64,000 nucleotides of DNA from Geothrix oryzae (lineage in GTDB: Bacteria; Acidobacteriota; Holophagae; Holophagales; Holophagaceae), in assembly GCF_030295385.1 (NCBI RefSeq), contig NZ_AP027079.1, forward strand, positions 1,302,001-1,366,000, given 5' to 3'. Position 1 is the stretch's first letter. Each line of letters begins with the position of its first letter. This document shows positions 1-64,000 of the stretch, piece after piece. The notes under the pieces were generated by a model. It saw only the letters and a program-made list of their open reading frames with translations, was not told the origin of the DNA and made no database searches. The translations under genes were made by a program, and so were the position numbers.

Positions 1-2
1 AT

Positions 3-1187
3 TACATCCGCACCCGCGCGGGCGATGCGGTCTTCGAGAACACCATCTGCGAAGACACCTGGATGCGGCAGGACGAGGCCAAGGAACTGGCCCGCACTGT
101 GGACACGGTGATCGTCGTGGGCGGCAAGGCCTCCAGCAACACGAAGCATCTGGCCGAACTGGCCCACCACTACGGCAAGCCCGTGCAGTATGTGGAGACC
201 GCCGCGGAGCTGGACCTCAGCGCCTTCGCGGGCCGCGAGACCGTGGGCGTGCTGGCGGGCGCCTCGACCCCCACCTGGCTGGTGGACGAGGTGGTGGATG
301 TTCTGGAGCAGCTGGGGGATGGTCCCAGCCGCTGGCGCAGCTTCGCCCAGGCTGCCTTTGGCAGCTCGTCGCTGCTGGCGATGGGGGCGGGTCTCATGAC
401 CCTGGGCGTGCACAAGTGGCTGGGCCTGCCCCTGGGCTGGCGCTACCCGGTGCTGGCCGCGACCTATGTGCTGGCCATGTACCTCCTCACCCCGTTTCTG
501 GATCCATTGGGCCTCGGCGCCAAAGGACCGGCTAGGGCGAGATTCCTCCAGCGGAACCGGATCGTCCTGCTGGCCTCGGCCGGGGTGGCCCTGGTCGCGA
601 CCCTTGGCCTGGCGGCCAGCCAGGGGCTGAAGGCCCTGGCCGTGGCGGCAGGGGCCTCGCTGGTGGGCGCCGCCTACAAGCAGCGGTTCCAGGTCGGCAA
701 GCGGATCCTGAGCCTGCGGAACATTCCGGGTTCCAAGGATGTGGTGGTGGCCCTGGCCCTGGCCACGGTCGCGGTCGTCATGCCGGTCTGGCAGGAGGGG
801 CGCGCCTGGGACCTCCGTGCCTTCGCGGCGGTCTTCCTGGTGGGCGTGCTGGCCTTCGTCCGTACGGTGATCTACGAGATCCGGGACATGCAGAACGATC
901 AGATCGTGGGCAAGGAGACCCTGCCGATCCTCATGGGCAAGATGGCCACGAAGGTCGTGCTGGTGGGCCTCCTCGGCTCGTTGCTGGCCGGCACGCTCTG
1001 GCTCACCTTCGACAGCCGTCAGCAGGGGGGGCATCCCCTGGCCGTGGCGGTGGTGCTGGTGATCTGCGCGGCCTATCCGGTGCTGTACCTGTGGCTCTAT
1101 CACGAGCGCTTCACGACCGGGAAACACCGCTTCGAGCTGAGCGTCGATCTGAGCTTCTACCTCGTCGGATTGCTGGCGCTGGTGTAG
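3..1187 (+). CDS. ispH: IspH C-terminal part fused to a UbiA-type prenyltransferase domain (5' truncated by window)
   Basis: The reading frame is open from the window edge. The first ~110 residues match the C-terminal third of 4-hydroxy-3-methylbut-2-enyl diphosphate reductase, the last MEP-pathway enzyme: a cluster Cys in the NTIC motif just before the first visible Met, then VVGGKASSNTKHL (the substrate-binding SSN motif) and the GASTP motif. Without a stop or break, the protein continues into ~260 residues of hydrophobic helices ending in YEIRDMQNDQIVGKETLPIL, the second aspartate motif of UbiA-family prenyltransferases. The usual first Asp-rich motif (NDxxDxxxD) is not obvious; only one Asp is seen in PFLDPLG. 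Such a fusion would put isoprenoid precursor synthesis next to a membrane prenyl transfer step. The fusion is read directly; the activity of the membrane half is inferred. Confidence 0.8.
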   Translation, partial: YIRTRAGDAVFENTICEDTWMRQDEAKELARTVDTVIVVGGKASSNTKHLAELAHHYGKPVQYVETAAELDLSAFAGRETVGVLAGASTPTWLVDEVVDVLEQLGDGPSRWRSFAQAAFGSSSLLAMGAGLMTLGVHKWLGLPLGWRYPVLAATYVLAMYLLTPFLDPLGLGAKGPARARFLQRNRIVLLASAGVALVATLGLAASQGLKALAVAAGASLVGAAYKQRFQVGKRILSLRNIPGSKDVVVALALATVAVVMPVWQEGRAWDLRAFAAVFLVGVLAFVRTVIYEIRDMQNDQIVGKETLPILMGKMATKVVLVGLLGSLLAGTLWLTFDSRQQGGHPLAVAVVLVICAAYPVLYLWLYHERFTTGKHRFELSVDLSFYLVGLLALV

Positions 1188-1246
1188 TGCTTGTCATCCT
1201 TGGAGAGACTGCTAGCCTTGGGGCACCATTTCCAAAGGAGAGCCCC

Positions 1247-1549
1247 ATGCGCATGAAGTCGCTTGTCGTCCTGTCGGCCACGGCCGTGCTCGGCGCCGCC
1301 CTCGGCTGGGCCGCCGCCGCCGCCAGCTACCAGAAGACCGGCACGGTGAAGGAAGTCGCTGCCGACAGCTTCACCCTGGACCTCGGCAAGGAGGAATGGC
1401 GTTTCTACACCGATGGCAGCACGGCCGGGAAGGATGCCCTCAAGGCCGGCGACAAGGTGACCGTCACCTACAAGCAGGTGGCCACCAAAATCGAGAGCAA
1501 GGGCGGCGCGAAGAAGGAAGCGGCCAAGGCTCCGGCCAAGAAGAAGTAG
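1247..1549 (+). CDS. small secreted protein with lysine-rich tail
   Basis: 100 residues. ATG 1247 is chosen because AAAGGAG lies 7 bases upstream and a signal peptide begins there (MRMKSLVVLSATAVLG, then an Ala-rich cleavage region). The mature part is about 75 residues with a short beta-type segment (TGTVKEVAADSFTLDLG ... AGDKVTVTYKQ) resembling small OB-like or DUF5666-like periplasmic proteins that describe how a cofactor or salt alters 'hydration', but no family is certain. The tail is Lys/Ala-rich (KKEAAKAPAKKK), suggesting binding to anionic surface polymers or nucleic acid. It stands alone between the IspH/UbiA gene and an SDR gene. Function unknown. Confidence 0.7.
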   Translation: MRMKSLVVLSATAVLGAALGWAAAAASYQKTGTVKEVAADSFTLDLGKEEWRFYTDGSTAGKDALKAGDKVTVTYKQVATKIESKGGAKKEAAKAPAKKK

Positions 1550-1647
1550 GCCACGAGGTTGGACGATGCCCCGGCGGTCCCGGGCATGGTCGCAGGCCGT
1601 CCCGAGAAGAAGAACCCGAGAAGAAGAAATAGTCCCGCCGGAGGCGG

Positions 1648-1689
1648 TACCTGCAGAACGGGGCGCGCTCGCGCCCCGTTCTGCAGGTA
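1648..1689. repeat. perfect 20-bp inverted repeat (hairpin)
   Basis: Arms 1648-1667 and 1670-1689 are exact reverse complements with two bases between them, rich in G+C and containing CTGCAG in each arm. There is no T-run after it, so it is not a classical intrinsic terminator. Its right arm touches the first possible ATG (1689) of the following SDR gene, so a hairpin in the mRNA would cover that start and leave ATG 1707 exposed. Confidence 0.7.
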
Positions 1690-1706
1690 TGTGGAAAGAT
1701 GAATGG

Positions 1707-2531
1707 ATGCGGAACTGGGTTCTCATCACAGGGTGTTCGACGGGCATCGGGCGGGCCCTGGTGCCGCTCTGCCGTGGGGCGGGCTGGGGCGTGGTGGCCA
1801 CGGCCCGGAGGCCGGAGTCGCTGGCGGATCTGCCGCCTGGCGAGGATCTGCGCGTCCTTCCCCTGGATGTCACCGAGGACGCGAGCGTCGCGCGGGCGGC
1901 TGCGACCTGCGCCGACCTGCGCCTGAAGGCCCTCGTGAACAACGCCGGCTACGGCCAGGTGGGCCCCCTGGAGCTCCTCCGCCCCGAGGAACTCCGGGCG
2001 CAATTCGAGACCAATGTGATCGGCCTCCACCGGGTGACCAACGCCTTCCTGCCGCTGCTGCGACGCCAGCCCGGTGCGCGGATCCTGCAGGTGGCCTCCA
2101 TGCTGGGGCGCCTGTCCATCCCGCTGGCGGGGCCCTACAACGCCTCCAAGCATGCCGTGGTGGCCCTGGCGGAAAGCCTGCGCCTGGAGGTGGGCCGGGA
2201 GGTGGCGGTGGTGCTGGTGGAGCCCGGCGCTATCCGCACGGCCTTCCGGGAGACCCTCGCCACGGCCTGGGGAGATCTGCCCGAGCGGGCCCGGGGCACC
2301 CGGTACGAGGCCGTCATCGGCCGCTACCTGGCCCTGCGGAAGGGGCAGGCCGAGCGGTTCGCCATGGACGCGGAAGACTGTGCCCGCCAGCTGCTTCACG
2401 CCTTGGACGCGGCCCATCCCCCGCGCCGGGTGGTCATCGGCCGGGACGCCTTCTGGGTGGCCAAGCTGAAGGCCCTCCTGCCAGTCGCCTGGTGGGAGGG
2501 CCTGCTACGCCGTCAGTACGGCCTGGATTGA
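1707..2531 (+). CDS. short-chain dehydrogenase/reductase
   Basis: 274 residues, the normal size of a classical SDR. The N-terminal NAD(P)-binding motif is TGCSTGIG, followed by NNAG and the catalytic S...YNASK set, so the enzyme should be an active NAD(P)-dependent oxidoreductase; the substrate cannot be told. ATG 1707 is preferred because GGAAAG lies 9 bases upstream and MRNWVLITG is a typical SDR start; an in-frame ATG at 1689 would add six residues and overlaps a long hairpin. The C-terminal part (DAFWVAKLKALLPVAWWEGLLRR) resembles SDRs acting on hydrophobic substrates such as retinol-type or sterol-type members. The convergent gene stops one base after it. Confidence 0.85.
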   Translation: MRNWVLITGCSTGIGRALVPLCRGAGWGVVATARRPESLADLPPGEDLRVLPLDVTEDASVARAAATCADLRLKALVNNAGYGQVGPLELLRPEELRAQFETNVIGLHRVTNAFLPLLRRQPGARILQVASMLGRLSIPLAGPYNASKHAVVALAESLRLEVGREVAVVLVEPGAIRTAFRETLATAWGDLPERARGTRYEAVIGRYLALRKGQAERFAMDAEDCARQLLHALDAAHPPRRVVIGRDAFWVAKLKALLPVAWWEGLLRRQYGLD

Positions 2532-2532
2532 C

Positions 2533-2997
2533 CTACTTGTAGATGCCGCAGCCGACGACGAGGCCGCCTTCCGCCAGGCAGAACGAGGTCTTGTTCTCGA
2601 CCTTGCCCGTGGCGGGATTCTCGACCTTCATGTCGGCCCAGCCGCCGCCCTTCTTCTGGCCGGTCTTGATGATCTCCTGGATGTTGTAGACGCCGTCCGG
2701 GTCCTTCACATTCCAGCGGTTGACGCCGAGGAGGTTGGCCCGGGCCCCGTGGGCCAGCACCACGCCCTTGAGGTCATAGACGAAGAGATAGAGGGTCCCG
2801 CCCTGCTTTACATGGAACCGGCCCTGGGGCTTGTGGACCTCGGCCAGGAAGGCCTCCTTCCCGTTGGCCTTCAGGAAGGCGATGCCCTCCTTCACCATGG
2901 CTTCGGCCTTGGGGCGCTCCGCAGGCTGGGCGAGTAGGGCGGTGGTGATCATGAGGGCGGCGGGCAGGGCCAGCAGGCGACGCGGGTGGATGCTCAT
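2533..2997 (-). CDS. secreted single-Cache domain protein (copy A)
   Basis: 154 residues with a signal peptide (MSIHPRRLLALPAALMITTALLAQ) and one Cache-type sensor domain: a helix with AxxxVKEGIAFLKANGKEAF, then GRFHVKQGGTLYLFVYDL, the NRWNVKDPDG turn and the YK-terminated end. The fold is usually the extracellular ligand-binding part of chemoreceptors and kinases, but here it is free in the periplasm with no signalling domain. ATG 2997 is chosen because AAGGAG lies 7 bases upstream. A paralogue of the same layout lies immediately upstream on the same strand (3085-3540), so the pair arose by tandem duplication. Likely ligands are small organic acids; this is inferred from the family only. Confidence 0.75.
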   Translation of the reverse strand: MSIHPRRLLALPAALMITTALLAQPAERPKAEAMVKEGIAFLKANGKEAFLAEVHKPQGRFHVKQGGTLYLFVYDLKGVVLAHGARANLLGVNRWNVKDPDGVYNIQEIIKTGQKKGGGWADMKVENPATGKVENKTSFCLAEGGLVVGCGIYK

Positions 2998-3084
2998 GGG
3001 CAATCTCCTTCTCAAGCAAACAGGGACTCTCTCCCCCACATTCATCGGCCTGGGCTAAGACCACCTTAAGCTCTCATTTGGAAT

Positions 3085-3540
3085 CTATTTATAGGCGCCG
3101 CAGCCGATGATCCAGCCTTCCATCAGCTCCACATACGAGACCTTGGTCCTGACCTTGCCCGTCGCGGGGTGGGGGTATTTGTAGTCCACCCAGCCGCTGC
3201 CCTTGGCCCGGGCGACGGCGATCATGTCCCGGAGGAAGTGCTTTCCGTCGGGATCCCGCAGGCCGATCCGGTTCGTGCCCACCATCTGGCTCTGGAAGCC
3301 GATGGCCTGGCAGACGCCCTGCAGGTCGTAGACGAAGATGTAGAGCTCTTCCCCGCTTTTCACATGGAACCGGCCCTGGCCGTGGTTGATCTCCCTCAGC
3401 AGGGCCTCTTTTCCATGGCTCTTGGCGAACGCCACCGCCTCCTTCACCAGGGACAGGGCCCGAGCGGGCTGGTCCTGGGCCAGGAGGGGTGGCGCGGTCA
3501 TGCAGAAAAGGGCCGGAATCCATGCATTCCCAGCGTGCAC
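3085..3540 (-). CDS. secreted single-Cache domain protein (copy B)
   Basis: 151 residues, starting at GTG 3540 with AAGGAGG five bases upstream. A short signal peptide (MHAGNAWIPALFCMTAPPLLAQ) leads into a Cache domain that aligns end to end with the protein encoded by 2533-2997: EAVAFAKSHGKEALLREI, GRFHVKSGEELYIFVYDL, NRIGLRDPDG, HPATGK and a terminal CGAYK. The two share the same core but have diverged clearly, so the duplication is old. Copy B is transcribed first, and the pair is probably one operon. No partner kinase or chemoreceptor is seen nearby. Confidence 0.75.
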   Translation of the reverse strand: MHAGNAWIPALFCMTAPPLLAQDQPARALSLVKEAVAFAKSHGKEALLREINHGQGRFHVKSGEELYIFVYDLQGVCQAIGFQSQMVGTNRIGLRDPDGKHFLRDMIAVARAKGSGWVDYKYPHPATGKVRTKVSYVELMEGWIIGCGAYK

Positions 3541-3633
3541 AAGGGCCTCCTTCGGAGGAGAACGGCTACACCTGTAGAGATCGTCCGCTCGGGCGGAAGC
3601 ATGAATCCCGGCAGGGCCTGCCAGACTGGAGGC

Positions 3634-3744
3634 ATGTCCGACGACCGCCTCTACCTGATCGACACCTTCGCCTTCCTTTTCTCGGCATCCGCCGCGCGGA
3701 TGCGCGAGACCTCGCCGTTGAACCGGGAGATGAACCGTGGCTGA
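3634..3744 (+). CDS. 36-residue ORF copying the PolA N-terminus, overlapping polA start
   Basis: The ORF begins MSDDRLYLIDTFAFLF, which matches the PolA start MAEDRLYLIDTFAFIF at 14 of 16 positions, then diverges into an unrelated Arg/Ser-rich tail and stops at 3742-3744, inside the start of polA (GTG 3737). The DNA differs from polA mostly at third codon positions (C-ending here, T-ending in polA), so the likeness is stronger at protein than at DNA level. GGAGG at 3628-3632 sits too close to the ATG to be a good ribosome site. Two small hairpins (3685-3703 and 3704-3715) lie in its second half. It may be a translated leader coupled to polA, or the left-over 5' end of an older polA start. Confidence 0.5.
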   Translation: MSDDRLYLIDTFAFLFSASAARMRETSPLNREMNRG

Positions 3745-6535
3745 GGATCGCCTTTACCTGATTGATACCTTTGCCTTCATTTTTAGGGCCTACTTCGCCA
3801 ATCCCCGGCTGAAAAACGGGGCGGCCTACACCTTCACGCGGCTGGTGCTGCAGCTGCTGGAGAAGCACAAGCCCACCCACATCGCCTGCGTGTTCGATAC
3901 GCCGGAACCCACCTTCCGGCACGAGATCTATCCCGAGTACAAGGCCAACCGCGACGCCATGCCCGAGGACCTGCGACCGCAGATCCCCATGATCCGGCAG
4001 CTGGTGGAGGCGCTGAACATCCCCATCGTGGAGCTGCATGGCTACGAGGCGGACGATGTCATGGGCACCCTGGCCCGGGAATCCGCCGCCCACGGCCTTC
4101 CCGCGGTCATCGTCAGCCCCGACAAGGACCTGCTGCAGCTGGTGGACGACGGGCTGCGCATCCAGGTGTTGAACACCAAGGACGGCGAAGTCTGGCATGA
4201 CCGCGAGGGCGTGAAGACCCGCATGGGCGTGTGGCCCGAGCAGGTGGTGGACTTCCTGAGCCTGGTGGGGGACGCCTCCGACAATGTGAAGGGCGTGCCC
4301 GGCATCGGCGAAAAGGGCGCAGCGCTGCTGCTGGAGAAGTTCGGCAACCTCGACGGCGTCATCGCCGGCAAGGCTGAGCTCAAGCCCAAGCAGCGCGAAG
4401 GCCTGGACACCGCCGCCGCGTGGCTGGAGCTCACCCGGCGCCTGGTCACCGTGGTGACCGACCTCAAGCTGTCCCTGCATCCGAAGGATCTCGCCTATCC
4501 CGGCGTGGACGAGGCCAAGGCCCGGGAGACCTTCAAGGCCCTGGGTTTCCAGACCCTCACCAAGGAGTTCACCCAGAGCGCCGAGCAGGCGGGCAGCGCG
4601 CGGACCTATCGGGCCGCCTCCACCGTGGCGGACCTCGAGGCGGCCGTGGCGGCCTGCCGCGCGGCCGGTCGCTTCGGCCTCGACACGGAGACCACCAGCA
4701 TCGATCCCACGCGGGGCCACCTGGTGGGCCTCAGCCTGGCCTGGGCACCCAACGAGGGGCTCTATGTGCCGCTGGCCCACCTGAAGCCCGCCACCGCGGA
4801 CACGGAAGGCTCTCTGCCGGGCCTGCTACCGGACTCGGGCCTGCCCGAATCGCTGCTGGACCTTCGGGGCGATGCGGTGGGCTTCTTCTCGGAACTGGCG
4901 CCCCACCTGGACCCCCGCAATGTGCCCTTCGCGGAGGCCCGGCGCGTCCTCGCGCCGCTGCTGGCGGATGCCTCCGTCGGGAAGTGCGGCCAGAACCTGA
5001 AGTACGATTTGCAGGTGCTGACCCGTCATGGCTTGCCCGTGGCGGGCTTGGCGGACGACAGCATGGTGCTGAGCTTCCTGCTGGAGAGCGGCGTCCGCCA
5101 CAACCTGGATGACCTGTCCGTGCGCCTGCTCGATGTGAAGCCGATCGCCTTCGAGGAGGTGGTGGGGAAGGGGAAGAGCCAGAAGCGCTTTGACGAGGCC
5201 GTGTTCGAGCAGGCGGTGCAGTACGCTGCGGAAGATGCCGACCTGGCCCTGCAGCTCTGCGACAAGCTGCGGACGAGGTTCGCCGACGACCGGATGAAGC
5301 GCCTCTACGAAGAGGTGGACCTCCCGCTCGTGGAGGTTCTGGCGGCCCTCGAAGGCCATGGCGTCCGCCTGGATTTGAATGTGCTTTCCCAGCTCGCCGT
5401 GCGCATGCACGGTGAGCGCGAACGGGCCCAAGCCCGTGTCATCGAACTCGCGGGCGAGCCTTTCAACCTGAACAGCCCCACCCAGCTGGGGGCGATCCTC
5501 TTCGGCAAGCTGGGTTACAAGCCCGTGAAGTTCACGGGCAAGACCAAGGCGCCCAGCACCGACGAGGATGTGCTGCAGGAATTGGCCAAGGCGCAGGGTG
5601 CGGAGATCGCCAGCGAGCTGTTGCGGCACCGCCAGATGGTGAAGCTGCTGGGCACCTATGTGGAGGCTCTGCCGCAGATGGTGAACCCCGTGACCAAGCG
5701 CGTGCACACGCGCCTGCACCAGGCGGCCGTGGCCTCGGGGCGGCTGGCCTCCAGCGATCCCAACCTCCAGAACATCCCCATCCGCACCGAGGAGGGCCGG
5801 GCCATCCGCGGGGCTTTCGTGCCCGAACCCGGCTGGGTTCTGCTGGATGCGGACTACAGCCAGATCGAACTGCGGGTGGTGGCGGCCCTGGCCGAGGATC
5901 CCGTCCTGCTGGGCGCCTTCGCCGCGGGTGAGGACATCCACCGCCGGACGGCCTCCGAGGTCTTCGGCGTGCCCATGGAGACCGTCACCTCCGATCAGCG
6001 CAGCGCCTCCAAGGCGGTCAACTTCGGCCTGCTCTACGGGCAGGGGGCCTTCGCCCTCGCCGCCAACATCGGCGTCAGCCAGAAGGAGGCCAAGGCCTTC
6101 ATCGAACGCTACTTCGAGCGCATGCCGAAGGTGGCGGCCTGGATTGAGGGCGCCAAGGAGCGGGCCCTGGCCGAAGGCCTCGTCCGCACCCACTGGGGCC
6201 GCATCCGTCTGATCCCCGAGTTGGAGAGTCCCAACAAGCAGTTCCAGGCCCAGGGGCTGCGCGAAGCCGTGAACACTATCGTTCAGGGTACGGCCGCCGA
6301 CCTCATGCGCCGGGCCATGGTGCGCCTGCACCGCAGCCTCCAGGTCTCAGGCCTCCGGGCCAGGCTGCTGCTCCAGGTCCATGACGAACTCTTGATGGAG
6401 GCGCCGCCGGAAGAAGTGGACCGGGCCGCCGCTCTCCTGAAGGACGCCATGGAAGGCGCCGACGATCTGGGCGCCCTGGGCGTGAAGCTGGCGGCGGAAG
6501 TCCGCACGGGCGACAGCTGGCTGGCCTGCAAGTAG
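3737..6535 (+). CDS. polA: DNA polymerase I
   Basis: 932 residues, very close to the usual length. Order: 5'-3' exonuclease (residues 1-~300, with YEADDVMGTLAR and the helix-hairpin GDASDNVKGVPGIGEKGA), 3'-5' proofreading exonuclease (starting near residue 315 with the active-site pair in LDTETTSID, so proofreading is kept), and the polymerase domain with motif A DADYSQIELRV (~704), motif B RSASKAVNFGLLYG and motif C QVHDELLMEA. It fills gaps after primer removal and in excision repair. The start is GTG 3737 with CGGGAGA six bases upstream; the first codons use T-ending synonyms unlike the rest of the gene. A short ORF overlapping the start repeats its first 16 residues. Confidence 0.97.
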   Translation: MAEDRLYLIDTFAFIFRAYFANPRLKNGAAYTFTRLVLQLLEKHKPTHIACVFDTPEPTFRHEIYPEYKANRDAMPEDLRPQIPMIRQLVEALNIPIVELHGYEADDVMGTLARESAAHGLPAVIVSPDKDLLQLVDDGLRIQVLNTKDGEVWHDREGVKTRMGVWPEQVVDFLSLVGDASDNVKGVPGIGEKGAALLLEKFGNLDGVIAGKAELKPKQREGLDTAAAWLELTRRLVTVVTDLKLSLHPKDLAYPGVDEAKARETFKALGFQTLTKEFTQSAEQAGSARTYRAASTVADLEAAVAACRAAGRFGLDTETTSIDPTRGHLVGLSLAWAPNEGLYVPLAHLKPATADTEGSLPGLLPDSGLPESLLDLRGDAVGFFSELAPHLDPRNVPFAEARRVLAPLLADASVGKCGQNLKYDLQVLTRHGLPVAGLADDSMVLSFLLESGVRHNLDDLSVRLLDVKPIAFEEVVGKGKSQKRFDEAVFEQAVQYAAEDADLALQLCDKLRTRFADDRMKRLYEEVDLPLVEVLAALEGHGVRLDLNVLSQLAVRMHGERERAQARVIELAGEPFNLNSPTQLGAILFGKLGYKPVKFTGKTKAPSTDEDVLQELAKAQGAEIASELLRHRQMVKLLGTYVEALPQMVNPVTKRVHTRLHQAAVASGRLASSDPNLQNIPIRTEEGRAIRGAFVPEPGWVLLDADYSQIELRVVAALAEDPVLLGAFAAGEDIHRRTASEVFGVPMETVTSDQRSASKAVNFGLLYGQGAFALAANIGVSQKEAKAFIERYFERMPKVAAWIEGAKERALAEGLVRTHWGRIRLIPELESPNKQFQAQGLREAVNTIVQGTAADLMRRAMVRLHRSLQVSGLRARLLLQVHDELLMEAPPEEVDRAAALLKDAMEGADDLGALGVKLAAEVRTGDSWLACK

Positions 6536-6830
6536 GCGACCCCTACCTCGGGGAAACATGAACCGCAGAGAGCACAGAGAAGCGATTTCCATGCTCTGCG
6601 GCCTCTGCGCCCTCTGTGGTTAGCCCACTTTATCCGCCCCGGCACCGTCCTGACCCTGAGGGTGGCTGGTGGAGGGTTTGACACTTTGTCGGGGGATGTT
6701 CCCGGATCAGGCGATTTCTGGGGGTTTTGTGATGGCTGCCCGGGCTCAAACTTAACGGGGAGGTCATGATTGGCGGGTCTGGTGCGGGAGCGCACCGCAG
6801 CCCCAGTCCCCTTCCTGCAGGAGTCTGAAC
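6536..6830. other. 295-bp intergenic region between polA and the dehydrogenase operon
   Basis: No gene seen. It holds a dispersed-type palindromic repeat (6561-6621) and then an unstructured stretch leading to the operon start, where GGAG lies 8 bases before ATG 6831. GTTTGACACTTT at about 6677 contains a TTGACA-like -35 element and could belong to the operon promoter, but no convincing -10 was found at the right distance. Confidence 0.4.
6561..6621. repeat. imperfect palindrome of the AACC-CAGAG type
   Basis: The left arm AACCGCAGAGAGCACAGAG (from 6561) pairs with the right arm ending CTCTGCGCCCTCTGTGGTT (to 6621), 22 positions with a few mismatches. It contains three CTCTG/CAGAG units in each sense. 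This kind of sequence occurs as many dispersed intergenic copies in some bacterial genomes; only one copy is present in this window, so the repeat status is inferred. Confidence 0.5.
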
Positions 6831-7949
6831 ATGAGCCAGTTCAACATCGCCTGGTTGCCCGGTGACGGCGTGGGCGTCGAGGTCATGGAGGCCGCCAAGA
6901 TCTGCCTGGATGCCCTGAAGTTCGATGCCTCGTACACCCACGGGGACATCGGCTGGGAGTTCTGGTGCAAGGAGGGGGAAGCCTTCCCCCAGCGCACCAT
7001 CGACCTGCTGAAGAACAGCCATGCCGCCATGTTCGGCGCCATCACCTCGAAGCCCGTGAAGGACGCCGAGGCGGAGCTGGTGCCGGAACTGAAGGGCAAG
7101 GGGCTCATCTACCGCAGCCCCATCGTCCGCATGCGGCAGATGTTCGACCTCTACACCTGCCTGAGGCCCTGCAAGGCCTACGCGGGCAACCCTCTGAACT
7201 ACAAGGAAGACATCGACATGGTGATCTTCCGCGAGAACACCGAGGATCTCTACGCCGGCGTGGAATTCAGCCCCGTTCCCGACGAGCTGAAGGAAACCCT
7301 GAAGAAGCTCAGCAAGCCCTTCGCCCACTTCGCGGAGATTCCCGGCGACCAGTTCGCCATCACCTGCAAAGTGAACACCCAGAAGGGCTGCGACCGCATC
7401 ATCCGCGCCGCCTTCGAGTACGCCAAGAAGTTCGGCTACCCCAAGGTCACGGTCATCCACAAGGCCAATGTGGTGCGGGCCACCGAAGGCATGTTCCTGG
7501 AGACCGGCAAGCGCATCGCCAAGGAATACCCGGGCATCGCGATGGATGACGCCAATGTCGATGCCATCACCATGTGGATGCTCAAGAACCCCAAGAACTA
7601 CGGCGTGATGGTGGCCACCAACCTCTTCGGCGACATCGTCAGCGACCTCGCCGCCCAGATGGTGGGCGGGCTCGGCTTCGGCTGCTCGGGGAACATCGGC
7701 GAGAAGCTGGCGGTGTTCGAACCGAGCCATGGCAGCGCGCCGAAGTACGCGGGCCAGTACAAGGTGAACCCCATCGCCACCATCCTGGCCGCCAAGATGA
7801 TGCTGGATTGGCTGGGGGAGACCGAGAAGGGCGCCCGGCTCGAAGCCGCCACCGCCGCCGTCATCGCCGAAGGCCAGGTCCGCACCTACGACATGGGCGG
7901 CAAGGCCACGACCCTCGACATGGGCGAGGCGATTGCCAGGAAGCTCTGA
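6831..7949 (+). CDS. isocitrate/isopropylmalate-family decarboxylating dehydrogenase
   Basis: 372 residues of the beta-decarboxylating dehydrogenase family, which oxidise a 2-hydroxyacid with a 3-carboxyl group and release CO2. Seen: LPGDGVG, LYTCLRP, DMVIFRENTEDLYAG, the metal-binding NLFGDIVSD and HGSAPKYAG. The Lys-Tyr in HGSAPKYAG is the NADP-type signature of isocitrate dehydrogenase. In the substrate loop RSPIVRMRQ the Ser and last Arg of isocitrate dehydrogenase are kept, but the usual Asn (RSxN) is Ile. Gene order with a lyase, CoA-transferase and LeuCD-like pair argues for a substrate such as 3-methylmalate (product 2-oxobutyrate) rather than isocitrate. First gene of a five-gene operon; the next starts 8 bases on. 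Family certain, substrate open. Confidence 0.85.
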   Translation: MSQFNIAWLPGDGVGVEVMEAAKICLDALKFDASYTHGDIGWEFWCKEGEAFPQRTIDLLKNSHAAMFGAITSKPVKDAEAELVPELKGKGLIYRSPIVRMRQMFDLYTCLRPCKAYAGNPLNYKEDIDMVIFRENTEDLYAGVEFSPVPDELKETLKKLSKPFAHFAEIPGDQFAITCKVNTQKGCDRIIRAAFEYAKKFGYPKVTVIHKANVVRATEGMFLETGKRIAKEYPGIAMDDANVDAITMWMLKNPKNYGVMVATNLFGDIVSDLAAQMVGGLGFGCSGNIGEKLAVFEPSHGSAPKYAGQYKVNPIATILAAKMMLDWLGETEKGARLEAATAAVIAEGQVRTYDMGGKATTLDMGEAIARKL

Positions 7950-7957
7950 GGTCGGCC

Positions 7958-8866
7958 ATGGATCGCATCCTCATCCACGAAGTTGGCCCCCGCGACGGTC
8001 TCCAGGCCGAAAGCGTGGTTGTACCAACGGAAACGAAACTCGACTGGATCCGCCGCATGGCGGATTCGGGCGTGGACATCGTCCAGGTGGGCTCCTTCGT
8101 GCGGGGCGACAAGATGCCCCAGATGGCCGACACGGATGAGCTGTTCCGCCTCCTCGGCCGGGAATCCCATCGGGCCCTGCTGTCGGGTCTGGTGCTCAAC
8201 GAGAAGGGGTTGGAGCGGGCCCTGGAGGTGGGCGTTCCGCTCATCTGCATGGGCGTGTCCGCCTCCGAGACCCACAGCCGCAAGAACACCGGCATGGGCA
8301 CGGAGGACGCCACGCGCCGCATCATCGCCACGGCCCTGGAAGCCCGGAAGGCCGGGCGGAAGGTGCAGGTGAGCGTGCAGAGCGCCTTCGGCTGCGGCTT
8401 TGAAGGCCCCATCGACGAGGCCCGGGTCCTGGGCATCGTGGCCGCCTACCTGGACGCCGGGCTGACCTCCATCAGCCTGGCGGACACGGCGGGCCATGCC
8501 CACCCGGCCCAGGTGCGGCGCTATGTCCAGAAGGTCCTGGGCCTGGACCCCGCCGCCGAAATCACGGCGCACATCCACAACACCTACGGCCTGGGCATGG
8601 CCAGCGTCTACGCCGCCATGGAAGCCGGGGCCCGGGCCATCGAGACCAGCTTCGGCGGGCTCGGTGGCTGCCCCTTCACCAAGGTGGCGGCCGGTAATGT
8701 GGCCACGGAAGATCTCGTCCATGGCCTCCAGCGCACGGGGCAGCGCATGGACATCGACCTCGCGGCCCTCATCGGGGTGACGAAGGATGTCGCCGCCCAC
8801 TTCGGTCGGGAACTCCCCGGCTGCGTCTACCGAACCGGGCCTCTCGCTGCAAAGGTGACGGCATGA
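7958..8866 (+). CDS. HMG-CoA-lyase family lyase, possibly (R)-citramalyl-CoA lyase
   Basis: 302 residues, the usual size. The TIM-barrel start HEVGPRDGLQAE carries the metal Asp, HIHNTYG carries two further metal His, and the catalytic Cys (about residue 238) lies in GGLGGCPFTKVAAGNVATED. The family cleaves a 3-hydroxy-3-methyl acyl-CoA to acetyl-CoA and a keto acid. Leucine-catabolism neighbours (methylcrotonyl-CoA carboxylase, methylglutaconyl-CoA hydratase) are absent; instead the next gene, overlapping by ATGA, is a family III CoA-transferase. The same pair of families performs citramalate activation and (R)-citramalyl-CoA cleavage to acetyl-CoA and pyruvate in Chloroflexus. ATG 7958 follows the previous stop by 8 bases. 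Confidence 0.85.
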   Translation: MDRILIHEVGPRDGLQAESVVVPTETKLDWIRRMADSGVDIVQVGSFVRGDKMPQMADTDELFRLLGRESHRALLSGLVLNEKGLERALEVGVPLICMGVSASETHSRKNTGMGTEDATRRIIATALEARKAGRKVQVSVQSAFGCGFEGPIDEARVLGIVAAYLDAGLTSISLADTAGHAHPAQVRRYVQKVLGLDPAAEITAHIHNTYGLGMASVYAAMEAGARAIETSFGGLGGCPFTKVAAGNVATEDLVHGLQRTGQRMDIDLAALIGVTKDVAAHFGRELPGCVYRTGPLAAKVTA

Positions 8867-10062
8867 GCAGGAAGATCCTCGAAGGCATCAAGGTCCTGGA
8901 TCTCACGAATGTGTTGTCCGGGCCCTTCACCACGCTCCATCTGGCCTTGCTGGGGGCCGAAGTCATCAAGGTGGAGAATCCCAAAGACGGCGACCTGGCC
9001 CGGAAGCTGGGCATCGTCCCCGATCTGAACAAGAAGCTCATGGGCACCAGCTTCCTGGCCCAGAACTGCAACAAGAAGTCCATCACGCTCAACACCAAGT
9101 CCCCGGAAGGCAAAGAGATCTTCCGGAAGCTGGTGAAGGACGCGGATGTGGTGGTGGAGAATTTCCGGCCGGGCGTCATGGACCGCCTGGGGCTGGGCTA
9201 CAAGACGCTGGCGGCGCTCAACCCCCGGCTCATCTACTGCGCCATTTCGGGCTTCGGCCAGACGGGCCCCGACGCGCTTAAGCCCGCCTACGATCAGATC
9301 ATCCAGGGTCTGTCCGGCGAAATGGCTGTGAACGGCGACGAGCGGCTGAACCCCCTGCGCACGGGCTTCCCCGTCTGCGACACCGTGGGCGGCCTGAACG
9401 CCGCCTTTGCCGTGATGGCGGCGCTCTTCCACCGGGAGCGCACGGGGCAGGGGCAGGCCATCGACATCGCCCTGCTCGACAGCATCATGCCCCTCATGGG
9501 CTGGGTGGCGGCCAACCTGCTCATCGGCGGCGAGCAGCCGGCCCTCATGGGCAACGACAACTTCACGGCCGCGCCCAGCGGCACCTTCCGGACGCAGGAT
9601 GGGCACATCAACATCGCGGCGAACAAGCAGGAGCAGTGGGAGGCGGTCTGCGAGGTGCTGGAGGTTTCGGCATTGAAGACGGACCCCCGCTTCCAGGAGC
9701 GCGATACCCGGAAGAAGAACCGGCGGGAATTGACGCCGCTCCTGGAGGACCGGCTGACCCAGAAACCGACCCGCTTCTGGGTAGAGGCCCTGAACGCGAA
9801 GGATGTGCCCAGCGGGGAGATCCTGGGCCTCGAAGAGGCTTTACGGCAACCGCAGATCCAGCACCGGGAGGTGCTCCGCAAGGTCCAGGTGGCGGGCGTG
9901 GGCGAGATCGAGGTCTTCGGCCTGACGGCCCTCTTCGAGAAGACTCCAGGCTCCGTGGATGCCCCGCCGCCGGCCCTGGGCGAGCACAATGCCTTGGTCT
10001 ACGGGCACCTGGGCCTGGGCGAAGGCGAACTGACCGAATTGAAATCCAAAGGCGTCATCTGA
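8863..10062 (+). CDS. CaiB/family III CoA-transferase, possibly succinyl-CoA:citramalate CoA-transferase
   Basis: 399 residues, full length for the family. Seen: LEGIKVLDLTNVLSGPFTT at the N-terminus, AEVIKVENP, the NFRPGVMDRLGLGY block, and the catalytic Asp near residue 144 in KPAYDQIIQGLSG that forms the mixed anhydride with the carboxylate. These enzymes move CoA between two acids in the cytoplasm without ATP. The start overlaps the lyase stop as ATGA, so both are translated together and probably act in sequence: CoA is placed on a hydroxy-acid (citramalate is the best candidate), then the lyase splits the thioester. Ten bases separate it from the LeuC-like gene. Confidence 0.87.
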   Translation: MSRKILEGIKVLDLTNVLSGPFTTLHLALLGAEVIKVENPKDGDLARKLGIVPDLNKKLMGTSFLAQNCNKKSITLNTKSPEGKEIFRKLVKDADVVVENFRPGVMDRLGLGYKTLAALNPRLIYCAISGFGQTGPDALKPAYDQIIQGLSGEMAVNGDERLNPLRTGFPVCDTVGGLNAAFAVMAALFHRERTGQGQAIDIALLDSIMPLMGWVAANLLIGGEQPALMGNDNFTAAPSGTFRTQDGHINIAANKQEQWEAVCEVLEVSALKTDPRFQERDTRKKNRRELTPLLEDRLTQKPTRFWVEALNAKDVPSGEILGLEEALRQPQIQHREVLRKVQVAGVGEIEVFGLTALFEKTPGSVDAPPPALGEHNALVYGHLGLGEGELTELKSKGVI

Positions 10063-10072
10063 GGAGGTTCCC

Positions 10073-11362
10073 ATGGGCATGACCGTCGTCGAAAAGATCC
10101 TGGCCCGCGCAGCGGGGCAGGCCTCCGTGAAAGTGGGGGATGTGGTCGAACCCCAGGTCGATCTCGCCATGTCGCATGAGAACGCGGCGCTGGTGATCAA
10201 CCAGTTCCTGGAGGTGTTCCAGGGGACCGGCCGTCCGGCGAAGGTGTGGGATCCAGCCCGCATCGCCATCATCTTCGACCACCGGGTGCCGGCGGAATCC
10301 CCCAAGACCGCCACCAACCAGAAGAAGATCCGCGGATTCGTGGCCGAGCACGGCATCACCAAGTTCCACGACATTCGCGGCGATGTGGGCGGCATCTGCC
10401 ACCAGATCCTGCCGGAGTACGGCTATGTGCGGCCGGGCTTCGTGGTGTTGGGCACGGATTCCCACACCACCAGCCACGGGGCGCTGGGCGCCTTCAGCTT
10501 CGGCGTCGGCGCCACGGAGATGGCCTCGGCCTGGAGCCTGGGCATCGCGGTGAACATCGAAGTGCCCGCCACCATCAAGGTGGTGGTGAAGGGCGAGTTT
10601 CCGGCCATGGTCGGCCCCAAGGACCTCATCCTCCACCTGATCGGCAAGCTCACGGCCCAGGGCGCCAACTACAAGGTGCTGGAATTCCACGGCGAGACCA
10701 TCCGGAAGATGAGCACCAGCGGGCGCATCGCCATCTGCAACATGAGCGTGGAGGCCGGCGCCACCTCCGGCATCGTTCCCGGGGACGAGGAGACGGTCCG
10801 CTACCTCCGCGAGGAGGCGGGCGTCGTGGACGCGATCACCTGCGTCACCCCGGATCCCGATGCGCAGTACATCCAGACGGTGGAGATCGATGTCTCCGCG
10901 CTGGCGCCCCAGATCGCCTGCCCGCACATGGTGGACCATGTGAAGCCCATCGACCAGGTTCTCGGCACCAAGATCCAGCAGATCGTCATCGGCAGCTGCA
11001 CCAACGGCCGCCTGGACGATCTGGCGGACGCCGCCGCCATCCTGCGGGGCAAAAAGGTCGCGGAAGGCACCCGCATGCTGGTGTTCCCCGCCTCCAGCAA
11101 AATCTTCGCGCAGGCCCTGGACAAGGGCTACATCCACGACTTCATGAGGGCCGGGGCCGTGGTCATGAACTCCGGCTGCGGTCCCTGCCTGGGCGTGCAT
11201 GAGGGGGCGCTGGGCGACCACGAAGTGGCCCTCAGCACCACCAACCGCAATTTCAAGGGCCGCATGGGCAATCCGACCGGCGAGGTCTACCTCTGCAGCC
11301 CGGTGGTGGCCGCCGCCTCGGCGATCACCGGCGTCATCACCGATCCCCGGAAAGGAGCCTGA
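10073..11362 (+). CDS. 3-isopropylmalate dehydratase/homoaconitase-type large subunit
   Basis: 429 residues, the short LeuC type typical of archaeal and many anaerobic bacterial enzymes rather than the ~466-residue E. coli type. The three cysteines that hold the [4Fe-4S] cluster are present in IGSCTNGR (Cys309) and SGCGPCLG (Cys369, Cys372), and the substrate block GTDSHTTSHGALGAFSFGVG is intact. With the small subunit one base downstream it forms a hydro-lyase that isomerises hydroxy-acids through an unsaturated intermediate (isopropylmalate, citramalate/3-methylmalate or homocitrate types). No isopropylmalate or homocitrate synthase is nearby, so the substrate is set by the lyase and transferase neighbours. 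AGGAGG lies 6 bases before the ATG. Confidence 0.9.
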   Translation: MGMTVVEKILARAAGQASVKVGDVVEPQVDLAMSHENAALVINQFLEVFQGTGRPAKVWDPARIAIIFDHRVPAESPKTATNQKKIRGFVAEHGITKFHDIRGDVGGICHQILPEYGYVRPGFVVLGTDSHTTSHGALGAFSFGVGATEMASAWSLGIAVNIEVPATIKVVVKGEFPAMVGPKDLILHLIGKLTAQGANYKVLEFHGETIRKMSTSGRIAICNMSVEAGATSGIVPGDEETVRYLREEAGVVDAITCVTPDPDAQYIQTVEIDVSALAPQIACPHMVDHVKPIDQVLGTKIQQIVIGSCTNGRLDDLADAAAILRGKKVAEGTRMLVFPASSKIFAQALDKGYIHDFMRAGAVVMNSGCGPCLGVHEGALGDHEVALSTTNRNFKGRMGNPTGEVYLCSPVVAAASAITGVITDPRKGA

Positions 11363-11363
11363 C

Positions 11364-11858
11364 ATGGCGAAGGTCATCATCACGCTCGGGAACGACATCA
11401 GCACGGATGACATCTACCCGGGCCGTTTCATGGCCACCGTGCTGCCCACGGAGACCCCCCAGTTCGCCTTCTTCGACCGCACCGAGTTCAACGCGAAGCT
11501 CAAGGCCAAGGCCTTTCCGCCAGGGTCGATCATCGTGGGCGGGGAGAACTTCGGTTGCGGCTCCAGCCGGGAGCAGGCCTGCTCAACCCTCAAGGGCCAC
11601 GAGGTGGCCGTGGTGGCCAAGAGCATCTCGCGCATCTTCCTGCAGAACAGCATCAACCTGGGCCTGCAGGTGGTGATCTGCCCCGGCCTCGAGGCCAGCG
11701 AGGGGGATGAGCTGGAGATCACGACCGACCGGGTGCTCAACAAGACCACCGGCAAGGCCTTCGAGCAGGTCCAGCTGCCCGCCGCCCGCAAGGGCATCAT
11801 GGACGCGGGCGGGCTCATCCCCTACACCCGCGCACGGCTGTTGGCGACGAACGCCTGA
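11364..11858 (+). CDS. 3-isopropylmalate dehydratase/homoaconitase-type small subunit
   Basis: 164 residues, the normal length of the swivel-domain subunit. ISTDDIYPGRF near the N-terminus and GGENFGCGSSREQA (residues ~52-65) are the family signatures; the second forms part of the substrate pocket. The loop PGRFMATVLP differs from the usual isopropylmalate (ARYL) and homoaconitate (GRYLRT) versions, in line with another substrate. It begins one base after the large subunit stop with AAAGGAG just upstream, and ends the operon; a strong hairpin follows. Confidence 0.9.
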   Translation: MAKVIITLGNDISTDDIYPGRFMATVLPTETPQFAFFDRTEFNAKLKAKAFPPGSIIVGGENFGCGSSREQACSTLKGHEVAVVAKSISRIFLQNSINLGLQVVICPGLEASEGDELEITTDRVLNKTTGKAFEQVQLPAARKGIMDAGGLIPYTRARLLATNA

Positions 11859-11872
11859 AGGCTTGCGGCAGG

Positions 11873-11910
11873 GAGAACCGGCCGGGGCGGTTGCGCTCCG
11901 GCCGGTTCTC
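11873..11910. terminator. hairpin between convergent operon and tpx
   Basis: Thirteen-base perfect arms 11873-11885 and 11898-11910 (GAGAACCGGCCGG and its complement) with a 12-base loop, followed by TCTATT. It lies between the LeuD-like gene and the convergent tpx stop, so it probably ends both transcripts. Confidence 0.65.
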
Positions 11911-11911
11911 T

Positions 11912-12457
11912 CTATTCCGTCGTCTCGAGGGCATCCTGCGGGCAGGGGTGGTGGTGGTTCCGGATGGCGTGGATGGCCATGTCGTAGTCCGGCTCATGCG
12001 TGAGCTCGGACACCAACTCGGTGTGGACGACCGTGCCGTTCTCGTCCAGCGCCACGACGGCCCGGGCCAGGAGGCCCCGCAGCGGGCCATCCACGAGGGT
12101 GACGCCGAACGAGGTTCCGAAATCCGGGTGCCGGAAGGCGGAGACGGGCACGGCCCGCTCCAGCCGCTCCGCCCCGCAGAAGAGATCCAGGGCGAAGGGC
12201 AGGTCCATGGAGACGCAGAGCAGCACCGCGTCGCTCAGATCCGCCGCGAGGGCGTTGAAGGTCCGCATGCTCTGGGCGCAGGTGGCCGTGTCCAGACTGG
12301 GGAAGATGCTCAGCACGATGCGCTTCCCCTCCAGCTCCACGCTGGTGATGTCGCGGAGATCCGTGCGGGTGAGGGTGAACGGGGGCGTGGCGAAGCCGAT
12401 GGTGGGCAGCTCGCCGCAGGTATGGACGGGGTTGCCGTTCAGGGTGATCGTGGCCAT
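11912..12457 (-). CDS. tpx: thiol peroxidase (atypical 2-Cys peroxiredoxin)
   Basis: 181 residues against ~168 in E. coli; the extra is a C-terminal tail (NHHHPCPQDALETTE). The peroxidatic Cys60 is in FPSLDTATCAQSMR and the resolving Cys94 in DLPFALDLFCG, the exact spacing of Tpx. It reduces hydrogen peroxide and alkyl peroxides in the periplasm or cytoplasm using thioredoxin. The substrate-facing start TPPFTLTRTDL is typical. It is a single gene, convergent to the five-gene operon. GGGAGGT lies 4 bases before the ATG. The His-rich tail with a third Cys is unusual. Confidence 0.93.
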   Translation of the reverse strand: MATITLNGNPVHTCGELPTIGFATPPFTLTRTDLRDITSVELEGKRIVLSIFPSLDTATCAQSMRTFNALAADLSDAVLLCVSMDLPFALDLFCGAERLERAVPVSAFRHPDFGTSFGVTLVDGPLRGLLARAVVALDENGTVVHTELVSELTHEPDYDMAIHAIRNHHHPCPQDALETTE

Positions 12458-12613
12458 GGTGACCTCCCGGCGGGCTCATCCTACTCCCGATGGGGAAATC
12501 CGTAACGGCATTCCTGACCGATTGATCACCTCTGAGTGGAAGATCACCCCTGGAATGCCTCGGCTCGCCCCAGCCCGCTGGCGGGAACTCCTTTGTGTCT
12601 CTAGGCTTGGAGC

Positions 12614-13699
12614 ATGGAACCCGCGGTTGGGAAGTGGCGCTGGTACTGGGGCATCTGGGCCCTGATGGGGCTCTACATGGCCACCTGGGACCTGGCCATG
12701 TACCCGTCCGCCCCGGTTCTCCGGCTCGTGGTGATGAACCTGCTCCAGAACGGGGCCTGGGGCCTGCTGGGCCTCTTCCTGATCTGGCTGGCCAACCGGC
12801 GGCCCATCGAATCCTTCGCCTGGTCCCAGTGGCGGACCTGGACCCTGCACCTGCTGGCCAGCGTGGTCGTGGCGGCTCTGGGGCTTTTCGTGGCCTACCT
12901 CATCTCCCTCCGCCTGGATTCCTGGGACCTGGGGAAGCCCATCGATCTGGCGCGGTTCCTCAAGGGCCTGCCGCGCTTCTACCGGGCCTACTTCCACACG
13001 AACCTCCTCTTCATGTGGGCGGTGGTCGCCGCCTTCCATGGGTTGCGGATCTACCGGAAGTACAAGGCCCGCGAAGTCGAGGCCGCGAAGCTGGAGGCCC
13101 GGTTTGCCGAGGCCCAGAACCTGGCCCTTCGGATGCAGCTCCAGCCCCACTTCCTCTTCAACACGCTCAACTCCATCTCCGCCCTGGTCCACGCCAATCC
13201 GGAGGGCGCGGACGACATGATCAGCCGCCTGGGGGATTTCCTGCGCATGACCCTGGACGCTCCGCCCGACCAGCTGGTGACGCTGCGCAAAGAGCTGGCC
13301 TTCATCCAGGCCTACCTGGCCATCGAGCAGGTGCGCTTCCAGGACCGGCTCCAGGTCCGCATGGACATCGCCCCCGACCTGCTGGACCTGCGGGTGCCCA
13401 GCTTCATCCTCCAGCCCCTGGTGGAGAATGCTCTCAAGCATGGCCTGTCCGACCGTCCCCAGGGCGGCACCCTGCAGCTGCGGGCCCACCGCGATTCCGA
13501 GTGCCTGGTGATCGAGGTCCAGGACGACGGCGAGGGATTCACGCCGGGCCGCGAGGGCGTGGGTCTCGGCAATGTCCGGGCCCGCCTGGGGCTGCTCTAC
13601 AAGGGCAGGCATCAACTGGACCTGCTGGGCGCTCCGGGCCGGGGTACCCTCGTGGTGTTGCACCTTCCCCTGGATCGGCCGGGACCGGAGGTCGGATGA
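12614..13699 (+). CDS. LytS-type sensor histidine kinase
   Basis: 361 residues. Four hydrophobic segments in the first ~145 residues make a membrane sensor with no extra input domain. Then comes the phospho-acceptor block LRMQLQPHFLFNTLNS (His179) of the His_kinase (LytS/YehU) family, the inter-domain LAIEQVRFQDR motif, and a HATPase with VENALKHG and DDGEGF/GVGLGNVRARL. It autophosphorylates and passes phosphate to the LytTR regulator, whose start overlaps the kinase stop by ATGA. A GGCATTCC-38-GGAATGCC inverted repeat (12507-12559) precedes the gene and may be a control site. Signal unknown. Confidence 0.93.
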   Translation: MEPAVGKWRWYWGIWALMGLYMATWDLAMYPSAPVLRLVVMNLLQNGAWGLLGLFLIWLANRRPIESFAWSQWRTWTLHLLASVVVAALGLFVAYLISLRLDSWDLGKPIDLARFLKGLPRFYRAYFHTNLLFMWAVVAAFHGLRIYRKYKAREVEAAKLEARFAEAQNLALRMQLQPHFLFNTLNSISALVHANPEGADDMISRLGDFLRMTLDAPPDQLVTLRKELAFIQAYLAIEQVRFQDRLQVRMDIAPDLLDLRVPSFILQPLVENALKHGLSDRPQGGTLQLRAHRDSECLVIEVQDDGEGFTPGREGVGLGNVRARLGLLYKGRHQLDLLGAPGRGTLVVLHLPLDRPGPEVG

Positions 13700-14448
13700 C
13701 CTTGCGTGCCCTCATCGTGGATGACGAATCGCTGGCCCGGCAGCGCATCCGCCATCTGCTCCGCAAGGCGCCGGACATCGAGGTGGCCGCCGAATGCGCC
13801 CACGGCCTCGAGGCGGTGAAGGCCATTGAGGACCTGGCGCCGGATCTGGTCTTCCTCGACATCCAGATGCCGGAACTGGACGGCTTCGGCGTGGTGGAGG
13901 CCGTGGGGGCGGACCGCATGCCGCCCACCCTCTTCATCACGGCCTATGACCAGCACGCGCTCCGGGCCTTCGAGGTCCACGCCCTCGACTACCTGCTCAA
14001 GCCCTTCTCGCCTGAGCGCTTCCACCAGGCCTTGGAGCGGGCCCGCCGCTGGTGTACCCAGAAAGAGGCAGGGAGCGGACCTGACCTGGAGGCCCTGCTG
14101 GCGGGGCTACGGAAGGAGCGGCCCTGGGTGGACCGGCTGCTGGTGAAGCAGGGCGACCGCCACATCCTGGTGAAGACAGCCGGCCTGCAATGGATCGAGG
14201 CCGAGGACAACTATGTGCGCCTCCATGTGGAGGGCACCTCCCACCTGCTACGGCAGACCTTGTCGGGACTGCTCACCCGGCTGGATCCCGCCCAGTTCCG
14301 CCGCATCCACCGCTCGGCCATCGTGAACCTGGACTGCATCAAGGAATTCCAGCCCTGGACCGGCGGCGACCACCTGGTGATCATGCGCGATGGCACCCGC
14401 CTCACCCTGAGCCGGACCTACCGCGAACAGTTCGGAGAGTGGCTCTGA
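13696..14448 (+). CDS. LytTR-family response regulator
   Basis: 250 residues. Receiver domain (1-~120) with phospho-acceptor Asp55 in LVFLDIQMPELDG, DDES acidic pocket, and a conserved Lys in YLLKPFSPERF; then a LytTR DNA-binding domain (~145-250) containing VKTAGLQWIEAEDNYVRLH and FRRIHRSAIVNL. It activates or represses target promoters by binding direct repeats. ATGA overlap with the kinase gene gives coupled translation. Full length for the family. Confidence 0.95.
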   Translation: MTLRALIVDDESLARQRIRHLLRKAPDIEVAAECAHGLEAVKAIEDLAPDLVFLDIQMPELDGFGVVEAVGADRMPPTLFITAYDQHALRAFEVHALDYLLKPFSPERFHQALERARRWCTQKEAGSGPDLEALLAGLRKERPWVDRLLVKQGDRHILVKTAGLQWIEAEDNYVRLHVEGTSHLLRQTLSGLLTRLDPAQFRRIHRSAIVNLDCIKEFQPWTGGDHLVIMRDGTRLTLSRTYREQFGEWL

Positions 14449-14468
14449 CGCTGATCCCGGCCAAGAGA

Positions 14469-14492
14469 ACGGCCCGGCGGGGGCCGGGCCGT
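14469..14492. terminator. GC-rich hairpin between convergent genes
   Basis: Ten-base perfect arms ACGGCCCGGC (14469-14478) and complement (14483-14492) around a GGGG loop, between the LytTR regulator and the convergent gene ending at 14512. No T-run, so termination efficiency is uncertain. Confidence 0.5.
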
Positions 14493-14511
14493 GGCAGGCG
14501 GGCGGTGGGGG

Positions 14512-15081
14512 TCATTCGGCGGCGTGCACCGCGATGGTGGCCATGCCCTCCTGCCGGAGCACCAGGGAGGCCTTCTGCGCCAGGGCCCGGTTGGGCAGGA
14601 TCACATCCACGGTGCCGATGAGGCGGTCCGTGACGAGCACTTCGCCCTGGGTGCCGTCGCCCACGCTGAACACCGCGCCCTGCTTCAGGGCCACGGCCGT
14701 GGTTCCGATGGCGGGCACGCCCCGGAGGCCCAGCTGGCTGATGGCGAGGGTGGCTCCGAAGGAACCGTCCCGGAACGAGCGGTCGCCGGGGAGCAGCACC
14801 AGATAGTCGGCCTTGTGATTGGCGATCAGGTGGGCCGCCGAGGCGGCATACTCGGGCCGACGGGTGTCCGCCACGGTGATCAGCGAGCCTTCGCCGGCGG
14901 CCTTGGCCAGGGCCATCACCTGGGCCTGGCTGGCGTTGTAGTCGCAGATCACGCCGATATGCTGCTTCTCGGGCCAGGTGGTGCGGGTGGCCTTCATGAG
15001 CGGCTGGAAGTCCTCGGCCTGGAGTGCCAGGCCGGCGAAGGCCGCCACGGCCACAGCGAGGGATGTCGAGATGCGGTTCAT
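14512..15081 (-). CDS. periplasmic substrate-binding-like protein of the TonB locus
   Basis: 189 residues. Signal peptide MNRISTSLAVAVAAFAGLALQAE, then a Rossmann-like pattern (KQHIGVICDYNASQAQVMALAK ... KADYLVLLPG ... GVPAIGTTAVALKQGAVFSVG) like one lobe of ABC substrate-binding proteins of the PF04392 kind; it is too short for a full two-lobe receptor. GGAGG lies 5 bases before ATG 15081. It is the last gene of the locus that includes a TonB receptor and a PepSY-type membrane protein, so a role in handling the imported metal complex or its cofactor is inferred. A hairpin (15201-15240) separates it from the gene upstream, so it may also be partly independent. Confidence 0.6.
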   Translation of the reverse strand: MNRISTSLAVAVAAFAGLALQAEDFQPLMKATRTTWPEKQHIGVICDYNASQAQVMALAKAAGEGSLITVADTRRPEYAASAAHLIANHKADYLVLLPGDRSFRDGSFGATLAISQLGLRGVPAIGTTAVALKQGAVFSVGDGTQGEVLVTDRLIGTVDVILPNRALAQKASLVLRQEGMATIAVHAAE

Positions 15082-15200
15082 GTTGCCTCCGAACGGGAAG
15101 GGCTGCCGGAACCGGGGCACCGGCGGCGCGTGGAATGGGAGCCCGGAGCGGCGATCCGACGGGCGGGGATGACGCCGATCAACATGCGCAGGGCGCCCCT

Positions 15201-15240
15201 CCCGGGCCACGGATCTGGGGCGAACCGATCCGTGGCCGGG
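15201..15240. repeat. inverted repeat inside the TonB-receptor locus
   Basis: CCACGGATC (15207-15215) pairs with GATCCGTGG (15227-15235), extended by GG/CC pairs with one bulge. It lies in the 197-base spacer upstream of the 14512-15081 gene and may reduce expression of that last gene or stabilise the upstream message. Confidence 0.55.
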
Positions 15241-15278
15241 CGAAGGGGCACCCGTCAGGGGCGAGCCGGAGGTGGGAA

Positions 15279-15896
15279 CTACCAGGCCAGGGCGGCGACC
15301 AGCATCAGGGTCAGGAAACCGCCCGCCGCCAGGGCGATGGCCAGCATCCTCTCGCCGGCGAGGCGGGTCCAGAGCAGGGTTCCGCTCAAGGTGAGGAAGA
15401 CCAGGGCCCCCGCGAAGGCGTCCGCGAGGAGGATCCAGGGTGCGTGACCCGCATCGGACTTGTGCATGCGCTGGAGGGTCCCGATGAGGTCGGCCCGGCG
15501 CGCCTCCACATCCACCGTGCGGTTGCCCGGCAGGTAGGTGGCGCGGGCCTGGCGGCGGTGGGTGCCCAGGAGGACGGTCCAGGTGCCCGCCGTGGTGACG
15601 GGGGCCCCGCTGAACCGCACGGGCTTCGCGGGCTGGACCTGCCAGCGGGCCCGCTCGGGCGCGAAGCCGAAGCGGAGGGCCAGGTCTCGGGCCAGGGCCT
15701 CGGGCGAGGCCGGGGCTTCGGTGAGTTCCAGCTGGATCCTCTCGGTTTCGACGCGACCCCCCGGAACCTTCAGGACCGCCCGATGGTTCAGCAGAAAGCC
15801 GGTGGTCCCGAAGAGGAGACCCAGGGCCGCGCCCGCCAGGCCCACCCAGGCGTGGACCTTGCGAAGCCAGACGAGGAAGCGGCGGGGGCGGGTCAT
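15279..15896 (-). CDS. PepSY-associated transmembrane protein
   Basis: 205 residues. N-terminal helix (VHAWVGLAGAALGLLFGTTGFLLNHR), a periplasmic PepSY-like part (residues ~40-150, VQPAKPVRFSG and the long beta-rich stretch) and two C-terminal helices (AFAGALVFLTLSGTLLWTR and a terminal hydrophobic segment). Such proteins sit in the inner membrane and are regularly encoded next to siderophore receptors, where some act as ferric-siderophore reductases or help iron release. It starts three bases past the receptor stop, so it is co-transcribed and probably handles the same substrate. Confidence 0.8.
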   Translation of the reverse strand: MTRPRRFLVWLRKVHAWVGLAGAALGLLFGTTGFLLNHRAVLKVPGGRVETERIQLELTEAPASPEALARDLALRFGFAPERARWQVQPAKPVRFSGAPVTTAGTWTVLLGTHRRQARATYLPGNRTVDVEARRADLIGTLQRMHKSDAGHAPWILLADAFAGALVFLTLSGTLLWTRLAGERMLAIALAAGGFLTLMLVAALAW

Positions 15897-15899
15897 CGG

Positions 15900-18032
15900 C
15901 TAGAGCCGCAGGCGCAGGCTGAGGTCGGCGCTGAAGGGCGCTCCGGGAACCAGCAGCAGGTCGCTGGCCCCGTGACCGGCGGCGATGTACTTCCTGTTGG
16001 TGAGGTTCTTCAGGTTCAGGGCCAGATCCCAACGGGTGGCCCGGTAGTAGACGGCCCCATCGAAGGTGGTGTAGGAGCCCAGCCGCACCAGGTTGCTGTT
16101 CGAGGCGAACCGGTCTCCGGAGGTGTTCAGGCCGAGACCGGCGCCCCAGCCGGGGTTGATGTCCCAGTTGATCCAGAGGTTGCCGCTGTCGAGGGGCGTG
16201 AGGCTGGGGCGGTGGCCTTCGATGGCCACGCCGCTGACCTTGGTGCCGGGCGTGGAGCCGGTGATGCGGCCGTCCAGGTGGGCATAGCCCGCGCGGATCC
16301 GCCAGCCCTCGGCGATCTCGCCCCCCAGGCTGGCTTCCAGGCCGTTGGTCCGCTGGGTGCCCACGGGGATGAGGAGGGTGGGGTTGGCGGGGTCGGTGCT
16401 CTTGATGCCCGTGCGCTCGAGGTTGAAGAGGGCCACGGTGGCCGCGCCCTTGCCGGCGAAGAGGTCGTACTTGGCGCCCAGTTCCCAGTTGCGGGTGCGC
16501 TCGGGGTCGATGGCCGCGTTGTTCGCGGCCAGGGCCAGCAGCTCGGCGGAAGGCTGGAAGCTGCGGCTGAAGGAGAGGTAGTAGGACTGGATCTCCGTGG
16601 GCTGGAAGACCAGCCCTGCGCGGGGGCTCCAGGCCGTGTCGGTGCGCTCCAGCGTCTTGAAGGCCTTGAAGTCCTGGGTGGATTGGTCGAAGCGGTCCCA
16701 CCGCGCGCCGACGAGGGCCTTCCACTGCGGCGTGAACTCGACGAGATCCTGCACATAGCCGCTGAGGCTCTTCTGGTGGCTCAGGCTGTCGCCGGCGGGC
16801 ACCGCGTAGTTGAAGGCGGGCAGGGGCTTCAGGACGGGGTCGTAGAGGGAGACGGTGACGGCATTGGCGAAGGAGAAGTTGCGGGCCCCCTTGCGCTGGA
16901 TGCCGATTTCAAGGCCGTACAGCACCTGGTGGTGGATCGAGCCGGTGGAGAGGCGCTGGACCAGCTCCAGCTGATCGAAGACGCCCCGCTCCTGACGGCG
17001 CAGGTCCCCGTGGGTGAGGGAGACCGTCCCGGCGGTCTCGTTCACGCTGCCCACCAGCGTGTTGTGGCGGTCCAGGTCGAAGTCGTAGGCCCGCATGGCG
17101 TTGCGGAGGCTGAGGCTGGAGCTGAAGCGGTGCTCGAAGGTGACGGTGGTGCCGAAGACTTCCGACCGGCTGTAGTCGTCCTTCCGGGCGTTGGCGGAGC
17201 CGTAGTAGGTTTCGCGGGGGACCTCCACGGGGCGGCCCGTGCTGAGGAGGCCGGGAAGGCCGAAATCCGTGACGCGCTTGTCGCGCAGGTAGTCGAACTG
17301 GACGGTGAGCCGGGTGTCCTTGGAGAAGCGCCAGCCGAAGGAGGGCGCCAGGGCCTGGCGCTCCAGGAAGGACTGGTTGCGGAATCCACCCGAATCCTCC
17401 AGGGCCCCGGTCACGCGGTAGTTAGTTCCGGCCGCGGCCCCGCCCAGGTCGAAGCTGCCGCGGCGCTGGCCGAGGGTGCCGGCGGTCAGCTCGACCTCAC
17501 GGAGGGTGAGGCCATCCGGCTGCTTGGTGATGCGGTTGATCATGCCGCCGGAAGAACCGCGGCCGTAGAGCACGGAGGCGGGCCCCTTCAGCACCTCGAC
17601 GCGTTCGACATTGCTGAGGTCGCGGAAGTACAGTCCGTCGTCGCGGATGCCATCCACGAACTGGTCGCCGATGGCCGTGAAGCCGCGGATGCTCACCTGG
17701 TCGCGCTGACCGTCGCCGCTGCTGAAGCCCACACCCGGCACATTCTTGAGGGCGTCCTGGAGGGAGCGCGCGCCCTGATCCTTCAGCAGGGCCGCGGGCA
17801 CCTGATCCACGGTCTGGGGGATGTCCTTGAGGGGGGCCTCGATCTTGGTGGCGGTGCGGACCGTCACCGCCTGGTACTCGCGCGTTTCCGGCTTGACCTT
17901 GGTGGCCTTCACCTTCACTTCGGACAGGGTGGGGGCGGGAGCGTCCGACTTGGCGGGTTCCTGGGCCCGGACGGGGGATTGGCCCAGGGCGGACAGGACG
18001 GCGACGCAAGGCAGAACTCGGGCGAGAAGCAT
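15900..18032 (-). CDS. TonB-dependent siderophore-type outer-membrane receptor
   Basis: 710 residues. ATG 18032 with GGAG 7 bases upstream gives a clear signal peptide (MLLARVLPCVAVLSALGQSPVRAQ). Next is a TonB-box-like TLSEVKVKA, the plug domain (IPQTVDQVPAALLKDQGARSL, GVSFSSG-type stretch, VERVEVLKGPASVLYG), and a 22-strand barrel ending in the canonical RLRL(stop) with aromatic/Leu alternation. The plug features match the TonB-siderophore subfamily (FhuE/FoxA type). It imports a ferric siderophore using energy from TonB, encoded upstream. A Fur-like box precedes the tonB gene, so iron control is likely. The ligand cannot be read from sequence. Confidence 0.93.
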   Translation of the reverse strand: MLLARVLPCVAVLSALGQSPVRAQEPAKSDAPAPTLSEVKVKATKVKPETREYQAVTVRTATKIEAPLKDIPQTVDQVPAALLKDQGARSLQDALKNVPGVGFSSGDGQRDQVSIRGFTAIGDQFVDGIRDDGLYFRDLSNVERVEVLKGPASVLYGRGSSGGMINRITKQPDGLTLREVELTAGTLGQRRGSFDLGGAAAGTNYRVTGALEDSGGFRNQSFLERQALAPSFGWRFSKDTRLTVQFDYLRDKRVTDFGLPGLLSTGRPVEVPRETYYGSANARKDDYSRSEVFGTTVTFEHRFSSSLSLRNAMRAYDFDLDRHNTLVGSVNETAGTVSLTHGDLRRQERGVFDQLELVQRLSTGSIHHQVLYGLEIGIQRKGARNFSFANAVTVSLYDPVLKPLPAFNYAVPAGDSLSHQKSLSGYVQDLVEFTPQWKALVGARWDRFDQSTQDFKAFKTLERTDTAWSPRAGLVFQPTEIQSYYLSFSRSFQPSAELLALAANNAAIDPERTRNWELGAKYDLFAGKGAATVALFNLERTGIKSTDPANPTLLIPVGTQRTNGLEASLGGEIAEGWRIRAGYAHLDGRITGSTPGTKVSGVAIEGHRPSLTPLDSGNLWINWDINPGWGAGLGLNTSGDRFASNSNLVRLGSYTTFDGAVYYRATRWDLALNLKNLTNRKYIAAGHGASDLLLVPGAPFSADLSLRLRL

Positions 18033-18094
18033 GATGGCTCCGGATGGGGCGGGTGGTTGGGGATGCTGGTGGTGGGTGGAGCGGGATTCTGGGA

Positions 18095-18892
18095 TCAGGA
18101 CTCGAGGTTGAATCGGATGGGAACGAGGACCCAGGCAGCCAGGGGCTCGTCCCCGCGCATGGCGGGGGCGAAGCGCCAGCGGCGCACGGTCTGGAGGGCC
18201 GCCTGGTCCAGGCGGGGGAAGCCACTGCTGGCCTGGAGCTGGATATCCCGAGGCAGGCCCTCGGGGGAGATCAGCACCCGGAGAATGATCCGACCCTCTT
18301 CTCCCAGGCGGCGGGAGAGCGAGGGGTAATCGGGCGGGGGGTTCTGCAGGTAGGTCGCGTCGAAGCGCGGCGGCACGATGCCCCCGACCGTTCCCCCGAC
18401 GACCCCACCCACCGTTCCACCGGCGACGCCCCCGGGAACACCTCCGGAAACGCCAGGCCCCGAGCCGTGGGCCGGCGCCGTGCCCGCGGGCATGGGCGAT
18501 TCCACAGGCGAACTGGGAGTGGGGACGGGGGTGACCTGGGGTTCCTGGGGCGTGGAGGAGGCCCGGCTGGTGCTGGGAGCCGTCTGAACGCCCGCAGGGG
18601 GGGGCGGCGGCGCCAGCAGGGGTGCTTCTTCCAGCAGGCTGATGGTCACGGTCTTGGGCGGTGCCATCAGGGCCGTGGCCGAGCGGGCGCTGAGGATCAG
18701 ACCCGCCGCGCCGAGCAGACCGTAGACGGCAAGGCTCAACCCCAGCACTCGCTTCCGGTCCCCGCGGTGGAGGGGCGCATCGGAGGTGACCAGACTGGCC
18801 CGGTAGACCAGGTCCTCCAGAGAGGGCATGGGTTCCCGGGTTTCGGGTTGGGTCTGGGGGGCGGCAAAGGGGATCGGAAGGGTCTGGAGCAT
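18095..18892 (-). CDS. tonB: energy transducer TonB
   Basis: 265 residues. A ~50-residue cytoplasmic start, one inner-membrane helix (VLGLSLAVYGLLGAAGLILSA), a proline-rich periplasmic spacer, then a Gly/Val-rich repeat (SGGVPGGVAGGTVGGVVGG), and the C-terminal TonB domain (residues ~185-265) with YPSLSRRLGEEGRIILRVLI and ALQTVRRWRFAPA. It carries proton-motive energy to the outer-membrane receptor encoded 62 bases downstream. The long N-terminal cytoplasmic part is unusual; an internal Met (MPSLEDLVYR) is an alternative start. No ExbBD genes are in the window. A 7-1-7 palindrome lies 16 bases before the start. Confidence 0.92.
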   Translation of the reverse strand: MLQTLPIPFAAPQTQPETREPMPSLEDLVYRASLVTSDAPLHRGDRKRVLGLSLAVYGLLGAAGLILSARSATALMAPPKTVTISLLEEAPLLAPPPPPAGVQTAPSTSRASSTPQEPQVTPVPTPSSPVESPMPAGTAPAHGSGPGVSGGVPGGVAGGTVGGVVGGTVGGIVPPRFDATYLQNPPPDYPSLSRRLGEEGRIILRVLISPEGLPRDIQLQASSGFPRLDQAALQTVRRWRFAPAMRGDEPLAAWVLVPIRFNLES

Positions 18893-18907
18893 GGCTCATT
18901 CCAAGAG

Positions 18908-18922
18908 TGAGACTTAGTCTCA
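18908..18922 (-). promoter_or_regulatory. Fur-like 7-1-7 operator upstream of tonB
   Basis: TGAGACTTAGTCTCA is a perfect 7-base palindrome around one T. It resembles the 7-1-7 Fur site (TGAnAAT-n-ATTnTCA), sharing TGA/TCA ends and the spacing, but the inner bases ACT/AGT differ from consensus. It is placed 16 bases before the tonB start, where a bound repressor would block the promoter. AT-rich DNA (AATATTGATAAATTA) follows on the upstream side, as in a promoter. Confidence 0.55.
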
Positions 18923-19088
18923 ATATTGATAAATTAGGGATGACCGGATCCGGTGTCAACGGTTTTCCGCTCGGGCCCGGCAGATGTGATGCAGGTCTCT
19001 GCTCCGGAGTCCGGCCAGGCCGCCGGCCGGCGTTCGCCGGGCTTCGGGGACGGGGATCTTTCCTGGATACTGAAGGGCTGGAGGCGGT

Positions 19089-20393
19089 ATGAAGATCCTG
19101 CTCCTCGGCTCTGGCGGCCGGGAACATGCGCTGGCCCTGAAGCTGAAGGCCTCCCCGATGCCGGTGGAGCTGGTGTCGGCCCCCGGGAGCGATGCCCTGG
19201 GAGAGCTGGGCGCCTGCGTTCCCTTGGACCTGGAAGATGCCCGAGGCGTGGCCGCCTGGTGCGCCGCGAACCGCCCGGGCCTGGTGATCGCCGGGCCGGA
19301 GCTGCCCCTGGTGGCGGGCGTGGCGGATGCGGTGCGGGCCCTGGGCATTCCGGTCTTCGGGCACGATGCCGAGACGGCGCGGCTGGAAGGCAGCAAGGCT
19401 GTGGCCAAGGCCTTCATGGAACGGCACGGCATCCCCTGCGCCGCCAGCTGGACCGTGACCGATCAGACCGAGGGCGAAGCCCTCATCCGCGCCTGGCCGC
19501 ACGGCTACCCCATCGTGCTGAAGGCTGATGGCCTGGCGGCGGGGAAGGGCGTGGTGCTGGCCGAGACCGAGCGCGAGGCCCTGGCGACCTTCCGGGTCTT
19601 CATGGCCGGCCAGTTCGGGGATGCCAGCCGCACGGTGGTCTTCGAAGAGCCCCTGGTGGGGATGGAGCTGTCCCTGCATGTGCTGGTGGATGTGGACGCC
19701 GATCACGCCGCGTTTGCAACGCTGCCCGCCTGCCAGGACCACAAGCGCATCTTCGAGGGCGACCGGGGCCCCAACACCGGCGGCATGGGCGCCTTCGGGC
19801 CCATCCCCTTCCTGCGGGACGAAGATGTCCAGCGCCTGCGCGCCGTGCTGGTGGAGCCGACGGTGAAGGGACTGCAGCGCGATGGCCTCAGGGCCCGGGG
19901 CGTGTTGTTCCTCGGCGTCATGTGGACGGCCGCGGGCCCGAAGCTGCTCGAATACAATGTGCGCTTCGGCGACCCGGAAACCCAGGTGCTCATGCAGCTT
20001 CTGGATGAGGATCTGGCCGCCCTGCTGCTGGAAGTCGCGGAAGGCCGCCTCGTCTCCCGCGACCTCAAGCTCAAGCCCCACACGGCCATCACGGTGGTGC
20101 TGGCTGCCGAGGATTACCCGGAAGGGGCCAAGAAGGGCGTCCCCATCTCGATCGCCCCCTCCGCCGTCACGGTGATCCATGCGGGGACCCGGAAGCAGGA
20201 TGGACAGTGGCTGACCCATGGCGGCCGGGTGCTGAACCTGGCCACCTCCGCGCCCGACCTGGCCGCGGCCCGGGCCGCCATCGAGACCGCCCTGCCGCAG
20301 GTCCAGTGGCCCGGCATGCAGGTGCGCCACGACATCGGCCTCAAGGCCCTGAAGCACGCGGAGGCGGGGAAGACCGTTCAGGATCCCTGGTGA
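19089..20393 (+). CDS. purD: phosphoribosylamine-glycine ligase
   Basis: 434 residues, full length for GARS. It joins glycine to 5-phosphoribosylamine with ATP in purine synthesis. N-terminal MKILLLGSGGREHALALKL is the family hallmark; the ATP-grasp part has YPIVLKADGLAAGKGV, DHKRIFEGDRGPNTGGMGA and the metal-binding EYNVRFGDPETQ. The C-terminal domain is complete, ending in VRHDIGLKAL. ATG 19089 follows GGAGG by 4 bases. It stands alone, divergent from tonB across ~180 bases, and no other purine genes are close. Confidence 0.97.
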   Translation: MKILLLGSGGREHALALKLKASPMPVELVSAPGSDALGELGACVPLDLEDARGVAAWCAANRPGLVIAGPELPLVAGVADAVRALGIPVFGHDAETARLEGSKAVAKAFMERHGIPCAASWTVTDQTEGEALIRAWPHGYPIVLKADGLAAGKGVVLAETEREALATFRVFMAGQFGDASRTVVFEEPLVGMELSLHVLVDVDADHAAFATLPACQDHKRIFEGDRGPNTGGMGAFGPIPFLRDEDVQRLRAVLVEPTVKGLQRDGLRARGVLFLGVMWTAAGPKLLEYNVRFGDPETQVLMQLLDEDLAALLLEVAEGRLVSRDLKLKPHTAITVVLAAEDYPEGAKKGVPISIAPSAVTVIHAGTRKQDGQWLTHGGRVLNLATSAPDLAAARAAIETALPQVQWPGMQVRHDIGLKALKHAEAGKTVQDPW

Positions 20394-20481
20394 ACCGTTC
20401 AATTTGGCCGTTGACCCGTTCGTGGGAAGGGCCTTCCCGGCTTCCGGCTTCCCTCCAGACTGGGGGTCGCCGGGAGGGCGA

Positions 20482-21471
20482 ATGAGCATCCCCACACATC
20501 TGGTTCGCGAGCAGGAACAGCTTCGGCGCGAACGCCGGGGCACCTGGCGCTGGTGGTTCGGCCGGGGCGCGGCTTCTTCGCTCCTGACGCTCCTGCATTA
20601 TGTGAATGGCGCGGGCAGGTGGTCCTGGCCCATGGCTCTGGGCTATGGGCTCGCCTGTCTGTCCCTCTGTTGGCTGGTGTCCCTGGTCGTCGAATCTGAA
20701 CGCAGGCGCATCGAGAAGAAGCGGTACTGGGGCCCCCTGGGCGGAGGCTGGTCCTGGGCGGTGTCGGGCTACATGGGCTTCGCGGTCTACCAGATGACCA
20801 GCCCGGGTTCCTGGACCCATGCCCAGGGCGCCATGTCCCTCCTTGTCTTCAGCCTGTTCTGCATGGCGCTGGAGTACACCGAATCCGCTAAACAGGCCGG
20901 CTTCGACTTGCTGGAGGCCCGGGAACAGGCGCTGCGGGCCAAGCTGGCGCCGCATTTCATCTTCAACACCCTGAATACCCTCCATGCCCAGATCGAGCAG
21001 GATCCTCGCGGCGCGCAGGCGACCACGGAGCGCTTGGCCCAGCTCTTCCGGCAGGTGATCGAGGCCTCGGACCAGGCCGTCATCCCCCTGAAACAGGAAC
21101 TGGCCTTCGTGGAAGCCTACCTCGGCATCGAACAGGCCCGCCTGGGGGGCCGCTTGCGCGTGGTGGTTGGGATTCCCGAGGAGCTGGAATCCGCCCAGGT
21201 CCCCCCTCTGTCAGTCCAGGTGCTGGTGGAAAATGCCATCAAGCACGGTGTGGCGCCCCTGGAACGGGGTGGGGAAGTGCGTCTCGGCGCCGAGCGGAAG
21301 GAAGGCGTTCTGCATGTGTGGGTGGAGGATCCAGGCCAGGGCCTGAGCGCCCATAGGGGCACCGGAACCGCCCTCGAAACCCTGCGCCAACGCCTCGAAA
21401 GCCCCGCGGATCTGGACATGGGGATGGTGGAGGGGAGGCATCGGGTGGGCTTCCTCTGGAGGCAGGCATGA
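20482..21471 (+). CDS. LytS-type sensor histidine kinase (second pair)
   Basis: 329 residues. ATG 20482 is chosen because GGGAGG lies 5 bases upstream. Four membrane helices (residues ~30-135) are followed by the phospho-acceptor block LRAKLAPHFIFNTLNTL (His158), the LGIEQARLGGRLRV motif and a short HATPase domain with VENAIKHG; the G1 box is abbreviated (VEDPGQGLS, GTGTALETL). Same architecture as the kinase at 12614-13699 but clearly divergent, so this is an older paralogue rather than a recent copy. Start of its regulator overlaps the stop by ATGA. Confidence 0.92.
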   Translation: MSIPTHLVREQEQLRRERRGTWRWWFGRGAASSLLTLLHYVNGAGRWSWPMALGYGLACLSLCWLVSLVVESERRRIEKKRYWGPLGGGWSWAVSGYMGFAVYQMTSPGSWTHAQGAMSLLVFSLFCMALEYTESAKQAGFDLLEAREQALRAKLAPHFIFNTLNTLHAQIEQDPRGAQATTERLAQLFRQVIEASDQAVIPLKQELAFVEAYLGIEQARLGGRLRVVVGIPEELESAQVPPLSVQVLVENAIKHGVAPLERGGEVRLGAERKEGVLHVWVEDPGQGLSAHRGTGTALETLRQRLESPADLDMGMVEGRHRVGFLWRQA

Positions 21472-22151
21472 TCCGGATCGTGGTCATCGAAGACGAACCC
21501 CTGGCGCGCGAGCATCTGGTGGAGCTCCTTTCGGAGCTGCCGGGCGTGGCCGTAGTGGCTTCGGTGGAGAACGGCCGTCTCGGGCTCGCAGGCATTGCGG
21601 AGCACCAGCCGGATGCGGTGTTCCTCGACATCGAGATGCCGGGCATCAAGGGCACGGAGCTGATGCACATGCTGCCCGACCCGAGACCCTCGCTGGTCTT
21701 CGTGACCGCCTATCCCCAGCACGCCATCGAAGCCTTTGCCGGCGGGGCGGTGCACTACCTGCTGAAGCCCATCTCGCGGGTGGGGGTGGCCCAGGCGCTG
21801 TCCCGCATCCGTCCGAAGGACGAGCCCCTCCAAAAGGAATGGTTGCGCCTCCCCGTGCGAAAGAAGGGGGCCACGCGCCTGCTGCGGCCCGAGGAGGTGG
21901 AGGCGCTGGTGGCAGACCTTGGGGACTGCATGGCCTGGACCCCGGAAGGCCGACTGCCTGTGGATGGCACCCTGGCCCACTGGGAGGAACGACTCGCCGA
22001 TCGTGGCTTCATGCGGGTCCACCGCAATGCCCTGGTGCGCCTGGACGCAGTCCTCGAAATGACCACGGAGGACGAACTGGTGCTGGCCACAGGGCGTCTG
22101 GTCATCAGCCGCCGCCGCATGGACGAGGTCCGGCGGACTCTGGGGCTCTAG
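21468..22151 (+). CDS. LytTR-family response regulator (second pair)
   Basis: 227 residues. Receiver domain with acidic DEP pocket and phospho-acceptor Asp54 in AVFLDIEMPGIKG, Lys in YLLKPISR; then a LytTR domain (~130-227) that is shorter than usual, with FMRVHRNALVRLDAVLE and ISRRRMDEVRRTL. It overlaps its kinase gene by four bases and overlaps the convergent gene 22148-22498 by four bases at its 3' end. Targets unknown. Confidence 0.93.
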   Translation: MIRIVVIEDEPLAREHLVELLSELPGVAVVASVENGRLGLAGIAEHQPDAVFLDIEMPGIKGTELMHMLPDPRPSLVFVTAYPQHAIEAFAGGAVHYLLKPISRVGVAQALSRIRPKDEPLQKEWLRLPVRKKGATRLLRPEEVEALVADLGDCMAWTPEGRLPVDGTLAHWEERLADRGFMRVHRNALVRLDAVLEMTTEDELVLATGRLVISRRRMDEVRRTLGL

Positions 22152-22498
22152 GTGCGGTTGCGGAACAACCAGATCACGGTCGAGAGGACCAGACCCGAGA
22201 GGGTGGCCACGCCGAACGCGCGGTGGATCCTGGGGAGATAGGCGCGGAAACTGCGCGCTTCGCGCCAGGCCAGGGCCTTTCTCCCCAGGAGGATGGTCGT
22301 CCCAGCTGCGACCAGGGTGGCAGCCCAGGCTGCGAGATGGACCTGCGCCAGGCTCCTCGGATGGAGCAGAATGCGCAGGCCGACCACCGTGAAGGCCGAC
22401 ACCATGAGGTGGCCGTGCAGGCGGTGGTCCCCTCGACGCACTGCGCGCAGCGCGAAGGCCAGGAGGATCGCGGCGGGAATGAGCAGCAGGTCCAGCAT
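22148..22498 (-). CDS. small DUF420-like membrane protein
   Basis: 116 residues, four predicted membrane helices with conserved-looking His residues between them (RLHGHLMVSAF, AQVHLAAW, PRIHRAFG). The pattern of a short four-helix protein with HxHLM and IHR resembles DUF420 proteins, which are often found with cytochrome oxidase genes; none are here. Function unknown. Its stop overlaps the stop of the preceding regulator on the other strand. Confidence 0.6.
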   Translation of the reverse strand: MLDLLLIPAAILLAFALRAVRRGDHRLHGHLMVSAFTVVGLRILLHPRSLAQVHLAAWAATLVAAGTTILLGRKALAWREARSFRAYLPRIHRAFGVATLSGLVLSTVIWLFRNRT

Positions 22499-22522
22499 GG
22501 CCGACAGACTACAACGGTTGGG

Positions 22523-23410
22523 TTACAGGGGCAGCGCTTCCTGCCGCTTCTCGCCCTCCCAGCGGTAGAAGCCGGAGCCGGACTTCCGGCCCAGGCGCCC
22601 GGCGGCGACGAGCTGGCGCAGCACCGAGGGGGCCTTGAAGCGCGGCTCCCCGAAGGCCTCGAAGAGCACCTCGGCCACGCTCTGCATGGTGTCGAGGCCG
22701 ATGAAGTCGCTCAGGTGCAGCGGGCCCATGGGGTGGCCGCAACCCAGCTTCATGCCCGTGTCGATGTCCTCCACCGTGGCCAGCTTCTGCTCGGCGCAGC
22801 GCATGGCGTCGAGCAGGTAGGGCACCAGCAGGCGGTTCACCACGAAACCCGGGGCGTCCGGCGCCAGGACGGCGGTCTTGCCGAGCTTGGCGACGAAGGC
22901 GCGCAGGGCGGCCAGGGTGTCCTCGTCCGTGGCCAGGGTGCGGACGACTTCCACCAGGGGCATGACGGGCACGGGGTTGAAGAAATGGAGGCCCGCCAGC
23001 CGGGCCAGCCGGTGCGGGGAGAGGGCCGGGCTGATCTGGGCCACGGAGAGGCTGGAGGTGTTGGTGCAGAGCAGGGCGCCCGGGCCCAGCACGCGGTCCA
23101 GCTCCGCGAAGGTCTGGAGTTTCAGATCCATGCGCTCCGGCACGGCCTCCACCACGAGGTCGCAGCCGGCCAGGGCGGCGAAGGTGGTCGTGCCGTTCAG
23201 GTGGCGGCCCAGCTCCGCCTTCTGATCCCCGGTGAGCTTGCCCTTCACCGCGGCGCGCTCCCAGGCGCCCTGGATGCGTGCCAGCCCTTTGGCGAGGAGG
23301 GCTTCGTCGGCTTCCTTCACCCAGACCTGGTAGCCGGCCTCCGCGGCGCACTGCGCGATGCCCGAGCCCATGAGCCCGCAGCCGACGATGCCGATGTGCT
23401 GGATGTCCAT
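22523..23410 (-). CDS. hbd: 3-hydroxyacyl-CoA (3-hydroxybutyryl-CoA) dehydrogenase
   Basis: 295 residues, the single-function HBD type without an enoyl-CoA hydratase part. NAD-binding HIGIVGCGLMGSGIAQ at the N-terminus, EAVPERMDLK, the catalytic His in GLHFFNPVPVMPLVEVV, and a C-terminal dimer domain with HPMGPLHLSDFIGLD and KSGSGFY. It oxidises 3-hydroxyacyl-CoA to 3-ketoacyl-CoA in fatty-acid or butyrate metabolism. GGAGCTCGACATG gives GGAG 7 bases before the start. Single gene. Confidence 0.94.
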   Translation of the reverse strand: MDIQHIGIVGCGLMGSGIAQCAAEAGYQVWVKEADEALLAKGLARIQGAWERAAVKGKLTGDQKAELGRHLNGTTTFAALAGCDLVVEAVPERMDLKLQTFAELDRVLGPGALLCTNTSSLSVAQISPALSPHRLARLAGLHFFNPVPVMPLVEVVRTLATDEDTLAALRAFVAKLGKTAVLAPDAPGFVVNRLLVPYLLDAMRCAEQKLATVEDIDTGMKLGCGHPMGPLHLSDFIGLDTMQSVAEVLFEAFGEPRFKAPSVLRQLVAAGRLGRKSGSGFYRWEGEKRQEALPL

Positions 23411-23535
23411 GTCGAGCTCCCTGATGGAATGGGGGTGATCCGGCCCCTATGTTCCGCTGGATGGACTCCGGGTGGGATCATGACCTGCGGTAGGGTTCGT
23501 CGGGCAGAATCCGTTCCTGCCCGGGGGAGGTGTCC

Positions 23536-24018
23536 ATGATCGGCCTGCTGAAGGATCTGCTCGGCCACCAGGCCTGGGCGGACGCGATGTTCTTCCATGC
23601 CTGGGGCAAGTCGCAGGTTCGCGAGGATTCCGAGCTGCGCACCCGGGTGGGGCACCTGGTGGATGTGCAGGAGGCCTTCCTGAAGGTCCTCAAGGGGGAG
23701 GTCGTGTCCATGGAGGAGCACCCCCTGCCTGCTTTCGGGGATCTGCAGCTCCGCTGCCGGACCAACCATGAGGTCTTCCGGGCGCTGGGCCGCAGCCTTG
23801 ACGACGCCTCGCTTGCCCGCATCGTCCGGGTGCCCTGGTTCCCGGATCCGCCCTGCCTGGTGTCCGTGACGGATGCGCTGGTCCAGGTCTGCCTGCACAC
23901 CCAGCACCACCGCGGGCAGAACATGACCTGCCTCAAGGCCCTGGGGGCGGCGCCGAAGAATGTGGACTACATCATCTGGCTGTGGAAGCAGAAGCCCGAG
24001 GCGCGCTGGGATTCCTGA
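23536..24018 (+). CDS. DinB-family protein
   Basis: 160 residues. Four-helix-bundle pattern with the three metal-binding His seen in the family: LLGHQAWADAMFFHAW near the N-terminus, and HTQHHRGQNM near residue 125. DinB/YfiT-type proteins bind a divalent metal and act as thiol-dependent transferases or remain uncharacterised. ATG 23536 is chosen over an in-frame GTG six bases earlier because GGGGGAGG sits 5 bases before it. Confidence 0.85.
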   Translation: MIGLLKDLLGHQAWADAMFFHAWGKSQVREDSELRTRVGHLVDVQEAFLKVLKGEVVSMEEHPLPAFGDLQLRCRTNHEVFRALGRSLDDASLARIVRVPWFPDPPCLVSVTDALVQVCLHTQHHRGQNMTCLKALGAAPKNVDYIIWLWKQKPEARWDS

Positions 24019-24056
24019 GCAGTGAGACAATGGCGCGGACCGATTCGGGGGACGCC

Positions 24057-24536
24057 ATGGAGACGGGGGCCGATGCCAGGTTCATGCGGCGGGCCATCGA
24101 GCTTTCCCGCATCCACATGGAAGAGGGGGCGGGCGGCCCCTTCGGCGCGGTCATCGTGAAGGACGGCGCCATCGTGGGCGAGGGCTGGAACCGCGTGACC
24201 TCCAGCCACGACCCCACGGCCCATGCGGAGGTGGTGGCCATCCGCGCGGCCTGCGCGCGGCTCGGAACCTTCGAGCTGCGGGGCTGCGCGATCTACACCA
24301 GCTGCGAGCCCTGTCCCATGTGCCTGGGCGCCATCTACTGGGCGCGGCTGGATCGCCTCTGGTATGCCAACGGCCGTGCGGACGCCGCGGCGATCCAGTT
24401 CGACGACGCGTGGCTCTACCGCGAAGTGGCGCTGCCTCTCGGGGAACGGAGCCTGCCTGCGGACCAGCTACTGCGCGACGAGGCCCTCGAGGTCTTCTGG
24501 GCCTGGGACCGGAAGACCGACAAGGTCCGCTATTAA
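24057..24536 (+). CDS. guaD: guanine deaminase (cytidine-deaminase fold)
   Basis: 159 residues. Zinc-binding TAHAEVVAIR and SCEPCPMCLGAIYWAR are the two signature motifs, with GGPFGAVIVKDG at the start; TSxDPTAHAE, FDDAWLYRE and the TDKVRY end follow the Bacillus GuaD pattern. It would convert guanine to xanthine. TadA (tRNA adenosine deaminase) is the main alternative, but TadA normally has TLEPCxMC and lacks the FDD stretch. ATG 24057 has GGGGG 6 bases upstream; an ATG at 24030 is possible. The stop TAA is the first base of a 269-bp inverted-repeat element. Confidence 0.8.
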   Translation: METGADARFMRRAIELSRIHMEEGAGGPFGAVIVKDGAIVGEGWNRVTSSHDPTAHAEVVAIRAACARLGTFELRGCAIYTSCEPCPMCLGAIYWARLDRLWYANGRADAAAIQFDDAWLYREVALPLGERSLPADQLLRDEALEVFWAWDRKTDKVRY

Positions 24537-24804
24537 GAGGTCGTAACAAAACCCCGCGCCACCGCGATGGAGCCAGGCGGGATGCGCCGCAAGGAAGCGC
24601 CCGCGGGGCGATGCGGGACATCGTTCGAGGGCGGTGACGCCGCGGAGCACCCGCCTGGCTCCATCCCTCCGGGCGAGGGGCGGCGGGCGTCGCGATGCTG
24701 CGTCAGGCTCGGATCCCGTAGTACCCGCTACGCTCACCTCGCCTTCCTGGCCTCGCTCGCCCGGCGCCCCTCGCGCGGTGTCGCGGGGTTTTGTTACGAC
24801 CTCT
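24536..24804. repeat. 269-bp element with long terminal inverted repeats and two inner hairpins (cloverleaf)
   Basis: The ends 24536-24558 and 24782-24804 are perfect 23-base inverted repeats; with one mismatch they extend to 31. Inside are two further stems: 24567-24581 with 24650-24664 (15 of 15), and 24673-24689 with 24758-24774 (16 of 17). Folded, this is a three-way junction. The element fills the entire space between the convergent guaD and speA genes, and TAA stands at both borders (24534-24536 and 24804-24806), which could be a 3-base target duplication. No coding sequence is seen in it. It looks like a non-autonomous mobile or REP/BIME-like structured repeat that may also end both transcripts. 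Confidence 0.8.
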
Positions 24805-24810
24805 AAAGGC

Positions 24811-26706
24811 TCAAATTTCCAGGTAGGTGTGGAGCTTCCGCTCTTCCGTCAGCAGGGCGCGGAGGGCCTCGGCGGCATCGTTCTTGGCGCTGGCCTTGCG
24901 CTTGGTCTGGGGCCCCTGGATGAGCACATCGGGGTCGTAGTGGACGCTGCGCAGCACATGATCGACGGTGTCGCCCTTCACGATGTGCTGGATCTTGAAG
25001 GTGTCGTCCTCGTGGACCACGATGTGGGCCTCGTTGGGCGCGCCGAAGAGGTTGTGCCGCATGCCCAGGATGTCCTGGTAGGCGCCCGTGAGGAAGAAGG
25101 CCACATAGTAGGCCTCGCCGCCCCGGGGTTCATGGAACGGGATCTCGTCCCGGACATCCTTCAGATCGATGAACTTCTCCATCTTCCCGTCGCTGTCGCA
25201 GGTGATGTCGCACAGGGTGGCCGACAGGGCGGGCTTCTCCTTCAGCCGGTGGATGGGCATGACGGGGAAGAGCTGCTCGATGGCCCAGTGGTCGGGCATG
25301 GACTGGAAGATGCTGAAGTTGGCGATGAGCTTGTCCGCCAGGCTCTTGTTGAGGTCCTGGAATTCCTCGGGCACATACTTCAGGCTCTTGCTGCTGAGGA
25401 TGCGGGAGAGCTTCCGGCAGACCTCCCAGAACAGGGTCTCGCCCTTGCTGCGATCCTCGAGGCCCAGATAGCCCAGGTTGAAGAGCGTGAGCAGCTCGTC
25501 CTTCTGGGTGATGGCGTCGTGGTACATCTCGGCGAAGTTCTTCACGGAGATGTTGTCCCGAGTGTAGGCCAGCTCCTTGAGGATCTGCGGCTCGTTCCCG
25601 GTGAGGGTCACCGAGTACTTGGTGTGCGTGGTGTCGATGAGGCCGATGATGTCCACCACCACCACCTCGTGATAGGCCACGATGGCGCGGCCCGATTCGC
25701 TGAGCAGGTCCGGCATGGGCACCTGCTCCTGGGTGCAGATGTCCTTGGTGGTGTAGACCACATCGGCCGCGTACTCGGCGATGGTGTAGTTCATGGAGCT
25801 GCTGAAGGTGGTCTTGCTGCCGTCATAGTCCACGCCCAGGCCGCCGCCCACATTGAGGTAGCGGATGGGCACGCCCATCTTGCGGAGCTTGGCGTAGATG
25901 CGGGTGGCTTCCTTCATGGCCGACTTGATCTTGCGGATGTCCGTGATCTGGCTGCCGATGTGGAAGTGCAGCTCGATGATGCTGTCGAGCAGGTCGCGCT
26001 TCTCCAGGACTTCGATGGCGTCGAGGATCTCGCGGGTGGTGAGGCCGAACTTGGCGTGGTCGCCGGCGCTGGTCTCCCACTTGCCCGACCCCTGGGCGTT
26101 GAGCTTGGCGCGCAGCCCGATGAGGGGCTCCACTTTCAGCTCCTTGGCCACCTTCAGGATCAGCGGCAGCTCCGTCATCTTCTCGACGGTGATGACCACC
26201 TTGCGGCCGGCCTTGCGGGCCAGCAGGGCCATGCGGATGAAGGATTCATCCTTGTACCCGTTGCAGAGGACCAGGGCCTCGGGGTGCAGGTCCAGGCTGA
26301 GGGCGATCATGAGCTCGGGCTTGGAACCGGCTTCCAACCCGTAGTGGTACTTGTTCCCGGCCCGGATGATCTCCTCGACCACTTCCTTGGTCTGGTTGGT
26401 CTTCACGGGATAGACGCCCTGGTAGCCGCCTTCGTAGCCGAACTCGATGATGGCGTGGCGGAAGGCCTCGTTGACCTCGACGACGCGGTGGGCCAGCACC
26501 TGCGGGAAGCGCAGGTTCACAGGAGTGCGGATGCCCTTCTTCTTCAGATGCTGGACGATCTCGTAGACGTCGCAACTGAGGGACTCGTCCTTGGTGGGGG
26601 TGATCTCCAGATGGCCCTTGGCGTTGACGCCGAAGTAGCCGCTCCCCCACTCCTTCACGCCGTACAAAGTCACGGCGTCCTGGACCGTCCAGTGCTTCAT
26701 GGGCAT
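24811..26706 (-). CDS. speA: biosynthetic arginine decarboxylase
   Basis: 631 residues, normal for the SpeA type. It makes agmatine from arginine, the first step of polyamine synthesis. PLP-binding Lys102 lies in GVYPVKTNQ; LEAGSKPEL, the HFHIGSQ motif, NVGGGLGVDYDGS (phosphate binding) and the catalytic-Cys/acidic region SESGRAI are present. ATG 26706 is used because GGAGG is 8 bases upstream. The gene has its own promoter in the 85-base gap after queG and ends beside the 269-bp inverted-repeat element. Confidence 0.96.
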   Translation of the reverse strand: MPMKHWTVQDAVTLYGVKEWGSGYFGVNAKGHLEITPTKDESLSCDVYEIVQHLKKKGIRTPVNLRFPQVLAHRVVEVNEAFRHAIIEFGYEGGYQGVYPVKTNQTKEVVEEIIRAGNKYHYGLEAGSKPELMIALSLDLHPEALVLCNGYKDESFIRMALLARKAGRKVVITVEKMTELPLILKVAKELKVEPLIGLRAKLNAQGSGKWETSAGDHAKFGLTTREILDAIEVLEKRDLLDSIIELHFHIGSQITDIRKIKSAMKEATRIYAKLRKMGVPIRYLNVGGGLGVDYDGSKTTFSSSMNYTIAEYAADVVYTTKDICTQEQVPMPDLLSESGRAIVAYHEVVVVDIIGLIDTTHTKYSVTLTGNEPQILKELAYTRDNISVKNFAEMYHDAITQKDELLTLFNLGYLGLEDRSKGETLFWEVCRKLSRILSSKSLKYVPEEFQDLNKSLADKLIANFSIFQSMPDHWAIEQLFPVMPIHRLKEKPALSATLCDITCDSDGKMEKFIDLKDVRDEIPFHEPRGGEAYYVAFFLTGAYQDILGMRHNLFGAPNEAHIVVHEDDTFKIQHIVKGDTVDHVLRSVHYDPDVLIQGPQTKRKASAKNDAAEALRALLTEERKLHTYLEI

Positions 26707-26754
26707 CCGAGGGGCCTCCTCAAACCGGGGCGGCCACCTTTGGCCGGAAGTTCG

Positions 26755-26783
26755 TTTATATGGGAAAAACCCAACATTTCCAA
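26755..26783 (-). promoter_or_regulatory. sigma-70-type promoter for speA
   Basis: On the minus strand: -35 TTGGAA (26778-26783), 17-base spacer, -10 TATAAA (26755-26760), about 48 bases before the speA start. It is the only AT-rich stretch in the surrounding ~2 kb. Confidence 0.55.
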
Positions 26784-26791
26784 TGAAAATA

Positions 26792-27736
26792 TCAGGCCCC
26801 GAGGATCCGGATCAGCGTGGCCCGCCAATGGCGGTCCCGGACGCGCCGGAGGGCCGTCCGCCGGGTGAGCTTCCGCCACTGGGCCGCGCCCCGGGGAAGG
26901 TCCGCCGCCGCCCGGGTGTGGAGGGGGCTGGGGCCGCCCCAGAGGGCCGGATCGCCCCAGACCGGCGCCCGGTTCCAGGGGCAGGCCTCCTGGCAGGCGT
27001 CGCAGCCCGCCGCCCAGCGGCTGCTGGCCAGGGCCGCGGCGATGTCCGGAGGGGGCTCGGCCTCGGTTTCAATGGTGTAGGTGGTGAGGCAGCGGGCCGG
27101 ATCCAGCCGGAAGGGCTCCAGGGCTCCGGACGGGCAGGCCTCCAGGCAGGCCGTGCACGACCCGCATTGTTCGGTCAGGAAGGGCTCGTCCGGCGGCAGG
27201 TCCACGGATAGCAGCAGAACGCCCAGGAAGCCCCAGGAGCCGTCCTTGCCGGCGATGAGGAGGGTGTGCTTGCCCTGCCAGCCCAAGCCCGCGCGGGCCG
27301 CCAGCTGGCGCTCCAGCAGCGGCGCCGTATCCACGCAGACGCGGCCCTCCAGGCCCGGCCAGAGGGCCTGGGCGGCCTCCAGCACCCGGGCGAGCCGGGG
27401 CTTCATGACCATGTGGTAGTCGGGTCCCCACAGGTAGCGGCTCAATTTGAGGCTGTCCGGGGCCGCGCCCGGGATGGCCCCGGGCCGGGCATAGGGGAAG
27501 AAGCCCACCAGGGCCGAGCGGGCCTGGGGCCACAGGGCGCGGGGGTCCAGGAGCGTGGCGGGCCCCAGGTAGGGCAACAGGGCCCCCCGGCCCTGGGCGA
27601 ACCAGGTCTCCAGGCGCGCCCGTTCGGCCTCGAAGGGGCCCCCGTCGGCGAAACCCACCCGGGCGAAACCCGCGGAAAGGGCCTCGGAGCGAAGCCAGGC
27701 CTTGAACGCCAGTGGATCCGGGTGTTCAACTGGCAC
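26792..27736 (-). CDS. queG: epoxyqueuosine reductase
   Basis: 314 residues. Carries out the last step of queuosine synthesis, reducing epoxyqueuosine in tRNA with cobalamin and two [4Fe-4S] clusters. Cluster motifs CGSCTACLEACPSGAL and CDACQEACPWN are intact; the N-terminal cobalamin/substrate part has SRYLWGPDYH and AARAGLGWQGKHTLLI. GTG 27736 is taken as start because GGGAGG lies 8 bases upstream and the product VPVEHPDPLAFKAWL has the usual N-terminal length; an ATG at 27754 would overlap the ATG of the divergent gene. Slightly shorter than E. coli QueG. Confidence 0.94.
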   Translation of the reverse strand: MPVEHPDPLAFKAWLRSEALSAGFARVGFADGGPFEAERARLETWFAQGRGALLPYLGPATLLDPRALWPQARSALVGFFPYARPGAIPGAAPDSLKLSRYLWGPDYHMVMKPRLARVLEAAQALWPGLEGRVCVDTAPLLERQLAARAGLGWQGKHTLLIAGKDGSWGFLGVLLLSVDLPPDEPFLTEQCGSCTACLEACPSGALEPFRLDPARCLTTYTIETEAEPPPDIAAALASSRWAAGCDACQEACPWNRAPVWGDPALWGGPSPLHTRAAADLPRGAAQWRKLTRRTALRRVRDRHWRATLIRILGA

Positions 27737-27752
27737 GCGAAGGCCACCTCCC

Positions 27753-28358
27753 ATGGATATCCTCACCCTCGAACTGCTCGATGTCACGGTCTTCCAGGCC
27801 CTGCTGGAATTGCGCTCGCTCCTGGCCGAACAGCCCGGGGCGGCCCTGCGCATTCTCGGCGAGGACGAGATGCTGCGCATCAATGTGGCCGGTTTCCTCG
27901 AGAAACAGGGGCGCGTGGCCCGGCTGGTGCAGCAGGGCCCCCAGTGGGAGCTGCTGGTGGCCGCGGGGGCGGTTCCGGCTTCCCTCCCCGCCAGTGCCCC
28001 GCCGGCGCCCGCCCCGCCCGCCATCCCGCCCGTACTCCTGCTCCGCAGCGCCTTCGCGCCGGGAGACCGGGCCCTGGGCCGGCGGCTGCTCCTGGAGACC
28101 TTGTCCCACTTGGATTCGGGCACTCCCTGGATGGGCCTCGCCCACCAGGCCGTGGAACTGCTCGAGGACCCCCTGGCGGTGGCGGCCTTCGAGGCGCTCC
28201 AGGCCCGGGGCATCCCCGTGCGGGTCTCCGTGGCGAGTCTCGCCCATGCCTGCACCGGGGCAGGTACCGGAGATGGAACCGGGGCCGGCGGGTTCGAGCT
28301 CATGGCGGATGCGGTCTGGCAGAAGCTGCTGGCGCGGGGCGGGGTCACGGTCCTGTAA
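27753..28358 (+). CDS. YedF-like protein (TusA-like plus DsrE-like domains)
   Basis: 201 residues. Residues 1-~70 follow the TusA sulfurtransferase pattern (TLELLDVTVFQALLELRSLL ... GRVARLVQQGPQWELLVAAG) but without the catalytic CPxP Cys. A Pro/Ala-rich linker follows, then ~100 residues like the DsrE_2 domain of the selenium-related YedF protein (LLLRSAFAPGDRALGRRLLL, LAHQAVELLEDP, ARGIPVRVSVASLAHACTG, FELMADAVWQKLLARGGVTVL). The Cys normally used in both domains is missing or displaced (one Cys in HACTG). It could be a structural or regulatory member. Start is 16 bases from the divergent queG start. Recognised by pattern only. Confidence 0.6.
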   Translation: MDILTLELLDVTVFQALLELRSLLAEQPGAALRILGEDEMLRINVAGFLEKQGRVARLVQQGPQWELLVAAGAVPASLPASAPPAPAPPAIPPVLLLRSAFAPGDRALGRRLLLETLSHLDSGTPWMGLAHQAVELLEDPLAVAAFEALQARGIPVRVSVASLAHACTGAGTGDGTGAGGFELMADAVWQKLLARGGVTVL

Positions 28359-28393
28359 TCGCGGTAGGCTGGAAGCGGAGCCGACCGTCCGCC

Positions 28394-29041
28394 ATGAACC
28401 TGCCCAACCTCCTGTCGCTTGCGCGGATCCTCATGGTCCCGGTCCTGGTCGTGGTCCTCATGACCAAGGTGACCAACCACGAGGTCATCGGCGTGCTGGT
28501 CTTCTGGGCCGCCTCCATCACGGACGCCCTGGATGGCTACTTCGCCCGGCGCTGGAAGCAGGTGACCACGCTGGGGAAGCTGCTCGATCCCCTGGCGGAC
28601 AAGCTGCTGGTCTCGGGGGCCCTGATCTCCCTGGTGGAGCTGAACCTGGCACCGGCCTGGATGACCTTCATCATCCTGGCCCGGGAGTTCGCCGTGACCG
28701 GGCTGCGCGGCATCGCCAGCGAGGAAGGCATGACCATCCCCGCGGGCACCATCGGCAAGTGGAAGATGGGCTTCCAGGTGGCGGCCATCTCCTGCCTCAT
28801 CCTCGGCCCGCGCCTCGACTACTGGCTCTACGACTGGACCCACAAGGACATCTTCCACCTGTTCATCCAGCTCAACCGGCCCTACAGCTTCTTCTGGGGC
28901 ATGGGCGTGCTGCTGCTCTGGGGCGCCGTGATCCTGGCCATCTGGAGCGCGATGTCGTACTTCCACGGGTTCTGGAAAGTGGTAGGACCCCGCATCATGG
29001 CCGAAGATGGCCGCCTCACCGGGCACAAGGACTCTGAATGA
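28394..29041 (+). CDS. pgsA: CDP-diacylglycerol-glycerol-3-phosphate 3-phosphatidyltransferase
   Basis: 215 residues, about 30 longer than E. coli PgsA. The CDP-alcohol phosphatidyltransferase motif D-x2-DG-x2-AR-x8-G-x3-D-x3-D is complete in DALDGYFARRWKQVTTLGKL and the following LDPLADK. It makes phosphatidylglycerol phosphate in the inner membrane, the first committed step to phosphatidylglycerol. Several membrane helices; the extra length is a hydrophilic loop (YDWTHKDIFHLF) and a C-terminal cytoplasmic tail. The stop overlaps the next start as ATGA. Confidence 0.93.
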   Translation: MNLPNLLSLARILMVPVLVVVLMTKVTNHEVIGVLVFWAASITDALDGYFARRWKQVTTLGKLLDPLADKLLVSGALISLVELNLAPAWMTFIILAREFAVTGLRGIASEEGMTIPAGTIGKWKMGFQVAAISCLILGPRLDYWLYDWTHKDIFHLFIQLNRPYSFFWGMGVLLLWGAVILAIWSAMSYFHGFWKVVGPRIMAEDGRLTGHKDSE

Positions 29042-29676
29042 TCCGCAAATACCTCGTCGCCGGCCTGTTCACCCTCCTTCCCCTGGTGGTGACCGTCTGG
29101 ATCCTCAAGGGCATCTTCACCGCGCTGGTGGGCATCTTCCGGGGGCCGCTGACCTGGCTGGCCCACGCGATCCAGCTCCCCGACCCCCCGACCTGGGGGC
29201 TGGCGCTGTTCTCGGCCCTGGCCACGGGCCTGCTGCTCCTCCTGGTGGGGGCCCTGGTGGGCAACTTCGTGGGACGCCAGCTGCTGGACTGGCTGGACGA
29301 GCTGATGATGCATGTCCCCGTGGTCAAGACCATCTACGGCGCCACGCGGCAGCTCATGGGGGCCATCCAGTCGGGGCAGGGCGGCAGCTTCAAGGAGGTG
29401 GTCCTCGTCGAGTGGCCGCATCCGGGCTCGTTCACGCTGGGCTTCGTGGCCCATCGGGACTGCTCCTGGGCCGTGGCCGGCGGGGAATCCATGGTGGCGG
29501 TCTATGTGCCCACGGCCCCGAATCCGACCTCGGGCTATGTCGTGATGATCGAGACCACGAAGGTCCGTCCGGTGGATCTGAGCGCCGACCAGGCGCTGAC
29601 CTGGGCGGTGAGCGGCGGCGTGGTGGTGCCGGCCCGGGCTCCGCGCGGCACCGGACGGGTCCCGGAGCAGCCTTGA
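29038..29676 (+). CDS. DUF502-family membrane protein
   Basis: 212 residues. Two N-terminal membrane helices (YLVAGLFTLLPLVVTVWIL and a second near residues 55-80), then VVKTIYGATRQLMGAI and a soluble domain with VVLVEWPHPGSFTLGFV, all hallmark blocks of DUF502. Function unproven; homologues are linked with membrane or envelope homeostasis. ATGA overlap with pgsA and TTGA overlap with the next SDR suggest a translation-coupled trio, so a lipid-related role is a fair guess. Confidence 0.9.
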   Translation: MIRKYLVAGLFTLLPLVVTVWILKGIFTALVGIFRGPLTWLAHAIQLPDPPTWGLALFSALATGLLLLLVGALVGNFVGRQLLDWLDELMMHVPVVKTIYGATRQLMGAIQSGQGGSFKEVVLVEWPHPGSFTLGFVAHRDCSWAVAGGESMVAVYVPTAPNPTSGYVVMIETTKVRPVDLSADQALTWAVSGGVVVPARAPRGTGRVPEQP

Positions 29677-30401
29677 GCGCCCTCCAGGGCAGGCGCCTCC
29701 TCGTCACGGGTGCCGGGAGCGGCATCGGGCGGGTGGCGGCCCGGCTGTTCAAGGATCGCGGGGCGGACCTGGTGCTGGTGGGGCGTCGCCTCGAGACCCT
29801 TCAGGAGACCCTGCCGGACGCGCAGCATGTCGCCTTCGATCATTCGGACGAGGCGGCGGTGGCGGCTTTCGCCAGGGACTGTCCAACCTTCGATGGACTC
29901 TTCCTGAACGCGGGCCAACTTCTGACGGGCTCGGTGGAATCCACTCCGATCTCGGATTTCGACGCCATGATCGCCGCCAACCTGCGCGGCCCCTGGCTCA
30001 TGGCCCACCATCTGGGATCGAGGCTGAAGGATGGCGCCAGCGTGGTGCTGGTGGGGTCCAACATCGGCCTGCGGGCCATCCCCGACAGCGCCGCCTACAG
30101 TGTGGCTAAGGCCGGCGTCCACATGCTGGCGAAGGTGCTGGCCCTGGAGTGGGCGCCCAGGGGCATCCGCTGCAACGCCATCGCCCCGGGCCCCATCCGC
30201 ACGGCGATGGTGGAGGCCCGCCTGGCTGCGAGCGCCGACCCCGCGGGCGACCTCGCGGAGCTGTCCACCGTGAATCCCTTGAAGCGCCTGGGCACGGAAG
30301 CGGAGGTGGCGGCCCTGGCCGCACACCTGCTGGGCGGTGAGAGCGGATGGACCACGGGGACCGTGATCCCGATCGACGGCGGGGCGGACGCCGTCTTTTA
30401 G
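29673..30401 (+). CDS. short-chain dehydrogenase/reductase with TTG start
   Basis: 242 residues. TTG 29673 is the chosen start: GGAG lies 6 bases upstream, it overlaps the previous stop as TTGA, and the SDR glycine motif TGAGSGIG begins about 12 residues later. NAG and the catalytic Ser/YSVAK set are present, and the C-terminus GTVIPIDGGADAVF is typical of 3-oxoacyl-ACP-reductase-like SDRs. Substrate unknown. Coupled translation with the DUF502 gene. Confidence 0.87.
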   Translation: MSALQGRRLLVTGAGSGIGRVAARLFKDRGADLVLVGRRLETLQETLPDAQHVAFDHSDEAAVAAFARDCPTFDGLFLNAGQLLTGSVESTPISDFDAMIAANLRGPWLMAHHLGSRLKDGASVVLVGSNIGLRAIPDSAAYSVAKAGVHMLAKVLALEWAPRGIRCNAIAPGPIRTAMVEARLAASADPAGDLAELSTVNPLKRLGTEAEVAALAAHLLGGESGWTTGTVIPIDGGADAVF

Positions 30402-30411
30402 GCCCGCGTTG

Positions 30412-31632
30412 CTATTCCACGAAGTCCAGGTCCCGGCCGTGGGTTTCCGGCAGGCCCCACAGGGCGCCGAAGGCCAGGGCGAAGCAGACGAGGCCCACGG
30501 CCCAGGCGGATCCCACCAGGCCCAGAGAGCTCCGGAAGGCCAGGAAACCGCCGGTGATGAGGGGGACGGCGCCGCGCACGAAATTCGGCACGGTGGTGGC
30601 GACCGTGGCCCGGAGGTTGGTGCCGAACTGCTCGGCGGCCACCGTCACGAAGACCGCCCAGTAGCCGGTGGCCAGCCCCAGATAGCCCGCCAGCAGGTAG
30701 AACAGCCCCGGCGTCAGGCCCCGGACGGTGAGGTAGACGCCGACGCCTGCCAGGGCCCCGGCCACGAACCAGCCGACGACTTTCTTGCGGGTGTGGCAGG
30801 CCTGGCTCAGGAAGCCGCTCAGGACGCTGCCGAGGGTGATGCCCGTGTAGCAGAAGGCGACCGCGGTCCCCGCACTCACGGGGCCCGTCACCTTCAGCAC
30901 TGGGGCGAACTCGGGGGAGAAGGTGATGAGGATGCCCACCACGAACCAGGTGGGCAGGCCGATGAGGATGCAGCGGACATAGCGCCCCAGGCGGCCCCAG
31001 TCCGTGAAGAGGCTGAGGAAGTCGCCGCGGGTCACCGTGGCCTCGTGCGTCTTTGCGAACATGAAGCTCTCGCGGATGCCCACCCGCAGGAAGAGCAGGG
31101 CCACGCCAAGGCCGCCGCCCACGGCGTAGGTGATGCGCCAGGGGAAGAAATCCCCCACCAGCTTGGCCGTCACGGCGCCGAAGATCCCCACGGCCGCCAC
31201 GATGGCCGTGCCGTAGCCGCGAAGGTCCTTGGGAAGGATCTCGGAGACCATGGTCACGGCGGCGCCCAGTTCGCCCGCCAGCCCCAGGCCCGCCAGGAAG
31301 CGCCACATGGCGTAGGCCGGCACCGACTGGACGAAGGCGTTGCCGAGGTTCGCCACGGAATAGAGGGCGATGCTCCCGAAGAGGGTGGAGAGCCGCCCCT
31401 TCTTGTCGCCCAGCACGCCCCAGAAGATGCCGCCGAGCAGCATGCCCGCCATCTGCCAATTCAGGAGGCTGGCGCCGACCTCGATCTGCAGGCCGGGCGG
31501 GACGCCCAGGGCGGTCAGGCTCGGCTGGCGCACGATGGGAAAGAGCAGCAGGTCGAACATGTCGACGAAGTAGCCGAGGGCGGCCACCAGGACGGTGAGG
31601 TTCAGGACGGAGCGGAGGCGCGTCGGGTTCAT
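30412..31632 (-). CDS. MFS transporter
   Basis: 406 residues with 12 predicted helices in two halves. Motif A between helices 2 and 3 reads GDKKGRLSTLFGS (consensus G-x3-D-R-x-GRR); LAGLGLAGELGAAVTMVSE in helix 4 and LPETHGRDLDFVE at the end resemble the metabolite:H+ symporter group for organic or aromatic acids. It sits divergent from a GlpD-like oxidoreductase with a ~50-base gap, convergent to the SDR gene. The cargo cannot be deduced. Confidence 0.88.
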   Translation of the reverse strand: MNPTRLRSVLNLTVLVAALGYFVDMFDLLLFPIVRQPSLTALGVPPGLQIEVGASLLNWQMAGMLLGGIFWGVLGDKKGRLSTLFGSIALYSVANLGNAFVQSVPAYAMWRFLAGLGLAGELGAAVTMVSEILPKDLRGYGTAIVAAVGIFGAVTAKLVGDFFPWRITYAVGGGLGVALLFLRVGIRESFMFAKTHEATVTRGDFLSLFTDWGRLGRYVRCILIGLPTWFVVGILITFSPEFAPVLKVTGPVSAGTAVAFCYTGITLGSVLSGFLSQACHTRKKVVGWFVAGALAGVGVYLTVRGLTPGLFYLLAGYLGLATGYWAVFVTVAAEQFGTNLRATVATTVPNFVRGAVPLITGGFLAFRSSLGLVGSAWAVGLVCFALAFGALWGLPETHGRDLDFVE

Positions 31633-31682
31633 GGTGGCTTCATTGAATCACGGGGACGCGCCACACTGCTTCCGAGGTGCCC

Positions 31683-32915
31683 ATGACCGACAGCCCCTGG
31701 CCCGCGCCACCCCAAGGCACCTGCGGCCTGCCCCCCGCGCTCGAAGTGGAAGTGGCCATTCTCGGCGCCGGCATCCACGGCGCGGCGCTGGCCAGGGAAC
31801 TGACGCTGCGGGGCGTCTCCTGCGCGCTGGTGGACAGGGGCGAGGTGGGCGGCGGCACCAGCCAGTGGTCCAGCCAGCTGCTGCACGGCGGCATCCGCTA
31901 CATGCTCACGGGCGACATCCGCCAGATGCGGGAGGGCCTTGCCGAGCGCGCCACCTGGGCGCGCATCGCGCCCCACCGCTGTCGCTGGGAGGCCTTCTGG
32001 ATGCCCCATCGGTTCGGGCTGGAGGGCCTGGCCCACCGGATCGGCATCGGGCTCTACGACCACTGGGGCGCGGAGCGCCCGGGTTGGCCGCCGGCGCTCC
32101 ATCTGGGCCATGTGCCGCGGGCGGCCTTCGAGGCGGATCCCCGCAGCATCCAGGGACCCTTCCGCGGCGCCACGGCCTATGCCGACCTCATGACCTGGGA
32201 TCGCGAGTTGACGCGGGACCTGGCCGCCTCCAGCGGGGCGCTCCGCCTCGACTTCCACGAACCCGAAGGCTTCGAGGACGCCGGCGCGAGCCTGAAGGCC
32301 CTGCGCCTGCGGGACCGGAGGGACGGGACGGCCCGCCGGCTCGCCGCGCGCCGCTGGGTCTTCGCGCTCGGGCCCTGGACGGACGGCGCCATGGCGCAGT
32401 GGTTCGGGGAAAGCCGCAAGCGGCTGCGCCTGTCGTCCGGCATTCACCTCTGGTTCGACGCGGTCCCCGGCTGCGAGCGGCCCTGGGCCATCCGCCGGCC
32501 CAAGGGCCGCATCCTCTTCGTGATCCCCCGGGACGGGATGCTCCAGGTGGGCACCACGGAGCGAGAGGTGGACGACGGATGGGTGCCTATCCTCGAGGCC
32601 GAGCGGGCGGAGCTGTTCGAGGCCCTGGGCGCCTGCCTGCCGGCCATCCCCTGGCGGAGCCTGCCGGTGCGGGCTGAGGAGCTGGGCGTCCGGCCCCTGG
32701 TGGCCGCGGGCGGAGTCACCACCCACTTGAGCCGCGAGGCGGTCCTGGAGCGGCATGCGCGCTTCCAGAACCTCACCCTCGTGCTGGGCGGCAAGCTCAC
32801 CACGGCCCGGGCCCTCATGGATCACCTGGCCACGGACCTCACCGGGATCCGGTGCGAAGCCTCCAGGACCGAGCCTCTGCGGCTTTGGGATGGACAGCCG
32901 GCGGAGATCCGGTAG
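31683..32915 (+). CDS. GlpD-like FAD-dependent glycerol-3-phosphate dehydrogenase
   Basis: 410 residues. FAD-binding EVAILGAGIHGAALARELTL at the N-terminus and the GlpD-type QWSSQLLHGGIRYMLTGDI block; FVIPRDGMLQVGTTEREVDDG and the substrate-side GVRPLVAAGG follow, and the GGKLTTARALMDHLA end is typical. The C-terminal extra domain of E. coli GlpD (~500 residues) is missing, so this is a short form. It oxidises glycerol-3-phosphate and passes electrons to quinone. ATG 31683 is used (CGAGGTG just upstream); an in-frame GTG lies six bases earlier. tRNA-Arg follows 17 bases on. Confidence 0.82.
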   Translation: MTDSPWPAPPQGTCGLPPALEVEVAILGAGIHGAALARELTLRGVSCALVDRGEVGGGTSQWSSQLLHGGIRYMLTGDIRQMREGLAERATWARIAPHRCRWEAFWMPHRFGLEGLAHRIGIGLYDHWGAERPGWPPALHLGHVPRAAFEADPRSIQGPFRGATAYADLMTWDRELTRDLAASSGALRLDFHEPEGFEDAGASLKALRLRDRRDGTARRLAARRWVFALGPWTDGAMAQWFGESRKRLRLSSGIHLWFDAVPGCERPWAIRRPKGRILFVIPRDGMLQVGTTEREVDDGWVPILEAERAELFEALGACLPAIPWRSLPVRAEELGVRPLVAAGGVTTHLSREAVLERHARFQNLTLVLGGKLTTARALMDHLATDLTGIRCEASRTEPLRLWDGQPAEIR

Positions 32916-32932
32916 AATCATTCCTTCAGTGC

Positions 32933-33009
32933 GGTCCCGTAGCTCAGCTGGATAGAGCATCAGACTACGAATCTGAGGGTCGGGCGTTCGAGTCGCTCCG
33001 GGACCACCA
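32933..33009 (+). tRNA. tRNA-Arg (anticodon ACG)
   Basis: Full cloverleaf: acceptor GGTCCCG with CGGGACC, D arm GCTC/GAGC, anticodon stem TCAGA/TCTGA with loop CTACGAA, T arm with TTCGAGT loop, discriminator A and encoded CCA (33007-33009). The ACG anticodon needs A34-to-inosine editing by TadA to read CGC and CGA. A perfect intrinsic terminator follows. Confidence 0.97.
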
Positions 33010-33012
33010 CTT

Positions 33013-33042
33013 AAGCCCCCGTCAAATCGGGGGCTTTCTTCT
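33013..33042 (+). terminator. intrinsic terminator of tRNA-Arg
   Basis: Stem AAGCCCCCG (33013-33021) with CGGGGGCTT (33028-33036), loop TCAAAT, followed by TCTTCT. It starts four bases after the tRNA CCA end. Confidence 0.85.
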
Positions 33043-33056
33043 ATCCAGCCTTCTGG

Positions 33057-34178
33057 TCAGATGCCTCCTGGGCGGCCGAAGGCGAGGAGGCCCCGGGGTG
33101 GTCCGGGCGGACTGGCTGGCAGGTCCGGGAGATCCAGGGTGGATCCCGGCATAAGCCCCTGCTCGAGCACCGCCAGGAACAGCTCGGAAAGCTCGGTGGC
33201 GGCGCCTTCCACATGACGGGAGGCCTCGACCAGCGTGGCTCGCGAAACCCGTTTCGCATGCTTCAAGCGGTAAAGCAGATACCAGACCGTGAACCTGCGT
33301 GTCTTGGTCTGGATCCTGGCGAGGAGATCGTTGCGATCAAGCAGGTGGTCGTTCGCCGGCCCTATCCGCCCGCCGAGGAGGCGGATGAAGAGGCCCCAGC
33401 GATCGGGCCAGTCGGAGGCCAGCCTCCGGGTGTAGTCCTCCAGGGCCCGGGCGACGCTCACGAAGTCCGGCGGCTTCAGCACCGAGAGGCGGTCCGTGAT
33501 GAGAGGGTCACGGGCCACCAGGTAGCCCGCCACATCCCCTTCCAGGTTGGGCCGCAGGTCATAGGTGTGCTTTGAGAACAGCCATGGCACGGCCCGGGCC
33601 ATCGGGTCCTCCAGGCGCTGCAGAATCAACAGGCCCGCCGCGCCACCGAGATCGCCCAGCCAGGTGCTCAGCTCTAGACCGGTACCCCCCTGGCCCCATA
33701 AGGGCAGACGCGAGGGACCGAGACGGGTGCGGGCCTCCAGACCGACGAGGGCGTGGCCGGCATCCAGCCAGCGGTCTCTGTGCCACACGACGGCTGCATC
33801 CTTCAGGGCCCGGACCAGGGAGGTTCCCAGCATCGGAGTGGGATCGGGAGGCGGGCAACTCTGCAGATAGATGCTGAAGCCACAGGTTCGCATCCAGCTG
33901 CTCCGCCGCTCGAAGTCGAGGCTGTGGGAGGTTCCGTAGTAGAGGCCTCGAAGGAGACGGATGCGCTGGTGGGAGGTCAGGCCGTGTCGCTGAAGGCGGT
34001 CAGCGGCCTCGTGCAGGAGGTGGATCAGGGAGGCCAGGGACGGCTCGGCGGACGGGGGAGGGGCGATGTGCGGCCTTCCGAGGCCGCTTGCCACGGTCGG
34101 GAATCCGGAGCGGGGATCAGGCCCGACGGGCACGGGGACTGGCTTGGCAGTCCGCTGGGCGAAGCTTCCACGGGGCAT
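33057..34178 (-). CDS. unrecognised protein downstream of CLC channel gene
   Basis: 373 residues from ATG 34178, which overlaps the CLC stop as TGATG; an in-frame ATG at 34187 is possible. No family is recognised. The first ~50 residues are Pro-rich and low complexity; the rest is soluble and rich in Leu/Arg, with LHEAADRLQRHGLTSHQRIRLL, LYYGTSHSLDFERRSSWMR and AKRVSRATLVEASRH stretches. No signal peptide or membrane helix seen. It is co-transcribed with marR and the CLC gene, so it may act with the channel. Its C-terminal tail is Pro/Gly-rich and close to the tRNA terminator. Confidence 0.6.
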   Translation of the reverse strand: MPRGSFAQRTAKPVPVPVGPDPRSGFPTVASGLGRPHIAPPPSAEPSLASLIHLLHEAADRLQRHGLTSHQRIRLLRGLYYGTSHSLDFERRSSWMRTCGFSIYLQSCPPPDPTPMLGTSLVRALKDAAVVWHRDRWLDAGHALVGLEARTRLGPSRLPLWGQGGTGLELSTWLGDLGGAAGLLILQRLEDPMARAVPWLFSKHTYDLRPNLEGDVAGYLVARDPLITDRLSVLKPPDFVSVARALEDYTRRLASDWPDRWGLFIRLLGGRIGPANDHLLDRNDLLARIQTKTRRFTVWYLLYRLKHAKRVSRATLVEASRHVEGAATELSELFLAVLEQGLMPGSTLDLPDLPASPPGPPRGLLAFGRPGGI

Positions 34179-36049
34179 CAGGGGCATTCCGGCGCTTCCG
34201 GCTCGCCTGCGCCCCACCTGGGTTTGAAGGTGCGCTCAGTTCGTTCGGCCGACCTCAGCCGACTTGCGTGGGCCTCCAGCAAGTCGCTTCTCGTGAGGAT
34301 GCCGACGAGCTTGGCGTCTTCATCCAGGACGGGAAGCCGGCCGACTCCCTCCCGCACCATGTGGTTGGCCGCCTCCCGGATCGAATTCCCCTCGAACGCC
34401 ACGGCCAGCTCGCGGTGGAGCAGGTTGCGGAGGGCCGATTCAGGGGAGCAGCTGGATTCCAGCAGATCGCGGCGCGTGAGCACACCGATCACGGTTCCGT
34501 CCCCCTCCACCACGGGGAAGCCATGGTGGGTGGAGCCATCCGCCCCTGCCTCGAGCCACCGCCTCGTGGCTTCAAGGCTCTGGGCTGCGTCGAGGGTCAC
34601 GATCTCTCTCGAGGCCGCTTCCTTCACCAGGATGTGGTCCAGGAAGTCGGCGGAATACTCTTCCGGGACGCGGAGGCCCCTGCGGGTCAGCTTCTCCGTC
34701 ATGATGCTGTTTCGCATCATCAGGGCCGAAATCCCGTAGGCGGCGGCGCACCCGCCCAGGAGGGGCAGCAGGCCCAGGGGCTGCAAGGTGATCTCGAACG
34801 CGAAAACGGCCGAGGCGAGCATCGCCCGCGAGGCTCCGGCGAAGATGGCTGCCATCCCGACCAGGGCGCAGATTCCGGGATCCACGCCGACCTTCGGAAG
34901 CAGGGATGCGACGAGCCCGCCCAGAAGGCCGCCCAGGGCGCCGCCGATCGTGAACAGGGGCGCGAGTGTACCGCCCGAGGTGCCGCTTCCGAGGGCGATG
35001 GCCCAGGAAAGGAACTTGGCCAGGCACAGCATCAGGAGGGTGCTCCCGACCAGCTGCACCGAGAGGATGGCCTGGATGTTGTCGTAACCGACGCCCAGGG
35101 TCCGGGGGACGAAGTAGCCGATGCCCCCCACGGCGAGCCCTCCGAGGGCAGGCCACCACATCCAGTGGATGGGAAGGTGCTCGAACCCATCCTCGATCCA
35201 GTAGACGGCCCGGGTCACCCCCACCGAGGCGACGCCCACCACCGCGCCGATGGCGATGTAGATCGCGAGGGAGAGGCCATTGGGGGTGGAAAGGAGGGGC
35301 ATCGGAAACACCGGCCGGATGCCCACGAGGGAATAGCGGACGGCGGTAGCGGCGACACTGGCCAGGGCCACGGGGATGATGGACCGCGGCCGGAGCTCGA
35401 ACAAGAGCAGTTCCACCGCGAGCAGCACGGCGGAGACGGGAGATCCGAAAGTCGCCGCCATGCCCGCAGCGGCACCGGCCGCCAGCAGCGTCTTCCGTTC
35501 GAGCGCCGTGGTCGGGAGCAGCTGCCCCAGCAACGAGCCGAGGGCGCCGCCAGTGGCGATGATCGGGCCCTCCGCGCCGAAGGGGCCGCCGGTGCCAATG
35601 GCGATGGCGGCGGAGAGCGGCTTGAGCAGGGTGATCCGGGCCGGGATGCGGCTCTCGTTGAGCAGGATCTGCTCCATCGCCTCGGGAATGCCATGGCCCC
35701 GGATGGCCCTGGAGCCATAGCGGGCCAAAAAGCCGATGAGGATCCCGCCCAGGACGGGCACGAAGATCACCTGCCAGCCGAGGTGATGGCCGGCGGGAGA
35801 GGTGAGCTCCGTCGAGATCTGATGATGGAAGGCCAGATTGGTGACGAGGCCGATCAGTCTGACGAGCAGTTCGGCGAGGTACCCCGCCGCCACGCCCAGC
35901 CCGATGGCGAGGAGCCCGATGAAGGCGGCCCGGCCGTCCATGACCGCGGTGACGAGGGGAATCCTGGCGTTCTGGAGGGAGGGTTCCAGGCTCGGAGAGA
36001 CGGGGAGCCCGTCACCGTGGATCCCTTGGGATGGGGCCCGGTCACTCAT
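34178..36049 (-). CDS. CLC-family chloride channel/antiporter with CBS pair
   Basis: 623 residues. A CLC membrane domain (~60-450) with the signature triplet RGHGIPEAM, GPFGAEGPI (the gating glutamate is present) and SGGTLAPLF, and a cytoplasmic pair of CBS domains (~490-615: HHGFPVVEGDGTVIGVLTRRD and VGRLPVLDEDAKLVGILTRSD) that bind adenine nucleotides in this family. It moves Cl- (or fluoride-like/nitrate-like anions) with or without proton exchange. ATG 36049 is used; the first eight bases overlap the marR 3' end. The operon order marR-clc-unknown suggests regulated anion handling, for example in acid stress. Confidence 0.92.
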   Translation of the reverse strand: MSDRAPSQGIHGDGLPVSPSLEPSLQNARIPLVTAVMDGRAAFIGLLAIGLGVAAGYLAELLVRLIGLVTNLAFHHQISTELTSPAGHHLGWQVIFVPVLGGILIGFLARYGSRAIRGHGIPEAMEQILLNESRIPARITLLKPLSAAIAIGTGGPFGAEGPIIATGGALGSLLGQLLPTTALERKTLLAAGAAAGMAATFGSPVSAVLLAVELLLFELRPRSIIPVALASVAATAVRYSLVGIRPVFPMPLLSTPNGLSLAIYIAIGAVVGVASVGVTRAVYWIEDGFEHLPIHWMWWPALGGLAVGGIGYFVPRTLGVGYDNIQAILSVQLVGSTLLMLCLAKFLSWAIALGSGTSGGTLAPLFTIGGALGGLLGGLVASLLPKVGVDPGICALVGMAAIFAGASRAMLASAVFAFEITLQPLGLLPLLGGCAAAYGISALMMRNSIMTEKLTRRGLRVPEEYSADFLDHILVKEAASREIVTLDAAQSLEATRRWLEAGADGSTHHGFPVVEGDGTVIGVLTRRDLLESSCSPESALRNLLHRELAVAFEGNSIREAANHMVREGVGRLPVLDEDAKLVGILTRSDLLEAHASRLRSAERTERTFKPRWGAGEPEAPECP

Positions 36050-36557
36050 GATCGCTCTTCCTTCCCGTTCCCTCGCGCGCCGGTTCTTCGAAGAACATGG
36101 GCTGCTCTCCGGTTCCGGAGGGAGCGATCCGGTCCAGGAGCTCCGCCAGCAGCCTCCGGTCATGGATGGAGAGGTCCGTGATGCTCTGGATCAGGAGATC
36201 CTGGACGGCCGGTGGCGTTTTCTCGGCGAGGCGCTTTCCGCCCCGGGTCAGGCTGAGCTCCAGCCGGCGGGCGTCCTGGCTGGAGGTCTGTTTCTGGACG
36301 AGGCCCTTCTCCTCCAGTTTCCGGACCACGACCGAAACTGAGCTCTGGTCGGTGGCGGTCCGTTCGGCCACCTCCCCCAGGCTCATGCCCGGCTGACTGC
36401 GTAGGGTCTGGAGTACGAACAGCTGGGCCGCGCTCAGCCCGAATTGCTTCTCGCAGGACACGGAGGCGCGGCGCAGGTCCCTGACGATCGCCCGCAAGGA
36501 CTGGAGGATCCGGCGGGTGGTGATGTCGGCGGCTGGAGATGATGATTGGGATCCCAT
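36042..36557 (-). CDS. MarR-family transcriptional regulator
   Basis: 171 residues. Winged-helix DNA-binding domain: FGLSAAQLFVLQTLRSQPGM, LGEVAERTATDQSSVSVVVRKL (recognition helix) and the wing KQTSSQDARRLELSLT. The C-terminal ~40 residues form the dimerisation helices, with an unusual extra tail. Overlaps the CLC gene start by eight bases and is transcribed first. A CAATTG-centred partial palindrome (about 36554-36569) lies at its start and is a possible autoregulatory site. Confidence 0.9.
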   Translation of the reverse strand: MGSQSSSPAADITTRRILQSLRAIVRDLRRASVSCEKQFGLSAAQLFVLQTLRSQPGMSLGEVAERTATDQSSVSVVVRKLEEKGLVQKQTSSQDARRLELSLTRGGKRLAEKTPPAVQDLLIQSITDLSIHDRRLLAELLDRIAPSGTGEQPMFFEEPAREGTGRKSDHE

Positions 36558-36672
36558 ACAATTGGATACGGTAGCAGATGAACGGCTCCCGCGACAGCAC
36601 CCGGGTTCTGGACCCGGGGCGAGGGTGGCGGGCTAGGATGGGGCTGCTGGGCGAACGGACTTGGGGGCGCGG

Positions 36673-37908
36673 ATGAGCATGCATCTTTCAGAGTGGGCTG
36701 CCGCCTATGTGAACCTGGTGCTGGCGGTGGGGCGCCACGACCCCCATTTCGTGGATGCCTACTACGGTCCGCCGTCGTGGAAGGAGACCGCCGAGGCCGG
36801 GAGTCCACGGACCCTTCCCGAATTGAGGGCCGAGGCGCGCCGGATCCAGGATGGGGTGGCCGCCGCCACACCAGCCGATGAACTCCTGCGCCGCGACTAT
36901 CTCCTCGGTCAGCTCCAGGCCGTGGCGGCCCACCTGGACCGCCTCGCGGGTCATCGCTTCAGTTTCGACGACGAGGCCGAGGCGCTCTATCAAGTCCGTC
37001 CTCCCGGCATTCCACAAGCGGTCTTCGAGTCGGCCCTGACCCGGCTGGACCATCTCTTGGCTGGCCCCGGCACGGTCCAGGACCGATACCAGGAGGCGCG
37101 GGAGCGGGTTCTCATCCCCGGCGATCGGGTCGATGCCGTCTTCCAGGCGGCCATCGCGGAGGCCCGGGAACGCACCCGGGCCCATGCGGTCCTGCCGGCC
37201 TCCGATCATTTCCGCGTGGAGTATGTCACCGGCAAGTCCTGGTCGGCCTACAACTGGTACCAGGGGAGGGGCACCTCGGTGATCCAGGTGAACCTGGATT
37301 TGCCCATCGCCATTGACCGGGCCCTGGATCTGGCGGCCCACGAAGGCTACCCGGGCCACCATGTCTACAACGCCCTGCTGGAGCAGCGCTTCGCCCAAGG
37401 ACCGCCGCAGGGGCGGGGCTGGGTGGAGTTCACGGTCTATCCGCTGTTCTCGCCCCAGTCCCTCATCGCCGAAGGCACCGCCAACTTCGGCATCGAGGTG
37501 GCCTTCCCGGGCCGGGAGAAGCAGGCCTTCGAGCGCGAGGTGCTCTTCCCCCTGGCGGGCCTCGATCCCGCCGAAGCCGAGCGGTGGGCGCAGGTGCAGG
37601 CGGAGCTGAAGGTGCTCGCCTTCGCCGACAATGAGGCCGCCCGGGGCTATCTGGATGGCCGCCTCGACCGGGCGGAAGCCGAGGCCTTTTTGGTCCGCTA
37701 CTCTCTGCGCAGCCCGGCCCAGGCGGCCCAGCGCCTCCGCTTCATCGACACCTATCGCAGCTATGTCATCAACTACAACCTCGGCGAACAGCTCGTGCGC
37801 GAGTGGGTCGAGAAGCGGGGCGGCACCGCCGAGCACCCAGACCGGCGCTGGGCGGTCTTCGTCGATCTGATCTCCAGCCCCCGGCTGCCCAGGGCCCTGG
37901 GGCTCTAA
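36673..37908 (+). CDS. DUF885-like putative zinc peptidase
   Basis: 411 residues. HEGYPGHH (residues 223-230) is the DUF885-type metal-binding HExxPGHH; an E/D downstream (YPLFSPQSLIAEGTANF) supplies a further ligand. No signal peptide, so cytoplasmic. About 150 residues shorter than typical DUF885 proteins. ATG 36673 is used; a TTG at 36661 would add four residues. The family is largely uncharacterised; peptidase activity is inferred from the motif. topB follows closely. Confidence 0.75.
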   Translation: MSMHLSEWAAAYVNLVLAVGRHDPHFVDAYYGPPSWKETAEAGSPRTLPELRAEARRIQDGVAAATPADELLRRDYLLGQLQAVAAHLDRLAGHRFSFDDEAEALYQVRPPGIPQAVFESALTRLDHLLAGPGTVQDRYQEARERVLIPGDRVDAVFQAAIAEARERTRAHAVLPASDHFRVEYVTGKSWSAYNWYQGRGTSVIQVNLDLPIAIDRALDLAAHEGYPGHHVYNALLEQRFAQGPPQGRGWVEFTVYPLFSPQSLIAEGTANFGIEVAFPGREKQAFEREVLFPLAGLDPAEAERWAQVQAELKVLAFADNEAARGYLDGRLDRAEAEAFLVRYSLRSPAQAAQRLRFIDTYRSYVINYNLGEQLVREWVEKRGGTAEHPDRRWAVFVDLISSPRLPRALGL

Positions 37909-37953
37909 GAGCCAGGTCCTCCTCTACAATGGGAGCTGAGCCTTGGAGTCACC

Positions 37954-39969
37954 CTGCGCCTGATCATCGCCGAGAAACCGAGCATGGGCCGCGCCTTGGC
38001 GGAGGCCCTGGGTCTGCCGGGGCGGGGGCGCAGCCTCATCGAAGGAAACGGCCTGGTGGTGACCTGGTGCGTCGGGCATCTGGTCGAGGCCCTGAATCCG
38101 GAAGGGTATGATCCCGCCTGGAAGGCCTGGCGCTGGGACCGGCTTCCCATTTTCCCCGAGCCCTTCCGCTACGCGCCCATCGAGCAGACCAGAGAACAAT
38201 TCGAGGTCGTGGCGCGCCTGATGAACCGGGCCGACATCACCGAGGTGGTGAACGCCACGGACGCCGGGCGCGAGGGGGAGCTGATCTTCGATCTCGTCTA
38301 CCGCCTGGCGGGCTGTGCCAAGCCTGTCCAGCGCTTCTGGACCTCCAGCCTCACGCCGGAGGCGATCCAGGCCGCCTACGCCGCCATGAAACCCGGCGAG
38401 GCCTATACCGGCCTCCGGGATGCCGCGCGCAGCCGCCAGGAGGCGGACTGGCTGGTGGGCATCAATGCCACGCGGGCGCAGACCCTCCGCATGCGCCGCG
38501 CGGGGGCCGAGGACGGCGTGTGGAGCGTGGGCCGGGTGCAGACGCCGACGCTGGCCCTGCTGGTGCGCCGGGAACTGGACATCCGCGACTTCAAGCCCCA
38601 GCCCTTCTGGACCCTGCGCGCTCGGTTCGCCCATGCCAACGGGGAATACGAGGGACGGTGGTTCAAGGAGCAGGACGGACAGACGCAGGAGCGCTTCGGC
38701 ACCGAGGCGGAGGCCCGGGCCCTGGCGGCGAACCTCGAGGGCCGGCCCGGAAAGATCAAAAGCGCTACGGGCCGGACGGAGAAGAAGAAACCCGACCTGC
38801 TGTACGACCTCACGAACCTGCAGAAGGAAGCAAATAAGCGCTTCGGGTTCACCGCCGAAGGCACCCTGGGCCTGGCTCAGAACCTGTACGAAAAGCAGCT
38901 CATCTCCTACCCCCGTACCAACAGCCGCCACCTGACGGAAGCCGATGCCCTCAAGGCTCCGCAGTGGATCAAGGCGCTGGCCCAGGGGCAGCTCACGGAC
39001 CTCCAGCCCTTCCTCGAGCAGCTGCGCCGGCGGTGGCCCGTGAAGCTCGACAAGCGCTTCGTCAACGACCAGGAAGTGGAGGACCACGCGGCCCTGGTGC
39101 CCACGGAGAAACCTGCGAAGGGTCTCGCGGGCGACGAACTGCGGATCTACGACCTCATCGCCCGACGGTTCCTGGCGGCCTATTTCCCGGACCGGGTGGA
39201 GGCCAAGACCACGATCATCACGGAGGTCGAGGGCGAGACCTTCAAGACCAACGGCACCGTGGTGAAAGAGGAGGGGTGGTCCGCCATCGATCCCCCCTAT
39301 CGCCGGAAGAAGGTGGAGAAGGCCGCGGAGCCTGCCGAGGCGGACGAGGACGGCGACGAGGAACTCGAAGGGGGCCTGCCCGCCGTGAAGAAGGGCGAAG
39401 CGGTGGAGGTCGCCTCGCTGCAGCCCAAGGAGGGGAAGACGACGCCTCCCAAGCGCATGAGCGAGGGCGATCTCCTGTCGGCCATGCAAGGAGCGGGCAG
39501 GGAGCTGGATGATGAAGCCCTGCGCGGGGCCATGCGGGACTGCGGCCTCGGCACCCCGGCGACGCGCGCCAACATGATCGAGACCCTCATCAAGCGGGCC
39601 TACATCGAGCGGAAGCGCAACATCCTGTTACCCACGGACAAGGGCATCCGGCTCATCCAGGGGCTTCCGGCCGAAGCCCTGCGCAGCGCGGAGCTGACGG
39701 GCAGCTGGGAGGCCCGTCTGGAGCGGATGCGGCGCGGCGAGGAAACCAGAGCCGCCTTCATGACCGACATCCGGGGTTTCGTGTCTAGCGTCGTGGCTGA
39801 ACTCGAGGAGGCGCCGGCCCCCCAGGTCCACGGGGCCCCGTGTCCCACCTGCGGGCAGCCCATGCGGATCATCTCCAGCACCCGGCGTGGGGACTTTTTC
39901 CATCGCTGCGCCTCCTGCAACCTCACGGAACCGGTGAAGAAGCCGGTCCTCGGGAAAGCGGCCCCCTGA
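37954..39969 (+). CDS. topB: DNA topoisomerase III (probable CTG start)
   Basis: 671 residues. The conserved first motif of type IA topoisomerases, IIAEKPSMGRALAEAL (catalytic Glu and Lys), lies in frame upstream of the first ATG (37984). Between the upstream in-frame stop (37906) and this motif there is no ATG, GTG or TTG, so translation must start at a rarer codon; CTG 37954 has GGAG five bases upstream and gives MRLIIAEKPS, the family start. Active-site Tyr is in LISYPRTNSRHL. The C-terminal end has a four-Cys zinc motif (CPTCGQ ... HRCASC), not common in TopB. It decatenates or relaxes DNA at replication forks. Confidence 0.93.
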   Translation: MRLIIAEKPSMGRALAEALGLPGRGRSLIEGNGLVVTWCVGHLVEALNPEGYDPAWKAWRWDRLPIFPEPFRYAPIEQTREQFEVVARLMNRADITEVVNATDAGREGELIFDLVYRLAGCAKPVQRFWTSSLTPEAIQAAYAAMKPGEAYTGLRDAARSRQEADWLVGINATRAQTLRMRRAGAEDGVWSVGRVQTPTLALLVRRELDIRDFKPQPFWTLRARFAHANGEYEGRWFKEQDGQTQERFGTEAEARALAANLEGRPGKIKSATGRTEKKKPDLLYDLTNLQKEANKRFGFTAEGTLGLAQNLYEKQLISYPRTNSRHLTEADALKAPQWIKALAQGQLTDLQPFLEQLRRRWPVKLDKRFVNDQEVEDHAALVPTEKPAKGLAGDELRIYDLIARRFLAAYFPDRVEAKTTIITEVEGETFKTNGTVVKEEGWSAIDPPYRRKKVEKAAEPAEADEDGDEELEGGLPAVKKGEAVEVASLQPKEGKTTPPKRMSEGDLLSAMQGAGRELDDEALRGAMRDCGLGTPATRANMIETLIKRAYIERKRNILLPTDKGIRLIQGLPAEALRSAELTGSWEARLERMRRGEETRAAFMTDIRGFVSSVVAELEEAPAPQVHGAPCPTCGQPMRIISSTRRGDFFHRCASCNLTEPVKKPVLGKAAP

Positions 39970-40021
39970 CAGTCAGGCCTTCGCCCGGCGTTCGGATGTT
40001 TCGTCGATGGGGGAGCAGGGG

Positions 40022-40049
40022 GCGACCCGCCGGCAGGTCGGCGGGTCGC
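40022..40049. terminator. hairpin between topB and the efflux operon end
   Basis: Eleven-base perfect stem GCGACCCGCCG (40022-40032) with CGGCGGGTCGC (40039-40049), between convergent genes. No T-run on either side. Confidence 0.5.
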
Positions 40050-40059
40050 GGTGGCGGGC

Positions 40060-41550
40060 TCAGGAGGCAGAGGGTCTGGCTGCCGCCGCAGCCGTCGGGG
40101 TGGCCTTGGGCGCAGCGGGGCGCTCGGACGGGTTCCAGCCCCCGCCGAGAACCTTGTAGAGGCTGACGAGGTTGCCGTATTTGGCTTGGCGGAGGGCGAT
40201 GAGCCCCTGCTGGGCGGCATAGAGGGAGCGCTGGGCGTCCAGGACGCTCAAATACCCATCGATACCGGCCGAGTAGCGAGCCGAGGCCAGGCGGTGGGCG
40301 CCTTCCAGGGCGCGTGTGAGCGTTTCCTGGGCGGTCAGCTGGTCATCAAGGGTGCCGCGTTGGGCCAGCGCATCGGCGACTTCCTTGAAGGCCACCTGGA
40401 TGGCCTTCTCGTACTGGGCCAGGGTGATGTCCCGGTCGGCGTTGGCCGCCTTGAGGTTCGCCCATCGCGCGCCGGCATTGAAGATCGGAAGGACGATCTG
40501 AGGCGAGAAGGCCCAGGAATCCGAGCCGGTCTTGAAGAGCCCGGAGAGCTCGCTGCCCATGGTGCCGATGTTCGTGGTGAGGGAGATGCGGGGGAAGAAG
40601 GCCGCCCTGGCCGCGCCGATGTTGGCGTTGGCCGCCTTGAGCTGGTTTTCGGCCATGAGGATGTCGGGTCGGCGGGTTAGCACCTCGGAGGGCAGTCCGG
40701 GGGCGATGTCCTTGAGCGCAGTGACGCTGCCCAGGGCCTCGGGAAGCCATTCCGCGGGCACGGCGGAGCCCACCAGCAGCCTCAGCGCGTTTTCATCCAG
40801 GGCCACGGTGCGGGTGTACCGGGCCACATCTCCCCGCGCCGTCTCGACGCTGACCTGGGCGCGGTAGGCATCGATCTCGGAGGAGGCGCCGACTTCGAAG
40901 CGGCGGTGGATGAGCTTGTAGGAAGCCTCTTGGTTCGCCAGGGTTTCCTGGGCGAGCTTCAGGCTTTCGCGGTCGGCGCCGAGGGCGAGGTAGACATTGG
41001 CGACTTCCGCCAGCAGCGAGATCTGGGCGCTGTTGCGGGCCTGCTCCGTGGCGAGGTACTGCTCCAGGGCCCGGTTCTTCAGGCTCCGGACGCGGCCGAA
41101 GAAATCCAGCTCCCAGGCGCTGATCCCGACATTGACCGTGTCCTGTTCGACGACGACCGATCGCCCGACTCCCGAGACGCTGGCGGGAAGCCGCTGGCGG
41201 GTTCCCGCGCCCACGGCGTTGATCGAGGGCAGCAGCTCGGCCCGCTGGATCCGGTAGTAGGCCCGGGCCTTCTCGGTGTTCAGCGCCGCGATCCGCAGAT
41301 CCCGGTTGTTGCGGAGGGCCAGGTCCAGGACCTTCCGCAACTGCGCGTCTACGAAGAAATCCTGCCAGGCGAGGTCGGCGGCCGGTTGGCCAACGGCGCC
41401 AGGGGCACCGGCAGGCGCCTTGTAGGAAGGTCCTTCGGGCCAGGCCTTCGGCACCGGCGGCTCAGGCACCCGGTACTTCGGGGCCATGGAGACGCAGCCC
41501 ACCATGGCGAAGGTGAGGGGAAGGACGGACCAGGTTCTGAGCGACCTCAT
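40060..41550 (-). CDS. outer-membrane efflux lipoprotein (OprM/NodT family)
   Basis: 496 residues. Lipobox TFAMVGC places the modified Cys at residue 19. Two outer-membrane-factor repeats with long coiled-coil hairpins follow (ARNSAQISLLAEVANVYLAL; QYEKAIQVAFKEVADALAQR) and RPDILMAENQLKAANANIGAARAAFFPR, a hallmark. It forms the trimeric outer-membrane duct of the RND pump. Its start overlaps the RND gene stop by four bases (ATGA type). The C-terminal ~35 residues are Ala/Pro-rich and low complexity. Confidence 0.94.
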   Translation of the reverse strand: MRSLRTWSVLPLTFAMVGCVSMAPKYRVPEPPVPKAWPEGPSYKAPAGAPGAVGQPAADLAWQDFFVDAQLRKVLDLALRNNRDLRIAALNTEKARAYYRIQRAELLPSINAVGAGTRQRLPASVSGVGRSVVVEQDTVNVGISAWELDFFGRVRSLKNRALEQYLATEQARNSAQISLLAEVANVYLALGADRESLKLAQETLANQEASYKLIHRRFEVGASSEIDAYRAQVSVETARGDVARYTRTVALDENALRLLVGSAVPAEWLPEALGSVTALKDIAPGLPSEVLTRRPDILMAENQLKAANANIGAARAAFFPRISLTTNIGTMGSELSGLFKTGSDSWAFSPQIVLPIFNAGARWANLKAANADRDITLAQYEKAIQVAFKEVADALAQRGTLDDQLTAQETLTRALEGAHRLASARYSAGIDGYLSVLDAQRSLYAAQQGLIALRQAKYGNLVSLYKVLGGGWNPSERPAAPKATPTAAAAARPSAS

Positions 41551-44500
41551 GGCTGCCCCTCCTCGGAATTCCCGACGCTTGCGGGGACAGGCTCCTGGCG
41601 CTTCTTCCTGAACAGCTGGCTGACCAGGACGAAGGACAGGGGAATGTAGAAGATGGCGATGAAGGTGGCCGTCAGCATGCCGCCGACCACGCCGGTGCCG
41701 ATGGCGTTCTGGGCCGCGGCGCCGGCCCCCCGGGTCAGGGCCATCGGCAGCACGCCGAAGGTGAAGGCCAGGGAGGTCATCAGGATGGGGCGGAGACGGA
41801 GGCGGGAGGCTTCCATGGCCGCTTCGAGAAGCCCCATGCCCTGGGCCATCTGTTCCTCGGCGAACTGCACGATGAGGATGGCGTTCTTGGCGGTGAGGCC
41901 GAGGGTCGTCAGCAGGCCGATCTGGAAGTAGACATCACTGGACAGGCCCCGGCCCCAGGTGGCCAGCACGGCGCCGAAGACGCCCACGGGAAGCACGAGG
42001 AGGATCGAGAAGGGGATCGTCCAGCTCTCGTAGAGGGCGGCGAGGCACAGGAAGATCACCAGGATGGACACGGCGTAGAGCGCCGGGGCCTGGGAGCCCG
42101 CCTGCCGTTCCTGGTAGGAGAGTCCCGTCCACTCGAAGCCGATGCCGGCCGGGAGCTTCTTGACGATGTCCTCCATGGCCAGCATGGCGTCGCCGGTGCT
42201 CTTGCCGGCAGCGGGTTCACCCTGGATGTTCACGGAAGGGAAGCTGTTGTAGCGCTGGAGGTTGGGAGACCCATAGCTCCATTCGCCGGCGGAGAAGGCG
42301 GAGAAGGGCACCATCGCCCCGGCGGTGCTCCTGACATAGAGCTTGTTCAGGTCCTCCAGCTGCATGCGGAAGGGCGCATCGGCCTGCATGTAGACCCGCT
42401 TGACCCGGCCGCGGTTGATGAAGTCGTTCACATAGGAGCCGCCCCAGGCGCTGGCCAGGGTGTCGCTGATGGCCGGCAGGGGGACGCCCAGCGTACCCGC
42501 CCGGTCCTGGTTGAGCCGGACATTGTATTCCGGCTGGTCATCCAGGCCGTTGGGACGCACGGCCTTGAGGTTGGCATTCTGGGCTGCCAGACCCAGCAGC
42601 TGATTCCGGGCCTCCATGAGCTTGGCATGGCCGACGCCGCCGCGATCCTGCAGCTGGAAGTCGAAGCCCGTCGCGTTGCCGAGTTCCAGGATGGCGGGGG
42701 GCGCCACGGCGAAGACCATGGAATCCCGGCGGGCGGAGAAGGTGCGCATGGCTCGCCTGATGACGGCCTCCGCCTTCAGGTCGGAGCGGTCCCGGAGGTG
42801 CCAGTCCTTGAGCTTGACGAAGGCCATGCCGTTGTTCTGGCCACGGCCGGCCACGCTGAATCCGCCCACGGTCAGGCAGGAGGCGACGGCCTCCTTCTCA
42901 TCGTTCTGGTAGTACTGCTGGACCTCGGACATGACCTTCTGGGTCTGCTCCAGGGTGGATCCGGCGGGGAGCTGCACGAGGGTCATGATGATGCCCTGGT
43001 CCTCCTCGGGGAGGAAGGCGGTGGGCAGGCGCATGAACAGGACGCCCATGCCGAGCACGATCACGCCGTAGATGACGGCGTAGCGACCCCACTTGGAGAG
43101 CACGCGCTCGAGCTGGCCCACGAAGATGTGGTTGATCTTGTTGTAGAAGTGGTCGAACCACAGGAAGAAGGGACGCGTGACTTTCCAGCCCTTCTCGGCG
43201 GCCTCGTGGCCCTTCTCGATGGGCTTCAGGAAGGTCACGCAGAGGGAGGGCGTGAGGACCAGGGCCACCACCACGGACAGCATCATGGCGGTGATGAGGG
43301 TGAAGGAGAACTGCCGGAAGATGATGCCCGTGGACCCGCCGAAGAAGGCCATGGGGCCGAACACGGCGGACAGCACCAGGCCGATGCCCACAAGGGCGCT
43401 GGTGATCTGGCCCATGGATTTCCGGGTGGCCTCGAGGGGTGACAGGCCCTCCTCGTGCATGATGCGCTCGACATTCTCGACCACGACGATGGCATCGTCC
43501 ACCAGGAGGCCGATGGCCAGCACCATGGCGAACATGGTGAGCATGTTGATGGACATGCCCACATATTGGAGGATCGCGAAGGTGCCCAGGAGCACCACCG
43601 GGACCGCGATGGTCGGGATCAAGGTGGCGCGGAAGTTCCCGAGGAAGAGCAGCATGACCAGGAAGACGAGGACCACGGCCTCGATGAGGGTCTTCACCAC
43701 CTCGTTGATGGCCACGGTTACGAAGGGGGTCGTCTCGTAGGGGTAGTCGACCTTGACCCCCGGGGGGAAATAGGGGGAGAGCTCGTTGAGCTTGGCCTTG
43801 ACGAGCTTGGAGGTGTCCAACGCGTTGGCGCCCGAGGCCAGGCGGATGAGCATGCCGGCGGCCGGCTGCCCGTTGAGCTTCGTGTCGCTTTCGTAGGACT
43901 CGGTTCCGAGCTCGGTGCGGGCCACATCCCGGAGGCGGATCGTGGAGCCATCCGCGTTGATGCGGAGGGGGATGGCCCCGAACTGCTCGGGCGTCTGGAG
44001 GAGTTCCTGCACATTCACGGTCACATTCAACCGCTGGCCCTGGACGGCGGGGAGGCCGCCCGCCTGGCCGGCGGAGATCTGCGCGTTGTAGGCCTTCACG
44101 GCCTGGCGGATGTCGTCGGGTGTGATGCGGTACCCCACCATCTTGTCGGGGTTGAGCCAGATCCGCATGGCGTACTGGGTGCCGAAGGAGAGGACCTCGC
44201 CGACGCCCTCCACACGGCTGATGACATTCTCCACATTCGAGGCCAGGTAGTCGCGCAGGTCCTCGGCATTCATGCTGCCGTCCGCCGAGGAGATGGACAG
44301 GATCATGAAGATGTTCTTCGTGGACTTGGTGACCGCGATGCCCATCTGCTGCACGACCTGGGGCATCAGGGGCTTGGCCAGCTCCAGCTTGTTCTGGACC
44401 TTGGCCCAGGCGGCGTCGGGATCGGTGCCCGGCTGGAAGGTGAGCGTGACGCTACCGTGGCCGGCGGAGTCGCTGCTGGCGGACATGTAGAGCAGCCGGT

Positions 44501-44717
44501 CCAGGCCCGTCATCTTCTGCTCGATGATCTGGGTGACGGTGTTCTCCACGGTCTTGGCGGAGGCCCCGGGATAGAAGGCGTCCACGGAGATGGAGGGCGG
44601 GGCGACGGGCGGGTACTGGGAGATGGGCAGGGTGTTGATGGCCAGGAGGCCGGCCAGCATCATGACGATGGCCACCACCCAGGCGAAGATGGGTCGATCG
44701 ATGAAGAAATTGACCAT
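41547..44717 (-). CDS. RND multidrug efflux transporter (HAE1/AcrB type)
   Basis: 1056 residues, full length. N-terminal MVNFFIDRPIFAWVVAIVMM, twelve membrane helices, two large periplasmic loops, GLLVDDAIVVVENVERIM in helix 4 (proton-relay Asp pair), GLTAKNAILIVQFAEE in helix 10 (relay Lys). It exports hydrophobic drugs, dyes or bile-like compounds with proton import, working with the membrane-fusion protein and OprM-like duct on either side. Ends four bases into the duct gene. Ordering with tetR first implies substrate-responsive expression. Confidence 0.97.
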   Translation of the reverse strand: MVNFFIDRPIFAWVVAIVMMLAGLLAINTLPISQYPPVAPPSISVDAFYPGASAKTVENTVTQIIEQKMTGLDRLLYMSASSDSAGHGSVTLTFQPGTDPDAAWAKVQNKLELAKPLMPQVVQQMGIAVTKSTKNIFMILSISSADGSMNAEDLRDYLASNVENVISRVEGVGEVLSFGTQYAMRIWLNPDKMVGYRITPDDIRQAVKAYNAQISAGQAGGLPAVQGQRLNVTVNVQELLQTPEQFGAIPLRINADGSTIRLRDVARTELGTESYESDTKLNGQPAAGMLIRLASGANALDTSKLVKAKLNELSPYFPPGVKVDYPYETTPFVTVAINEVVKTLIEAVVLVFLVMLLFLGNFRATLIPTIAVPVVLLGTFAILQYVGMSINMLTMFAMVLAIGLLVDDAIVVVENVERIMHEEGLSPLEATRKSMGQITSALVGIGLVLSAVFGPMAFFGGSTGIIFRQFSFTLITAMMLSVVVALVLTPSLCVTFLKPIEKGHEAAEKGWKVTRPFFLWFDHFYNKINHIFVGQLERVLSKWGRYAVIYGVIVLGMGVLFMRLPTAFLPEEDQGIIMTLVQLPAGSTLEQTQKVMSEVQQYYQNDEKEAVASCLTVGGFSVAGRGQNNGMAFVKLKDWHLRDRSDLKAEAVIRRAMRTFSARRDSMVFAVAPPAILELGNATGFDFQLQDRGGVGHAKLMEARNQLLGLAAQNANLKAVRPNGLDDQPEYNVRLNQDRAGTLGVPLPAISDTLASAWGGSYVNDFINRGRVKRVYMQADAPFRMQLEDLNKLYVRSTAGAMVPFSAFSAGEWSYGSPNLQRYNSFPSVNIQGEPAAGKSTGDAMLAMEDIVKKLPAGIGFEWTGLSYQERQAGSQAPALYAVSILVIFLCLAALYESWTIPFSILLVLPVGVFGAVLATWGRGLSSDVYFQIGLLTTLGLTAKNAILIVQFAEEQMAQGMGLLEAAMEASRLRLRPILMTSLAFTFGVLPMALTRGAGAAAQNAIGTGVVGGMLTATFIAIFYIPLSFVLVSQLFRKKRQEPVPASVGNSEEGQP

Positions 44718-44729
44718 GGGGCGGCTCCT

Positions 44730-45887
44730 CTACTTCGCGGCCGCGGGAGCGGGCTTGGCGCCGAGGGGCACGACCTTCACGGCCACGCCGGGGCGGACCT
44801 TCTGCAGGCCTTCCACGATCACCTGGTCTCCGGCGTGGAGGCCTTCGACCACCAGCCACTTGGAGCCGATGGCGCGGTCCAGCTTGAGGGTGCGCTGTTC
44901 GACCTTGCCGGAACCATCCACAACCATGGCGATGGCGTTGCCCTTGGGATCGCGGGTGACGCCCTGCTGCGGCGCCAGGATGGCCTGCTCGGCCACGCCT
45001 TCCTCGACGATGGCCCTGACATACATGCCCGGCAGCAGGACATGGTTGGGGTTCGGGAAGACCATGCGCAGGATCTGGGAGCCCGTGCTCGGATCCACGG
45101 TGACATCGGAGAACTTCAGGATCCCCGCCGCCGGATAGGGCGTACCGTCCTCGAGGAGGAGCTTCACCTTGGTCTGATTCGTGCTGCCCTTGATCCGGTT
45201 CGAGGCCAGATTGCGCTGGATCCCCAGCAGGGTGGTGCTGGACTGCGGCGAATCCACATAGACCTGATCCAGCTGCTGGATGGTGGTGAAGGCGGGGCCC
45301 TGATAGGCGGCCGCCAGGGCTCCGGGAGTCACATTGGACTTGCCGATGCGGCCCGAGATCGGAGCCGTGATCCGCGTGTAGCCGAGGTTGATCCGGGCGG
45401 ATTCCGCACTGGCCTTCAGGGCCTGGACTTCGGCCTCGGCCTGCTTGTGGGCGGCGGAAGCGTCCTCATAGTCCTGTTGCCCCACGGCGTTGACGGTGAG
45501 CAGCTCTTTGAACCGCTCGGCGCGCTTCCGGATGGCGGGTAGGTTGGCTTCCGCCCGGGCCAGGGCCGCCGCGGCCGTGTCGTAGGCGGCCTGGTAGGGC
45601 CTCGGGTCGATCTGGTAGAGGAGTTCGCCCTCCTTCACATCGCTGCCCTCCGTGAAGAGGCGCTTCTGGACAATCCCGTTCACCTGGGGATGCACCTCGG
45701 CCACGAGGTAGGCCGAGGTCCGCCCGGGCAGTTCGAAGGTGAGGGCCACGCGCTCGGGCTGCAGGGCCACCACCGACACCTCGGGAGTCGCCTTGACCTG
45801 CTCCTTCTTGCCGCAACCGATCAGCAATCCGCCGGCCACGAGGGCCCCGGCGATGGAGATCATTCCGCCTCGGTGGTGGGTCTGCAT
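44730..45887 (-). CDS. RND periplasmic adaptor (membrane-fusion lipoprotein)
   Basis: 385 residues. Lipobox LLIGC (Cys25) anchors it in the inner membrane. Lipoyl/barrel part with VHPQVNGIVQKRLFTEGSDV and LGYTRITAPISGRIG, a coiled-coil hairpin between, then the beta-barrel and membrane-proximal domains. Family AcrA/MexA. AAGGAG lies 7 bases before ATG 45887. It joins the RND pump and the outer-membrane duct. The tail is Ala/Pro-rich. Confidence 0.95.
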   Translation of the reverse strand: MQTHHRGGMISIAGALVAGGLLIGCGKKEQVKATPEVSVVALQPERVALTFELPGRTSAYLVAEVHPQVNGIVQKRLFTEGSDVKEGELLYQIDPRPYQAAYDTAAAALARAEANLPAIRKRAERFKELLTVNAVGQQDYEDASAAHKQAEAEVQALKASAESARINLGYTRITAPISGRIGKSNVTPGALAAAYQGPAFTTIQQLDQVYVDSPQSSTTLLGIQRNLASNRIKGSTNQTKVKLLLEDGTPYPAAGILKFSDVTVDPSTGSQILRMVFPNPNHVLLPGMYVRAIVEEGVAEQAILAPQQGVTRDPKGNAIAMVVDGSGKVEQRTLKLDRAIGSKWLVVEGLHAGDQVIVEGLQKVRPGVAVKVVPLGAKPAPAAAK

Positions 45888-46001
45888 GGAAGTGCTCCTT
45901 GAATGGAATGTTCTGACGGGCGGTGACGGGGTTCGGTTGTCAAAGCGGGGTGCGTGCTGAGAAGTTTTTATGACAGGGAGGCTGGCCGCGTGCCACTCGT
46001 T

Positions 46002-46664
46002 TCAGGCGTTCTGGAGGCCGTGGTAGGCGAAGTTCGTCAGGCGGGTGGCCATGTCCTCGAGGGGCAGGGAAGGGTCCGTGGCGGTCCACACCAGGCGGTT
46101 GAACTCGGACCTCAGGGCGTGGCTGACGCAGCTGCCCTGGATGGTGATTCCCCAGAAATCGATCTCCGCCGGAGACAGGTCGGGCCGGATGCCCTGGATG
46201 CAGGCCCGGAGCTCCCGCACGGAGGGCTCCATGCGCTCCCGGATCAGGTCCTTCACCTCTTCCTTGGGGAACTGGACCTCGCTCAGGAACAACTTGATGG
46301 CCGCATCCTGCAAAGGATCAACGGACTGGAAATGAGCTTCCACCTCGATCAGGATCCGACGGATCAGGGCGTGAAGCCTCGACCTGCCCTCCAGGGGCTC
46401 CGCGGCGACCTGGCCGGATGCCGGGGATTGGACGGGGCCCGCGCCGAACAGGGTCAGCAGGTGCCTGAAGACCTCCCGGTACAGGCCCTCTTTACCCTTG
46501 AAATAATAAGAAATAAGAGACGAGTTCTTGCCTGCCATGGATGCGATGAGGCGGATGGAGGTGGCGTCGTAGCCGTACTTCGCAAAGCAGCGCAGGGCCG
46601 CCTGGATCAAGCAGTCGCGGGATTCGAAATGGGCTGTCGTGGGGAGGGGAGCCTCGTTCGTCAT
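46002..46664 (-). CDS. TetR/AcrR-family repressor of the efflux operon
   Basis: 220 residues. HTH at ~15-62: AALRCFAKYGYDATSIRLIASMAGKNSSLISYYFKGKEGLY, then a variable ligand-binding domain of the DUF1956/CerR type. It is first in the leftward efflux operon, 114 bases before the adaptor. GATCGTACGACCGATC is placed immediately after its promoter -10 (46681-46696), and copies of ACGACC lie in the divergent barrel-protein promoter, so it probably represses itself, the pump and the neighbour. Its inducer is unknown. Confidence 0.92.
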   Translation of the reverse strand: MTNEAPLPTTAHFESRDCLIQAALRCFAKYGYDATSIRLIASMAGKNSSLISYYFKGKEGLYREVFRHLLTLFGAGPVQSPASGQVAAEPLEGRSRLHALIRRILIEVEAHFQSVDPLQDAAIKLFLSEVQFPKEEVKDLIRERMEPSVRELRACIQGIRPDLSPAEIDFWGITIQGSCVSHALRSEFNRLVWTATDPSLPLEDMATRLTNFAYHGLQNA

Positions 46665-46680
46665 GGGGTCTCTCGGGCGT

Positions 46681-46696
46681 GATCGTACGACCGATC
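46681..46696 (-). promoter_or_regulatory. candidate TetR operator
   Basis: GATCGTACGACCGATC has GATCG/CGATC arms and contains ACGACCGAT, which recurs at 46846-46854 and, as GGTCGT, at 46805-46810. It lies 17 bases upstream of the tetR start and four bases after its -10, where binding blocks transcription. Confidence 0.55.
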
Positions 46697-46699
46697 ACA

Positions 46700-46728
46700 A
46701 TAATCAATTGATCAACCAATTGATGCAA
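46700..46728 (-). promoter_or_regulatory. sigma-70-type promoter of tetR-efflux operon
   Basis: On the minus strand: -35 TTGCAT (46723-46728), 17-base spacer, -10 GATTAT (46700-46705). The candidate operator follows four bases on. It is part of a ~100-base AT-rich island (46697-46800) that is unlike the GC-rich surroundings. Confidence 0.5.
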
Positions 46729-46797
46729 GATATTTTTTATAATCAATATTTAATTTAAAAATCAGTATAATTATAAACATAATCATAATATAATCTA

Positions 46798-46826
46798 TTG
46801 ACAAGGTCGTTCCACATAATTAACTT
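46798..46826 (+). promoter_or_regulatory. promoter of the barrel-protein gene with operator half-site in spacer
   Basis: -35 TTGACA (46798-46803, consensus), 17-base spacer, -10 TAACTT (46821-46826, weak). GGTCGT in the spacer (46805-46810) and ACGACCGAT downstream (46846-46854) match the candidate TetR site across the region, so the gene at 46926 may share regulation with the efflux operon. Confidence 0.5.
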
Positions 46827-46925
46827 TGCATTAAGCATTGGTCAAACGACCGATGCAAATTCATCTTGAGGCGTCGAAACACTTGACCGCCTCCCTTCTT
46901 GCCCATCTGGGCACCAGGAGTCCCC

Positions 46926-47486
46926 ATGAAATCCCCCCTTCGTCTGGTGTTCTGCCTCACCGGCCTGGCGCTGGTCAGCAGCCCCCTCTTCGCTCAGGAC
47001 CTCAAGTTCGGCCTCCAGGGCACGATCGCCTATCCCACGAGCGATCTGGGCGACAAGGGGTTGCTGGACAAATCCCTCGGCTATGGGCTCGGCGCTCACA
47101 TGGTGATCGGTTTCTCCGGTGGCCATGCCATCGTCCCGCGGCTCGACTACACCTATTTCGAGAAGACCAGCCCCACCCGCAAGGTCCAGACGCTCCAGCT
47201 CGGAGCCGACTACAACTACTACTTCTCGAAGCAAGTCAACAAGGGTTGCTATGTGGGCGCGGGCGCCGGCTTCGGCATGGCCAAGTTCGAAATGGACCTG
47301 CCCGGGATGAGTGATGACGACACCCCAAACAGCGTCTACGGCTCGGTTTCCGCGGGCTACATGTTCACGCCGAACATGGGCGCCGAACTCCGGTACACCT
47401 ATGCGAAGTACGAGCCCGAGCTCTTCGGGACCAAGCCGGACATCACGGCCCCGACGCTCAACGCCACCTTCATCTATCGGTTCTGA
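46926..47486 (+). CDS. outer-membrane beta-barrel protein (OmpW/OMP_b-brl-like)
   Basis: 186 residues. ATG 46926 (GGAG 6 bases upstream) gives signal peptide MKSPLRLVFCLTGLALVSSPLFAQ. The mature part has alternating hydrophobic/polar strands, e.g. AIVPRLDYTYFEK, GCYVGAGAGFGMAKFEM, SVYGSVSAGYMFTPNMGAEL, and a final aromatic residue (FIYRF) needed for barrel assembly: an 8-stranded porin-like barrel. Divergent from tetR with shared operator-like repeats, so it may respond to the same compound as the pump. Confidence 0.83.
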   Translation: MKSPLRLVFCLTGLALVSSPLFAQDLKFGLQGTIAYPTSDLGDKGLLDKSLGYGLGAHMVIGFSGGHAIVPRLDYTYFEKTSPTRKVQTLQLGADYNYYFSKQVNKGCYVGAGAGFGMAKFEMDLPGMSDDDTPNSVYGSVSAGYMFTPNMGAELRYTYAKYEPELFGTKPDITAPTLNATFIYRF

Positions 47487-47493
47487 ACCGGGA

Positions 47494-48624
47494 GTGCGCC
47501 GCCCTCCGTTCACGCTTCGTTCATGCCAGGGGGCCGGGATCACCCGGCTCCCTGACTTTGGGCACGGGCATCCAGGGACCTTCCGCCGCGCTTGGGCCTC
47601 GATCCGGTCCAGACTCGTCAGGTCCGCTGTCCTTGCCATCCTGCTGGCCGGCCTGGGTGCACCTGCCGGCCGGTCCCAGGACGCCTCCATCGGCCTGGGG
47701 CGCCTGCATGGCATCGGCCATGAAACCCTGACCTATTCCTGGCAGCTCCAGTACCTCCGGCCCATCCATGAGGGCTGGGCGGGAAGCATCGGCTGGTTGA
47801 ATGAAGGGCACATCCCCGACCATCATCGCGACGGCCCCTACATCCAGGCCTGGCGGCTGCATCGGATGAAGGGGAATGACCTTCGCCTGGGGCTTGGCGT
47901 GGGCGCGTACCGGTTCTTCGATACGACGGAAGGGGGAGCCGGTCCGGCCTTCCAGAATCACCACGGAATCAAACCCCTGCTCAGCCTTTCGGCCCAGTAC
48001 CCCCTTCCGGGTGGAGCTGTGGAGGCCTTCATCCGGGTCAATCGGACCTTTGGCTCCGGCCTACCTCAGACCCAGGCGTTCCTGGTCGGGATCAGCCTTC
48101 CCTTCACGCCCCGGGATCCAGGGATGAGGCGGGACGCACCGGCCCCAAGGAACCCCCGGGGGGTTCCCTCCGACCCGGATCACGAACTGACCATCTTCCT
48201 CGGCCGGACCATCCTCAACAGTTTCGAAAGCGAGGCGACCGAGCTGTTGGGTGCCACGGCCATCGAATACCGGCGCAGGCTGGAAGGTCATTTCGATGTG
48301 TCGATCGGTTATTTCGATGAGGGCGGGCTCGATTCGGTGAGGCGCGACGGGATTGCCCCCCAGATCTGGTTCTCGCAGCGGTCCGCGGATGGTAGATGGA
48401 TGATCGGCTTCGGAGCGGGTCCCTATTTCAGCCGCGACTTTCCGGCAGAGGATCGCCGAAACGCCGGGTCCTCGGTCACCATCCGCACCAGCACCCGGTA
48501 TTCGATGGTGATCGGCCGTCACATCCGGGGCCACTGGGCCGGGCGCCTGCAGTGGAATCGGACCCTGACGCGGTACCACCGCGACACCGATGTGCTGATG
48601 GTGGGCCTGGCCTACCAATGGTGA
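47494..48624 (+). CDS. outer-membrane protein with two homologous halves (start uncertain)
   Basis: About 376 residues if started at GTG 47494, the only standard start codon in frame after the preceding gene. The signal peptide (RLVRSAVLAILLAGLGAPAGRSQ) begins some 45 residues later and no standard start lies near it, so the true start is doubtful. Two similar barrel-like halves follow: SIGWLNEGHIPDHHRDG with LRLGLGVGAYRFF, and SIGYFDEGGLDSVRRDG with WMIGFGAGPYFSRD; the C-terminal end is YQW. Resembles small secreted lipid A/acyloxy-type or surface barrels, but no family is certain. Confidence 0.6.
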   Translation: MRRPPFTLRSCQGAGITRLPDFGHGHPGTFRRAWASIRSRLVRSAVLAILLAGLGAPAGRSQDASIGLGRLHGIGHETLTYSWQLQYLRPIHEGWAGSIGWLNEGHIPDHHRDGPYIQAWRLHRMKGNDLRLGLGVGAYRFFDTTEGGAGPAFQNHHGIKPLLSLSAQYPLPGGAVEAFIRVNRTFGSGLPQTQAFLVGISLPFTPRDPGMRRDAPAPRNPRGVPSDPDHELTIFLGRTILNSFESEATELLGATAIEYRRRLEGHFDVSIGYFDEGGLDSVRRDGIAPQIWFSQRSADGRWMIGFGAGPYFSRDFPAEDRRNAGSSVTIRTSTRYSMVIGRHIRGHWAGRLQWNRTLTRYHRDTDVLMVGLAYQW

Positions 48625-48695
48625 AGCGGATGGAAGCCCTTCTCCTCAACGGAGGCCGCGCTTCGGCCGGCCGCCGGCGGGAGGGGGCCAGAGGC

Positions 48696-49352
48696 CTAGT
48701 CTTCCGGGCTGGCCGCCTCCAGGCCGTGCAGACAGAAGTCCACGAGCAGTTCCGCCTCCTGGAAGTGGCTGCCGAAGGGGGGGTATTGCCCCCAGAGCAC
48801 TTGGTGGAGACCCCGCATCGTTCCATGACCGGCCACCTGACTCGTGATCGAAGCGCCGAGGAAGGCCACTTGCGCCGCATTCAACTCGGGCCTGAGAACC
48901 TGGATGCAGGTCCGGATCAGCTCGGCCGCGGGGCTGAGGTACTGCCGGATGATCGGGTGGAGGCACGGACGGGGAGAGCGGAATTCCCGCACCCAGAGAC
49001 GGGCCCGGTGCTCCTGGAAGGGCTTGGCCGCCGCCGCATCCGGAGCCGCCTGCTGGTACATGAAGTGGATCTGCTCCCGCAACAGCCGGACGGCCCCCTG
49101 CGCATTCCGCGGGTTCAGGTTGGCCACGAGCGAGGGATCGACCGCCCCGGGCACCGAGGTCTGGAGGATGTACTTGAACACTTCCAGATAGAGCCCCTCC
49201 TTGTTCCCGAAGTAGTGGGAAAGCAGCGAAAGGGGGCGTCCGGCCCGCTCTGCGATCATCCGCATGCTCGTGCCGTCGAACCCGTGGTCGGCAAAGCAGA
49301 CCAGGGCCGCCTGGAGCAGGGAGGTGCGCGTGTCGAGGGGGGTGGGTTCCAT
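48696..49352 (-). CDS. TetR/AcrR-family regulator (second)
   Basis: 218 residues from ATG 49352 (MEPTPLDTRTSLLQAAL). HTH: ALVCFADHGFDGTSMRMIAERAGRPLSLLSHYFGNKEGLY. C-terminal ligand domain contains FMYQQAAPDAAAAKPFQEHR. It is similar in the N-terminal domain and layout to the TetR at 46002, so a paralogue. Divergent to a DUF3187-like barrel gene; probably regulates it. No strong ribosome site seen. Confidence 0.9.
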   Translation of the reverse strand: MEPTPLDTRTSLLQAALVCFADHGFDGTSMRMIAERAGRPLSLLSHYFGNKEGLYLEVFKYILQTSVPGAVDPSLVANLNPRNAQGAVRLLREQIHFMYQQAAPDAAAAKPFQEHRARLWVREFRSPRPCLHPIIRQYLSPAAELIRTCIQVLRPELNAAQVAFLGASITSQVAGHGTMRGLHQVLWGQYPPFGSHFQEAELLVDFCLHGLEAASPED

Positions 49353-49459
49353 GGTGGGTTCCAGGATATCAACACTTGGATTCAAGCCGGCGGGAATGGC
49401 CGGGTAGCATGGGCCGAAGCGCACCCCGCGCCTCCATGCTCCTTCCTTGAGGGCACGGC

Positions 49460-50545
49460 ATGATCCGAAGCTGCGTCGCAACCCTCGGACTTCTTCTGGC
49501 CCTCCCCCTCCTGGCCGGACCGGAGGAGCCTTGGCCCGACCCAGGGCCCCCCTCCAGCCGCGACCTCTTCCCCCTGAACCTGGTCCCGCTGACCTATCGC
49601 CCGCTCGGGGCGGACACCGTCGGGAAGGGGCGCTGGCGCGTCTCGTTCCAGGTGACGCGCTCCAACACCTTCGAGTTCTCGGATCTGATCAAGGACCGCC
49701 TCGGTCGCGACACCTCGGGGCGCATCACCGTGGGGCCGGTGGGGACGGCCCAGTTCGCGGCCTCCCTGCCGGACGAACCCTTGTTGTTCTTCTTCGATGC
49801 GGAAGTCCAGCGCACGGACCTCGGCTTCCGCTACGGCCTGACGGCGAATACCGATGTGGCGGTGAACCTGGGCTGGCAGAGCATCGACGGCGGCTTCATG
49901 GATGGGCTCATCGAGGGCTTCCACCAATTTGGATTCGAGCAGACGGGCCGGACCGCCATCGCCCGGGACCAGCTCACCGCCGTCATCATCCAGAAGGGCC
50001 GAGTGGTCCACTTCACCCAGACCGCGGTTCGGGCCCGCCCCGTGGATCCCGCGGTGGCGGTCATCCACCGCTTCTACGCCGATCCGAAGCTCTCCATCAG
50101 CTTTCTCGGCGCCCTCCAGATTCCCGCCACCACCTTTGCCGGGGAATTCCGTTCCGACTGGGATTCCAGCGCTGGCTTGAGCTTCCAGTGGCGGCCCACG
50201 CCTCGTCAGGCCATCAACGGCGGCGGAGCCTATCTGCGTCGCGGCATGACCGGAGGCGTCGGCCCGAATCCCTTCCTCATCAAGGACCAGATCGCCGGGC
50301 ACCTGGGCTGGGAGTGGCGCGGCTGGCCCCGGGTGCGGCCCTTCCTCGTCCTCGTCTACCATGACGCGCTCACTTCCCAGGGACCGGGAGCCACCTTGGA
50401 CAAACCCTCCGTGATCCACGACCTCGGCGTGCATGTCCGCCTGGGCCCGCGCTCCGCCCTGACCTTCAGCTACCTCAACAACATCACCCACAACGAGAAC
50501 ACCGCCGACATGGGATTGGCCTTGCGGATCACGGTCACTCCCTGA
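49460..50545 (+). CDS. DUF3187-like outer-membrane protein
   Basis: 361 residues with a signal peptide (MIRSCVATLGLLLALPLLAG). The mature part begins FPLNLVPLTYRPLGADTVGKG, and strands such as FRYGLTANTDVAVNLGWQS, ALTFSYLNNITHNE and a terminal LRITVTP match the DUF3187 barrel pattern. GGGCACGGCATG gives only a weak ribosome site (GGGC). It overlaps the convergent deacetylase gene by 11 bases at the 3' end. Function unknown; location outer membrane. Confidence 0.7.
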   Translation: MIRSCVATLGLLLALPLLAGPEEPWPDPGPPSSRDLFPLNLVPLTYRPLGADTVGKGRWRVSFQVTRSNTFEFSDLIKDRLGRDTSGRITVGPVGTAQFAASLPDEPLLFFFDAEVQRTDLGFRYGLTANTDVAVNLGWQSIDGGFMDGLIEGFHQFGFEQTGRTAIARDQLTAVIIQKGRVVHFTQTAVRARPVDPAVAVIHRFYADPKLSISFLGALQIPATTFAGEFRSDWDSSAGLSFQWRPTPRQAINGGGAYLRRGMTGGVGPNPFLIKDQIAGHLGWEWRGWPRVRPFLVLVYHDALTSQGPGATLDKPSVIHDLGVHVRLGPRSALTFSYLNNITHNENTADMGLALRITVTP

Positions 50546-51707
50546 GCGGGGGACCACCTTCCCGGGGGGCGTCCGGATTCCAGCAGGCTTCGAGGGCGTC
50601 CAGCAGCCGCGCGACGACATCCCGGTTGCGGCGGGTCCGCGCCGCCCGGCCGGCAAGTTCCGGAAAAGCGGGCTCGGGATCCTGCAGGTCGGGGCCCATG
50701 GCCGGGCCCAGCACCGCTTGCCAGCGGTCCAACCAGGCTTCCGGAAGGCGCTGGGGAACGGGAAGCTCCATGACCGTGAGGTAGAGGATGGCCCAGACGC
50801 GGGCCACGACCTGCGCCTCGTAGCCGCCCCCGAGGGTGAAGAGCGCCCGGCCCCGGGCGTGGGCTTCCGCCAGATCGAGAACCCTGCGGTAGAGCCTCTG
50901 GAAGCTCTGGGTGGTGAGGGCGAGATCCCCCAGAGGATCGGCGAAGTGCGCGTCGGCCCCGGCCTGGATCACCAGGACATCCGGCGAGAACCAGGCGAGC
51001 GCCCGGGGGACCACGGCCTCGAAGGCTTCCAGGTAGTCTCCGGATTCCGTGAAGGGCTCCAGGGGGATGTTCACGCTCAGGCCCTTCGCTGGACCGAGGC
51101 CCAGCTCCTGGATGTGGCCGGATCCGGGATAGAGGTAGTGCCCGGATTCATGCAGGCTCAGGGTCAGCACCCGCTCGCTGTCGTAGAAGAGACTCTGAAC
51201 CCCATCCCCGTGGTGAAGGTCGAGATCCAGATAGGCCACGCGCCAGCCGTGATCCGCCATGGCCTGGATGGCCACGGCCAGGTCGTTGTACAGGCAGAAG
51301 CCTGCCGCCCGGTCCTTCTGGGCATGGTGCAGGCCGCCTCCCAGTTGGAGTACGCGGCGCTCGGCGCCACTCATCAGCAACCGCGCACCGTGCAGGGTGC
51401 CCCCCACCAGCCAGCGGGCCGCGCGGTCCATGCCCGGGAAGACGGGATTGTCGGGTGTGCCCAATCCGAAGCGCTCCGCTTCCGGCCTGGGCTCGCCCCG
51501 GTCCAGGGCCTCGACCATGGCCACATAGGCCTCATCGTGGATGGACAGGATCTCGTCCCGGGTGGCGGCCGGCGCCTGGATGGGCTCCACCGCCGGCCCC
51601 AGGCTCTGGATCAGGTCCAGGAGCATCCCCAGCCGCGCAGGCGTGAAGGGGTGCTCGGGCCCGAAGTCGTACCCGGCATACTCCGGGCGGTGGATCAGTG
51701 CGGCCAT
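50535..51707 (-). CDS. histone-deacetylase-family protein deacetylase (AcuC-like)
   Basis: 390 residues. Zinc-site motifs LHHAQKDRAAGFCLYND (His pair), LDLDLHHGDGVQ and the active Tyr in TLGGGYE are present, so the enzyme should remove acetyl groups from lysine. It follows a CBS-ACT gene and a GNAT fusion, and stands near an AMP-forming acyl-CoA synthetase, as in Bacillus acuABC/acsA. It would re-activate the synthetase. ATG 51707 is used (GTG 51725 possible); overlaps the upstream gene by 13 bases. Confidence 0.9.
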   Translation of the reverse strand: MAALIHRPEYAGYDFGPEHPFTPARLGMLLDLIQSLGPAVEPIQAPAATRDEILSIHDEAYVAMVEALDRGEPRPEAERFGLGTPDNPVFPGMDRAARWLVGGTLHGARLLMSGAERRVLQLGGGLHHAQKDRAAGFCLYNDLAVAIQAMADHGWRVAYLDLDLHHGDGVQSLFYDSERVLTLSLHESGHYLYPGSGHIQELGLGPAKGLSVNIPLEPFTESGDYLEAFEAVVPRALAWFSPDVLVIQAGADAHFADPLGDLALTTQSFQRLYRRVLDLAEAHARGRALFTLGGGYEAQVVARVWAILYLTVMELPVPQRLPEAWLDRWQAVLGPAMGPDLQDPEPAFPELAGRAARTRRNRDVVARLLDALEACWNPDAPREGGPPLRE

Positions 51708-52324
51708 GGCTTCGGCGGCGGCCACAGGATCTGGAACCCGACCACCCGCAGGGCCTCGGCCAGGGGGCGGGCCTGGCTGGAATCAAGCCTCAGCACCGTG
51801 CGCACGATGCCGTCGGGGGCGGGGCAGGTGAGGATGGAGTGGATGTTGACATGGCGCTCCGCCAGGAAGGCCGTGAGGCGGGCCAGCTCGCCGGGCCGGT
51901 CCGCGAGGGCCACCTCGAGCCGCGAGGAAGGCCGGGTGACCCCGGTGAGCTTCATCAGCGCATCCAGCAGGTCCATGCCCGTGAGGATCCCCACCAGCTC
52001 CGTCCCATCCACCACCGGCAGGCAGCCGATCTTCCGCTCGCGCATGATGCGGGCCGCGTCCTCCACGGGATCCAGGGGATCGGCGGTCAGGGCGGGGCTG
52101 CTCATGGCGAGGGACACGGGGTCCCCGGCGGTCCTCGGCGTCGGGCAGAGGGTGCTCATGGCGAAGCGCAGGTCCCGGTCGGTGAGCACTCCCACCAATC
52201 GGCCCTGGTCCACCACCGGCAGGTGGCGGAAGCCCCGGGCCTGGAAGATCGCATGGGCCTCCCCGAGGGGCGCGCCGGCCGGGATCACCGTCACCGGACT
52301 CCGCATCATGTCGCTTACGAACAA
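51695..52324 (-). CDS. AcuB-like protein: two CBS domains plus ACT
   Basis: 209 residues. CBS1 (residues ~6-60: PAGAPLGEAHAIFQARGFRHL), CBS2 (~70-125) and a C-terminal ACT domain (~130-200: RLEVALADRPGELARLTAFL). The order matches AcuB. TTG 52324 is chosen because AGGAGG lies 6 bases upstream and MRSPVTVIP begins seven codons later. CBS pairs sense adenine nucleotides, ACT domains sense small acids, so it is a likely allosteric sensor for the acetylation switch. Transcribed between the GNAT fusion and the deacetylase. Confidence 0.85.
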   Translation of the reverse strand: MFVSDMMRSPVTVIPAGAPLGEAHAIFQARGFRHLPVVDQGRLVGVLTDRDLRFAMSTLCPTPRTAGDPVSLAMSSPALTADPLDPVEDAARIMRERKIGCLPVVDGTELVGILTGMDLLDALMKLTGVTRPSSRLEVALADRPGELARLTAFLAERHVNIHSILTCPAPDGIVRTVLRLDSSQARPLAEALRVVGFQILWPPPKPWPH

Positions 52325-52338
52325 GGCTGCCTCCTGTT

Positions 52339-54783
52339 TCAAGGCGTGCGGAAACCGACCTGCGAGAACGCCATGGTCAGGCCGGGCTGCAGGGGAAGGG
52401 CGCCGGGGGGTGCGGCCTCGCCCAGGGGGACCGCGACCTGGGCTTCCAGCGTGGAGATCCAGGGCAGCTCCTCCACCAGCTGGGTGAGGCGGCCCAGGGT
52501 CTCGGCCAGCCCGCAGGCCGGAGGCAGGTGGAGCCTGGCGATCACATCGGCGATGTCGAGATCCGTGAGGGGGGTGATGCGGAGGATGGAACCCACGCTG
52601 TGGCGCCGGAACCGCCAGATGGGGCCGAAATCCGGATCCGCCGAGAGGCTCAGGACCACCTGGGCGCTCCGGGTGGCGGGATCGATGGGAAGGGATTCTG
52701 CGACGGCGATGCCGAAGCATTTCAGGAGATCCCTGGATTGCGCCTCCGTGAAGGCGGAAGGTGTCTGCGGCGGGGCCTCCTCGAGGTGGCGCTCCACGGT
52801 CTGCCGGGCCTCTCCGGCTTCCAGTCCGTCGTAGGCCAGGATCCGGCCGGGGGGCTGCAGGCGGACATGGGCGTACTCCACCACCTTGGAAAGCGCCAGC
52901 GCGGCCGATTCCGGGAACCGGTACGAGGGGAAGGTGCGGTGTACGCCGCCCTGTCCGTGCTGGGACGCGGCGCCCACGGGCACGGCGCCGCTGACGCCCA
53001 TCAGCGAGAGCAGGGTCGGCTTGGCGATGCCGGTGCTGCGCTCGGCGCGCACGGCGGCCCGGCGGATGGCGCGGGCCACGGTGGCGGGATCGCAGGCTCC
53101 CACGCAGGCGAAGGTGGCGATGAGGGCGTCCACCTCCGGGTGCTCGAGCGCCTCCAGGCAGGCCCGCTCGTAGTGCTCCGCCGTGGCCAGGGCGTGCAGA
53201 TCCACGACGCCCGGCCCCGAGATGCGCATGCCGCGGGATTCGCAGGCGTCCGCGCAGATGGTCGCCACCCCGCCGGAATTGCTGACCACGGCCACGCGGT
53301 TCCCCCGGGGCAGTGGTTGATGCGAGAGCAGCAGGGCGATGTCGAAGAGCTCTTCCAGGGTGTCGGCGCGGATCACGCCCGCCTGGTGGAACAGGGCTTC
53401 CACCTCGGCGTCGTTCCGGGGGCTGGCGGCGATGTGCGCCTGGGCCATGCGCCGCCCGGCGTGGCTGCGGGCGCTCTTGACGCACAGCACGGGTTTCCGG
53501 CGCGAGATCCGGCGGGCCAGCCGGGCGAAGCGGCGGGGGTTCCCGAAGGTCTCCAGGTAGAGCAGGGCCACATCCGTGTCCGGATCCTCCTCCCAGTACT
53601 GGAGCAGGTCGTTCCCCGAGACATCCGCGCGGTTTCCGGCCGACACGAAAGTGGAGAATCCCAGCCCCCGCTCGGCGGCGTACTGCAGGATCACCACCCC
53701 CAGGGCCGCGGAATGGCTGAAGAATCCCACCCGGCCGCGGGGCGGCATGGCCGTGGCCAGGCTGGCATTCAACTGGACCATCGCATTCGTGTTCAGCAGC
53801 CCGAGACAGTTGGGCCCCACCAGCCGGGCCCCGCGGCTGCGCACCAGCCGAACCAGGCGCTCCTGGCGCCGGGCCCCCTCCGGGCCCGTCTCGGCGAAGC
53901 CCGCGGCCAGGACGAGCAGGCCCCGGGCCCCCTTGTCGAGGGCCTCCTTGGCCAGCGGAATCACCTTGGTGGCGGGAACCGCCAGGACCACCAGGTCCGG
54001 CGAGTCCGGCAGGGACTCGAGGGAGGCATGGGCCTGCACGCCCTCGATGGCCTGGGCCTTCGGGTTCACCGGATAGACCGTGCCCTTGAAGCGGCTCTGG
54101 AGGATGTGGCGGAAGATGGCATTGCCGATGGAGGCAGGATCGCGCGAGGCGCCCACCACGGCCACCGTCCTTGGCCGGAGGAGGGGCACCAGGGAATTGG
54201 CCGCGGCCACCCGCTCGCGCATCTCCGCCCGCTCCCGCTGCGCCTGGGGGGCGCTGAGGGGGAATTCCACATGGATGATGCCGCCCTCCATGGCCCGGCG
54301 GGTCTCGAAACCCGAGTCGCGGAACACATTCGTCATCTTCTCGTTCCCGTAGAGCACATCGGCCTCGAAGCCCACATAGCCCGCGCCGGCGGCGAGCCCG
54401 GCCAGGCGTTCGAGCAGCAGTGTGCTGATGCCCCGGCCCTGGTGCGGCTCGGCGACCATGAAGCCGACTTCGGCGACGGCGCCCCCCTTGCCGATGTAGT
54501 TGCCCAGCCCGAGCACCCGCTGGTCGGCCTCGTCGCCCTCCACGGCCAGCAGGCAGGCCCGCCGGTGGGGGCTTTCGTCGCAGAGTTCCTCGATGTAGGT
54601 CCGGGATACGCCCGCGATGCCGCCCATGAACCGCATGGCCAGGGTCTCCCGGGAGAGTCCGCGGATGAAGGCCTCCACCCGTTCCACATCCTCGGGGAGG
54701 GCGGTTCTGAGGAGGATCCCCTGGCCATCCTTCAAGAGGACGAACTCCCGGTAACCTGCGCCGTCAGAGATGATGCTGAACAC
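52339..54783 (-). CDS. GNAT/ADP-forming acyl-CoA synthetase fusion (Pat/AcuA-like protein acetyltransferase)
   Basis: 814 residues. GNAT domain first (residues ~20-180: VGFMV with a catalytic-type Glu ~105, HQGRGIS at ~114 for acetyl-CoA), then CoA-binding (TVAVVGASRDP ~205), succinyl-CoA-synthetase-like part (VGPNCLGLLN, FSHSAALG; KSARSHAGRRMAQAHIAA keeps one His but not the SHTG set) and a short ATP-grasp end. The ATP-grasp lacks about 100 residues that normally hold ATP-binding Lys and Gly loops, so synthetase activity is probably lost and the region regulates the acetyltransferase. Order is GNAT-first, reverse of Salmonella Pat. Confidence 0.85.
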   Translation of the reverse strand: MFSIISDGAGYREFVLLKDGQGILLRTALPEDVERVEAFIRGLSRETLAMRFMGGIAGVSRTYIEELCDESPHRRACLLAVEGDEADQRVLGLGNYIGKGGAVAEVGFMVAEPHQGRGISTLLLERLAGLAAGAGYVGFEADVLYGNEKMTNVFRDSGFETRRAMEGGIIHVEFPLSAPQAQRERAEMRERVAAANSLVPLLRPRTVAVVGASRDPASIGNAIFRHILQSRFKGTVYPVNPKAQAIEGVQAHASLESLPDSPDLVVLAVPATKVIPLAKEALDKGARGLLVLAAGFAETGPEGARRQERLVRLVRSRGARLVGPNCLGLLNTNAMVQLNASLATAMPPRGRVGFFSHSAALGVVILQYAAERGLGFSTFVSAGNRADVSGNDLLQYWEEDPDTDVALLYLETFGNPRRFARLARRISRRKPVLCVKSARSHAGRRMAQAHIAASPRNDAEVEALFHQAGVIRADTLEELFDIALLLSHQPLPRGNRVAVVSNSGGVATICADACESRGMRISGPGVVDLHALATAEHYERACLEALEHPEVDALIATFACVGACDPATVARAIRRAAVRAERSTGIAKPTLLSLMGVSGAVPVGAASQHGQGGVHRTFPSYRFPESAALALSKVVEYAHVRLQPPGRILAYDGLEAGEARQTVERHLEEAPPQTPSAFTEAQSRDLLKCFGIAVAESLPIDPATRSAQVVLSLSADPDFGPIWRFRRHSVGSILRITPLTDLDIADVIARLHLPPACGLAETLGRLTQLVEELPWISTLEAQVAVPLGEAAPPGALPLQPGLTMAFSQVGFRTP

Positions 54784-54946
54784 AGGAGCCTCGTGGATCC
54801 GCTAGGACGCGACCACCCTACCATGGGCCGGCCCCGGACTCCCGCGCCAGGGCCATCTTTCTTGTCCCGCGCGTCGTGTTTGGTCCTGGACGGTCGACCG
54901 GCGCCACTCTAAATTGGCCTATCACCCCAGCCACCAGGAGAGTCCC

Positions 54947-56623
54947 ATGAATGGACGCGAAGCGTTCCTCCAGGCCCGGAATGTATTGTTCCAGCACCGG
55001 GATGACCGGGCTGCGGCCCTCCGCGCCTTCCGCTGGCCGGCCCTGGAGACCTTCAACTGGGCGCTGGACCACTTCGATGCCTACGCCCAGGGCAACCACC
55101 AGCCCGCCCTGTGGATCGTGGAGGAGAACGGCAGCGAGGTGAAGGTCAGCTTCGAGGAACTCTCCCGGCGCAGCAACCAGGTGGCCAATGCGCTGCGGGC
55201 CATGGGCGTCCGGCGCGGCGACGGCGTGCTCATCATGCTGGACAATGTCCTGCCGCTCTGGGAGATCATGCTGGCCTGCATCAAGCTGGGGGCCGTCCTC
55301 GTCCCGTCCACCCTCCTGCTCTCCCAGGCGGACCTGCAGGACCGCATCGAACGGGGCGGCATCAGGCATCTGGTGGTGGATGCCGCGCAGACGGCCAAGT
55401 TCGAGGGCATGGATCCAGGCCTGACCCGCATCAGCGTGGGGGGCGAGGTGCCCGGCTGGCATGGCGTCACGGCGTTGTACGAGGGGGCCGAGACCTACGC
55501 GCCCGATGAGCCCACCCGGGCCACGGATCCCATGCTGCTCTACTTCACCTCGGGGACGACGGCCAAGCCCAAGCTGGTGCTCCATACGCACCAGTCCTAT
55601 CCCGTGGGCCACCTCACCACGATGTACTGGGTCGGGCTCAAGGAAGGCGACATCCACTACAACATCAGCTCCCCCGGCTGGGCGAAGCATGCCTGGAGCA
55701 GCTTCTTCGCGCCCTGGAACGCGGGGGCCTGCATCTTCGTCTACCGGTCCGCCCGGTTCAGCGCGGCGGCCACCCTCAAGGTCATCGTGGACAAGGGCGT
55801 CACGACCCTGTGCGCTCCCCCCACCGTGTGGCGCCTGTTCATCCAGGAGGATCTCGCCTCGTACAAGGTCCGCCTGAGGGCCCTGGTGGGCGCGGGCGAG
55901 CCCCTGAACCCCGAAGTCATCAGCCAGGTGGAGAAGGCCTGGGGCCTCACCATCCGCGATGGCTACGGCCAGACGGAGACTTCGGCCCTGGTGGGGAATT
56001 CGCCGGGCCTGCCCGTGAAGTCGGGATCCATGGGCCTTCCCCTGCCGGGCTATGCCGTGGTGCTGCTGGACCTGGACGGCAAGGAGGCCGAAGAGGGCGA
56101 GATCGCCCTGAAACTCGATCCCCGGCCCCTGGGGCTCATGGCCGGGTACAAGGATGACCCCTCCAAGATGCAGAAGGCCGAGGCGGAGGGGTTCTACCGC
56201 ACCGGCGATGTGGCCACCCGGGATCCGGACGGCTACCTGTTCTTCGTGGGGCGGGCGGATGATGTCTTCAAGAGTTCCGACTACCGGATCAGCCCATTTG
56301 AACTCGAATCCTTCCTCATCGAGCACGAATTCGTGGCCGAGGCCGCCGTGGTGCCCAGCCCGGATCCGCTGAAGCTGGCCGTCCCCAAGGCCTACATCAT
56401 CCTCCGGTCCGGCTGTGAACCCGACCGGGCCACGGCCCTGGCGCTGTTCCGGTTCATCCGCGAGCGGCTCTCGCCCTACAAGCGCATCCGGATCCTCGAG
56501 TTCGGCGATCTCCCGAAGACCATCTCCGGCAAGATCCGGCGCGTGGAACTTCGGAAGCGGGCGGCGGAACAGACCCATTCGCCCACGGAATTCCGCGAGG
56601 AGCAGTTCCCGGAACTGAAGTGA
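54947..56623 (+). CDS. AMP-forming acyl-CoA synthetase
   Basis: 558 residues. AMP-binding motif LLYFTSGTTAKPKLVLHTHQ, DGYGQTETS and the hinge YRTGDVATRDPDGY; the C-terminal LPKTISGKIRRVEL has the lysine and context (PKxxSGK) that protein acetyltransferases target. FNWALDHFD near the start and length resemble medium-chain/aryl acyl-CoA synthetases (ACSM-like) rather than strict acetyl-CoA synthetase. CAGGAG precedes ATG 54947. It is divergent to the Pat-like/AcuB/AcuC genes, so acetylation control of this enzyme is likely. Confidence 0.93.
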   Translation: MNGREAFLQARNVLFQHRDDRAAALRAFRWPALETFNWALDHFDAYAQGNHQPALWIVEENGSEVKVSFEELSRRSNQVANALRAMGVRRGDGVLIMLDNVLPLWEIMLACIKLGAVLVPSTLLLSQADLQDRIERGGIRHLVVDAAQTAKFEGMDPGLTRISVGGEVPGWHGVTALYEGAETYAPDEPTRATDPMLLYFTSGTTAKPKLVLHTHQSYPVGHLTTMYWVGLKEGDIHYNISSPGWAKHAWSSFFAPWNAGACIFVYRSARFSAAATLKVIVDKGVTTLCAPPTVWRLFIQEDLASYKVRLRALVGAGEPLNPEVISQVEKAWGLTIRDGYGQTETSALVGNSPGLPVKSGSMGLPLPGYAVVLLDLDGKEAEEGEIALKLDPRPLGLMAGYKDDPSKMQKAEAEGFYRTGDVATRDPDGYLFFVGRADDVFKSSDYRISPFELESFLIEHEFVAEAAVVPSPDPLKLAVPKAYIILRSGCEPDRATALALFRFIRERLSPYKRIRILEFGDLPKTISGKIRRVELRKRAAEQTHSPTEFREEQFPELK

Positions 56624-56718
56624 CCCGGGCAGAGCCGATGTGACCTGGGGTAGGTGCGCCTGGCGAGGGCGGCTTGTCGCATGATGTCCCTACTCATCCA
56701 TTGCCTTCGGGAGGCCCC

Positions 56719-58554
56719 ATGAAATACCTCGACGATGATCGTGATGTCCGGTTCAACCTCTTTGAGTGGCTCGACCTCGACGCCCTGCTGAAGGCCGGCC
56801 CCTACGAAGAGGTGGACCGGGATCAGCTGGGCATGGTGCTGGACGAGGCCCTGAAGGTGGCGCGGGGCAGCGTCGCCGCCTGCAACGAAGTGGGGGACCG
56901 GGTCGGCGCCCAGTTCGAGAACGGGAAGGTGAAGCTGCCCGAGGGCTTTGCCGGGGCCTTCCAGGACCTGGCTTCGGGCGGCTGGATCAGCGCCACCATG
57001 AGTCCGGAATTCGGCGGCATGGGGCTTCCTGAATCCGTGGGAACCGGCATCAGCGAGTTCCTCATGGGGGCGAACACGGCCCTGGGCCTCAAGGCGCTGC
57101 TCACCCGCGGCGCCGCCCACCTGATCGAGGTCTTCGGGAGCGATGACCTCAAGGCCACCTACTGCGAGCGGATGTACACCGGGGAGTGGACCGGCACCAT
57201 GTGCCTCACCGAGGCCGGGGCCGGCAGCGATCTGGGCGCGCTCACCACCAAGGCCGTGAAGCAGGGCGACGGCTCGTACCTCATCACCGGGGAGAAGATC
57301 TTCATCACCAGCGGCGATCACGAGCTGACGCCGAACATCATCCACGCCGTGCTGGCGCGGACGCCGGGCGCCCCGGCCGGGCCCAAGGGCCTCAGCCTGT
57401 TCGTGGTGCCGAAGGTCCGCGTGAACCCGGATGGTTCCCTGGGCGCGGCCAACGATGTCGCCTGCGCCGGGATCGAGCACAAGCTGGGCATCCACGGTTC
57501 GCCCACCTGCAGCCTGGTGTTCGGCACCAATGGTGGCTGCCAGGGCTTCCTCCTGGGCCAGGAGGAACAGGGGCTCGCCCACATGTTCCAGATGATGAAC
57601 GCCGCGCGGTACGAGGTCGGCGTCCAGGGCCTGGGCAATGCCTCCGCCGCGCATCAGGCCGCCCTGGCCTATGCGAAGGAGCGCCTCCAGGGCCGCGGTC
57701 CCAGCGCGGGCAAGGGGGCGGGCCAGTCCCTCATCATCGAGCACCCGGATGTGCGGCGGATGCTCCTCATGCAGGCCGCCTATGTGCAGGCCATGCGGGC
57801 CATGGTGTCCTACACGGGCTGGTGCATGGACATGGCGCACATCACGGTGGGGGAGGACCACGACCGCTGGCAGGGGCTCGTCGAGCTGTTCACGCCGGTC
57901 TGCAAGGCCTGGTGCTCGGACTGGGGCTTCCGCGTCACCGAATGGGCGCTGCAGACCTTCGGGGGGTACGGCTACACCATGGACTACCCGGCGGAGCAGT
58001 ACCTCCGGGACTGCAAGATCGCGTCAATTTATGAAGGCACGAACGGAATCCAGGCCCTGGATCTCGTCGGCCGCAAGTTCCGGATGCAGGAGGGGCGTCC
58101 CGTGAAGCACCTGCTGGGCCTCGCGGGTGCCACGGCCCAGACCCTGGCGTCGGACCCGGTCCTCGGCGCTTCCGCCCGGCAGCTGGCGGACGCGGTGAAG
58201 GCCCTGGGCGGCGTGCTCCAGGGTGTTCCCGCCCGCGAGAACGCCCAGCTGCTGACGGTCCTGAATGCCGTTCCCATCCTGGACATGCTCGGCCATGTGG
58301 TGGCGGGCCACCTCCTGCTTCAGCAGGCCGCCCTGGCGAAGCAGAAGGGCCTTGAGCTCCTTCAGGCCCGGGGAGTGGATCCGGCGGACCGGCCCGCGGT
58401 CCAGGCCCTTCTGGCGGGCAGCCGCGACGCGGCCTTCTACCAGAACAAGGTCCAGGCCGCGATCCACTTCGCCCACCGGGGCCTGCCCCTGGTGGCGGCC
58501 CATGCGGTGGCGCTCCAGGCGGGGGAGACGGCGCCCATGGAGGCGGTCTTCTAG
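56719..58554 (+). CDS. acyl-CoA dehydrogenase (large, ~600-residue type)
   Basis: 611 residues. FAD/substrate motifs CLTEAGAGSDLGAL and ITGEKIFITSGDHELTPN in the middle domain; ASIYEGTNGIQALDLVGRK carries the conserved end of the C-terminal helical domain, followed by an extra ~130-residue domain as in the DmdC/FadE5-type enzymes. It introduces a 2,3 double bond in acyl-CoA and hands electrons to ETF. GGGAGG lies 4 bases upstream. Follows the synthetase by 95 bases, so the two probably form a fatty-acid activation and oxidation pair. Confidence 0.95.
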   Translation: MKYLDDDRDVRFNLFEWLDLDALLKAGPYEEVDRDQLGMVLDEALKVARGSVAACNEVGDRVGAQFENGKVKLPEGFAGAFQDLASGGWISATMSPEFGGMGLPESVGTGISEFLMGANTALGLKALLTRGAAHLIEVFGSDDLKATYCERMYTGEWTGTMCLTEAGAGSDLGALTTKAVKQGDGSYLITGEKIFITSGDHELTPNIIHAVLARTPGAPAGPKGLSLFVVPKVRVNPDGSLGAANDVACAGIEHKLGIHGSPTCSLVFGTNGGCQGFLLGQEEQGLAHMFQMMNAARYEVGVQGLGNASAAHQAALAYAKERLQGRGPSAGKGAGQSLIIEHPDVRRMLLMQAAYVQAMRAMVSYTGWCMDMAHITVGEDHDRWQGLVELFTPVCKAWCSDWGFRVTEWALQTFGGYGYTMDYPAEQYLRDCKIASIYEGTNGIQALDLVGRKFRMQEGRPVKHLLGLAGATAQTLASDPVLGASARQLADAVKALGGVLQGVPARENAQLLTVLNAVPILDMLGHVVAGHLLLQQAALAKQKGLELLQARGVDPADRPAVQALLAGSRDAAFYQNKVQAAIHFAHRGLPLVAAHAVALQAGETAPMEAVF

Positions 58555-58571
58555 ACTGCTCTCCTGGCACG

Positions 58572-58606
58572 AAAAGGCCCCTGAGTGATCAGGGGCCTTT
58601 TTCTTT
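58572..58606. terminator. bidirectional intrinsic terminator
   Basis: Stem AAAAGGCCCCTGA (58572-58584) with TCAGGGGCCTTTT (58589-58601), loop GTGA, then TTCTTTT on the + side and an A-run on the other, between the acyl-CoA dehydrogenase and the convergent porin. Confidence 0.88.
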
Positions 58607-58624
58607 TCAGGAGGGGCGTCGAGG

Positions 58625-59872
58625 TCAGAACGCGACCAGGAAGGCTGCCACGAGGGTGTTGCCACCCTGCTCGCCGGTCTGGGTGCCGAAGGGCTTCAGG
58701 AAGTTCTTGCTGCGGGCGATGTAGTTGAGCTTGAAGTTGGCGACCTTGGCCTTCGCGGGGATCCAGGCGTAGGTGTAGCCCAGGGTGGCCTCGGTGAACT
58801 TGGGGGTGTAGTCCACGGGAGCCCCGTTCACCAGGAGGGGCGTCCCGGGGGCGCTCTGGGTGTAGGGGTTGTAGGCCGTGTACCACTGGTCGCCGCTGTT
58901 CATGTTCATCAGGTCGTACCGCGCCAGGAAGGTGTGGTTACCGGTGGTGTAGCCGCCGGTGAGGTAGTAGCCGGTGAACTTCTGGTCGAGGTGCTCGCGC
59001 TTCGCGGTGGGCGCACTGGCGGCCAGGGTGGCGAAGCGGCGGCCGAGCAGCCCCGTCATGTACTCGGCGGTGATGGTCCAGGTGCCGTCCTGGTAGGCGT
59101 AGAACGCGCCCAGGTTGGTGGTCTTGTCCTTGCTGTCGTAGATGGCGGCCTGGGAAGGCCACGCCCCGCCGGGGTTGGCGGCGATGGAGGCGGGAGGATT
59201 GCCCTTGTCGGGCACATCGGTGGAGCCCTGCAGGGTGTACACCCCGAATTTCTGGGCCTTGCCGAGGGCAAAGTCGAGGCGGACGACGAAGTCCTTCGCG
59301 GCATTGGCATCGTTGGCCTTGCCGGCAATGGCATCATTCATCCCGTTGAACACGGCCACCGTGGCCTTGCCGGAAAAGTCCTTGGGGTCGCCGAAGCTGG
59401 CGCCGAAGGCCACGCCGCGGTCCCGCTTGTCGCCGAAGGTGCGCCCCAGCTGGCTGCGCTCCGCGAAGAGGATTTCGGTGGAGCTGGTCAGGCCCTCATA
59501 GGTCTGGAGGTTCTTGAACTGCCCGGCCTTCACATCGATTCCGGGCGCGGGCTTCCAGGTGAGGAAGGCGTCCTGGAGGATCATGGGGTTGGTCGTCCCG
59601 GTCGAGATGGAAGGGTCGAACATGACCTCGTAGTCGATGCCCTCGAGCAGGTTCCCGGAGACCTTGATCTCCGCGCGGCGGACGGTCAGGGTGTTCTCCT
59701 TGAACTCGCTGCGGAGGTTGTAGTACCCGCCGGGAGCCGAGCTGTTGTACCGGAGGTTGCTGTCCATCATCTGGGTGTACCAGAGCTGGATGTCGCCGCC
59801 GATTTTCGCCGTCTGGGCCGAGAGGGGCAGGGCGGCGAGGGCGGCCAGGCCGAGGGTGGGGATGCGCTTCAT
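58625..59872 (-). CDS. phosphate-selective-type porin (copy A)
   Basis: 415 residues. ATG 59872 (AAGGAGA 4 bases upstream) with signal peptide MKRIPTLGLAALAALPLSAQ. A 16-strand porin pattern of the PorO/OprP family: VRRAEIKVSGNLLEGIDYEV, WKPAPGIDVKAGQFKNLQTY, GDKRDRGVAFGASFGD, EYMTGLLGRRF and a terminal VAF. It is a paralogue of the porin divergently encoded at 60314; both contain QMMDSNLR near the N-terminus and GEQGGN near the C-terminus. Allows entry of anions or small solutes. The 441-base gap between the two holds both promoters. Confidence 0.87.
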   Translation of the reverse strand: MKRIPTLGLAALAALPLSAQTAKIGGDIQLWYTQMMDSNLRYNSSAPGGYYNLRSEFKENTLTVRRAEIKVSGNLLEGIDYEVMFDPSISTGTTNPMILQDAFLTWKPAPGIDVKAGQFKNLQTYEGLTSSTEILFAERSQLGRTFGDKRDRGVAFGASFGDPKDFSGKATVAVFNGMNDAIAGKANDANAAKDFVVRLDFALGKAQKFGVYTLQGSTDVPDKGNPPASIAANPGGAWPSQAAIYDSKDKTTNLGAFYAYQDGTWTITAEYMTGLLGRRFATLAASAPTAKREHLDQKFTGYYLTGGYTTGNHTFLARYDLMNMNSGDQWYTAYNPYTQSAPGTPLLVNGAPVDYTPKFTEATLGYTYAWIPAKAKVANFKLNYIARSKNFLKPFGTQTGEQGGNTLVAAFLVAF

Positions 59873-60313
59873 GGGGTCTCCTTGAGGCCTAAGGCCTGGT
59901 GGAGCAAGGTTCCCGACCTGGTGTGACATTTCGAGGAAGGCGCTGCGGAAGAGCTGTGCCCGGTGGGTGAATTCCTTCTGGAGCCGGTATTTGACTGGCT
60001 GCGCGGCGGAGCCGGAAGGGGCGCCGAGCCCAATCGTGGAGGAGGGTGGCGGTGCTCCCCGTGAGTCGCAACCCGTTCATTACAAGGAAGTCCCGACAGC
60101 TTTGTGTCCTTCATCACAAGGGGGGGAACTTTTCGGTCGTTTTTGATAGACGAGGGGATTTCCCGCGTTTAGCTTGAATCCGTTTGATCCACTCTTAGAG
60201 ATTGGTCGACTGGTGTCTGGGACATCAGGTGGTCTGACCAGTTGCTCCCACCGTCATCATCCTCACCTTCCACCTCCACCATCCCCCCAACCCTCTCCAA
60301 CAGGAGCCTACCC
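59873..60313. other. 441-bp divergent porin regulatory region
   Basis: No gene seen. It should contain the two opposing porin promoters. TTGATA (about 60143) is a possible -35 for the right-hand gene, and ACTGGT (60209-60214) with ACCAGT (60237-60242) is a small inverted repeat about 75 bases before its start; TGGTCTGACCA is nested in it. None is strong enough to name. Confidence 0.4.
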
Positions 60314-61576
60314 ATGAAGATTTCCCGCCTCGCCGGTGTCGCCGCGCTGCTCGCAGCCGGATTCGCCCAGGCCCAGACCCCCACCGTCAAGATCGACGGC
60401 CTCCTGATGGAGTTCTGGGCCACCCAGATGATGGACAGCAACCTGCGCCTCAACACCACGGCCGCGGCCGGTGCATCCAAGTACTACGGCCTCGATTCCC
60501 GCTTCCAGGAGAACGGTTTCGCCGTCAAGCGCGCTGAAATCTACATGAGCGGCACCGTGACGGACACCATCAGCTGGAATGTGATGTTCGATCCGAACAA
60601 CAGCAACACCACCGCCGTGCCCAACGCCGTCCTCCAGGACTTCGTCATGACCTGGGCCCCCATCAAGGGCTTCGCCCTGAAGGCCGGCCAGTTCAAGATG
60701 CCGACCACCTATGAAGCCACCATGGTCGCCGCCCGGGAGATCCTCTTCTTCGAGCGCAACCAGATCAACCGCAAGTTCGGGGATGCCCGCGACCGCGGCA
60801 TCTGGGCCAGCTACGCCTACGGTGATCCCAAGGGCTTCCAGGGCAAGCTGAATGTCGCCATCTCCAACGGCACCACCGATGACGGCAGCGGCGGCAAGAA
60901 CAACGAGAACACGCTGGCCGGCTCCGGCAACGCCCAGAAGGACTACACCTTCCGCTTCGAGGGTGGCTACGGCGCCGCCCACAAGTTCGGCTTCTACTAC
61001 CGCGAAGGCGTGACCGGCCTGAAGGATTCCACCCTGGTGACGGCCACGGTTCCCGCGACCTGGACCGTGGGCGCTCCCACCGCCGCCCAGATCAAGGACA
61101 ACAAGGACAAGACCACCCTCCAGGGCATCTACTACGCCTTCAAGAACGACACCTGGCAGGCCAGCGCCGAGTACGCCACCGGCCTCCTGGGCCGCCGCTA
61201 CCCGACCCTCTTCACCGCGGCTGCCGCTCCTCTCCGCGAGCACCTCGACCAGAAGTTCGCCGGCTATGTGGTGGACGGCGCCTACAAGATGGGCAACCAC
61301 TGGATCACAGCCCGCTACGATGTGCTGAACTACAACTCCGGCGACGACTGGTACACGGCAACCAGCCCCTACAAGACGGCCACCGCCGATTACAGCCCGA
61401 AGTACACGGAAATCACCGTGGGCTACAACTATGTGTTCATCCCCACCAAGCAGGCCGCCGGCAAGCTGAAGCTGGACTTCGTCAAGCGCAGCGACAACTT
61501 CCTGACCCCGCGCGCGGGCCAGACCGGTGAGCAGGGCGGCAACAGCATCGTCGCCTCGATCATGCTGTCCTACTGA
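60314..61576 (+). CDS. phosphate-selective-type porin (copy B)
   Basis: 420 residues; signal peptide MKISRLAGVAALLAAGFAQAQ. Strands VKRAEIYMSGTVTDTISWNV, WAPIKGFALKAGQFKMPTTY, GDARDRGIWASYAYGD, EYATGLLGRRYPTL and the end IVASIMLSY align with copy A along its length. Loop regions are different, including the region near 885-910 bases into the gene (TTDDGSGGKNNENTL), so the channels may have different solute preference. CAGGAG lies 8 bases before the ATG; a strong terminator follows. Confidence 0.88.
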   Translation: MKISRLAGVAALLAAGFAQAQTPTVKIDGLLMEFWATQMMDSNLRLNTTAAAGASKYYGLDSRFQENGFAVKRAEIYMSGTVTDTISWNVMFDPNNSNTTAVPNAVLQDFVMTWAPIKGFALKAGQFKMPTTYEATMVAAREILFFERNQINRKFGDARDRGIWASYAYGDPKGFQGKLNVAISNGTTDDGSGGKNNENTLAGSGNAQKDYTFRFEGGYGAAHKFGFYYREGVTGLKDSTLVTATVPATWTVGAPTAAQIKDNKDKTTLQGIYYAFKNDTWQASAEYATGLLGRRYPTLFTAAAAPLREHLDQKFAGYVVDGAYKMGNHWITARYDVLNYNSGDDWYTATSPYKTATADYSPKYTEITVGYNYVFIPTKQAAGKLKLDFVKRSDNFLTPRAGQTGEQGGNSIVASIMLSY

Positions 61577-61608
61577 GCCAGCATTCGTAGCTGATCCTTC
61601 TCAGTACC

Positions 61609-61656
61609 AAGCCACGGAACTTTTGGGTGCCCCCCACGAGTTCCGTGGCTTTTTTT
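61609..61656 (+). terminator. intrinsic terminator after porin copy B
   Basis: Thirteen-base perfect stem AAGCCACGGAACT (61609-61621) with its complement (61639-61651), 17-base loop, and a seven-T run to 61656. Confidence 0.9.
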
Positions 61657-61717
61657 GGCCGGATGAGTGTAGTATTCCCATACATTCCACCAACATCTCT
61701 TTTGAACCGGAGCTGCC

Positions 61718-62863
61718 ATGCGAAAGCACCTCTTGGCCCTGGGCGCGACTCTCGCCCTCTCTCCCTGTCTCCTGGCGCAGAAGATCGGCGTCATCAATTC
61801 CATGAGCGGCCCCGAGGCGCCCATCGGAGAGAACATCACCAACGGCATCAAGCTCGCCGAGGAGGACCTCAAGAAGAAGGGCATCAACCTCCAGCTGGTG
61901 TGGGAGGACGACACGGGCAAGCCTCAGATCTCCATGAGCGCCATGGAGAAGCTGGCCACCCGGGACAATGTGGTGGGCGTGGTGGGCCCCTACACCTCGG
62001 CCTGCTCCAACGCCGTCGCCAAGCTGGCGGAGAAGTACCGGGTGCCGCTGCTCATCCCCGCCGCGGCCAAGGAGGAGATCACCCGCCAGGGGCTGAAGCA
62101 TGTCTTCCGCATGAACGCCCCCGCGGATCAGTACGCGTCCAGCCTCATCGATGCCGCCGTGAGCCTCGGCAAGCCGAAGACCATCGCCTTCGTCTACGAG
62201 AACACGGACTTCGGGACCTCCACCACCAAGACCGCCAAGGACTATGTGGCCAAGAAGGGCATCCAGGTGGTGGCCGATGAGCCCTATCCCAAGGGCGCCG
62301 CGGACTACCGCTCGACCCTCGCGAAGGTGAAATCCAAGAATCCCGACCTGGTGTTCATGGTGTCCTATGTCGCCGACGCCATCCTCCTCATGCGGCAGTC
62401 CAAGGAAGTGGGCCTTCAGCCCCAGGCCTTCCTGGGCGCCGGTGCCGGATTCACCACCGTGGAGTTCGCGAAGGAGCGCGCGATCTCCGAGAGCGTCATC
62501 TCCTGCACCCAGTGGACCAACGATGTGAACTGGCCGGGTGCGAAGGAATTCGGGGCCCGCTACAAGGCCAAGTTTGGCAAGGAACCCACCTATCACGCGG
62601 CCTGCGCCTACGCTTCGATGGTGATCATGGCCGAGACCGCCCGGAATGCCGGCGGTGATCGCGCGAAGACCCGCGAGGGGCTGAAGAACGGCAAGTGGAA
62701 TGGCGTGATGGGCGAGGTCAAGTTCGCCGATTACGACGGCTTCACGAACCAGAACAATCACCAGATGCTCGTGCAGCAGATCCTCTCCGGGAGCTACGAG
62801 ACGGTGCTGCCTTCCCAGTTCGCCACGAAGAAGGCGGTCTACCCCTTCCCCAAGTGGAAGTAA
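61718..62863 (+). CDS. livJ: branched-chain amino-acid-type ABC substrate-binding protein
   Basis: 381 residues with signal peptide MRKHLLALGATLALSPCLLAQ. Type I periplasmic-binding fold: KIGVINSMSGPEAPIGENITNGIKL, VVGVVGPYTSACSNAVA, FVYENTDFGTSTTKTAK, and YHAACAYASMVIMAETA. The family binds leucine/isoleucine/valine or short carboxylates and amides. GGAG 6 bases upstream of the start. Followed by the permease genes livH and livM, so it is the receptor of this importer; specificity cannot be told. Confidence 0.92.
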   Translation: MRKHLLALGATLALSPCLLAQKIGVINSMSGPEAPIGENITNGIKLAEEDLKKKGINLQLVWEDDTGKPQISMSAMEKLATRDNVVGVVGPYTSACSNAVAKLAEKYRVPLLIPAAAKEEITRQGLKHVFRMNAPADQYASSLIDAAVSLGKPKTIAFVYENTDFGTSTTKTAKDYVAKKGIQVVADEPYPKGAADYRSTLAKVKSKNPDLVFMVSYVADAILLMRQSKEVGLQPQAFLGAGAGFTTVEFAKERAISESVISCTQWTNDVNWPGAKEFGARYKAKFGKEPTYHAACAYASMVIMAETARNAGGDRAKTREGLKNGKWNGVMGEVKFADYDGFTNQNNHQMLVQQILSGSYETVLPSQFATKKAVYPFPKWK

Positions 62864-62878
62864 GTCCAACCTGAAATG

Positions 62879-62904
62879 GGGGGCGCCATCTGGCGCCCCC
62901 TTTT
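62879..62904 (+). terminator. hairpin with short T-run between livJ and livH
   Basis: GGGGGCGCCA (62879-62888) with TGGCGCCCCC (62891-62900) followed by TTTT. Short loop of ATCT. In this position it may be a partial terminator giving more receptor than permease. Confidence 0.7.
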
Positions 62905-62929
62905 CCACCCCCCGGAGTACCACCCACCC

Positions 62930-63799
62930 ATGGCCGTCTTTCTTCAATCCCTCATCAGCGGCATCCTGATCGGCGGGGTGTACGCGCTCATCGGCATCGG
63001 TCTCACGCTCATCTTCGGCGTGATGCGGGTCGTCAACTTCGCCCACGGCGACATCATGATGGTGGGGATGTACCTCACCTACCTGCTGTTCACGATCCTG
63101 GGCATCGATCCCTTCGTGTCCGTGCTCATCAGCTTCCCGCTGATGTTCCTCTTCGGGGGCTTCCTCCAGAAGACCTTCATCAACCGCGTGCTCAGCGCCG
63201 TCGCCCAGAACCAGATCCTCCTGACCATCGGTCTCGGGCTCGTCATGAGCAACACGGTGATGTTGATCTTCACCTCGGACTACAAGATCCTCACGACCTC
63301 CTATTCCTCCTCCACCATCCAGGTGGGCGGTGGGGTCTCGATCTCCACGCCGCTGCTGATCTCGTTCCTGATCACGGCTGCCATCACGGCGGCCCTGGGC
63401 TGGTTCCTGCTGAAGACGGACACGGGCCAGGCCATCCGGGCCACTTCCCAGGATCGGGATGCGGCGCAGCTGATGGGCATCAATGTGAAACGGATGTCCA
63501 TCATCGCCTTCGGTCTCGGCTCCGCCCTGGCGGGCACGGCCGGCGCGCTCATCTCCCCGACCTATTACATCTTCCCCCAGGTGGGCGGGGTGTTCACGCT
63601 GAAGGCCTTCGTCATCACGGTGCTCGGTGGCATGGGCAGCGTGGTCGGAGCGACGCTGGGCGGCGTGCTGATCGGCATCACCGAATCCATGAGTGCGGTC
63701 TACATCTCCTCCGGCTGGAAGGATGTGGTGGTCTTCGTGCTCTTCCTGCTGGTGCTCCTCTTCAAGCCCTCGGGCCTGATGGGCAAGTCGCGGACCTGA
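62930..63799 (+). CDS. livH: LivH-type ABC permease
   Basis: 289 residues. About eight membrane helices; FLQSLISGILIGGVYALIGI and TLIFGVMRVVNFAHGDIMMVG at the N-terminus are LivH hallmarks, and IRATSQDRDAAQLMGINVKR is the cytoplasmic EAA-type loop that contacts the ATPase. ATG 62930 is used; the nearest CGGAG lies 13 bases upstream, which is rather far. Works with LivM, whose gene starts 11 bases on. Confidence 0.94.
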   Translation: MAVFLQSLISGILIGGVYALIGIGLTLIFGVMRVVNFAHGDIMMVGMYLTYLLFTILGIDPFVSVLISFPLMFLFGGFLQKTFINRVLSAVAQNQILLTIGLGLVMSNTVMLIFTSDYKILTTSYSSSTIQVGGGVSISTPLLISFLITAAITAALGWFLLKTDTGQAIRATSQDRDAAQLMGINVKRMSIIAFGLGSALAGTAGALISPTYYIFPQVGGVFTLKAFVITVLGGMGSVVGATLGGVLIGITESMSAVYISSGWKDVVVFVLFLLVLLFKPSGLMGKSRT

Positions 63800-63810
63800 G
63801 GGGGACGACC

Positions 63811-64000
63811 ATGACCAAGACCATCCTCAAGTCCGCCGCCGGCCTGCTCGTGCTGGCCTCTCTGCTGGTCCTCCCCCGGTACATGCAGAGCCCCTACGCT
63901 CTGCACATGATGATCCTGCTCTTCCTGAGCGTGTCGCAGGGGCAGAGCTGGAACATCCTCGGCGGGTACGCCGGCCAGCATTCCGTGGGTCATGCCGCCT
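63811..64000 (+). CDS. livM: LivM-type ABC permease (cut by window end)
   Basis: First 63 residues only: a membrane helix (TILKSAAGLLVLASLLVLP), MMILLFLSVSQGQSWNILGG and YAGQHSVGHAA, which match the LivM start where NLLxGYAGQxSLGHAAF is conserved. GAGGGGG is upstream of ATG 63811. ATPase genes livG and livF are expected further right. Confidence 0.88.
   Translation, partial: MTKTILKSAAGLLVLASLLVLPRYMQSPYALHMMILLFLSVSQGQSWNILGGYAGQHSVGHAA

Follow-up and report, generated by a model that had tools for sequence, protein, structure and literature searches.

The 36-codon open reading frame that precedes polA in the window, the 64-kb stretch of DNA analysed here from a complete 3.27-Mb genome of the soil bacterium Geothrix (labelled G000), is the former polA start, severed from its gene by a 103-bp insertion. 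Our best explanation as a whole, to which we assign a probability of roughly 0.7, is that a member of a palindromic repeat family entered the 5′ end of polA together with a copy of that gene end, and that the cut-off start now acts as a translationally coupled leader. Comparison of genomes documents the insertion, the empty sites in relatives, the family of repeats, the duplication of gene ends, the constant frame and the overlap of stop and start.

Organization of the polA 5′ end

The polA region of the window comprises the following features:

3580–3633, forward strand: native polA upstream region (ends ...CCTGCCAGACTGGAGGC), directly 5′ of the old start codon; the same DNA precedes uninterrupted polA in insert-free relatives
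3634–3744, forward strand: mini-ORF of 36 codons, composed of the old polA start, palindrome and spacer, with its stop inside the new polA start
3634–3680, forward strand: A1, first copy of the polA 5′ end, severed from the gene; matches the uninterrupted starts of relatives
3681–3708, forward strand: palindromic element CTCGGCATCCGCCGCGCGGATGCGCGAG, with a 12-bp stem, one bulged G and a 3-base loop
3709–3736, forward strand: 28-bp spacer with a new Shine-Dalgarno-like GGGAG at 3725–3729 (GGAGGTG in most relatives)
3737–3783, forward strand: A2, second copy of the polA 5′ end (47 bp), the working start, continuing into PolA
3681–3783, forward strand: 103-bp insertion unit, whose boundaries can slide along the direct repeat
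3737–6535, forward strand: polA, DNA polymerase I, 932 aa (Pfam 5_3_exonuc_N, 5_3_exonuc, DNA_pol_A_exo1, DNA_pol_A)

In order, the insert holds the 28-bp palindrome, 28 bp with a new ribosome-binding site, and the first 47 bp of the gene a second time. Over residues 1–16 the mini-ORF reads MSDDRLYLIDTFAFLF against (V/M)AEDRLYLIDTFAFIF in PolA, with 13 of 16 residues identical when GTG is read as M; the original prediction had recognized this likeness but counted 14. Nine codons differ over residues 2–16, six of them silently and three with a change of residue, in keeping with the earlier view that the differences are mostly silent. DNA identity is 77% over 48 bp and drops to the background level past about codon 16, where the predicted divergence sets in; the divergent part contains the palindrome, which sits after codon 15 and is the only copy within the window. 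The stop codon (TGA, 3742–3744) lies 5 nt inside polA (GTG at 3737), so that the two ORFs overlap by 8 nt, as had been proposed. The resemblance to the PolA N-terminus is evidently not due to chance, since the 36-aa peptide has no further match in its own genome apart from polA and the same arrangement recurs at polA of many congeners.

Other features were noted nearby. A conserved TGCCAGACTGGNGGC or TTCTGAGACACTGG motif (3600–3633 in the window) ends exactly at the old polA start codon in congeners, and the native polA mRNA may be leaderless. Upstream, on the minus strand, 2533–3045 and 3085–3540 encode adjacent paralogous small secreted-type proteins with similar C-termini (...GCGIYK and ...GCGAYK). 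Directly after polA, positions 6560–6625 hold a REP-like, inverted-repeat-like stretch (CCGCAGAGAGCACAGAG ... CTCTGCGGCCTCTGCGCCCTCTGTGG).

Empty and filled polA sites in congeners

In insert-free congeners, polA begins ATG(T/C/A)C(T/C)GAAGACCGCC..., and the DNA 5′ of this uninterrupted gene matches the DNA 5′ of the mini-ORF, not the DNA 5′ of the present polA start. This match indicates that the mini-ORF is the old polA start, cut off by the 103-bp insertion. Empty sites were found in a genome labelled as the same species (G044) and in close relatives: the alignment of G000 with G044 contains one 103-bp gap and is 97.4% identical over its other 650 bp, and G001 and G021 likewise differ at polA by one 103-bp gap. 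Because the polA start of G044 bears the E3D change of the cut-off copy, we infer that this genome may have lost the insert by recombination between the repeats.

Comparison of the polA 5′ region among relatives, as proposed in the original prediction, revealed the same arrangement in many congeners: the insert is present in 17 of the 36 genomes read, as one, two or three tandem 103-bp units. An uninterrupted frame from 3634 into PolA in relatives had been put forward as the sign of a sequencing artefact; such a frame exists, but as true empty sites, and an artefact of sequencing or assembly is ruled out by the occurrence of the insert in many genomes, named isolates included, with 1–3 units. 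Placing the insert on a tree of the polA body takes 12 changes, of which well-supported branches force at least 9. This is no fewer than with shuffled labels, so the order of gains and losses is not derivable from the tree.

The two polA copies

For codons 4–15, silent and residue-changing differences numbered 33 and 1 in uninterrupted starts, 46 and 3 in the working copy (A2), and 36 and 15 in the cut-off copy (A1), indicating that the working copy is constrained and the cut-off copy relaxed, though not free. This incomplete relaxation may stem from frequent loss and re-gain, or from a role of the cut-off copy as an initiation region. The richness of polA in T-ending codons relative to the copy, noted originally in one genome, is borne out across species: their fraction reaches 0.33 in the working start, against 0.17 in the cut-off copy and 0.13 where the start is uninterrupted. 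It fits a start that needs to stay unstructured; a single ancestry of the working copy may also explain it.

The second codon of the working copy is GCT in 16 of 17 inserts, a codon never seen at this position in uninterrupted starts. Moreover, working copies resemble each other more (0.890) than they resemble their own adjoining first copy (0.845). These two observations rule out fresh, independent polA insertions in each species and make a single ancestry of the polA cassette most likely, whether it descended with numerous losses, moved from species to species by recombination, or did both.

A family of palindromes in Geothrix

The family pattern, CTCGG(T/C)ATC-N9-GAT(A/G)C(A/G)CGAG, was found in all 47 congeners, whereas the reversed pattern used as a control gave zero matches among the same 47 genomes. 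In a public scan for exact matches, those listed were almost all on Holophagaceae/Acidobacteria contigs; one palindrome contig (L220) is labelled as a Rhizobiales MAG and is possibly a mis-binned Holophagaceae contig. The stem is present in the predicted RNA fold of the polA palindrome, and its bases covary across the family through compensating changes. At the orthologous uppS site, we counted 11 double changes in the stem against 3.3 expected, a value reached in 0 of 500 shuffles.

No match to the palindrome was found in Rfam, nor an exact one among IMG/VR viral contigs, which leaves carriage by phage without support, and a scan for sigma-70 promoters and terminators found nothing. The Y1 transposase (PF01797) was absent from G000 and from 14 of the 15 congeners searched, and present in 1 of 15; given this absence, it is unsupported as the mover of the palindrome. 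We found no description of this family in the open-licence literature.

Many intergenic palindromes are followed by AC(A/G)AAC-GATATCTG-like DNA and lie partly within larger inverted repeats. Among them, L143, L146, L161 and L162 sit in such repeats (e.g. ACCACCAAGACACCAAG...CTTGGTGTCTTGGTGGT) before the AC(A/G)AAC-GATATCTG-like DNA; palindromes of this type are possibly a longer, separate mobile form.

Duplicated gene ends at about 25 genes

The original prediction overlooked two points: a dispersed palindromic repeat makes up the stretch after codon 15, and about 25 genes, polA among them, are affected. At 87 of the 177 distinct palindrome sites with enough flank, the left flank is duplicated exactly at the palindrome edge and resumes on the right. 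These 87 sites fall into 26 gene clusters, representing about 25 genes that include polA, uppS, rpsT, folP, cydB and rdgB. The repeat unit measures 99–108 bp in most clusters and 154–215 bp in the longer ones; the copied gene end is about 75 bp at most sites, and the copied piece restores the end of the gene. No flanking duplication is detectable at about half of the palindrome copies, many of them intergenic; the palindrome is thus able to occur with its target unduplicated.

The targets at 5′ ends include polA, uppS, a folP-type pterin-binding enzyme, two nucleotidyl transferases, cydB, a Ham1/rdgB protein, a MacB/FtsX permease, an amino-acid kinase, an amino-acid permease, a ThiF protein and a DUF502 protein. 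Those at 3′ ends include rpsT, several biotin/lipoyl carriers, an NFACT-type protein, two nuoJ-type genes, a succinate dehydrogenase-type flavoprotein, a response regulator, an adenosine deaminase and a 2-oxoacid dehydrogenase E2. A census of G000 by pattern searches placed the following arrangements in the same genome as the window:

G000:C1:443411-443566 (L374): rpsT
G000:C1:3228296-3228602 (L339): uppS
G000:C1:1933903 (L125): amino-acid permease
G000:C1:297386 (L116): NFACT-type gene

The rpsT site is occupied in G000 and vacant in its sister G002, and one 106-bp gap separates the two. At uppS, most, indeed nearly all, of the congeners read are filled, with up to three units. At polA and uppS the spacer has lost its resemblance to the DNA that precedes the first copy, so that a duplicated upstream part is demonstrated only at the better-preserved rpsT, manC and L243.

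Paralogous biotin/lipoyl carriers (L195, L199, L203 and L226) were struck at the same conserved spot, the MKM motif, a coincidence that hints at sequence-specific targeting or at spread between paralogs. Within genes, two tandem 42-bp palindrome units lie in frame in a 303-codon ORF (L187, a TANGO2/NRDE gene), and one in-frame palindrome lies near the end of a 925-codon ORF (L224).

Fixed frame, orientation and stop–start overlap

A T-rich target precedes the palindrome at gene ends, and both the orientation of the palindrome to the copied gene end and its reading frame are constant in all assigned clusters (2 of 27 clusters, L142 and L330, have no gene assignment and were left out of the tally). 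At 5′ ends (12 clusters) the sense reading is S-V-S-x-A-x-I-R-E, and in the other 13 clusters (3′ ends and one internal site) the antisense reading is V-S-R-I-x-x-x-D-T-E. The T-rich target combined with the codon usage of this GC-rich genome accounts for the fixed frame only in part: about two-thirds of YTT sites are in the observed phase, against all of the approximately 25 clusters.

At genes hit at the 5′ end the cut-off ORF runs on through the palindrome, and in 11 of 13 of them its stop falls within −4 to +8 bases of the actual start, whereas in the two other frames, used as controls, a stop fell in that range in 0 of 28 cases (Fisher P 8e-9). This placement gives the predicted translational coupling of the cut-off ORF to the rebuilt start good anatomical support. 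All 17 polA leaders have the same length, end in TGA, keep the exact 103-bp period and contain no premature stop; 2.75 premature stops would be expected, a weakly significant deficit (P about 0.05) among sequences that are not independent. In some species the coupling stop is absent at uppS. At 3′ sites, where the palindrome lies beyond the stop and terminator, we looked for a coupling rule and found none.

A coupled translation leader and an integration scar had been offered as alternatives, and each turned out to be partly right. The scar is borne out by the native upstream DNA before the mini-ORF and by the empty sites in relatives, and the anatomy of a leader by the 17 polA inserts and 11 of 13 independent genes; what falls is the either/or, as both descriptions appear to apply.

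Discussion

We propose that palindromes of about 28 bp in Geothrix (Holophagaceae, Acidobacteriota) enter gene ends after a T-rich target, in fixed orientation and frame, and that the copy of the gene end accompanying the palindrome would leave the gene whole. In polA, the palindrome lies after codon 15, with a fresh ribosome-binding site and start codon behind it (103 bp in total), and the old start, still behind its native upstream DNA, became the 36-codon ORF. Ribosomes that initiate at the old start would then continue across the palindrome, terminate at the overlapping TGA and reinitiate at the GTG of polA, and in this way the leader would feed polA translation. Units are probably lost, multiplied and re-acquired through recombination between the direct repeats, and the polA cassette may also pass between species.

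Other origins of the insert can be envisaged. It could be neutral debris of an old palindromic element, with a non-functional leader ORF whose stop–start overlap and open frame are leftovers. The relaxed protein constraint on the first copy (36 silent, 15 changing), the scattered and often lost polA insert and its disappearance without trace in G044 would suit such debris, but we rate it rather unlikely in view of the stop–start overlap at 11/13 genes against 0/28 control frames, the exact 103-bp period with zero premature stops in 17/17 polA inserts, and the restriction of T-rich codons to the downstream start. Selection may instead have kept the hairpin leaders as regulators of the genes downstream, either attenuators or autoregulatory sites, with the mini-ORF as a sensor. 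Although retention at uppS in nearly all congeners read, stem pairing maintained by compensating changes and the location of the palindrome within the leader at 5′ sites speak for regulation, a palindrome beyond the stop and terminator, as at 3′ sites, cannot attenuate that gene; the polA insert is also missing in about half the species, and no Rfam match was found. Template switching can correct palindromes as well, and we consider selected regulation quite improbable.

Highly improbable, in our judgement, is a scar of a classical integrative element (attL/attR), whose body was deleted and left two copies of the gene end. Integrases have one target site each, whereas the same palindrome occurs at about 25 unrelated genes, at 5′ as well as 3′ ends. 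No larger element lies between the copies in any congener examined, and IMG/VR yielded no match. In favour of such a scar, known from SXT in prfC and islands in dusA, the downstream copy carries a distinct codon usage and second codon, which resembles the case of an element that supplies a new 5′ coding end (PMC8409611).

Insertion of a palindrome with its gene-end copy and putative coupled leader has partial parallels. Integrative elements in gene 5′ ends, such as SXT in prfC and islands in dusA, supply a new 5′ coding end; as in Geothrix, the old start is severed and new signals are provided (PMC8409611). The Geothrix unit differs in consisting of 28 bp plus the copied gene end, with no element body, many targets and 3′ ends among them, and in that the native upstream DNA apparently continues to drive the gene by way of the coupled leader. 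Rickettsia palindromic elements (RPE) and intragenic REPs of the GTAG and CGTC families are small palindromes in the reading frames of unrelated genes, and they too reach genes for the repair and replication of DNA, polA among them (PMC10969869, PMC3733652). Some copies in Geothrix also lie in frame inside genes (L187, L224), the only sites where an in-gene protein is read through the palindrome; at polA the frame ends at TGA 3742. RPEs lengthen the protein, whereas at most genic sites in Geothrix the gene end is duplicated instead, with no lengthening of the protein. The Geothrix palindrome also appears to have another sequence, with no GTAG/CGTC tag seen, and belongs to another phylum.

With REP/RAYT systems, the family shares a short, imperfect, bulged palindrome dispersed in many copies, intergenic ones included, but not the Y1 tyrosine transposase, of which none was found in G000 and 14/15 congeners searched; gene-end copies are not among the REP features in the literature compared. 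The stop overlaps or abuts the next start, as in translationally coupled leader ORFs, in 17/17 polA inserts and at 11/13 genes, the difference being that the Geothrix leader is a cut-off copy of the start of the same gene plus a mobile palindrome.

These comparisons lead us to a tentative proposal, somewhat short of even odds, of a class of mobile palindromes in which insertion and copying of about 75 bp of the gene end are one event in fixed orientation and frame, essential genes survive, and coupled leader ORFs are the signature. The near-constant unit length and fixed frame, with no known transposase, offer a lead to the insertion mechanism, and many natural variants of start codon and leader are available for studies of coupling. 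Among the annotated starts and small ORFs of Geothrix there may be leftovers of palindrome insertion, and these should be read with that in mind. If the proposed explanation is true, selfish DNA could reside in essential genes and leave them intact, with a copy replacing the gene end and the severed start becoming a coupled leader.
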